Virus record (IMG/VR): IMGVR_UViG_3300022756_000010 | Coordinates: 1-24,664 of that record | DNA from: a virus | Length of the DNA stretch: 24,664 bases | Direction: 5' to 3' (one strand) | Shown here: positions 1 to 24,664 of the stretch, in pieces | Layout of the letters: every line of letters starts with the position of its first letter | How positions within the stretch are numbered: the first letter of the stretch is position 1 | Made by a program: the position numbers and the translations under genes | The notes under the pieces: model-generated | The model's database searches: none | What the model saw: the letters and a program-made list of their open reading frames with translations, nothing else | What the model was told of the DNA's origin: nothing

Positions 1-323
1 GCGAGCACTTGGTGGCGCGCGTCCTCGGGCGAGAGCGTGCGGCCCGCGGCGTCGGCCTCGCGCTGCAGATGCTCAATGCCCTTCCGAATCGTCGCCTCCG
101 AGAATTGTGCCTCCGCGGCCGCGCGGCCCACCGAGATCGCGCGCCCCTCGCCGTCTACTTCGTCGGGGAGTCGGGCGGCACGGGGGGCGCTGGGGTCGCC
201 GGTCGAGGCGAGGCGCTCGGCGGCGCGGCGGCGTCCGCGCTCGCCCCACCAGAGGCCGAAGAAGACGCCGGCGCACTGGCCGAGGAGGACGACGACGACG
301 AGGGCAACGGTGAATCGGTCGAT
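1..323 (-). CDS. Partial small membrane protein of the head/packaging region, no canonical start codon
   Basis: The reading frame is open from about 323 to the left edge, so the C-terminus lies outside the window. It begins DRFTVALVVVVLLGQC, a clear hydrophobic helix (about residues 2-22), and continues with a soluble part containing FSEATIRKGIEHLQREAD, likely helical. A good Shine-Dalgarno GGAGG (minus strand, about 328-332) sits four bases before an ATC codon at 321-323. No ATG, GTG or TTG occurs in frame near it. The frame overlaps the Ser-rich tail of the 155-538 frame and is offset from it by -1. It could be started at ATC, be reached by a -1 shift from the upstream gene, or reflect a sequence error. 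I do not recognise the family. Confidence 0.5.
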   Translation of the reverse strand, partial: MDRFTVALVVVVLLGQCAGVFFGLWWGERGRRRAAERLASTGDPSAPRAARLPDEVDGEGRAISVGRAAAEAQFSEATIRKGIEHLQREADAAGRTLSPEDARHQVL

Positions 324-538
324 GGGGCCTCCGGGGTAAAGCCGAGGATCGGCGTGAGCAGCCAGCGCCAGAGGCGGCGGTACCAGGTCTGCTGTTGGCG
401 CGCGCGCGCCTGCGCGCGCTCGTAGAGCAGGAAGAGCAGCCCCAAGTCCGCGCGCGTGACGAAGCGATCGGGGCTCTGGGCGATCCAGTCCTTGACACTG
501 ACGCCGGCCCCGAGCGGGCGCTTACGGGAGTTCTTCAT
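155..538 (-). CDS. Small protein after the terminase, with questionable Ser/Pro-rich C-terminal half
   Basis: The ATG at 538 lies inside the 3' end of the terminase gene (17-base overlap). The first 70 residues look like a real protein: basic N-terminus, VKDWIAQSPDRFVTRADL, then an amphipathic YERAQARARQQQTWYRRLWRWLL segment in pieces. The rest of this 127-residue frame is a low-complexity Ser/Ala/Pro tail. It is produced by reading a TCG-rich stretch that in the -1 frame encodes a good transmembrane helix. The N-terminal part is therefore better supported than the tail. The function is unknown. Confidence 0.5.
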   Translation of the reverse strand: MKNSRKRPLGAGVSVKDWIAQSPDRFVTRADLGLLFLLYERAQARARQQQTWYRRLWRWLLTPILGFTPEAPSTDSPLPSSSSSSSASAPASSSASGGASADAAAPPSASPRPATPAPPVPPDSPTK

Positions 539-2069
539 AGTTCTCGTCGGGCCGGCGGTGGAACGTGCGGTCGCCGCGGCCCTTCATGCCGCGGTCGCGA
601 TCGGCGGCGAGCATCTCGGGATCCCAGGCGCTCGGCTCGGACACCCCGCCCCAGGTGGACTTGGCGGGCGAGGGGCGCGAGGCGATCGCGTAGCGGGTCT
701 CGTCGTAGAAGTCGTCGCCCCCCTCCCCCCAATCGTCGGCGTCCGTCTTCAGGACGTCCTCGGGGTCGTCGGGGTCGATGACGCGCGTCTCCAAGACGTC
801 GAAGCAGCGGCGGTTCGTCTCGGTGTCGAAGAAGCGGAGGCGCGGGTGGATGTCGGTTTTGTTGGGCCCGCGGCCTTTGTACGAGAACGCGTCGCGGAGC
901 GCCTGCAGGCCCATCTTGCGGTCGATGTTCGCCTGCGAGAGCGGGAGGCCGAGCGTGCTGAAGGTGTCGGCAATCGTCGGGGTGTCTTCGCCGCGGGCCT
1001 TGATGTTGGCCCACGCGTCGTGGCCCGCGCTGATGTAGGTGAGTTTCGGGATCCCGAGCTGCGCGAGCCGGCCGTTCACGCGCTGCGCGATCTCGTGGGG
1101 CAGGAGCCGGCGCCCGGTCACGGTGTCGATCTTGAAGACGTCGCCGTCTTCCGACGTCGTGTAGAACCCGAACGAGAACGGATGGTTGTAGCCCCAGTCG
1201 AAGGCGCCGAAGACGGGCCAGTGTCCCGGGCGCTCGAACGCGGGGATCAGGTGCACTTCGCGGCGGAGCTCGGCGAGCGCGGACCCGGCGCCCGCGGAAA
1301 AGTCGCCGTCGCGTTGCCAGGAGCGCCAGGGCTCGGGCAGGCGATCGAGCTTCTCGGCGTAGCGGGGGTCGCGCTGCATGAGCTCGGCGTTGTCGGTGAG
1401 CCGGGCCTGGAGGAAGGCGAAGTCTTCCGGCTTCTCGCCGTCCTCGGTGTGGAACCGCTTCTCGACGAACCACCGCTTGTACCAGAAGTGGCCGGGGCCA
1501 CCCGGGTTCGAGGGGAAGAGCGCGAACGGCCGCGCCATCGGCACGGTCGCGCGCAGCCGGTTGCCGGTGAGCCAGTTGACTTGGAAGTGGGAGTAGTGGG
1601 TCGCCTCCTCGAAGATCATCCAGTCGTATTCGGGGCCCTGATAGATGAAGACGTCCTGGTCGTTTCGGAGATAGCCGAAGTAGGAACGGCTGCCGTTGAA
1701 CCAAGAGACGAGGAGGTCGTTGCCGTTCCACTTGTAGAGCTGGCGGCCGGCGATGACGGCGGGCACCTCGGCGCGGAACTTCTGGACGTGGTTTTCTTTC
1801 ACCTCGCGTTCGGTGCGGCGGAAGAGGATGCCGGTCGAGCCGGGCCACATGAGCGCGGCGGCGGTGAGGACGGCGCGCGAGAGGTAGGATTTGCCGCCAC
1901 CCGCGGCGCCGCCGAAGCCGATGTAGGAGGGCCCGGGGGTGTTCTTGGGCCGGAAGATCGGCGTGAGCTGGTACGCCTCGTACTGTTTCGGCTGCAGGGC
2001 GTAGAGGACGAGGTTCAGTTCTTCGATCGTGACGACGGGGATCTTGACGATCGGTGGAGGGGCGGTCAT
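522..2069 (-). CDS. terL: Phage terminase large subunit (packaging ATPase/nuclease)
   Basis: This 515-residue protein is the DNA-packaging motor. Its N-terminal ATPase would power translocation into the prohead and its C-terminal nuclease would cut the concatemer. Visible motifs are Walker A GFGGAAGGGKS (about residues 51-61), a Walker B-like YDWMIFEEA (about 148-156, acidic pair EE), and FPSNPGG (about 185-191) typical of phage terminases. The RNase H-like nuclease begins with GAFDWGYNHPFSFGFY (about 288-303), with Asp291 the likely metal ligand. The length is normal for TerL. The ATG at 2069 overlaps the preceding stop (ATGA) and gives a start just before the conserved domain. It is followed by small genes that begin the structural module to the left. 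Confidence 0.95.
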   Translation of the reverse strand: MTAPPPIVKIPVVTIEELNLVLYALQPKQYEAYQLTPIFRPKNTPGPSYIGFGGAAGGGKSYLSRAVLTAAALMWPGSTGILFRRTEREVKENHVQKFRAEVPAVIAGRQLYKWNGNDLLVSWFNGSRSYFGYLRNDQDVFIYQGPEYDWMIFEEATHYSHFQVNWLTGNRLRATVPMARPFALFPSNPGGPGHFWYKRWFVEKRFHTEDGEKPEDFAFLQARLTDNAELMQRDPRYAEKLDRLPEPWRSWQRDGDFSAGAGSALAELRREVHLIPAFERPGHWPVFGAFDWGYNHPFSFGFYTTSEDGDVFKIDTVTGRRLLPHEIAQRVNGRLAQLGIPKLTYISAGHDAWANIKARGEDTPTIADTFSTLGLPLSQANIDRKMGLQALRDAFSYKGRGPNKTDIHPRLRFFDTETNRRCFDVLETRVIDPDDPEDVLKTDADDWGEGGDDFYDETRYAIASRPSPAKSTWGGVSEPSAWDPEMLAADRDRGMKGRGDRTFHRRPDENYEELP

Positions 2070-2371
2070 CCGAACGCGATCGCCGCCTGCTCGTTCAGCC
2101 ACCGCCCGTGTTGGATCAGGTACTGATTGAGCGGGTTGAGCCCATACTTCGCCCAGAACGCGGCGGGCTGGAGCTGCTCCTCTTCGTGGTGGTGCGCGCG
2201 GCAGAGCGAGACGGCGATGTCGCCGTGGATGCGCGTCTTCGGGGTGTGGGCCGGGTCCGAGCTCGTTTCTTGGCGGAGGCCGAGGTGTTCGCAGACGACG
2301 CAGCGTTGCCAGCGGAGCCAGGCGAGGAAGCCGGGCTCGCGGAGGATCTCGGGCTTCGGGGCGGCGGTCAC
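2066..2371 (-). CDS. HNH-like nuclease or zinc-binding protein just upstream of terL
   Basis: The 101-residue protein starts at GTG 2371 (GTGA overlap with the upstream gene) and overlaps terL by ATGA. It shows CVVC (Cys24, Cys27), DPAH (His42), GD (50-51) and SLCRAHHHEEE (Cys57, His60, His61). This Cys2...His...Cys-x2-His layout resembles the small HNH proteins (DUF968/NinG-like) found near phage recombination or packaging genes. HNH proteins next to TerL often assist cos or pac cleavage; that role here is inference. It could be a structural zinc protein if metal-bound but inactive. Confidence 0.75.
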   Translation of the reverse strand: MTAAPKPEILREPGFLAWLRWQRCVVCEHLGLRQETSSDPAHTPKTRIHGDIAVSLCRAHHHEEEQLQPAAFWAKYGLNPLNQYLIQHGRWLNEQAAIAFG

Positions 2372-2547
2372 GCGAGTCCCGCGGCGACGAAGCGCGCGCC
2401 GTGCAGGAAGTTGTCCGCGACCGGCCGGCAGAGCTCGCCGGCGGGGGCTCCACACTCCGTGCACGGCACCGCCTTCGCCTGTGCCCACGCCTCGACCATG
2501 TTCTGGAGGGGATTGCGGAGCATCCGGTCGACGTCGGCGTCGGTCAC
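2368..2547 (-). CDS. Small zinc-finger protein
   Basis: The 59-residue protein uses GTG at 2547, which overlaps the previous stop. It carries CTECGAPAGELCRP followed by LHGARF, the Cys-x2-Cys-x7-Cys...His pattern of a small zinc-binding family common in phages with GC-rich hosts. The N-terminal half is helical (DVDRMLRNPLQNMVEAWAQ). A longer in-frame extension upstream reads as Arg/Pro-rich noise and overlaps the next gene, so it was not used. Function unknown. Confidence 0.65.
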   Translation of the reverse strand: MTDADVDRMLRNPLQNMVEAWAQAKAVPCTECGAPAGELCRPVADNFLHGARFVAAGLA

Positions 2548-2657
2548 GAGCAGTACCAGCGGACGGCGATTTTCAGGGCGCGGGCGAAGTCGCGGCGGCG
2601 CTCGAGGCGGGCGAGGTAGGGCTCGAGGTCCCACAGCCGCTTGCGGCGCCCCTTCAC
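2544..2657 (-). CDS. Very small basic protein (37 aa)
   Basis: GTG at 2657 overlaps the stop of the upstream gene and its own TGA overlaps the GTG of the next gene (GTGA on both sides). This exactly fills what would otherwise be a gap in a chain of coupled genes. The product contains GRRKRLWDLEPYLARLERRR and ends in WYCS, so it is strongly basic and probably helical. No family recognised. Confidence 0.55.
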   Translation of the reverse strand: MKGRRKRLWDLEPYLARLERRRDFARALKIAVRWYCS

Positions 2658-2827
2658 GGGATCTCTTTCACGACGATCGCGCCGTTCGGGGACCCGAGCG
2701 CCACGACCCCGACGGGCATCCGGACGTCGGCGAGGATGGGCGTGTTCGGCCCCGTGCAGGGCGGCAGGTGGCGCAAGATGTCGTCGGCGACGAGAAAGGC
2801 GTGGACGAGCTTCTCGTCCGTGGTCAC
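2654..2827 (-). CDS. Hypothetical protein (57 aa)
   Basis: GTG at 2827 overlaps the preceding stop. The sequence begins TTDEKLVHAFLVADDIL and ends with hydrophobic beta-like runs VGVVALGSPNGAIVVKEIP. No motif or membrane segment is evident. It sits in the small-gene cluster between the packaging region and terL. Supported mainly by coupling on both sides and protein-like composition. Confidence 0.6.
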   Translation of the reverse strand: MTTDEKLVHAFLVADDILRHLPPCTGPNTPILADVRMPVGVVALGSPNGAIVVKEIP

Positions 2828-3051
2828 GGAAGCACGTCGTCGTAGATCTGCTCGGGGTGAATCCCGAGCTTCTCGACGGCCTCGAGGTACGCCCCCTGCT
2901 TCGGCTTCGTAGCGTCGATCATCTCCTGCGTGATTGTCACCTTCGTCGAGACGTCGCCGGGGCACGGGCAGAGCTTCCACCGCGTGTCGTGTGTCAGGCA
3001 CCAGAAGTGCCCGTGCCGCTCCTCGAGGTGGAGCTCGACCGGCTCCCTCAC
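2824..3051 (-). CDS. Hypothetical protein with Cys/His-containing N-terminus (75 aa)
   Basis: GTG at 3051 overlaps the stop of the membrane protein upstream. The N-terminal part, HGHFWCLTHDTRWKLCPCPG, holds three Cys and three His and may bind zinc. The C-terminal part is helical (QGAYLEAVEKLGIHPEQI). A longer upstream extension is Arg/Pro-rich and overlaps the neighbour, so it was rejected. Function unknown. Confidence 0.65.
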   Translation of the reverse strand: MREPVELHLEERHGHFWCLTHDTRWKLCPCPGDVSTKVTITQEMIDATKPKQGAYLEAVEKLGIHPEQIYDDVLP

Positions 3052-3254
3052 GGGAGGGGCCCGAAGGGTGGGCGGGCGTTGCCGACGTTGACGGAGACGT
3101 AGTGCTCGACGAAGAGGCCGCCGGCCAAGACGAGGACGGCCGCGATCGACTCGAGGGACAGGTTGAACGGGAGGCCGGCGAGGATGAGCCACGCGACGAG
3201 CGTGACGACTTCGAGGGCGGTGAACAGGATGACGCCGATCAGGGCACGCGACAT
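3048..3254 (-). CDS. Small two-helix membrane protein
   Basis: The ATG at 3254 follows a clear GGAGG Shine-Dalgarno four bases upstream. The 68-residue product has two hydrophobic segments (about residues 5-26 and 35-50) joined by a short polar loop. The C-terminus is Pro-rich. A holin-type or membrane accessory role is possible, but it lies far from the other lysis-like genes at 22.5-23.2 kb, so no function is assigned. Confidence 0.7.
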   Translation of the reverse strand: MSRALIGVILFTALEVVTLVAWLILAGLPFNLSLESIAAVLVLAGGLFVEHYVSVNVGNARPPFGPLP

Positions 3255-3264
3255 AGAACCTCCG

Positions 3265-3471
3265 TTAGGAGCGGGGGGCGAACCAGACCGCGTAGACGAT
3301 CACCGCGACGACCCCCCCGTACAGCAGCCAGAACCCGATGTCGACCGCCCAGGTCGCCGCCGACTTCCCGAAGCCCGTGAAGCGGCCCTCGCGCTCGAGC
3401 CGCTCGAGGTCCGCGGCGGCCAAGAGCGACAGGTGGCGCCGGCGGGCATCCTTCTCGACGACGATGGTCAT
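3265..3471 (-). CDS. Small C-terminally anchored membrane protein
   Basis: ATG at 3471 overlaps the preceding stop (ATGA). The 68-residue protein has a charged helical N-terminus (KDARRRHLSLLAAADLERLE) and one hydrophobic segment near the C-terminus (about residues 45-63, IGFWLLYGGVVAVIVYAVW). It is adjacent to another small membrane protein, only 10 bases away, and the two may work together. Family not recognised. Confidence 0.7.
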   Translation of the reverse strand: MTIVVEKDARRRHLSLLAAADLERLEREGRFTGFGKSAATWAVDIGFWLLYGGVVAVIVYAVWFAPRS

Positions 3472-3647
3472 CGGGGGAAGCCGCTCCCCGAGGCTGCCCG
3501 GTCGTCATCGTGGACGCCTCTCCCGGGCATTACTCGGAGCAAGGACCGAGACTCCGGCCGGCGGCCTCGGCGCGGCAGGAACATTTCACGCCGAGCGGCC
3601 ACGTCCACGCCGCGCACCCGGACCTCGAGGGGAGCAGCGGGCCTCAC
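3468..3647 (-). CDS. Possible small Arg-rich protein (59 aa)
   Basis: A frame from GTG 3647 to 3468 is coupled to both neighbours (GTGA upstream, ATGA downstream). The composition is Arg-rich with no recognisable motif. The coupling is the main support. If this frame is not real, the 170-base gap would be unusual for this cluster. Confidence 0.45.
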   Translation of the reverse strand: MRPAAPLEVRVRGVDVAARREMFLPRRGRRPESRSLLRVMPGRGVHDDDRAASGSGFPR

Positions 3648-3910
3648 GATGCGGGCGGGGGATCGCCGATGGCGACCTTCACGGTGAACGCGCCCCGGCC
3701 GTTCTGTTCGAGATGTCCGTTCGTCTCGAACCCGATCTCCGCGCCCGCGGGGATGTTGAGCGGCGCCTGCGCGACCAACGCCTCGATCGCGTCCAGCGCC
3801 CGCACGGAGGCGGGGGAACCCTGCACCTGCCCCCGGCCCATGTCGAAGCACCGCTTCACCTCGCTCGCAAACGCGGCATCCCGCGCTTTCCCGCTGAACG
3901 ACCAGCTCAT
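3644..3910 (-). CDS. Hypothetical protein (88 aa)
   Basis: ATG at 3910 overlaps the previous stop. The protein begins MSWSFSGKARDAAFASEVKR and ends with a beta-rich segment (EIGFETNGHLEQNGRGAFTV). The pattern of a short helical start followed by strands near a Gly turn looks like a compact globular protein. It does not match a family I can name. Confidence 0.7.
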   Translation of the reverse strand: MSWSFSGKARDAAFASEVKRCFDMGRGQVQGSPASVRALDAIEALVAQAPLNIPAGAEIGFETNGHLEQNGRGAFTVKVAIGDPPPAS

Positions 3911-4347
3911 GGGGCCTCCTTGTCCGGCATGGTAGTGATCGCGGCTCCCTCGGGCGGCGCGCGCAAGGCGCGGAACTCGTCGTACGTCCAGCTCCGCGCC
4001 GGATAGGGCGTCTGGGCCGCCACGCCTTCGAGGATGTCGCGCAGGTGCTCGACGTACCGTCGCAACAGGGCCAGCCGCGGGGGCTCCGAGAGGTCGGGCG
4101 CCGACGACTCGGTGATCGCGGCCGGGGGCGACTTGAGCCGCTCGGCGGCCTCGAGCAGCAGGCCCACGACGTCGGGGCGCACCCCTTCCCGCGTCTGCAC
4201 GCTCATCAGGTCGAGCATCGACGCGATCGCCACGAGCGCGGGGGCTATCCCGCCCCACACCTCGACCAGCCGGTCGTACTCGACCCGCAACCGCTCCACC
4301 GCCTTCACCCGCTCGGCCCCGTTCAGGCGGTACGCCCCGCCCGTCAT
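3907..4347 (-). CDS. Helical hypothetical protein, first gene of the terminase operon
   Basis: The product is 146 residues from ATG 4347, which follows GGAGGTGGAGG. An alternative start 18 bases upstream (GTG 4365) would put this purine-rich stretch inside the coding region. It is mostly helical (RVKAVERLRVEYDRLVEVW and IASMLDLM), with a C-terminal RSWTYDEFRALR. No enzyme motif is seen. The upstream intergenic region holds the parS-like palindrome and a possible promoter, so this gene probably opens the leftward packaging operon. Confidence 0.75.
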   Translation of the reverse strand: MTGGAYRLNGAERVKAVERLRVEYDRLVEVWGGIAPALVAIASMLDLMSVQTREGVRPDVVGLLLEAAERLKSPPAAITESSAPDLSEPPRLALLRRYVEHLRDILEGVAAQTPYPARSWTYDEFRALRAPPEGAAITTMPDKEAP

Positions 4348-4380
4348 ACCCTCCACCTCCATCACTCGGCCCCCCTACTC

Positions 4381-4396
4381 GGTTTCACGTGAAACT
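4381..4396. promoter_or_regulatory. parS-like palindrome
   Basis: The 16-mer GGTTTCACGTGAAACT contains a perfect 14-base palindrome GTTTCACGTGAAAC. This matches the inner 14 bases of the universal bacterial parS consensus TGTTTCACGTGAAACA, the ParB (Spo0J) loading site. It lies about 35 bases before the first gene of the leftward packaging operon. No ParA or ParB gene is visible in the window, so host ParB binding is the natural hypothesis; a repressor operator is the alternative. Confidence 0.7.
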
Positions 4397-4418
4397 GCCG
4401 CGTCGCTGTCACCAGAAT

Positions 4419-4428
4419 CACGACGAAA
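4419..4428 (+). repeat. CACGACGAAA regulatory decamer, copy 1
   Basis: One of five exact copies of CACGACGAAA in the window, all in intergenic promoter regions. This copy lies 23 bases from the parS-like site. Confidence 0.5.
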
Positions 4429-4478
4429 GTCTCCCAAATCCCGGGAAAATACCCGCCACTCCCGACACCATCCCATCA

Positions 4479-4507
4479 CTAACACGACGAAAGAACCCCA
4501 AAATCAA
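4479..4507 (-). promoter_or_regulatory. Possible promoter for the terminase operon
   Basis: On the minus strand TTGATT (4502-4507) and TGTTAG (4479-4484) are 17 bases apart. The second CACGACGAAA copy (4483-4492) lies across the -10 side of the spacer, the same placement as at other promoters in the window. The -10 is a poor match, so this is tentative. Confidence 0.35.
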
Positions 4508-4721
4508 AAACTGGGTCGCACGAGCCTAGCTGTCACCTGGGGGCCCCGCGCTCCGCTTTTCCCTTTCGGCCTTCCGGGTGCGCGGTGCGGTCGGCTGCGG
4601 GTGATCGACCGTGCGTTTCGTGCTCGACTCCCCCGACAAGCGCCCCGACAGGTGCGGCGGGCAGATGGCTAACGCCTGCAAGCGCAGAAGCATGGCCAGC
4701 CTGCCTGCCCCTGATGCCCGA

Positions 4722-5060
4722 TCAGTCGCCATCGTGTGCGGCCCTTACGGCGATGGTGAATGGCGCCCCGTCCGCGCCCGTCAGCTCGGTGCGGATGGGC
4801 ACGCCGCCACGCGCGAGCAGCAGGTCAAGCGCCTTGATCCGGTCTTGGATGGCGACCTGCTTCCCGTCCTTCTCGGGCAAAGTGCCCTTGAGGGCGATAT
4901 GCGTTAGCTGGCGGGCGGCTTTGGGCGTGGCGGCCTCAAGGATTCGCCGCGCAACCGCTGAGTGTGTACGGCTTTTGTTGCCGGGATTGCCACGCCGAAG
5001 GGCGCCGCCATGCTTCTGCGGCTCTAGTGGTGCTGGCAGTAGGTGCGTAGCTGCTGTCAC
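4722..5060 (-). CDS. Terminase small-subunit-like DNA-binding protein
   Basis: The protein is 112 residues from GTG 5060. It contains HGGALRRGNPGNKSRTHSAV, a Gly/Asn/basic N-terminal segment often seen in phage small-terminase or DUF5681-like proteins. A helical region follows (RRILEAATPKAARQL, QVAIQDRIKALDLLLARGG) and then a beta-like tail. Such proteins select the packaging site. It lies 2.7 kb upstream of terL, separated by small genes and the parS region, which is farther than usual. It could instead be an unrelated helix-turn-helix protein. Confidence 0.5.
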   Translation of the reverse strand: MTAATHLLPAPLEPQKHGGALRRGNPGNKSRTHSAVARRILEAATPKAARQLTHIALKGTLPEKDGKQVAIQDRIKALDLLLARGGVPIRTELTGADGAPFTIAVRAAHDGD

Positions 5061-5080
5061 GCCACCAAGGTACGCCTAGG

Positions 5081-5099
5081 CGGCTGTCCGAGCAAGCGC
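5081..5099. repeat. 19-base dispersed repeat, copy 1
   Basis: CGGCTGTCCGAGCAAGCGC here matches CGGCTGTCCGAGCAGGCGC at 13001-13019 with one mismatch. Both copies lie in leaders upstream of minus-strand genes. Confidence 0.5.
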
Positions 5100-5240
5100 C
5101 GAAGGACACCCCGGAGCGCGAGCGCGAGCGATGCACGATTTTGCTGCGCCCGATTCACAGAGGCGCGGGCCGGTTTTGCTACGCGCCTTCTGCTGCGGGT
5201 GTGGTGGGTTTCGTGGTGCATGGTGGGCATAGACGGCGAG

Positions 5241-5266
5241 CGGCCCGGCTATCTGAGCCCGGGCCG
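5241..5266. terminator. Hairpin, candidate terminator
   Basis: CGGCCCGGCT pairs with AGCCCGGGCCG around the loop ATCTG, with one bulged base. The arm resembles the terminator hairpin at 6454-6474. It lies past the stop of the leftward operon ending at 5307. There is no good T-tract, so it may be Rho-assisted or bidirectional. Confidence 0.45.
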
Positions 5267-5284
5267 TGTGTGGTGGGTGGGGTT

Positions 5285-5301
5285 GGCCGGCTGCGCCGGC
5301 C
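5285..5301. terminator. Perfect hairpin right after the operon end
   Basis: GGCCGGC and GCCGGCC form a perfect 7-base stem around a 3-base loop, six bases past the stop codon at 5307. No T-run follows. Together with the hairpin at 5241-5266 it could form a tandem termination region. Confidence 0.45.
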
Positions 5302-5306
5302 CGGGG

Positions 5307-5495
5307 CTAGTCCGGCTCGGGTGGGTCGAAGTCGCTGGCTTCGTCTGCGAGCCGTTCCTGGTAGTCCTTGGGTGTGGTGTCGAGGGCGGGCGTCTGCGGG
5401 CCGCCGTCCCCCGGGGTGTTGGCGTGCGCGGTGCGGATATGCTCGGCGCGTTCGGCCTGAGTGAGCCACTCGCGACTACAGTGCGGGCACATCAT
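5307..5495 (-). CDS. Small C2H2 zinc-finger protein
   Basis: The 62-residue protein starts at ATG 5495, which overlaps the upstream stop. Its N-terminus is a single classical-looking finger, CPHCSREWLTQAERAEHIRTAH (a Cys-x2-Cys-x12-His-x4-His-type layout). An acidic, Pro-rich tail ends in DFDPPEPD. It is the last gene of the 6366-5307 operon, followed at once by a strong hairpin. DNA or protein binding is likely; the target is unknown. Confidence 0.75.
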   Translation of the reverse strand: MMCPHCSREWLTQAERAEHIRTAHANTPGDGGPQTPALDTTPKDYQERLADEASDFDPPEPD

Positions 5496-5845
5496 GGGGT
5501 CGCCTCGATGAAGTGCAGGAAGCCACCGAAGCGGCCGGCGCGATACGCGGCGCTGGCGGCGGCGGCGGCGTCGGTTTGGGTGGCGTACAGCTCGGGGTAG
5601 TCCTGTCTGACTCCACGCGCGTCGTAGGTGTAGACGCGCCAGTGCGTCTCACGCGTGCGCTCGTCCGTGAAGCCGTGATTGCATCCGCCGAGCAGCGGGT
5701 GACACACGTGCGTCGTGTCGTCGGGCTGGGCCAGGCGCTGCGCGGGCGTCAGCTCCACGATGGCGGGAACGCCGCAGCGCGGGCAGGGGCACAGCGGGAT
5801 GAGGGGCACGGCGGAGGCCGGGACCTTGGGGGCGGGCGCGGTCAT
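5492..5845 (-). CDS. Zinc-ribbon-like hypothetical protein (117 aa)
   Basis: ATG 5845 overlaps the upstream stop. The N-terminal half has LCPCPRCGVPAIVEL and later THVCHPLLGGCNHGF, two Cys/His clusters that could make a zinc ribbon. The C-terminal half is Ala/Tyr-rich and helical (TQTDAAAAASAAYRAGRFGG). No catalytic motif seen; function unknown. Confidence 0.7.
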   Translation of the reverse strand: MTAPAPKVPASAVPLIPLCPCPRCGVPAIVELTPAQRLAQPDDTTHVCHPLLGGCNHGFTDERTRETHWRVYTYDARGVRQDYPELYATQTDAAAAASAAYRAGRFGGFLHFIEATP

Positions 5846-6366
5846 TGGTCGAGCCCCCGGAGGAACGCTTCACCCGCGCGCGTCCACTCCATGCGGGCGG
5901 CGTCCAACTCGTCGGCCGTGGCGTTGTCACCCTTCTCGCGCAGCGCCGTGTCTACTTCGGCTGCGTACCCGTTGACGGTGTGCGCGTAGGTCAGGCAGGC
6001 GTCGTGCAGCGCCTTCGCGCGCGGGTCTTCGGTCTCGCCGGCCAGGTGGCGCTCGACAGCGGCCAGCGTGGCCTCGATCTCGTTCGAGTCGCTGGCCTGG
6101 ACGTACACGTCCCACGAGCCCGCGCGGTGATCTGTGAACTCCTGCAGGATGACCACGCGGCCGCCGATGTTGTACGCGGTCAAGGTGAAGGCGTTGCGTT
6201 GCGCGGCTTCCCCTGCGAGCCAGAGCGCGAAGGCGCTGGGGAATCGCTCGGCGATTACTACAGAGCCGGGCTTGCGCTTGAGGGGCTGCGCGGCGGCGCG
6301 TGCGTTCTCTTCGCACTCGCTCGCCGACAGACAACACACGTCGGGGCTGGGGCAACGGTGTTCCAT
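5842..6366 (-). CDS. Hypothetical protein (174 aa), first gene of operon
   Basis: ATG 6366 follows GGAGCGTGACC and a clear promoter-like pair at 6409-6437. The N-terminus is Cys-rich (HRCPSPDVCCLSASECEENA). The middle is beta-like (FTLTAYNIGGRVVILQEFTD and WDVYVQAS) and the C-terminal third is helical. No known family comes to mind. Its position at the head of a separately promoted accessory operon suggests early expression. Confidence 0.75.
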   Translation of the reverse strand: MEHRCPSPDVCCLSASECEENARAAAQPLKRKPGSVVIAERFPSAFALWLAGEAAQRNAFTLTAYNIGGRVVILQEFTDHRAGSWDVYVQASDSNEIEATLAAVERHLAGETEDPRAKALHDACLTYAHTVNGYAAEVDTALREKGDNATADELDAARMEWTRAGEAFLRGLDQ

Positions 6367-6367
6367 A

Positions 6368-6378
6368 GGTCACGCTCC
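6368..6378 (-). promoter_or_regulatory. Conserved ribosome-binding motif GGAGCGTGACC
   Basis: The same 11 bases precede the starts at 6366, 8619 and 16635, each reading GGAGCGTGACC shortly before ATG. Confidence 0.55.
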
Positions 6379-6391
6379 TATGTGGGGTGAA

Positions 6392-6437
6392 GGTTGGCTT
6401 ACTCGGTCATCCTAGCGGTTTCGTCGTGACCGCGCAA
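6392..6437 (-). promoter_or_regulatory. Promoter and operator for the 6366-5307 operon
   Basis: On the minus strand TTGCGC (6432-6437) and TAGGAT (6409-6414) are separated by 17 bases. The spacer contains CACGACGAAA (6419-6428). Just past the -10 is a variant of the GGTTGACCTA site (GGTTGGCTTA, 6392-6401, plus strand). The arrangement closely parallels the promoter at 8644-8689, so both operons are probably controlled together. Confidence 0.6.
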
Positions 6438-6453
6438 GTAGTAGAAAGAGAAC

Positions 6454-6474
6454 GGCCCGGGGCGAGCCCGGGCC
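6454..6474 (-). terminator. Rho-independent terminator of the 8619-6505 operon
   Basis: GGCCCGGG and CCCGGGCC pair around a short CTCGC-type loop. In the minus direction the hairpin is followed by GTTCTCTTTCT, a T-rich stretch. It lies 30 bases after the last stop of the operon and just before the next promoter, which fits insulation between two transcription units. Confidence 0.65.
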
Positions 6475-6504
6475 GGGGTGCAGGGTGGGAGCGCTGGGCG
6501 TGAC

Positions 6505-6585
6505 TCAGCGCACGAGGACGGCGACGGCCAACAGCACGAGGCCGAGCGCCAGGGTCACCAGACGGTGCACGGTGCGCGGGGTCAT
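6505..6585 (-). CDS. Membrane micropeptide (26 aa)
   Basis: ATG 6585 overlaps the upstream stop as ATGA and the frame ends at TGA 6505. The product begins MTPRTVHRLV and then has one hydrophobic helix (LALGLVLLAVAVLVR). A short basic N-terminus followed by a single helix fits a small membrane peptide. The coupling and the terminator placed just after it argue that it is translated. Function unknown. Confidence 0.55.
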   Translation of the reverse strand: MTPRTVHRLVTLALGLVLLAVAVLVR

Positions 6586-6758
6586 CGAGCGCCCGCGACT
6601 GGTAGGCCGTTTTCGAGGATGTGCTCAAGCGCGTCAGCGATGCGCGCGAGCTGGTAGGCCGTCTCGTACTGCGCGGCTTGCTCCCACGTCTCGTGATCCG
6701 CGTGGCAACGGCGCAGGTCGAAGTCTTGGGGCGGGTACTGCTCACGTTTGCGGCTCAT
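6582..6758 (-). CDS. Hypothetical protein (58 aa)
   Basis: ATG 6758 overlaps the preceding stop. The protein begins MSRKREQYPPQDFDLRR and then forms a long helix (ETAYQLARIADALEHIL). No motif recognised. An upstream in-frame extension overlaps the neighbouring zinc protein and was not used. Confidence 0.65.
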   Translation of the reverse strand: MSRKREQYPPQDFDLRRCHADHETWEQAAQYETAYQLARIADALEHILENGLPVAGAR

Positions 6759-7060
6759 GCTGGCACCGATGCTGCGAACCGACGCCACCAGCCACTTGCC
6801 CCGCAGGTTGGGCAAATCGGGTTGTGAGGCAGCGAGGCCACCGTCCATTCACGGTCACAGGTCGCGCACCACCACACCTCGTTGCGCGCCCCCGCGACCT
6901 CAACGCCGAGCTTGTTGCCGTCCTCCGCGCGCCGCTCGTGCTGCGCGTGCGCCTGGGCTTGCTGGGGCGTCCGCGTCTTGTGCTTGTGACAGGGGCAGCA
7001 GCGGCCATCCTCGCCGCGCTTCCGGCACACGCACTTCGCGCCACAGATGGGGCAGCTCAT
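6755..7060 (-). CDS. Double zinc-ribbon protein (101 aa)
   Basis: ATG 7060 overlaps the preceding stop. Four Cys pairs are visible: CPIC and CVC...CCPC in the N-terminal 30 residues, and CATC (about 66-69) with CPTC (about 84-87) in the C-terminal half. This suggests two zinc ribbons joined by a Gln/His/Arg linker. Such proteins usually bind nucleic acid or partner proteins. The exact role is unknown. Confidence 0.75.
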   Translation of the reverse strand: MSCPICGAKCVCRKRGEDGRCCPCHKHKTRTPQQAQAHAQHERRAEDGNKLGVEVAGARNEVWWCATCDREWTVASLPHNPICPTCGASGWWRRFAASVPA

Positions 7061-7575
7061 ACGTCGCACCCGCAGCCAACGTGATGCTGTCCGTCGGGGT
7101 CGTGCGGGCAGGCGGCTCCCTCGTCGGCCTCACGCTTCGCGAGCGCGTCGAGCCACCGGGTCTCACTCGGGACGAGCGGCTGCACCTCGTGGTGATCCAC
7201 AGCGGCGATGTCCCCGCCCGCCATCTCGCCCTTGTCGGGCGCGAGCTGTATCACCGTCGGGTGCGTGTCCACGGTGTAGTCCTCGTCGAACTCCACCACC
7301 ACGACGTCCACTTCGGCGGGACGATCAGCGCCCACGGCCTGCACGATGCCGCCTTCGACCGTCAGCACGACGCGGTTAGGGCGCTGCGTGTTCAGCTCCT
7401 CGCACAGCGCGTCAATCTCCTGCGGGCGGGGCGCGTCGTGCGCGCCGCAGTTGGTGAGCACAGCCCAGACGTCGCCTAGCGGGCTCTTGCTCTCGGGGCC
7501 GTCGTACTCGTCTAGGGCTCGCTCGATCAATCGCAGCCCGGCGAGAATCGCGCCGGTACGTTGGGCGGGGGTCAT
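7057..7575 (-). CDS. Hypothetical acidic protein (172 aa)
   Basis: ATG 7575 overlaps the preceding stop. The N-terminus is helical (TGAILAGLRLIERALDEYD). The middle has alternating beta strands (RVVLTVEGGIVQAVG and EVDVVVVEFDEDYTVD). The C-terminus, CPHDPDGQHHVGCGCDV, carries Cys and His that could bind metal. The central strands look like a DUF found in phage early regions, but I cannot name it with confidence. Confidence 0.7.
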   Translation of the reverse strand: MTPAQRTGAILAGLRLIERALDEYDGPESKSPLGDVWAVLTNCGAHDAPRPQEIDALCEELNTQRPNRVVLTVEGGIVQAVGADRPAEVDVVVVEFDEDYTVDTHPTVIQLAPDKGEMAGGDIAAVDHHEVQPLVPSETRWLDALAKREADEGAACPHDPDGQHHVGCGCDV

Positions 7576-7949
7576 GCGGCACACTCCTCGAAGAGGTTGG
7601 GGTCATTGAGGCCGAGCTGTTCGCGTCGCGCGTTCGTCCAGTTCTCGGCGGCGTTCGGGCCGGCGAAGTCACCGACGAGCGCGGCGGCCAGGCGCTTCGA
7701 CTGACGGGCCAGCTCGGCGGTGATCTGCTTGGGCGTCATGTCCGCCACGGCCCGGGGGCCGGTGAGCGGAGAGAGTGGCGGCGCGTCGGCGTAGGCGTGC
7801 TCGCGGCGAATCTCGTCGCGCACCCAGCCCGGTTCACGTTCCCACCACGGGTTAGCGGGGCGGTGGACGTCGGGGACCACTCCGCGCGCGCTCCCGTACT
7901 GGTAATCCACGTCAGCGATGCACGCGCGGCACTTCGTCGCGCGGCTCAT
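7572..7949 (-). CDS. Hypothetical protein (125 aa)
   Basis: ATG 7949 overlaps the upstream stop. It starts MSRATKCRACIADVDYQYG, with one CxxC, then a Pro/Trp-rich linker (NPWWEREPGWVRDEIRRE) and a helical C-terminal domain. No catalytic motif evident. It belongs to the accessory operon driven from 8684. Confidence 0.65.
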   Translation of the reverse strand: MSRATKCRACIADVDYQYGSARGVVPDVHRPANPWWEREPGWVRDEIRREHAYADAPPLSPLTGPRAVADMTPKQITAELARQSKRLAAALVGDFAGPNAAENWTNARREQLGLNDPNLFEECAA

Positions 7950-8215
7950 GGCGTCACCTTCGCCAGTGCTCGCGCACCGAGACAGGCCGCACACTCGCCG
8001 CACTGTGTGACGCCACGATGACAACGAGGGTCAAGCGCCACGAATAAGCGGAGCGCCCCCAGCAGCTCCGGCGCGGCGGCGATCAGGCGCGCGTTGGCCT
8101 CGTTAAAGTCACGGACTAAGGCAACGTCGCGCCCGGTCGCTTCCGGGTAGGCTGCGAAATCGTGATTGCCCGCCGTGGGTTGGTACGTCCACGGCCCCGG
8201 AGTGTGCGCGCTCAT
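7946..8215 (-). CDS. HTPGPW-type conserved phage protein (89 aa)
   Basis: ATG 8215 overlaps the upstream stop. The N-terminus MSAHTPGPWTYQP and the later NEANARLIAAAPELLGALR are hallmarks of a widespread small phage protein family of unknown function. The C-terminus adds CHRGVTQCGECAACLG, a Cys-rich element not usual for the core family. It is found near accessory and replication genes in many phages, but its role is not known. Confidence 0.75.
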   Translation of the reverse strand: MSAHTPGPWTYQPTAGNHDFAAYPEATGRDVALVRDFNEANARLIAAAPELLGALRLFVALDPRCHRGVTQCGECAACLGARALAKVTP

Positions 8216-8619
8216 AGCCACCTCTGCCGCAGCGCGTAGCCGCCGTCGCTGTGCGCGTGCGGGGTGTAGTCGCGGTCGCCGTTCGAGTGGTCGTTACTCG
8301 GGCAGCCCTTACCGATGCACGAAAAGTTTTTGCCCCAGAGGCTGTAGGCCAGGTCGTACACGATGGCGAAGCCCATGTCCATGCCGCAGCCGCCGATCTT
8401 CACGGCCTCGCGCTTCTCGTCGAACGTGTAGCCGACGGCCTTGCAAATGAGGGAGTCGATCCAGCGGGGTGAGTCGTCGCGGATGACGTAGCACGAAATG
8501 CTCCGCGACATCCCCGAGCGGGCGACGTGCTTGACGGTGGTGTGGACCGTCGAGCCAGGTGGGAGCAGCTCGCGCAGCGTCACCCGCGCGGCTTCCTGTT
8601 CAGCCTTCGTGTATTTCAT
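8212..8619 (-). CDS. Conserved phage protein of unknown function (135 aa), first gene of operon
   Basis: ATG 8619 follows the GGAGCGTGACC motif and the promoter at 8661-8689. The sequence contains VKHVARSGMSRSISCYVI and VKIGGCGMDMGFAIVYDL, segments I recognise from a conserved phage protein of unknown function. The C-terminus (GCPSNDHSNGDRDYTPHAHS) is His-rich. It opens the leftward operon running to 6505. Confidence 0.8.
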   Translation of the reverse strand: MKYTKAEQEAARVTLRELLPPGSTVHTTVKHVARSGMSRSISCYVIRDDSPRWIDSLICKAVGYTFDEKREAVKIGGCGMDMGFAIVYDLAYSLWGKNFSCIGKGCPSNDHSNGDRDYTPHAHSDGGYALRQRWL

Positions 8620-8620
8620 C

Positions 8621-8631
8621 GGTCACGCTCC
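8621..8631 (-). promoter_or_regulatory. Conserved ribosome-binding motif GGAGCGTGACC, copy 2
   Basis: Identical 11-base motif, ending just before the ATG at 8619. Confidence 0.55.
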
Positions 8632-8643
8632 GATGAGGGGGAC

Positions 8644-8689
8644 GGTTGACCTACGCGGGCAACCTACGTGATGCGTTTCGTCGTGTCAA
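8644..8689 (-). promoter_or_regulatory. Strong promoter and operator for the 8619-6505 operon
   Basis: On the minus strand a perfect TTGACA (8684-8689) lies 17 bases from TAGGTT (8661-8666). The spacer includes CACGACGAAA (8676-8685, minus strand), overlapping the -35. Over the expected start point lies an inverted pair: GGTTG (8644-8648) and CAACC (8660-8664) on the plus strand, the left one part of GGTTGACCTA. This is a typical repressor-site position. Confidence 0.7.
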
Positions 8690-8704
8690 GGGCGGGGGAG
8701 TAGG

Positions 8705-8950
8705 TCAGCCGAGACCCTCGGGGCGCGTCTCAGCGTCGAGCCGGTGACGCGCCTGGGCCACCGCGTAGACCTGGGGGTCCGTCAACTTCGGGGAGCCGTC
8801 CCGTACCGCGCCGATGCGTTCGAGCCCCGGCCATCCCGCGCACCCCGGCCAGTGTGCCGGGGAGCGGCCGAGCAGCTTCCGCAACTTCTGGCGTGTCGCG
8901 CTGGGCGGCGGCGATGAGCGCGGCCATTTCGTCCGCACGCCCCGCAGCAT
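8705..8950 (-). CDS. Possible hypothetical protein, second frame of an overlapping pair
   Basis: The C-terminal half reads as a plausible protein (LGRSPAHWPGCAGWPGLERI, then LTDPQVYAVAQARHRLDAE). The first 20 residues from ATG 8950 look like noise. The frame overlaps the 8730-9014 frame by more than 200 bases. The true start may be internal, or the two frames may form one protein through a shift. Confidence 0.4.
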   Translation of the reverse strand: MLRGVRTKWPRSSPPPSATRQKLRKLLGRSPAHWPGCAGWPGLERIGAVRDGSPKLTDPQVYAVAQARHRLDAETRPEGLG

Positions 8951-9014
8951 GCGCCAAGCACAGGACGCCGAAAGCCGCGAGCCCCCACAGGAGCGCCACC
9001 AGCGCGGCGAGCAT
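8730..9014 (-). CDS. Small membrane protein, first frame of an overlapping pair
   Basis: ATG 9014 is followed at once by a hydrophobic helix (LAALVALLWGLAAFGVLCLA, about residues 2-21) and a helical stretch (ADEMAALIAAAQRDTPEVAE). The last third (about residues 58-94) is Arg/Gly-rich and looks like out-of-frame reading. A weak AGGGA lies upstream. Best view: an N-terminally anchored protein whose end is uncertain. Confidence 0.45.
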   Translation of the reverse strand: MLAALVALLWGLAAFGVLCLAHAAGRADEMAALIAAAQRDTPEVAEAARPLPGTLAGVRGMAGARTHRRGTGRLPEVDGPPGLRGGPGASPARR

Positions 9015-9019
9015 CACGC

Positions 9020-9265
9020 TTAGTCTTCCCTCGGCTGGGCCAGTATCCAGCGGTCGACTTCGGCCACGTCGACAACGGGGTTCGCGCGGTCGCGCGCGCT
9101 GCGATGCAGCTCGGGCACGTCGCGCACGTCCCAGCGCCGGCCATCCGCACAGCGCACCACCTCGCACGTCCCGAAGTCGAACCACCAGGGCGCCGACGAC
9201 ACCGGCTTCGCCTCGGCGGGCCGCACGCCCCGCGGCATCCCGGGCCCCTCTTGGCGGTGCGTCAC
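9020..9265 (-). CDS. Hypothetical protein (81 aa)
   Basis: GTG 9265 overlaps the stop of the upstream nuclease gene. The central part WWFDFGTCEVVRCADGRRWDVR is beta-like and aromatic. The C-terminal part (VVDVAEVDRWILAQ) is helical. No family recognised. Confidence 0.6.
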   Translation of the reverse strand: MTHRQEGPGMPRGVRPAEAKPVSSAPWWFDFGTCEVVRCADGRRWDVRDVPELHRSARDRANPVVDVAEVDRWILAQPRED

Positions 9266-9633
9266 GCGACGAGCCCGAGCTTGCGGAGGTGGTCGAGCGC
9301 CTCACGCACGCCCCCCATGACGTATGCCACACCGCGCGCCTCGCAGCGGATCTGCCACTCGACCTGTTCGGGGCGCTGCCGGCCGGCGGGCGCCTTGCTT
9401 TCGTGAAACCACGGGGCGGCGTGAATCGCCGCATGCCCCGCACGAGCGGCGCGCGCCCATTCGCTGCGGAGCGGCGGAAACACGTACAAATCCGGTATGC
9501 CTGCGGTGCCCGGCTCGCGCCGGCTGCCGCGCCGGTAGCTCTGGGCGGTGCGCGCGACGAAGCAGCCGACGCTCTCGTAGAGCTTCACGACCTGGGCCTG
9601 CACGCCCTGCCGGCCGAGCTCGAGCTGGGTCAC
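9262..9633 (-). CDS. VRR-NUC-type nuclease
   Basis: The 123-residue protein starts at GTG 9633 (GTGA overlap with the replication gene). The restriction-endonuclease-like core is visible: GIPDLYVF (Asp48), then WFHESKAP (Glu78 and Lys80, the ExK), and RPEQVEWQ with Gln90. This D...ExK...Q arrangement and the short length fit the stand-alone VRR-NUC family, which cuts branched or flapped DNA. Its position next to the replication protein suggests a role in replication or recombination intermediates. Confidence 0.8.
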   Translation of the reverse strand: MTQLELGRQGVQAQVVKLYESVGCFVARTAQSYRRGSRREPGTAGIPDLYVFPPLRSEWARAARAGHAAIHAAPWFHESKAPAGRQRPEQVEWQIRCEARGVAYVMGGVREALDHLRKLGLVA

Positions 9634-10451
9634 GGCTTCCTCGGCACGAAGCGGTCGAGGATCGAGCCGATGGCCTCGGGCGGCTTCGGGTCAGCGGGAA
9701 ACGTGCGGCGCTCGCGCGCCTTGGACTTCTCGTAGACCGCCTCTTGCGCCTGGAACAGCAACGGACGAACCCCGTGACCAGTGTTGAAAAGGCATCTCAT
9801 CGTCAGTTTCTCGCCCGGCCGCTTCTTGCCGAGCTCGCCCGCCTCGCACATCAGCCGCACGCCCTCGATGGCGTCGGCGATCTGGTAGCCTGTGAGGCGC
9901 TGCTTGCGAAGCGCGCGGATGATCTGCACGTCGCGACCGTCGCTGTAGCCCTTCGGGGCTTTGCCGTCGGGGACGTACAGGTGCAGGCGCACCAGGCCCA
10001 TGAGCTGGCCGTCTGTGAGGTCGCCTGTTCCGTTCGACCGGGCATCGCCCGGCTGCGAAGCAGCCGCACTCTCTCTCTGCCTCTTCTCTGTCTCTGTCTC
10101 TGTCTCTGGCATAGAGTTCGTATAGACTCCGTCTAGAGTGTCTAGAGTTGGACTAGACAGTTCCCCGTCGAGCACGAGAAAACCGGCCGCCACGAGGGCC
10201 TCTAAGTCCCTGTGAACACGGATAGATGGGCGCCGCAACCGCCACGCTATATCACGACTAGAGGCGACGACCGCGTTGGAGGATTCAGACGCGAGCAGCC
10301 ACATGGATACCAGCACTGACTGTGCACTGTCGGGAAGCGCCTGGTATGTCGGATCGTCGAGGATGTCGCGGTATAGTTTGATCCACACGGGCCGCTTCTT
10401 CTTGTAGTGCTGGAAGCGGTCCCAATTCTTCACCCGGAGTACGCCGCTCAC
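9630..10451 (-). CDS. Phage replication protein, replisome-organiser (DnaD/lambda O-like)
   Basis: The 273-residue product starts at GTG 10451 (GTGA overlap with the HNH gene). The N-terminal domain (about 1-100) has NWDRFQHYKKKRPVWIKLYR, SAQSVLVSMWLLA and a winged-helix pattern (ASSRDIAWRLRR...HRDLEALVAAGFL). This is typical of phage replication initiators or replisome organisers. A low-complexity linker (PETETETEKRQRES) follows, then a helical C-terminal domain (about 145-245) that would contact helicase or loader. DNA repeats inside the linker-coding region may be the origin, as in lambda O. Confidence 0.8.
   Translation of the reverse strand: MSGVLRVKNWDRFQHYKKKRPVWIKLYRDILDDPTYQALPDSAQSVLVSMWLLASESSNAVVASSRDIAWRLRRPSIRVHRDLEALVAAGFLVLDGELSSPTLDTLDGVYTNSMPETETETEKRQRESAAASQPGDARSNGTGDLTDGQLMGLVRLHLYVPDGKAPKGYSDGRDVQIIRALRKQRLTGYQIADAIEGVRLMCEAGELGKKRPGEKLTMRCLFNTGHGVRPLLFQAQEAVYEKSKARERRTFPADPKPPEAIGSILDRFVPRKP
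10068..10162. repeat. Intragenic tandem repeats, candidate replication origin
   Basis: Inside the replication gene are CT-rich repeats (10071-10108, units like GTCTCT). Next come two perfect tandem 9-mers GTCTAGAGT (10131-10139, 10140-10148), with related elements TATAGACTC and ACTAGAC nearby. The AT content is higher than in the flanks. Iteron-like repeats within an initiator gene are the lambda O pattern; origin function is inferred. Confidence 0.5.
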
Positions 10452-10858
10452 ATGTACCTGTGCGGCACGGGCAGGTGGAGCGCCTTCGCCCGCTTGAAGG
10501 CCCACTCATTCTCGCCGTACGAGGGCATGCGCTCGCCGCGCTCGTAGGCGTCGAGCAGGTTCTGCGAGTAGTCCCCCGGTGTGAGGTGAGCCGGGTTGCA
10601 GCACGCCTTGCGGACACCGCTCTCTTGGCACACCCTCCCGTGACAGGCCAGCTCGTCATCGGCGAGCGGCCGGGGCGGCACGCGGCCATCGGGGCTACCG
10701 AGCACCACGGCCAGGCGGTTGCCCCTGACCGTCTTCCCGTTGAGCCGGAAGTGGGGGTAGCCGTACTTGTTGAGCGCCGCCGTCCACGGCCAGCAGGCAT
10801 CGGGGCCGCCGGAGCGGTCCACCTTCGCCCAGAACCGCTCGGCAAGCGTGCGCTTCAC
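10448..10858 (-). CDS. HNH endonuclease
   Basis: The 136-residue protein starts at GTG 10858, coupled to the upstream stop. It has CWPWTAALNKYGYPHFRL (about 22-39), ACHGRVC (Cys72, His73) and CCNPAHLTPGDYSQN (Asn88, His91, Asn100). This is the layout of HNH_3-type nucleases often seen as free-standing homing-like enzymes in phages. The gene sits within the replication operon and keeps coupling on both sides, so it looks integrated into the operon and not a recent intrusion. Confidence 0.85.
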   Translation of the reverse strand: MKRTLAERFWAKVDRSGGPDACWPWTAALNKYGYPHFRLNGKTVRGNRLAVVLGSPDGRVPPRPLADDELACHGRVCQESGVRKACCNPAHLTPGDYSQNLLDAYERGERMPSYGENEWAFKRAKALHLPVPHRYM

Positions 10859-11331
10859 GTCGCGGCCGGGAGGAGTGCGCGGTAGCCGCCTTCGCCGGCC
10901 GCCTCGTCCATCATCGCCGAGACCTTTTTCACAGTGCCGTCCCCGGGCGACCTGACGAGCGTGTGCGCGAGGAACGCCTCGCTCATGGTCTGCATCCCGG
11001 CGCCGGCCGCGGAACACGCGGCGTCCACCCACAGCACGAGGTGGCGCCAGGCCACGCGCTCGGCCTGCTCCCATCCGTACTTGGTTAGGTGAACGTGCGC
11101 GTAGAGGGCTTTGGCCACCGCCTCGATCGACACCTCGAGCCGCACCGGCACCGAGACCTTCGAGCCCGGCGTGTCGGGCACGCGGAAGGCGACGCGCGCA
11201 ATGCGCTTCTCCCAGTCCGAGCCGAGGTTGAAGTCCGAGGCGCCGTAGCGCCGAAGGATCCGCTCAAGGTCGCGCTGAGACGCGCTCACCGCCGTCGATG
11301 TGTCGGCCGACTTCACGAATCGCTTGCTCAC
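10855..11331 (-). CDS. Conserved phage protein of unknown function (158 aa)
   Basis: GTG 11331 overlaps the preceding stop. Segments such as LERILRRYGASDF, WRHLVLWVDAACSA and MSEAFLAHTLV match my memory of a widespread conserved phage protein (RYGA...F, ...RRWRALVLAIKA..., EEFLAHIVL). It is commonly found in early operons. No catalytic residues are evident. Its function is not known. Confidence 0.75.
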   Translation of the reverse strand: MSKRFVKSADTSTAVSASQRDLERILRRYGASDFNLGSDWEKRIARVAFRVPDTPGSKVSVPVRLEVSIEAVAKALYAHVHLTKYGWEQAERVAWRHLVLWVDAACSAAGAGMQTMSEAFLAHTLVRSPGDGTVKKVSAMMDEAAGEGGYRALLPAAT

Positions 11332-11672
11332 GTTGTGGCTTTCCGGCGTCGCCGCCGTTCGATGAGGTTCAAGAGCCGTGGATCCCAGCGCACGAGGTCG
11401 TCGGCCAGCCAGCAGGTCCACGTGTTATTCAGCTCGACCTTCAACTCCTGCCGGCACTCCTCGACGAGCGTCTTCGCCGAGAGGCGCGTCGTCCCCGCCC
11501 GCAGCAGCCCGAGCGCCCGGTCCTTGATCCACACCCAGGCGCACGCGCCGTCGCGCGTCTGGCGCCATTCGAGGTAGGCCGCGTACCTGTTCTGGTCGCG
11601 CGTCGGGGTCTCGACGGCCGGGCCCGTCGGCGGCGCTGGAAGGTCGAACACGTCGGCCTGGTCAGTGTCCAC
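11328..11672 (-). CDS. Conserved phage protein, probable winged-helix-like fold (114 aa)
   Basis: GTG 11672 follows GAGGAGG nine bases upstream and overlaps the previous gene by 11 bases. The core AYLEWRQTRDGACAWVW, TTRLSAKTLVEECRQEL and NNTWTCWLADDLVRWDP resembles a small phage protein family I recognise (helical, ...S.K...E..R.E...NN......). The function of that family is not known. The C-terminus is very basic (IERRRRRKATT). Confidence 0.7.
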   Translation of the reverse strand: MDTDQADVFDLPAPPTGPAVETPTRDQNRYAAYLEWRQTRDGACAWVWIKDRALGLLRAGTTRLSAKTLVEECRQELKVELNNTWTCWLADDLVRWDPRLLNLIERRRRRKATT

Positions 11673-12192
11673 GGGCTTCGGCCTCCTCGCGACCGAGCGC
11701 CGTCGCGCACTTCGTACAGAGCAGCTCGCGGTAGACTTTGTCGTTTGGGTGGACCTCGAACTCCTGCTCGCACCGCGCGCACTTCTCGGCCGGCGCCGTC
11801 TTGGCGCCGAGCGGGGCGGGCTCCTGGTAGACGGCCTCGATCTTCATTTGCTGCTCCCCCTCCTTCGTCGGCTCGACGAGCCCGTCGCGCTTGCAGACCC
11901 AGCCCTTGAAGCCGAACTGCTCGAGGAACGTGCGCGTTTCTAAATGCCAGGCCGCGGCACTCCGGTCGCTGAACGCCTTGCGGAGCCGCCGCGCGATCCG
12001 CAGCTCTTTGCGGAAGCTCGGGGGCACACACATCGCGACGAGCGCGCCGCCGGGGAGAATCCTCCAGGCCCAGCCGCCCTTGGCGGCGTACGCCTCGTGC
12101 TTCAGCTTCTCGGCGAGCGCCGGCAGTGTACCAGCCCAACGCGCTTCTTCCGGCGCGGCGAGGAAGTCGGGGTGTGGCGTGCGCTCGGTCAT
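11662..12192 (-). CDS. Hypothetical protein with C-terminal zinc ribbon (176 aa)
   Basis: ATG 12192 overlaps the preceding stop. The N-terminal domain includes HEAYAAKGGWAWRILPGG, PSFRKELRIARRLRKAF and WHLETRTFLEQFGFKGW, a mixed alpha/beta pattern. The C-terminal CARCEQEFEVHPNDKVYREL with CTKC is a Cys4 ribbon (about residues 143-168). It may bind DNA or RNA. I cannot place it in a named family. Confidence 0.7.
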   Translation of the reverse strand: MTERTPHPDFLAAPEEARWAGTLPALAEKLKHEAYAAKGGWAWRILPGGALVAMCVPPSFRKELRIARRLRKAFSDRSAAAWHLETRTFLEQFGFKGWVCKRDGLVEPTKEGEQQMKIEAVYQEPAPLGAKTAPAEKCARCEQEFEVHPNDKVYRELLCTKCATALGREEAEARGH

Positions 12193-12407
12193 TCCGCCCC
12201 CTCGTCGTTCGGGTACTCGATCTCCTGGGCGCCGCAACTCCGCGCCATGAACACGGCGTCGGTCAGCGAGCGGTACCAGCTCCCCGACGAGAATGAGCCC
12301 ACGGGTCCGCGCCACGTGATGAGCCAGACGTGGTGGCGGCGCGGGCCTCCGCCCTTCTCAGCAGAGACGGTGAACTCGCGTTCGCGGAGCTCGGCGACGG
12401 CGGTCAT
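12189..12407 (-). CDS. Hypothetical protein (72 aa)
   Basis: ATG 12407 overlaps the preceding stop. The sequence is beta-rich (EFTVSAEKGGG, HHVWLITWRGPVG) with a helical C-terminal part (SLTDAVFMARSCGAQEI). No motif recognised. Confidence 0.65.
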   Translation of the reverse strand: MTAVAELREREFTVSAEKGGGPRRHHVWLITWRGPVGSFSSGSWYRSLTDAVFMARSCGAQEIEYPNDEGAE

Positions 12408-12934
12408 ACCGAGCCCTCCCAGCCCCACTCACGGGCGAGCGCGTACAGCTCGTCAGCCGGCCGGAACCACTCGCCGCGGATGTGGAGGTGCTCGAAGCGT
12501 CGGTGTAGAGACCTCTCCGTGACGCCGATCCCTGGGCTGCTCCCCAGCAGGCGCACCGGGTACGGGCAACTCTGCGCGATGTTGCCGAGGCGGATCTTGA
12601 CGTCGGACGTGAGACCGATCTTGATGGGTCCGGGACCGCTCGGTTCGATTACCTGAATGAGGTAGATCGAGCTGCGTGGCGTCTTGCGCCGCTTGATGGC
12701 GGCCACACGGTACCCTCGACCGATCGAGCCGTAGAGCTCTCCGACGGTTACCTCGCCGTCGTGGAGCTTTTGGAGTAGCTCGTACTGCCCGGCCTCGCGG
12801 AGATTCCGCAGCCAGTCCAGGCGGTTCTCGTACTCCTTGTGGGTCTTGGCGCCCGAGGCTCGGCGGATGTTGCCGATCCCCTTGACCCGCATCTCGATGA
12901 TGAAACTGCCCCTGCCGTTGGATCTGTAAGCCAC
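12404..12934 (-). CDS. Fusion of an integrase-like N-terminal domain with a T5orf172 (GIY-YIG-type) domain
   Basis: The product is 176 residues from GTG 12934, preceded by GGAGG. The in-frame ATG further upstream adds a Ser/Thr-rich stretch and is less likely. Residues 2-75 resemble the N-terminus of the integrase at 15601-16635: both have YRSN-x-RGS, IRRASG, an AG near residue 48, DG near 59, and a basic end. Residues about 88-170 look like T5orf172/MUG113, a branch of the GIY-YIG nuclease superfamily: IYLIQ, KIGLTSDVKIRL (Lys105, Gly107, Arg115), Glu140, LHRRF, and GEWF. The gene starts 145 bases from the attP-like core. DNA binding plus nicking is plausible; activity is inferred. Confidence 0.75.
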   Translation of the reverse strand: MAYRSNGRGSFIIEMRVKGIGNIRRASGAKTHKEYENRLDWLRNLREAGQYELLQKLHDGEVTVGELYGSIGRGYRVAAIKRRKTPRSSIYLIQVIEPSGPGPIKIGLTSDVKIRLGNIAQSCPYPVRLLGSSPGIGVTERSLHRRFEHLHIRGEWFRPADELYALAREWGWEGSV

Positions 12935-13000
12935 CAAACCTCCAAAACGTGTCGGGGTTTCCGTCGGAGAACTTTCCCCGCCTGCCTCGGTTTCCCTACT

Positions 13001-13019
13001 CGGCTGTCCGAGCAGGCGC
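13001..13019. repeat. 19-base dispersed repeat, copy 2
   Basis: Matches 5081-5099 with one mismatch. On the minus strand this copy can fold as CTCGG-ACAG-CCGAG in the leader of the 12404-12934 gene. Confidence 0.5.
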
Positions 13020-13051
13020 GACAAATAAAAAGTCGTTTCCCTCTAGCGAGT

Positions 13052-13061
13052 TAGGTCAACC
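13052..13061 (-). promoter_or_regulatory. GGTTGACCTA site next to the att core
   Basis: An exact minus-strand copy of GGTTGACCTA, also found at 8644-8653 and 19286-19295. It overlaps the stop region of the 13056 gene and lies 18 bases from the att core. It could be an operator, a -35 element (TTGACC) or an integrase arm site. Confidence 0.4.
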
Positions 13062-13367
13062 TCCACGGTGGCCCGTCGCATCTGACTCTGGATCAGGAGA
13101 GTCCTGGTTCGATCCCAGGAGGGGCAACTTGATGTCGTCGTGTACGATGGTGTCGTACTCTTTTCCGGCCGGGGCCACGCCGTCGGGGGGATTGTCGGGG
13201 GGCGCGACCCCACGCCCCTCTAGGTAGCGCAAGTACATCGCAGCGGCGGCTAGAAACGTTACGAGTCCCACCGCCACTTGGCGCGGCCAGCCTTCGGGCC
13301 CGACCATGCCGAACACCCCGACGGCCAGCGTGGGGATCGCATCGTACCACTTCGGGCGCCAGGTCAT
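13056..13367 (-). CDS. Membrane protein whose C-terminus is encoded by the att site
   Basis: ATG 13367 overlaps the preceding stop. The 103-residue protein has two hydrophobic segments (about 9-22 and 30-46), then a Pro-rich linker. Its last 28 residues, including LLGSNQDSPDPES, are the antisense translation of the tRNA-like segment at 13079-13128. In an integrated prophage this tail would be replaced or changed at the junction. The membrane part looks real; the tail may be incidental. Confidence 0.6.
   Translation of the reverse strand: MTWRPKWYDAIPTLAVGVFGMVGPEGWPRQVAVGLVTFLAAAAMYLRYLEGRGVAPPDNPPDGVAPAGKEYDTIVHDDIKLPLLGSNQDSPDPESDATGHRGG
13079..13128 (+). other. Candidate attP core: 3' part of a tRNA-Gln(CTG) gene
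   Basis: The plus strand holds the anticodon arm to 3' end of a tRNA. The anticodon stem is TCTGA/TCAGG around loop CTCTGGA (13081-13097, anticodon CTG). A 5-base variable loop follows, then the T arm CCTGG-TTCGATC-CCAGG (13103-13119), then the acceptor strand AGGGGCA (13120-13126) and A127. No matching TGCCCCT acceptor strand or D arm exists upstream, so it is not a whole tRNA gene. Temperate phages carry such 3' tRNA fragments as attP, letting integration restore the host tRNA. Phage genes lie on both sides, which fits attP better than a prophage end. Confidence 0.75.
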
Positions 13368-13615
13368 GCGCGCTCCCCGGTCTGGCGTAGGGCCCACGGG
13401 CAGTCAGTGCTCGGGGCTTGCGGTTGGAGCGCCTGGCCGAAGTTCAGTTGCCGCAGCCACAGGCGCCCCGTGAACAGGACGCGGAAACGTTCGCGCCACG
13501 TCAGCGCCCAAAGGGTGATGGTCTCGCGCTCGTTGGTGTACGCGGGCAGCGGCAAGTACGGGGGCTGATTCTCCGCCCATACCTGCGTCTGCTCGGGAAA
13601 CTCGATGGGCTTCAT
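13364..13615 (-). CDS. Conserved phage protein (83 aa)
   Basis: ATG 13615 follows GGGGGAG in a copy of the repeated start element. Segments AENQPPYLPLPAY, LTWRERFRVLFTGRLWLRQL and NFGQALQPQ are the signature of a small protein family common in phages; its function is not known. Aromatic and basic residues in the middle may touch a membrane or DNA. Confidence 0.75.
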   Translation of the reverse strand: MKPIEFPEQTQVWAENQPPYLPLPAYTNERETITLWALTWRERFRVLFTGRLWLRQLNFGQALQPQAPSTDCPWALRQTGERA

Positions 13616-13643
13616 GGCTCCCCCGGGGTCCCGCGTGGGGCGC
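13616..13643 (-). repeat. Start-associated repeat, copy 1
   Basis: On the minus strand GCCCCACGCGGGACCCC, then GGGGGAG and the ATG at 13615. Confidence 0.55.
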
Positions 13644-13913
13644 TCATTCCAGTTCCCCGGATACTGCGTCAGCGCGAATCGCCAGCGGCCCCGACCACAG
13701 CAAATAATGGAGCGCCGCATATACCGCTGACGTGTAGCTGGCACAGCCTTCGCTCATGAAACGGTCTCCATCCACGACGCGCCACACAAGCCCGGTCGCG
13801 TCCTTCTCGACGCTCACCCCGTGCTGCGCGAGTAACGGAAGCACGCGGTACTCTAGGACGGTCTCCTCACCATGCGGAGTGCGTCGCCAACGCTTCGGCT
13901 GGTACGTGCTCAT
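13644..13913 (-). CDS. Hypothetical protein (89 aa)
   Basis: ATG 13913 overlaps the preceding stop and follows a GGAGG inside a copy of the start-associated repeat. The sequence has a basic start (STYQPKRWRRTPHG), then VLEYRVLPLLAQHGVSVE and a C-terminal helix (SAVYAALHYLLWSG). No family recognised. A gap of 28 bases to the next gene carries another repeat copy. Confidence 0.65.
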   Translation of the reverse strand: MSTYQPKRWRRTPHGEETVLEYRVLPLLAQHGVSVEKDATGLVWRVVDGDRFMSEGCASYTSAVYAALHYLLWSGPLAIRADAVSGELE

Positions 13914-14143
13914 GGGTCCTCCGGGGTCCCGCGTGGGGCCTCGCGTTCGCGGCGCTGCATGAGATCGTTCAGTAATAGCGCGAGCCGTGACGCCTGCCCG
14001 ATGGGAAGCGGGCCGAATATCGGCTCGTCGATCGCCTCCGGGGTCGGCAAGATTTGAGTGCGACGCGGGTCTGGCTTACTGAGAAGCACGTATCCGCGCT
14101 GCGTGCCCGCTCTATCCGCTTCGGCTTCCACGATCCACGTCAT
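13910..14143 (-). CDS. Hypothetical protein (77 aa)
   Basis: ATG 14143 overlaps the preceding stop. The first half is beta-like (TWIVEAEADRAGTQRGYVLL). The second half is helical (IGQASRLALLLNDLMQRRE). The last residues, APRGTPEDP, are encoded by the start-associated repeat that also supplies the ribosome-binding site of the next gene. Confidence 0.65.
   Translation of the reverse strand: MTWIVEAEADRAGTQRGYVLLSKPDPRRTQILPTPEAIDEPIFGPLPIGQASRLALLLNDLMQRREREAPRGTPEDP
13918..13940 (-). repeat. Start-associated repeat, copy 2
   Basis: On the minus strand GGCCCCACGCGGGACCCC leads into GGAGG and the ATG at 13913. Confidence 0.6.
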
Positions 14144-14346
14144 TGCGCCGCTCCGGTCTCCGGGGTCTCGCGTGGGGCCACGAAGTCAGGGCAATCGCAC
14201 GCTGGCTGCTTGGGTGGACGCCCGGGGACTTCGCAGTCGTATCCGATGCAACGGAACGGGGCGCTCGGGTCGGTCGGTGGAATGTTCAGCGCGTCGTCGA
14301 GCCGGTGCCACGAGTCGGGATGTCCACAGCGTTCGCAGATTCTCAC
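14140..14346 (-). CDS. Small zinc-binding protein (68 aa)
   Basis: GTG 14346 overlaps the preceding stop. The protein has CERCGHPDSWHR, FRCIGYDCEV and ACDCPDF, six Cys and two His in a short space, so it is probably a zinc-binding module. Its end, VAPRETPETG, is encoded by a repeat copy. Family known to me only as small phage Cys-rich proteins. Confidence 0.7.
   Translation of the reverse strand: MRICERCGHPDSWHRLDDALNIPPTDPSAPFRCIGYDCEVPGRPPKQPACDCPDFVAPRETPETGAAQ
14157..14181 (-). repeat. Start-associated repeat, copy 3
   Basis: On the minus strand GGCCCCACGCGAGACCCC, then CGGAG, before the ATG at 14143. Confidence 0.55.
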
Positions 14347-14468
14347 TTGCCCTCCTGGGGGGTCCCGCGTGGAGCGGACCCCACCCGATTCAGCGCGTCG
14401 CGCACGGCGCGCGCCTCAGGCCCCGAGAGCGGCCATGCGTTCATCGGCGGGTGCGCGTTCTTGCTCAC
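14343..14468 (-). CDS. Small protein (about 41 aa), start uncertain
   Basis: The frame ending at 14343 is coupled to the next gene. A GTG at 14468 has GGAG six bases upstream; an in-frame start at 14555 would overlap the previous gene by 70 bases. The part MNAWPLSGPEARAVRDALNR looks real and helical. The end, SAPRGTPQEGK, is encoded by a repeat copy. Confidence 0.5.
   Translation of the reverse strand: MSKNAHPPMNAWPLSGPEARAVRDALNRVGSAPRGTPQEGK
14353..14377 (-). repeat. Start-associated repeat, copy 4
   Basis: On the minus strand CTCCACGCGGGACCCCCC, then AGGAGGG before the GTG at 14346. Confidence 0.5.
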
Positions 14469-14485
14469 ATACCGCTCCGCCTGCG

Positions 14486-14830
14486 CTAACGCCGCTCGAT
14501 GAACGTGTCGGGCAGGAGCCCGTCGGGGGCGCTCGCCGGTTTGGAGGCGGCGCACTCCTCACAGACGATGCACGTCACGCCGGGGGTTTCGCTTCCGCAG
14601 CGTGGGCAACGCCAACTCTCTCGGGGCGCGTCCCCGGAGTCGGGCAGCGACACGCCGTGCGCGAGCAGCCACTCGGCCAACCCTCTTGCGCGCTGACGGC
14701 GCTGGGCGCTGTCATGCTCGTCAAGTTGCCGCTGCGTTGGCGACGCGGTATCGTCCTGAATAGGCGCAAACATCGGATGTGCTCGCAGCAATCGGGCCAG
14801 CCGCTCCGGGCCATGCACGGAATCAGTCAT
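14486..14830 (-). CDS. Zinc-ribbon protein (114 aa)
   Basis: ATG 14830 overlaps the preceding stop. The N-terminal two-thirds is helical (ERLARLLRAHPMF, RQRARGLAEWLLAHG). The C-terminal part has CPRCGSETPGVTCIVCEEC, a Cys-rich ribbon with CxxC repeats. A DNA- or protein-binding role is likely; the specific function is unknown. Confidence 0.7.
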   Translation of the reverse strand: MTDSVHGPERLARLLRAHPMFAPIQDDTASPTQRQLDEHDSAQRRQRARGLAEWLLAHGVSLPDSGDAPRESWRCPRCGSETPGVTCIVCEECAASKPASAPDGLLPDTFIERR

Positions 14831-14991
14831 GCTTCCGTGAAGTCCACGTAGTACGCCTTACCGAGTGCGAACTGCGCGATGGCGGCGGGGATCGTCCCGT
14901 CATACTGCGTGCTGAACTTCAGGGTCTTGCTGTCGGCGCTCCAACTATGCGCCGTGATGCTGCTCAGGATCATCTTTGCGCGAACGCTCAT
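14827..14991 (-). CDS. Hypothetical protein (54 aa)
   Basis: ATG 14991 overlaps the preceding stop. The sequence, starting SVRAKMILSSITAHSW and ending GKAYYVDFTEA, reads as a small beta barrel or sheet (MILSSITAHSW, TLKFSTQYDG, AYYVDFT). It resembles small phage proteins of unknown function. Supported by coupling on both sides. Confidence 0.7.
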   Translation of the reverse strand: MSVRAKMILSSITAHSWSADSKTLKFSTQYDGTIPAAIAQFALGKAYYVDFTEA

Positions 14992-15311
14992 GCGAATCCC
15001 TCGTTTTTCTCGACCAAGAGCCACTTTCCATCTTGGCGCTGATAGGTTTCCCCATGAAGCGGGCCGAACAGCGTGGCTCGCCAGTCGTGGTCGGGGTCCT
15101 TCGCGGCTACTCGCTCTGCCGTGGCGAAATCCCAAATCTTCCCCATGTCGTCCTGAGGCTCGCGATACACCTCGTCCCCGTCGCGCGTCACGCAGGCATC
15201 CCCGAACCCCACAGCAATGATTTTCCCGGGATGCGCCTCGGCTAGAATCGGCGGGCAATTCGCGCACGGATTCGGCTTACCCTCAAGCGGCGGCAACTTC
15301 TCCCACGTCAT
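14988..15311 (-). CDS. Conserved phage protein of unknown function (107 aa)
   Basis: ATG 15311 overlaps the preceding stop. Segments NPCANCPP, IIAVGFGDACVTRDGDEVY, DPDHDWRATLFGPLHGETYQ and WLLVEKNEGFA match a small phage protein family I recognise (VGFG.A.VTRDG..VY, DPDHDWR). The family is conserved but has no known role. Confidence 0.75.
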   Translation of the reverse strand: MTWEKLPPLEGKPNPCANCPPILAEAHPGKIIAVGFGDACVTRDGDEVYREPQDDMGKIWDFATAERVAAKDPDHDWRATLFGPLHGETYQRQDGKWLLVEKNEGFA

Positions 15312-15604
15312 ACGTTCTCCTTTTGGGCCGCGGCCGCCAGAAACGCCGCCAGCCCCGCGTCTATCGCAGGCGCCTTCTTGGGCGGCACGTAGTCGCCTGT
15401 CGCCACATTCTCTATGCAGCGCGCAATCGCCACGTGCCAGGACGCTTCTACGCAGGCCGCGAGTCGCGCATCGCTCGCCGCGACCCAGTGTGCGTCACAT
15501 TCGTGCGAGTGCCACCCGACGCTACACCACTGCCCGCACTCGCGGGGCGTACTCGTCCGTACCTGCTGGATCGCCGCCACCAGCCGAGCCTGTAGGTCGG
15601 TCAT
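15308..15604 (-). CDS. Hypothetical protein (98 aa)
   Basis: ATG 15604 overlaps the integrase stop. The sequence contains CGQWCSVGWHSHECDAHW, a cluster of Cys and His, and helical flanks (LQARLVAAIQQVRT and ASWHVAIARCIENVA). It may bind a metal. It is the first accessory gene after the integrase. No family recognised. Confidence 0.65.
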   Translation of the reverse strand: MTDLQARLVAAIQQVRTSTPRECGQWCSVGWHSHECDAHWVAASDARLAACVEASWHVAIARCIENVATGDYVPPKKAPAIDAGLAAFLAAAAQKENV

Positions 15605-16635
15605 CCGGCCATCACCTTCAGCGCCGAGAACTCGCCAGCCACGGCCCGCAGCGCCTCACGATCGCCCGCCAGGTACGGCTCGACCTCGTGCTGCCGGTAG
15701 AGGCCGCCGACGCCCTTGGCACTGTGGCCCATGTAGGCATCCTGGCGGCTGGGCGGGATCTTCGCGAGCTCGAGGAAGTGCGCCCACGTCCGCCGGCCGG
15801 TGTAGATCGTGAGGCCCTCGAGCTTCAGCGCCACCGCCGCCTGCGTCAGCGCCGCCTCGAACGTCCGCATGTGGCAGAGCGGGCGCACCGGCGTCACGAT
15901 CCGCGGAATGATGCGGTCGCGGTCGTCGCGCTTCGTGCCGTGGATCAGGATGCGGTCAGCCTCGACCTCCCACGGGGTCTCCCAATACTCCTTGTTGCCC
16001 ATCCCCGTGCAGCAGAGCGTCCACCACATCGCCCCGTAGCGGCCGAGCTGCTCGGCGACGGCGCGCGCCACGTCGGGCGGCAGGCCGCTCGTCTTCTTCC
16101 GCTTGACCGCGCGGGTGCGAACGCGCGAGACCTGGGCCCAGAGCTCGGAGTACCGGCCCTCGCTCACGTTGTCGCGGATGAACGCCTGGGCGGCCGAGCG
16201 GGTGAGGTTGAACATCCGCGGCTTCGCACGCTCCCGGTACCGGGCGAGCATGGCGGGGAGCTCGGCCACGGTCGCCGTCGGCCGACCCTTCAAGACCGCG
16301 TGCAGGGCGTACCCGTAGTCCTCGGCGGTCTTCGGGGCGAGCTCGGCCTTCTCAAGCCACGCTTCGACGGCGGCCTTCAGAGGCAGCGCCCGCTCGGGCG
16401 ACAGCTTCAGGGAGAGGCCCTGGCGACGGAAGGAATTGAGGAGCACGACGGCCTTGATGTGCCCGTCGGCGATCATCCGGGCGAGGTCCTCGCGCCCGGC
16501 GTCGTGGATCTCGTCCAGCATCCCCTGAATCTTCTCGAACAGGTCAGGGTCACTGGTGCCACTGGCCCGCCGGATGGAGACACCGGCGACTATCCTCTCA
16601 AGTATCCCGCTTCCGCGGGCATTGGATCGGTACAT
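15601..16635 (-). CDS. int: Tyrosine recombinase (phage integrase) with non-canonical active site
   Basis: This 344-residue protein would catalyse attP x attB recombination. The N-terminal 75 residues (YRSN-x-RGS, IRRASG) resemble an arm-binding domain and are shared with the 12404-12934 protein. A core-binding SAM-like domain follows (about 85-170), then the catalytic domain. Box I reads CCTGMGNKEYW, with Gly213 where Arg is usual. Lys235 (GTKRD) matches the beta-hairpin Lys. Box II reads YTGRR, with Tyr278 in place of His and Arg281 kept. Box III is MGHSAKG with His304, and the nucleophile is Tyr313. ATG 16635 follows GGAGCGTGACC. It belongs to the leftward recombination operon. Confidence 0.9.
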   Translation of the reverse strand: MYRSNARGSGILERIVAGVSIRRASGTSDPDLFEKIQGMLDEIHDAGREDLARMIADGHIKAVVLLNSFRRQGLSLKLSPERALPLKAAVEAWLEKAELAPKTAEDYGYALHAVLKGRPTATVAELPAMLARYRERAKPRMFNLTRSAAQAFIRDNVSEGRYSELWAQVSRVRTRAVKRKKTSGLPPDVARAVAEQLGRYGAMWWTLCCTGMGNKEYWETPWEVEADRILIHGTKRDDRDRIIPRIVTPVRPLCHMRTFEAALTQAAVALKLEGLTIYTGRRTWAHFLELAKIPPSRQDAYMGHSAKGVGGLYRQHEVEPYLAGDREALRAVAGEFSALKVMAG

Positions 16636-16639
16636 GACT

Positions 16640-16650
16640 GGTCACGCTCC
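16640..16650 (-). promoter_or_regulatory. Conserved ribosome-binding motif GGAGCGTGACC, copy 3
   Basis: Identical to the motif before 6366 and 8619, here just before the integrase ATG. Confidence 0.55.
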
Positions 16651-16653
16651 AGT

Positions 16654-16809
16654 TCAGTCCAGCCGCGCGCGAATCCTCGCGGCAATCGCCGTGGCGGCGT
16701 CCCTCATTCCACGTTCGTAGTCGGTCGTCGCCTCGCCGTGCAGTTTCGCCACGTCCTCGGCAATGGTCTCACAAGCCTCATTCTCGGCGACCTGCTCCTT
16801 GCCGACCAT
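16654..16809 (-). CDS. Small helical protein (51 aa), possible accessory to int
   Basis: ATG 16809 overlaps the upstream stop as TGATG. The product (MVGKEQVAENEACETIAEDV start) is one or two acidic-to-basic helices ending RIRARLD. Its position directly before int is where excisionases sometimes lie, but it shows no wHTH motif. Function unknown. Confidence 0.6.
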   Translation of the reverse strand: MVGKEQVAENEACETIAEDVAKLHGEATTDYERGMRDAATAIAARIRARLD

Positions 16810-17021
16810 CAGACGCCACCCGCCGCACGCGCACGTCCCAGGGTCTCGCTCCGCACGTCCTCGCGGACCTGGCGGATCGCCTTGATCTCTTCGCCGATGT
16901 CGTGGTAGATCGTCGTCACGCCCGCCACTCCACGAAGCTGCCTGACAGCCTCCATCGTGGCCTCCGCCCGCTCGGGGTGGAGGTTCTTGTCGAGTACGAC
17001 GAGGAACGCGGCGACTTCCAC
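16809..17021 (-). CDS. Hypothetical protein (70 aa)
   Basis: GTG 17021 follows AAAGGGG. The first part (VAAFLVVLDKNLHPERAEAT) is strand then helix. The rest is helical (MEAVRQLRG, GEEIKAIRQVREDVRSETL). It looks like a compact ferredoxin-like or alpha/beta fold seen in small phage proteins. No family recognised. Upstream, 17022-17133 holds no gene that I can see. Confidence 0.6.
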   Translation of the reverse strand: MEVAAFLVVLDKNLHPERAEATMEAVRQLRGVAGVTTIYHDIGEEIKAIRQVREDVRSETLGRARAAGGV

Positions 17022-17133
17022 AGAGACCCCTTTCGAGTGAAACTCCGCCCCTGGAACCCGTCGAGCCCTTGGATCCGAACGCGCTGGACGCTCGCGTGCT
17101 AATCGACGGTACGGCCGTCCCAGGGGCGCTTTC

Positions 17134-18006
17134 CTAGAACATCGGTTCCGCTGACCCCTTCGCCGGGGCCGCCCGGGCCGGCTCCTCGGCCGGTCCCGGG
17201 GCGGCGACTGCCTCCTCGGAGGGTATTTGGGGGGCCAGCTTCTCCTTCAGTTCCTCGGCTCGCTGCTTCGTCTGGTCGGCGACGGCCTGGTTCACCGAGT
17301 CGATGGAGTCGATGATCTCGCTCGGCGCCCCGATTTCGCCGGTCTCGCCTCGCGTGTCCAATTCCACGGCCGCCGCCAACTCGGGCGACAGCGGGAGGTA
17401 CTTGCAGAGGCGACGCACGGCGGTTTTCCGGGCCATCTCTCCGTACCACTTCTTCCAGGTGTCCCCGTCCTTCATCCGCGACACCGCCCGCGCCTTCTCG
17501 ACCTCACCCCTGGTGAGCACGTCGAAGATCGGCGGCCCCTCCTTCGGGAAGGCGACTGCGTAGACGTGGGTGATCTTCGCGTCGGCCCGGTCTTCCGCGA
17601 TCGGCTTGTGGTGGATGTGCGGCGCCGTCCCGAGGTCCCAGGAGAACTCGTCGCCCTCGACCACGCACCGGGCCTCGACGTGATTGATGAGCCCCGAGCG
17701 CCGGGCGAGCTCCTGGTAGCCGCGGAACTCGATCATCGGGACGCACTCTTTCCCGAAGGCGACGAGCGAGGCCAGCCGGAGGGGCGTGTTCGCCTCAAGG
17801 CCGAGCCGCGCCAGGTGCATCACGGCGAACAGCACCGTCTTCGGATCGCAGCTCACGAGGTCCGGCTTCTGGGCCAGCGCCAGCCGCACCCCGCGGATGA
17901 CCTTCTCGACGTCGGCCTGCGGTGGCAGGACGGCGGCGATGTCACTGCGCGCCCTCTCCAATAGGGAGATTGCGGTCACGGGAGCGACGGCGGTGCCTTT
18001 GGTCAT
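17134..18006 (-). CDS. recT: RecT-family single-strand annealing protein
   Basis: The 290-residue protein would coat single-stranded DNA and anneal complementary strands, partner to the upstream exonuclease. Recognisable RecT segments are KTVLFAVMHLARLGLEANTP, ECVPMIEFRGYQELARRSG, VVEGDEFSWDLG, and near the end of the core KWYGEMARKTAVRRLCKYLP. The C-terminal 60 residues are an Ala/Pro/Glu-rich disordered tail, ending EPMF, typical of proteins with an SSB-like acidic or flexible tail. ATG 18006 directly follows the YqaJ stop, so the pair is translationally linked. Confidence 0.93.
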   Translation of the reverse strand: MTKGTAVAPVTAISLLERARSDIAAVLPPQADVEKVIRGVRLALAQKPDLVSCDPKTVLFAVMHLARLGLEANTPLRLASLVAFGKECVPMIEFRGYQELARRSGLINHVEARCVVEGDEFSWDLGTAPHIHHKPIAEDRADAKITHVYAVAFPKEGPPIFDVLTRGEVEKARAVSRMKDGDTWKKWYGEMARKTAVRRLCKYLPLSPELAAAVELDTRGETGEIGAPSEIIDSIDSVNQAVADQTKQRAEELKEKLAPQIPSEEAVAAPGPAEEPARAAPAKGSAEPMF

Positions 18007-19068
18007 CTAGTCTCCAATTCCTGCGCGGACCTGGTACGCCTTGAACACGTCGAACGGCTCGCCCTGTTTCTCGAACTTCGCGAAGGCAACGCGACAATTC
18101 TTCAGGCCGTCGAGCAGCTTCTCTTGAAGCGTCGTCAGCATGGCGAAGCCGTTGATGTGGGCTGCCACGGCGATCGCATCGAGCGGCTTCGTCGCTTCCA
18201 GCGTCTTCCGGTCGAAGGACTTTCTGCCGCCTTGCTCCGACCAGTAGACCCGGAGGCCGCCGCCCTCGACGGCGCCCTTCTCCCCCATGAGCGCCTGCAG
18301 CTTCTCCTTCGCGGAGGCCAAGAGATTCGCCGACGTTTCGCCGAGGTCCTTGGCTTCGAGGTACATCCGCGCCGTCTCGCACCACTCGGCGTCGCTACGG
18401 AGGATTAGCTCGCCTCCGCCAGCGGCTTCTTCGGCCTTGGCGAGTTGGGCGACCAGCTCCGGCGTCGTGTTTGGCACCTCGGGCGGCGGGATGCGCTTCT
18501 CGACGTGCTGGCGCCAGAACTGCTCCTCCTTCACGATCAGCGCGTCGATGAGGTCGAGATCGCGCTCCACGTCGAAGTGGATGAGCTCCCAGGCGTCGGC
18601 GTTGAAGAGGGCGAAGCTGCCCCACTTGTAGCCCGTCACGGCGAGGTTGTGCTGCATCTGCACGATGTAGTGGAGCGGGAGCCCCTCGCGCTTGACCTTC
18701 GCGAACGTCCAGATGGCCGGGCACTTGAGCTCGAGTACCCCTGGCCCGCGGGGGTCGTTGAGGATCACGCCGTCAACGTTGCACAGCATGAATGGGTAGC
18801 TCTTGTGCGTGGCCTGAGCGTGCCGCCGTGCCTTGCGGCCGGTGAGCTGAGTGTAGAGACGGCGCGCGACCTCTTCGAGGTAGATACCGCGCATCATCTG
18901 GGCGTTCGGGGGATCGGGTTCGCGGAGGCCGAGCTTTAGCTCGTAGAGCTCGCGGGCGCTGCGGTAGGGGTTGCAGCCCAGTACGCTCGCCGCGTCGCTG
19001 CCGCCGATGCCCAGCTTCCGGGCTTCGATCTGCTCCTTGGTGAGGCCGGACGTCACGCTCGTCGTCAT
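18007..19068 (-). CDS. YqaJ-type (lambda exonuclease family) recombination exonuclease
   Basis: The 353-residue protein is a lambda-Exo-like 5'-3' exonuclease. Its features are GIGGSDAASVLGCNPYRSA (about 20-38), Glu65/66 in RGIYLEEVARRLY, Asp99 in CNVDGVIL, Glu113 and Lys115 in VLELKCP (the ExK), and Gln137/Gln139 in YIVQMQHNL. It would resect double-strand ends and supply single strands to RecT. ATG 19068 overlaps the upstream RHH gene stop. The C-terminal third (about 240-353) is longer than the minimal YqaJ domain and helical. Confidence 0.93.
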   Translation of the reverse strand: MTTSVTSGLTKEQIEARKLGIGGSDAASVLGCNPYRSARELYELKLGLREPDPPNAQMMRGIYLEEVARRLYTQLTGRKARRHAQATHKSYPFMLCNVDGVILNDPRGPGVLELKCPAIWTFAKVKREGLPLHYIVQMQHNLAVTGYKWGSFALFNADAWELIHFDVERDLDLIDALIVKEEQFWRQHVEKRIPPPEVPNTTPELVAQLAKAEEAAGGGELILRSDAEWCETARMYLEAKDLGETSANLLASAKEKLQALMGEKGAVEGGGLRVYWSEQGGRKSFDRKTLEATKPLDAIAVAAHINGFAMLTTLQEKLLDGLKNCRVAFAKFEKQGEPFDVFKAYQVRAGIGD

Positions 19069-19268
19069 GCCTTCCCCTCGGTGAACTGGCGGTACATCTC
19101 GAGAACCTGGCTCAACAGGAACCGTCGGAGGAGTTCGCCCTGATCCATGCCCTTCTGCTGGGCGACCACTCGGACCGCCTGCTTCTCTAGCCGAGTGGCG
19201 CGAATCACGATCCGTGCGGCCCGGCGGTTGCGGCGCTCCTTCGGCCCTTGCGCTGTCGCGACAGCCAC
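19065..19268 (-). CDS. Ribbon-helix-helix protein, first gene of the leftward early operon
   Basis: The 67-residue protein starts at GTG 19268. ARIVIRATRLEKQAVRVVAQ and MDQGELLRRFLLSQVLEMYR give one strand and two helices with an RHH (Arc/MobC-like) pattern. As the first gene under the promoter opposite the repressor, it may act as a Cro-like regulator or autoregulator. RHH identity is from pattern only. Confidence 0.7.
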   Translation of the reverse strand: MAVATAQGPKERRNRRAARIVIRATRLEKQAVRVVAQQKGMDQGELLRRFLLSQVLEMYRQFTEGKA

Positions 19269-19285
19269 GATACCGTACCCTCCAC

Positions 19286-19347
19286 GGTTGACCTAGAGAC
19301 CAGGGGTGACCAAGGGCAACCTACTAGGGGGACCTGGCACGTGTCAA
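19286..19347 (-). promoter_or_regulatory. Leftward early promoter with repressor-type operators
   Basis: On the minus strand TTGACA (19342-19347) and TAGGTT (19318-19323) are 18 bases apart. Past the -10 are GGGTGACCAA (19304-19313, plus strand) and GGTTGACCTA (19286-19295, plus strand), two related operator-like sites. The divergent repressor gene starts at 19375, so this is the likely genetic switch region. No convincing -10/-35 pair was found for the repressor itself. Confidence 0.65.
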
Positions 19348-19374
19348 GAGTGCGTTTTTGGCTGTGGAGGAGTG

Positions 19375-19821
19375 ATGGCGAAGCGGAAACCGGAAGTCGA
19401 GCGTAGCGAAATACATCGCAGGATGATGGCGGTCGTTCGGGAGCAGGGCCTCACCCAAGCCGACCTGGTACGCGGCACGAGCGCCACGAGCCCCACGGTG
19501 AGCGACTGGTTCAACAAGGGGGCCGTGCCCGACGCCGAGAAGCTGGGCCACTTCTGCCGGCTGACGCGGACGAACGCCCACTGGATGATCTTGGGGACGG
19601 GGCCGAAGACGGCGCCTGGCGAGGGGGAAACCGCCAGCGACTTGGCCTTCGCGCTCGGCGCCCGCGCCGTCCTCACCGAACTGAAGCGGCTGCTCGGCGG
19701 CCTCGAGGTCGCCTACTTCGGGAACCGGGCGACTACTTTAGACGCCGCAGCCCTGGCTGCGATGAAGGTGATCGAGCGAACAAGCGGGCCGTCTCACCGA
19801 ACGCGGCGTCAGGCACCGTAG
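19375..19821 (+). CDS. CI-like helix-turn-helix repressor
   Basis: This is the only confident plus-strand gene. ATG 19375 has GGAGG four bases upstream. A GTG immediately before is also possible. The 148-residue protein has an N-terminal HTH: HRRMMAVVREQGLTQADLV (about 14-32), then SPTVSDWFNKGAVPDAEKL and ...TNAHWMILGTGP, the usual CI/Cro-family ending. The C-terminal half (about 85-148) is helical and lacks a recognisable LexA/S24 peptidase Ser-Lys pair, so RecA-induced self-cleavage is not evident. It faces the leftward early operon and probably represses it. Confidence 0.88.
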   Translation: MAKRKPEVERSEIHRRMMAVVREQGLTQADLVRGTSATSPTVSDWFNKGAVPDAEKLGHFCRLTRTNAHWMILGTGPKTAPGEGETASDLAFALGARAVLTELKRLLGGLEVAYFGNRATTLDAAALAAMKVIERTSGPSHRTRRQAP

Positions 19822-20011
19822 CGTTGACCGCGACGTTCGTCGGCGTGAGCAGTCCCTCCACATCCTCCGCCCGCAGTCGCCGGTAGAGCTCATAGACCGT
19901 CCCCTGCGGGGTCGGCCGCGCGAGGATTCGGTCCCCCACCACGAACGGATCTAGGGCCCGCGTGACCTCAAACACGGCGACCGTCACTAGAGCCGGCAGT
20001 CGAAGGTTCAT
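19733..20011 (-). CDS. Hypothetical protein (92 aa) overlapping the repressor tail-to-tail
   Basis: ATG 20011 overlaps the preceding stop. The product has beta-like hydrophobic N-terminal sequence (LPALVTVAVFEVTRALDPFV), GDRILARPTPQGTVYELYR, then a helical end. The GDRI...GTVYELYRRL pattern reminds me of small phage proteins with an SH3-like fold. Its last 89 bases overlap the repressor gene on the other strand. Confidence 0.65.
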   Translation of the reverse strand: MNLRLPALVTVAVFEVTRALDPFVVGDRILARPTPQGTVYELYRRLRAEDVEGLLTPTNVAVNATVPDAAFGETARLFARSPSSQPGLRRLK

Positions 20012-20193
20012 CGCGCCTCCTTCTTGGCGTTGGCCCGCCAGCGTCGGGTGCGCTGCTTCCCACCAGGTTCCCGCTCCCACTGTCGTTTGCGATGCTCGGC
20101 GACGTATTTCCGACGCCGCCCGGTTCGTGGTTGTACGAGTAATCGCCCGCAGCCGCAGGCGCAACGAGAAGGATCAGACTCGGGTGACCGCAT
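20008..20193 (-). CDS. Small basic zinc-finger-like protein (61 aa)
   Basis: ATG 20193 lies after AGGGG and a clear promoter. The start holds CACGCGRLLV then GRRRKYVAEHRKRQW, a Cys-rich knuckle followed by a basic helix. This resembles small zinc-binding proteins with a ...C.CG...GR.RKYC..... motif. Likely DNA-binding; no role known. A longer upstream extension is unlikely. Confidence 0.65.
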   Translation of the reverse strand: MRSPESDPSRCACGCGRLLVQPRTGRRRKYVAEHRKRQWEREPGGKQRTRRWRANAKKEAR

Positions 20194-20219
20194 CGGTGCC
20201 CCTAGGGGGTGGGGTCGGT

Positions 20220-20248
20220 AGGATACGCGACGCCACGACGAAACACAA
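20220..20248 (-). promoter_or_regulatory. Promoter for the 20193-19733 pair
   Basis: TTGTGT (20243-20248) and TATCCT (20220-20225) on the minus strand are 17 bases apart. CACGACGAAA (plus strand, 20234-20243) falls in the spacer, in the opposite orientation to the copies at 6.4 and 8.7 kb. Confidence 0.55.
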
Positions 20249-20363
20249 GGCACCCGAAAAACCAAACAGCGCCCGCCGGTCACCCGGACGGACGCTGCTG
20301 GTGCGGTTACTCGAAGGCGTGAACCCCGATTGGCCGCTCGCACGACGAATCTAGGGAGCTTAT

Positions 20364-20383
20364 TTCCTCGTCGCAAGGAGGAA
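20364..20383 (-). terminator. Weak hairpin after the 20389 gene
   Basis: TTCCTC and GAGGAA form a 6-base stem with an 8-base loop just past the stop at 20389. There is no T-run. It may end the lysis/virion operon; the rest of 20249-20388 shows nothing else I can identify. Confidence 0.3.
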
Positions 20384-20388
20384 CAACG

Positions 20389-20901
20389 CTACTTGAGGAC
20401 GGCCACGATCCCAGCCCCCAGGGCGGCGCCCTTCACGAAGTAGCCCGCCTTGCAGAAGAATCGACAGGGTTTGGGCGGCGGCGGGTAGAACGTCAGCCGC
20501 GGCACGCTATCCACCACGAGCGACTTGATCGGGCCGAGCGTGTAGAACTGCACCTGCCATCCCCGCCGTGTGTAGCCCGAGTCTGCCGGCGTCACGGTGA
20601 ACCCCGCTACGAGCGTCGAGTCACCCACCTGCTCGCCCACCGCGACCGCCGTCACCCCATCCACGCGCGGCACCACGTACAGCGTCTCGGGCACGGTGAT
20701 CGTGATGCGCTCCGTCACGTTGACCTTGAGCGTGTCGTGCCGGATGCGTGTCACCCACGCGGTGTCGATGACGCGCACGGTGTCCCAGACCGTGCGAATC
20801 CGCGGGAGGCCGGGCGTGGTGATGTGTTTCGGGAACACGTTCCGCAACGTGAGCGCCGCGAAGAGCGCCAAGAGCACCCAGCCTACCGTCTTGAGCTTCA
20901 T
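20389..20901 (-). CDS. Membrane-anchored protein with beta-rich external part (170 aa)
   Basis: ATG 20901 overlaps the lipoprotein stop. Residues 4-20 (KTVGWVLLALFAALTL) form an N-terminal signal anchor. The outside part is strand-rich with Asp/Thr-rich repeats (DTVRVIDTAWVTRIRHDTL, ITITVPETLYVV). A Cys pair and Gly-rich hydrophobic tail (CRFFCKAGYFVKGAALGAG) end the protein. The order lipoprotein then anchored protein recalls spanin pairs, but the outside part is not coiled coil. Function unknown. Confidence 0.7.
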   Translation of the reverse strand: MKLKTVGWVLLALFAALTLRNVFPKHITTPGLPRIRTVWDTVRVIDTAWVTRIRHDTLKVNVTERITITVPETLYVVPRVDGVTAVAVGEQVGDSTLVAGFTVTPADSGYTRRGWQVQFYTLGPIKSLVVDSVPRLTFYPPPPKPCRFFCKAGYFVKGAALGAGIVAVLK

Positions 20902-21086
20902 GGCGCTACGCGCTTCAGGTAGAGGATGGGCCCACTCGCCGCCGTCAGCTCCCAGCCTTGCGCGCCCAACGAGTCGAGCGCCCGGCTCATCTGCGCGGGG
21001 GACGGCGAGTAGAGCACCCGATACTCCCACGCACACGGGCGCGGCTGGCACGCCGCGAGCAGCACCAGCACCGCCAGCCGCTTCAT
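20898..21086 (-). CDS. Small lipoprotein, DUF4177-like (62 aa)
   Basis: ATG 21086 overlaps the Fn3 protein stop. MKRLAVLVLLAACQP is a lipoprotein signal with LLAAC as lipobox (Cys13). The mature part, WEYRVLYSPSPAQMSRALDS then LGAQGWELTAASG and ILYLKR, matches the short DUF4177 fold (YKV..., LG..GWELV...). It is probably envelope-attached. An outer-membrane spanin is an alternative given its size and neighbour. Confidence 0.75.
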   Translation of the reverse strand: MKRLAVLVLLAACQPRPCAWEYRVLYSPSPAQMSRALDSLGAQGWELTAASGPILYLKRVAP

Positions 21087-21790
21087 GGCGCCTTCACGAT
21101 CAGGAGGTAGCCGAACGCCGTGAGCGCCCCGGTCGAGTCGTAGAACGACACGACGCGGTCGCCGGCGGGGAACTTGCCGCGCAGCGGGTAGCGGCGCGGG
21201 CCGAAGTCGTAGGGCAGGCTCGCCTCGGCCACCGCGAGGGTGTCGACGAACATCCGGGGCCGCAGCACGAGCATCGGCCCGACGCGTTGCGCGGTGGTCA
21301 CGGTGACGACGTTCGAGGGCGCGCTGATGTTGGTGGCCGTCCCGAGAGTGCCCGTGTAGGCGACGACCTGGAACGAATACGCGAGGTTCGGGCCGAGCCC
21401 ACTGAGGACACAGGAGCGCACCCGACCGCCGGCCGCGGTGGAGCCGTAGACGGGAGCGCCGCAGCCGCCGGTGAGGACATCCGGGCGCGAGGCCCAATCA
21501 TAGGTCGCGGCTTGGCCGAAGCGCACCACGTAGCGCGCCGTCCCGCTCGTGCTCGAGGACACTTCCGTCCAGGTCAGCACCACGGCGCTGTCCGTCACCG
21601 CCGACGCCCGCAGGTCGCCGACCTTAGCCGGGAGGAGTGCTGACGGGGGCGGTTTAGGCGTTGGCGGGCCACCGAAGGGTGCCGTTGCCGCCATGCCACC
21701 GTTGCCCGGGGACGCAAAGGCCCCGCCCGCCAGCGCCACCATCACGTAGTACAGCGCCAAGGTCCGCGGGCGCAGGATGTCTCTCAGCAT
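21083..21790 (-). CDS. Secreted fibronectin type III protein (235 aa)
   Basis: ATG 21790 overlaps the preceding gene by 7 bases. Residues 1-26 have a charged start and a hydrophobic core ending AFAS, a likely signal sequence. A Pro-rich linker follows (about 39-53), then an Fn3 domain (about 54-167) starting KVGDLRASAVTDSAVVLTW and ending PSNVVTVTT. A C-terminal beta domain (about 175-235) includes GDRVVSFYDSTGALTAFGYL. Fn3 modules often mediate surface adhesion in phage proteins. It may be a virion decoration or a product acting on the host surface. Confidence 0.75.
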   Translation of the reverse strand: MLRDILRPRTLALYYVMVALAGGAFASPGNGGMAATAPFGGPPTPKPPPSALLPAKVGDLRASAVTDSAVVLTWTEVSSSTSGTARYVVRFGQAATYDWASRPDVLTGGCGAPVYGSTAAGGRVRSCVLSGLGPNLAYSFQVVAYTGTLGTATNISAPSNVVTVTTAQRVGPMLVLRPRMFVDTLAVAEASLPYDFGPRRYPLRGKFPAGDRVVSFYDSTGALTAFGYLLIVKAP

Positions 21791-22026
21791 TTTGGGGGTC
21801 TCCGTAAGAAGGTGGCGATCGTCATCCGCAGCGCCTCGGCATCAATGTCGGGGCCGCGGCGCTCTGCCTCATGCACCTGGCGCACCAACTCCACGATCTG
21901 CGGGTCCGACAGGTTCAGCACGAAGCGACTCGCCTTGTTCCAACTGCCCGTCTCCCGGGGCGCGCGGCGACGCCCGCCGACGGAGACCGGCTTCGCCTGA
22001 ATGGCCGACGACCAAGTGCTCTTCAC
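21784..22026 (-). CDS. Hypothetical protein (80 aa)
   Basis: GTG 22026 overlaps the preceding stop. The N-terminus is basic (VGGRRRAPRETGSWNKA) and the C-terminal half helical (LSDPQIVELVRQVHEAERRG, AEALRMTIATFL). It looks like a small RNA- or DNA-binding or structural helper protein. No family recognised. Confidence 0.6.
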   Translation of the reverse strand: MKSTWSSAIQAKPVSVGGRRRAPRETGSWNKASRFVLNLSDPQIVELVRQVHEAERRGPDIDAEALRMTIATFLRRPPKC

Positions 22027-22517
22027 GGCTGCGCCCCGTTCGACGGCCCCAGGTCCCCAATCCAGATGACCTCGAGCGTCGCTTGGTCGACCGGCGCCAT
22101 CACCTCCATCAACTGCCGGAACGCTTCGCGGCTCGCGACGACGGCTTCCTTCAAGACGTTCACCTCGCCCGTATCCTCGTCCCGCGCGACGCGGAGCTTG
22201 CCGCGCCGCAGGCCCACCCCGATGCACCCCTCGACATCTTCCTCGGTGCAGGCAGGGTGCAACAGGCACCGCGACCGGCCTGGCACGCCGATGATCTCGA
22301 ACGTCTCATAGCCGTGCTTGTAGAAGATCGTGCGCTGGAGGGTGTAAATCCCCGAGGGGATGCAGGAGATGCTCGGCGCGTTGTCGCGCCAGTCGTCCTC
22401 GACCGTATGCAGATGGAGCGGTGCTGGCGGTGTAACGTCAAACTCGTCGGGCAGCACGTGCAGCTCCCCGAACACGCCGGCGGGGATCCGCTCCTTCCGC
22501 AGCACTTGCAGTCTCAT
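22023..22517 (-). CDS. DUF5675-type phage protein (164 aa)
   Basis: ATG 22517 overlaps the holin-like gene stop. Signature pieces are TVEDDWRDN (39-46), SCIPSGIY (51-58), VPGRS (78-82), a His at 87 and GCIGVG (97-102). These match DUF5675, a phage family often placed beside lysis genes. Residues 126-150 form a helix. A cell-wall-related enzymatic role has been suggested for such genes by position only; no catalytic residues are established. Confidence 0.8.
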   Translation of the reverse strand: MRLQVLRKERIPAGVFGELHVLPDEFDVTPPAPLHLHTVEDDWRDNAPSISCIPSGIYTLQRTIFYKHGYETFEIIGVPGRSRCLLHPACTEEDVEGCIGVGLRRGKLRVARDEDTGEVNVLKEAVVASREAFRQLMEVMAPVDQATLEVIWIGDLGPSNGAQP

Positions 22518-22756
22518 GCCTGCGGCCCCGCCGGCGGCGTCCCGCTGCCGCCGCGCCAGAGTCGCAGCGCGTCGACGATGAACGTCGGCGAGATGAGCCC
22601 GGCCCCGATCCCGAGCAACGCGTACTTCACAACGTCGCTCGGCTGGCGCTCCGCCGGCACGAGCAGCACCAGCGCACCGAAGATCACGAGGAGCAGGAAC
22701 CCCGCGGCGGTAGTGGGCAGTTTCCAGCGATCCGAACTGCGCGTGAACGTGGTCAC
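22514..22756 (-). CDS. Holin-like two-helix membrane protein (80 aa)
   Basis: GTG 22756 follows GGGAGG. There are two hydrophobic segments (about 16-33 and 43-62) joined by a short loop (PAERQPSD), with a basic end (ALRLWRGG). Size and topology fit a class II holin, and it lies between the DUF5675 gene and a coiled-coil membrane protein. Confidence 0.65.
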   Translation of the reverse strand: MTTFTRSSDRWKLPTTAAGFLLLVIFGALVLLVPAERQPSDVVKYALLGIGAGLISPTFIVDALRLWRGGSGTPPAGPQA

Positions 22757-22779
22757 TTCGCCCTCCCTTGAGAACGTTT

Positions 22780-23211
22780 TTACAGCTTCGAGAGCAGTGC
22801 CACGAGGCCCAGCACCACCGTCACCACCAGCCCGATGAGCCACCGCTGCGTCGTGCGCGCTAACAGCATCGCCGCGTCGCCGCCAGATTCCTGGCTGCGC
22901 GATTCCCGCAGGTCGGCGATCTTTTCCTCGAGCACGTGCACCCGCCGATCCAGCTCGTCGCGCGTCGGCATCCGTCCCACCAAGTCCTTCACGGTATCGC
23001 GCCACTCGTTCGCGCCCAACTTGTATTCCTTGTTGGCGAGCTCGACCTTCTCGTTCGCGCGATCCACCGCCGTGATGGCGGCCTTGACCGCCTCCTTGTT
23101 GGCGTGGTCGCGCTCGTCGTAGCGGCGGTCCCGCTCGGCCATCAGCTCGCGGAAGGCTCTGAACTCCGCCGCCAGGGTGTGCAGCGTCACGGTCTCGCAA
23201 TCGTCGCTCAT
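22780..23211 (-). CDS. Coiled-coil protein with C-terminal membrane anchor (143 aa)
   Basis: ATG 23211 overlaps the LPD38 protein stop. A long charged helix (about 10-105, including LMAERDRRYDERDHANKEA) is likely coiled coil. Residues 122-141 are a membrane segment (TQRWLIGLVVTVVLGLVALL). This layout resembles XhlA-like or other lysis-associated phage membrane proteins. It stands next to a holin-like gene. Confidence 0.7.
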   Translation of the reverse strand: MSDDCETVTLHTLAAEFRAFRELMAERDRRYDERDHANKEAVKAAITAVDRANEKVELANKEYKLGANEWRDTVKDLVGRMPTRDELDRRVHVLEEKIADLRESRSQESGGDAAMLLARTTQRWLIGLVVTVVLGLVALLSKL

Positions 23212-24664
23212 GGAGCCACCGTCGCCGGTGTCTTCCGCTGAATCGCCTCGCGCGCCACCTGCTGCATCTCCCGCCCCAGCCGATCGACTTCCTGGCGCCG
23301 GGCGTCGGGGGTGAGTGACTCGTCACGGGATACTTCGGCGATCTCGTGGCGCAGGCTGGCGAGCTCGTCGGCGTAGCCCTTGAAGTCGTCGTAGCGATCG
23401 AGGAGGTCGGCGTTCTTGTCCTCGAACGTGTCAAGCTCGTCGAGACGGTCCTCGCGGTTCAGGAGGTCGCGGGTGCTCTTCGCTTCCTGCGCCTGACTCC
23501 ACGCAGAGTAGAACCGCTCGACGTCCTCGGAGCCGCGGCCCGCCGGCTTCGACACGAAGCCCCGTACACCCGGGATGTCGGCCGCCGTCTTCGAGGGCCG
23601 TGGCTCGTTGGGGAGGAGACCGACCTGCTGGCCCCCGACGTCCCCCAGGTCGACCGCCATGCGGCCGAGACCGCCAGTCCAGCCGAACATTAGGTTGTCG
23701 ATCTTCTGCGGCGACTGGCCGAGCATCCGGCCCAGGCCCTTCGCTACCTCGGACGTCCCCTCAGTGAATTGGTACTGTGGCTGCACGTCTTCGAGGGTGC
23801 GCGACACGATCGGCTGGCGACGAAACATGGACCAGTTGGCGAAGTTCTCGATGAGCGGCACCAGCGTCGTCGGGATCGGCACGAGGCTCGACACGTCGCT
23901 GCCCACCGTCTGGGTGAGCGCCTGCTCCAGGCCCTTCGGGTCGTGCGTATGCGCCCACTCGAGGATGTGCTCGGGGATGGTGCCGAAGATGATCCCCAGC
24001 TCGAACGGCTTCGGGATCTTGTAGTAGGTCCCCCGGAGCTTCACGTGCCAGAAGAGGTCCCGCTCCCACTGTGGCTTCGCCCAATACTCCGGGTCGTCCT
24101 TGTTCGCGTAGAAGAGCAGCGTCGAGGGCAGCGTGATCGCCACTCCCGCGCGGGCCGTGGTCCGCACCGGGTGGTCGCGCATCGAGCGCGCGAGCCGGTA
24201 GTAGCCCTGCAGCCGTGCGTTCCAGAACGCGGTCATCATCCGAATCGCCTCGGTCTTCGCCCCATGCCGGGCGAAGTCGACCGACACCTCACGCGAGCTG
24301 GCCGCCGCCTTCTCGAGGCCGGCCCGGCTCGTGCCCTCCCTCTCCACGCCGCGCGCGAACTCGCCGATGCGCGTCGCGTCCTCGGTCGCGGCCGAGAGCA
24401 GCTTCAGGAGCTCGATCGGGCTCTTGATGACGTCCTTCAGGATCTCTCCGGCACCGGGCGGAGCCCCCAGAACGTCGCGCACGCTCTTGCGGAGGCTGTC
24501 GCGGTCGAGCTCGAGCAACGCCGCCCGCTCCCCGCCCGCGGCCTTCCACTTCCAGAACAGGTCGTCGCGCTTCAGCATGTGGAACAGGCCGCGGCCCCAA
24601 TCGAAGCCCGGCTTGAAGCCGTACTCCGACTGCACGAACGCGGCGAGCTGGTCGCGGATCGGGT
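23208..24664 (-). CDS. C-terminal part of a large phage protein with LPD38-like domain
   Basis: The frame is open through the right edge, so at least 485 residues are a C-terminal fragment; a GTG at 24635 is only internal. Segments MMTAFWNARLQGYYRLARS, TLPSTLLFYANKDDPEYW and LFWHVKLRGTYYKIPKPFEL then GIIFGTIPEHILEW are typical of LPD38, a domain found in large polyvalent phage proteins. The last 130 residues are charged and coiled-coil-like (RLDELDTFEDKNADLLDRYD, HEIAEVSRDESLTPDARRQE). Such proteins are packaged or injected with DNA. Its position before lysis-like genes agrees with a late structural role. Confidence 0.8.
   Translation of the reverse strand, partial: PIRDQLAAFVQSEYGFKPGFDWGRGLFHMLKRDDLFWKWKAAGGERAALLELDRDSLRKSVRDVLGAPPGAGEILKDVIKSPIELLKLLSAATEDATRIGEFARGVEREGTSRAGLEKAAASSREVSVDFARHGAKTEAIRMMTAFWNARLQGYYRLARSMRDHPVRTTARAGVAITLPSTLLFYANKDDPEYWAKPQWERDLFWHVKLRGTYYKIPKPFELGIIFGTIPEHILEWAHTHDPKGLEQALTQTVGSDVSSLVPIPTTLVPLIENFANWSMFRRQPIVSRTLEDVQPQYQFTEGTSEVAKGLGRMLGQSPQKIDNLMFGWTGGLGRMAVDLGDVGGQQVGLLPNEPRPSKTAADIPGVRGFVSKPAGRGSEDVERFYSAWSQAQEAKSTRDLLNREDRLDELDTFEDKNADLLDRYDDFKGYADELASLRHEIAEVSRDESLTPDARRQEVDRLGREMQQVAREAIQRKTPATVAP

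Follow-up and report, generated by a model that had tools for sequence, protein, structure and literature searches.

The sequence at 13082..13129 (plus strand) very probably serves as attP core in a temperate tailed phage of Gemmatimonadota whose integrase uses the 3' half of tRNA-Gln(CTG). The window, i.e. the whole stretch of 24,664 bases that was analysed, is a virus record of IMG/VR, classed as viral and representing a partial contig. The fragment is read as attP because it lies between phage genes. On one side are a T5orf172-domain protein, a replication protein and the terminase, and on the other side are the integrase, RecT, YqaJ, an HTH repressor and LPD38.

Sequence and limits of the core

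In 27 of 27 genome contigs, a complete tRNA-Gln(CTG) gene had a 3' half identical to positions 13082–13127. The match extended to 13129 in 18 of them, and its left limit was 13082 in all 27 hosts, inside the 5' anticodon stem. Hence, the fragment spans the 5' anticodon stem (CTGA) to the discriminator base, with the anticodon loop, variable loop, T arm and acceptor strand in between. The 43-base string GACTCTGGATCAGG...GGAGGGGCA (13084–13126) had an exact match in 27 genome contigs, each time within a complete tRNA-Gln(ctg), and the 43-mer GACTCTGG...GGGGCA occurred only once in the window. An exact match of 46–48 bases to a host tRNA is not due to chance. An earlier note, made from the letters alone, had proposed a tRNA-Gln(CTG) 3' half acting as attP core, and the identity with 27 complete host genes bears this out. 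Its limits of 13079–13128 need a correction on the left: the host tRNA has C at position 27 and the window has T, meaning that 13079–13081 are phage bases.

Of the 27 matching contigs, 26 were titled Gemmatimonadetes, Gemmatimonadota or Gemmatimonadaceae and one was titled Deltaproteobacteria. The latter may be misbinned, because it has the same tRNA-Ala(cgc) neighbour of tRNA-Gln(ctg) as most of the others. Gemmatimonadota are soil and lake bacteria. A genome returned by the search of this phylum (G072) contained a related phage contig binned there (G072:C31, loci L163–L165), apparently circular with a period of 50,118 bases. Compared with the window phage, its TerL was 35–38% identical, RecT 36%, YqaJ 30% and LPD38 30%. 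This related phage independently supports Gemmatimonadota as the host phylum. The contig carried neither a member of the window's integrase family nor a tRNA-like fragment. The window DNA had no match in GenBank phages, and the core was absent from other IMG/VR contigs.

The 5' half of the host tRNA (TGCCCCTTGGTGTAACTGGCAACACGC) was absent from the window, as the earlier note had stated. ARAGORN and Rfam agreed that there is no complete tRNA in the window, and none formed when the fold included the upstream bases. No other tRNA-like fragment was found in the window with Rfam. A second core copy near the integrase, as expected if a cassette had been inserted at attP, was not found (score of 13 vs. 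a shuffled mean of 12.3).

The anticodon loop CTCTGGA (13086..13092, plus strand) is flanked by the inverted repeat CTGA/TCAG and is the probable crossover (overlap) region. The left limit of host identity lies just 5' of this loop, and 3'-half-only copies in other genomes likewise begin at or next to the anticodon loop. Arm-type repeats, a trait of lambda-type attP, showed no excess above chance within 220 bp around the core. A 10-bp hairpin (−10.0 kcal/mol) followed by TCTTTT lies at 13131..13164 (plus strand) and could be the terminator of a rebuilt tRNA. Such a hairpin with a T-rich tail is not above chance (~0.9 matches expected in the 1.4 kb scanned).

The integrase and its distance from the core

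A tyrosine integrase of 344 aa is encoded at 15601..16635 (minus strand), as is required of a tRNA-targeting phage, though its box-I arginine is replaced by glycine (Gly213). It was identified by PHROG 1 (integrase, E 4.5e-7) and by alignment with Gemmatimonadota relatives. K235, R281, H304 and Y313 are kept and are common to all nine family members in the alignment, among them the window integrase. Pfam did not recognize the window integrase and PHROGs recognized it weakly; PF00589 matched three of the nine family members. The family profile weakly matched XerA, XerD and Int proteins in the PDB (E 0.001–0.02). A single-sequence structure model had a mean pLDDT of 37 and was set aside. There was no match to the integrase in GenBank phages or IMG/VR.

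The nearest relatives of the integrase (~39%) use other tRNAs, namely Asn, Lys, Arg, Leu and Gln(TTG), and Met is also among the targets of the family. In the tRNA-adjacent members, the 3' end of the integrase gene faces the 3' end of the tRNA. In three members (G143, G162 and the differently arranged G087), the tRNA 3' end was perfectly duplicated over at least 40 bp. In three further loci, L031 (G292:C4), L032 (G098:C77) and L044 (G058:C211), the integrase frame enters the adjacent tRNA gene, meaning that the last integrase residues would be encoded by the att site.

A clade made up of the window integrase and its nearest relatives (L030–L039 and L132–L134) lacks the box-I arginine and has G, N, L or M instead (TGM[GNLM]), but retains K, R-II, H-III and Y. 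Counting only sequences with both positions filled, an arginine at K+4 was present in 15 of 18 sequences that lack Arg I, compared to 2 of 24 that have it. This pattern needs only 4–5 changes on the tree, which is too few for significance once descent is allowed for, and a few remote rows read differently depending on the alignment. The arginine at K+4 may be a displaced catalytic arginine. A displaced arginine is already known from the CTnDOT integrase (PMC8138268).

The distance from the core to the stop codon of the integrase (15601, minus strand) was 2,472 bp. The gap is filled by exactly ten small, mostly overlapping minus-strand ORFs, in agreement with the ~2.5 kb and ten small genes of the earlier note. 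An ORF for a small hydrophobic protein of 103 aa (13056..13367) runs through the att core, and its ATG overlaps the preceding stop. The nine further ORFs are located at 13364–13615, 13644–13913, 13910–14143, 14140–14346, 14343–14489, 14486–14830, 14827–14991, 14988–15311 and 15308–15604, all on the minus strand; none had a convincing family match.

Four near-identical 19-base repeats (GCCCCACGCGGGACCCCGG, minus strand) were observed at 13623–13641, 13921–13939, 14160–14178 and 14357–14375, with 0.07 expected by chance. They sit at gene junctions, just before the start codons of consecutive small genes. Three of the repeats encode an APRGTPE-like tail at a C-terminus.

The annotated genes are on the minus strand from YqaJ (19068) leftwards, comprising RecT, the integrase, the small genes, the replication protein and the terminase. 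The cluster of the integrase and the ten small genes on this strand ends at the core, whose tRNA 3' end faces the integrase, as in the relatives.

An integrase gene beside its att site is usual, but not obligatory, in temperate phages targeting tRNA genes. In the relatives, the distance from the integrase stop to the tRNA 3' end was −68 to 294 bp (15 tRNA-adjacent loci) and 625 bp in one more. The relative loci at first had flanks of 1.5 kb only. As such flanks could create an artefact in the spacing, larger regions were fetched for the 24 loci without a tRNA. These 24 enlarged loci showed no additional tRNA at 0.6–10 kb in the expected orientation, with the exception of G087, in which ~180 bp separate the integrase start from the distal att copy. 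Compared with its own integrase family, the window is therefore an outlier, having ten ORFs and 2,472 bp between core and integrase. This family is the scope of the comparison, and to this extent the unusual distance claimed beforehand was upheld. A limited literature search returned nothing relevant on attP sites remote from the integrase.

tRNA-Gln(CTG) in Gemmatimonadota and other readings of the fragment

A looser T-arm/acceptor pattern matched in 154 of 395 genomes sampled from Gemmatimonadota. In 12 inspected genomes, 3'-half-only copies followed an intact tRNA-Gln(ctg) downstream on the same strand. The distance from the complete gene was 22 kb in G007, 36 kb in G359, 13 kb in G205 and 15 kb in G101; the other eight were G256, G253, G002, G185, G071, G077, G061 and G291. 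In G346 and G034, arrays of 3'-half copies were present with no complete gene within the stretch fetched. Some of the copies adjoin tyrosine integrases of the ordinary PF00589 type (G359:C5, G101:C2, G253:C33, G256:C1 and G346). The copies, some of them beside such integrases, mean that tRNA-Gln(CTG) is a working attB in Gemmatimonadota.

The earlier note had suggested searching bacterial genomes for an identical tRNA-Gln(CTG) with a related prophage beside it, and for the fragment at attL/attR. The identical gene was found in Gemmatimonadota, and attR-type copies of the 3' half alone were found at tRNA-Gln(CTG) beside other integrated elements. No prophage with the window's integrase family was found at this gene in the 395 genomes of the phylum, 102 genomes of one family and 288 genomes of one order (overlapping samples). 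Integrated copies bounded by a rebuilt tRNA and, at the opposite end, a 3' fragment were seen for other elements at tRNA-Gln(CTG), and for relatives of the integrase at other tRNAs, but not for this phage in the genomes searched.

The main structural rival to an attP is that the window is chromosomal and that the fragment is an attL/attR hybrid at the junction of two tandem elements in tRNA-Gln(CTG). Tandem arrays at this gene are common in the phylum, and such a junction would look alike over a short stretch. However, the record is classed as viral, and the two sides of the fragment are complementary and co-oriented without any duplication: terminase and replication on the left, integrase, RecT, YqaJ, repressor, lysis-region and structural genes on the right. 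The tetranucleotide correlation of the two sides (0.67) was also within the range of a single phage (0.58–0.75), a range in which host segments reach similar values. We consider a tandem junction very unlikely.

That the fragment is an attP, but one serving another integrase, encoded where the genome is missing, or left as the fossil of an earlier one, while the integrase at 15601 uses another site, is highly improbable. The unusual distance would fit this, as would the ordinary PF00589 integrases that use tRNA-Gln(CTG) in other genomes, and in a partial contig a second integrase may lie in the missing part. Yet no other tRNA-like fragment was found in the window, the core is oriented towards this integrase as in the relatives, and a fossil is at odds with a core that is undecayed and identical to current host genes. 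A degenerate or D-arm-less tRNA gene of the phage itself is almost certainly the wrong reading. The Rfam tRNA model does align to 13069–13127 with a partial acceptor strand, but at 26.3 bits (below the gathering threshold of 29 bits), with a 13-position deletion over the missing D arm and with non-standard, broken acceptor pairs. Moreover, the bases upstream of 13082 are unrelated to the host tRNA-Gln.

Arrays of gene units of 1–8 kb, parted by tRNA-Gln(CTG) 3' halves, were observed in L098 (G291:C150), L105 (G061:C1), L099 (G346:C7), L102 (G034:C96) and L100 (G071:C250). Mostly no tyrosine integrase was found in them with Pfam and the family profile; L099 had a partial PF00589 match. Inspected by eye, the cargo included an HTH antitoxin-like protein, an SDR-type enzyme, a Fic-like protein with an HTH partner, and PEP-CTERM-like and transporter-like proteins. 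The arrays resemble the gene cassettes of integrons, but on a tRNA-derived site. Among the 3,919 islands of Islander, only 4 tandems of three or more were reported (PMC4383910). It is conceivable, though rather doubtful, that tRNA-Gln(CTG) is a shared platform on which phage integrases acting in trans could shuffle the often integrase-free units of 1–8 kb in an integron-like manner, with attP-bearing phages as vehicles and engines of the arrays.

Proposed integration and its consequences

Under the attP reading, the tyrosine integrase would pair attP with the host's tRNA-Gln(CTG) gene, in its 3' half, and exchange strands at or near the anticodon loop. That the integrase at 15601 acts on this core is something we infer, because no prophage of its family was found at tRNA-Gln(CTG). 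A crossover at or near the anticodon loop is likewise probable, and the contig appears to represent the free-phage, not the integrated, state. The 5' half of the host would stay in place and the phage would supply an identical 3' half, so that a functional tRNA, perhaps followed by a terminator from the phage, would be rebuilt at one end of the prophage. The opposite end would be marked by the host's own 3' half, now displaced. As the core is undecayed and identical, the phage half and the host half together would give exactly the host tRNA.

The ORF at 13056–13367 runs through the core, and integration would thus change its C-terminus. The prophage form would have a host-coded C-terminus and a length of at least 108 aa in the 27 hosts, compared to 103 aa in the phage. 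From the gene order, integration would probably also cut the minus-strand gene row, separating the integrase and small genes from the part with T5orf172, replication and terminase. The surroundings of the core yielded no promoter.

Phages whose tyrosine integrase uses the anticodon loop classically carry a host tRNA 3' half as their attP, and 2083 of the 3919 islands in Islander are anticodon-centred (PMC4383910). Like these islands, the window has an attP with a 3' tRNA fragment from the anticodon loop, and integration would rebuild the gene. It differs from them (PMC4383910) in having attP 2.5 kb from the integrase and no close phage relative in the collections searched. In mycobacteriophage BPs, too, integration alters the C-terminus of an ORF that contains attP (PMC4557955), a likeness in geometry only: the ORF encodes the repressor in BPs and a small hydrophobic protein here.

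Two BPs-type consequences were considered and rejected. A truncation by integration does not fit, as the prophage forms of the ORF would be longer, not shorter. Integration-dependent immunity does not fit either, as the ORF has no repressor match and a repressor-like HTH gene is present at 19306–19821, ~6 kb from the core. The window also differs from Cluster K mycobacteriophages, in which lysogeny is tRNA-dependent (PMC10865867): its core is identical to that of the host, so that the tRNA would be restored exactly, and it contains no phage tRNA gene.

The phage is therefore very probably a temperate phage targeting a tRNA gene, of the anticodon-loop class, and its device is ordinary apart from the distance to the integrase. 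The integrase-free arrays and the loss of the box-I arginine with an arginine at K+4 may be of greater importance than the attP. For the phage itself, which is uncultivated, the core identifies the phylum of the host and predicts the insertion site. It also means that an integrase and its attachment site need not be neighbours, and tools seeking attP only beside the integrase would miss a site like this one. The prediction is that integration would split the gene row of the phage and rewrite the end of one small hydrophobic protein.
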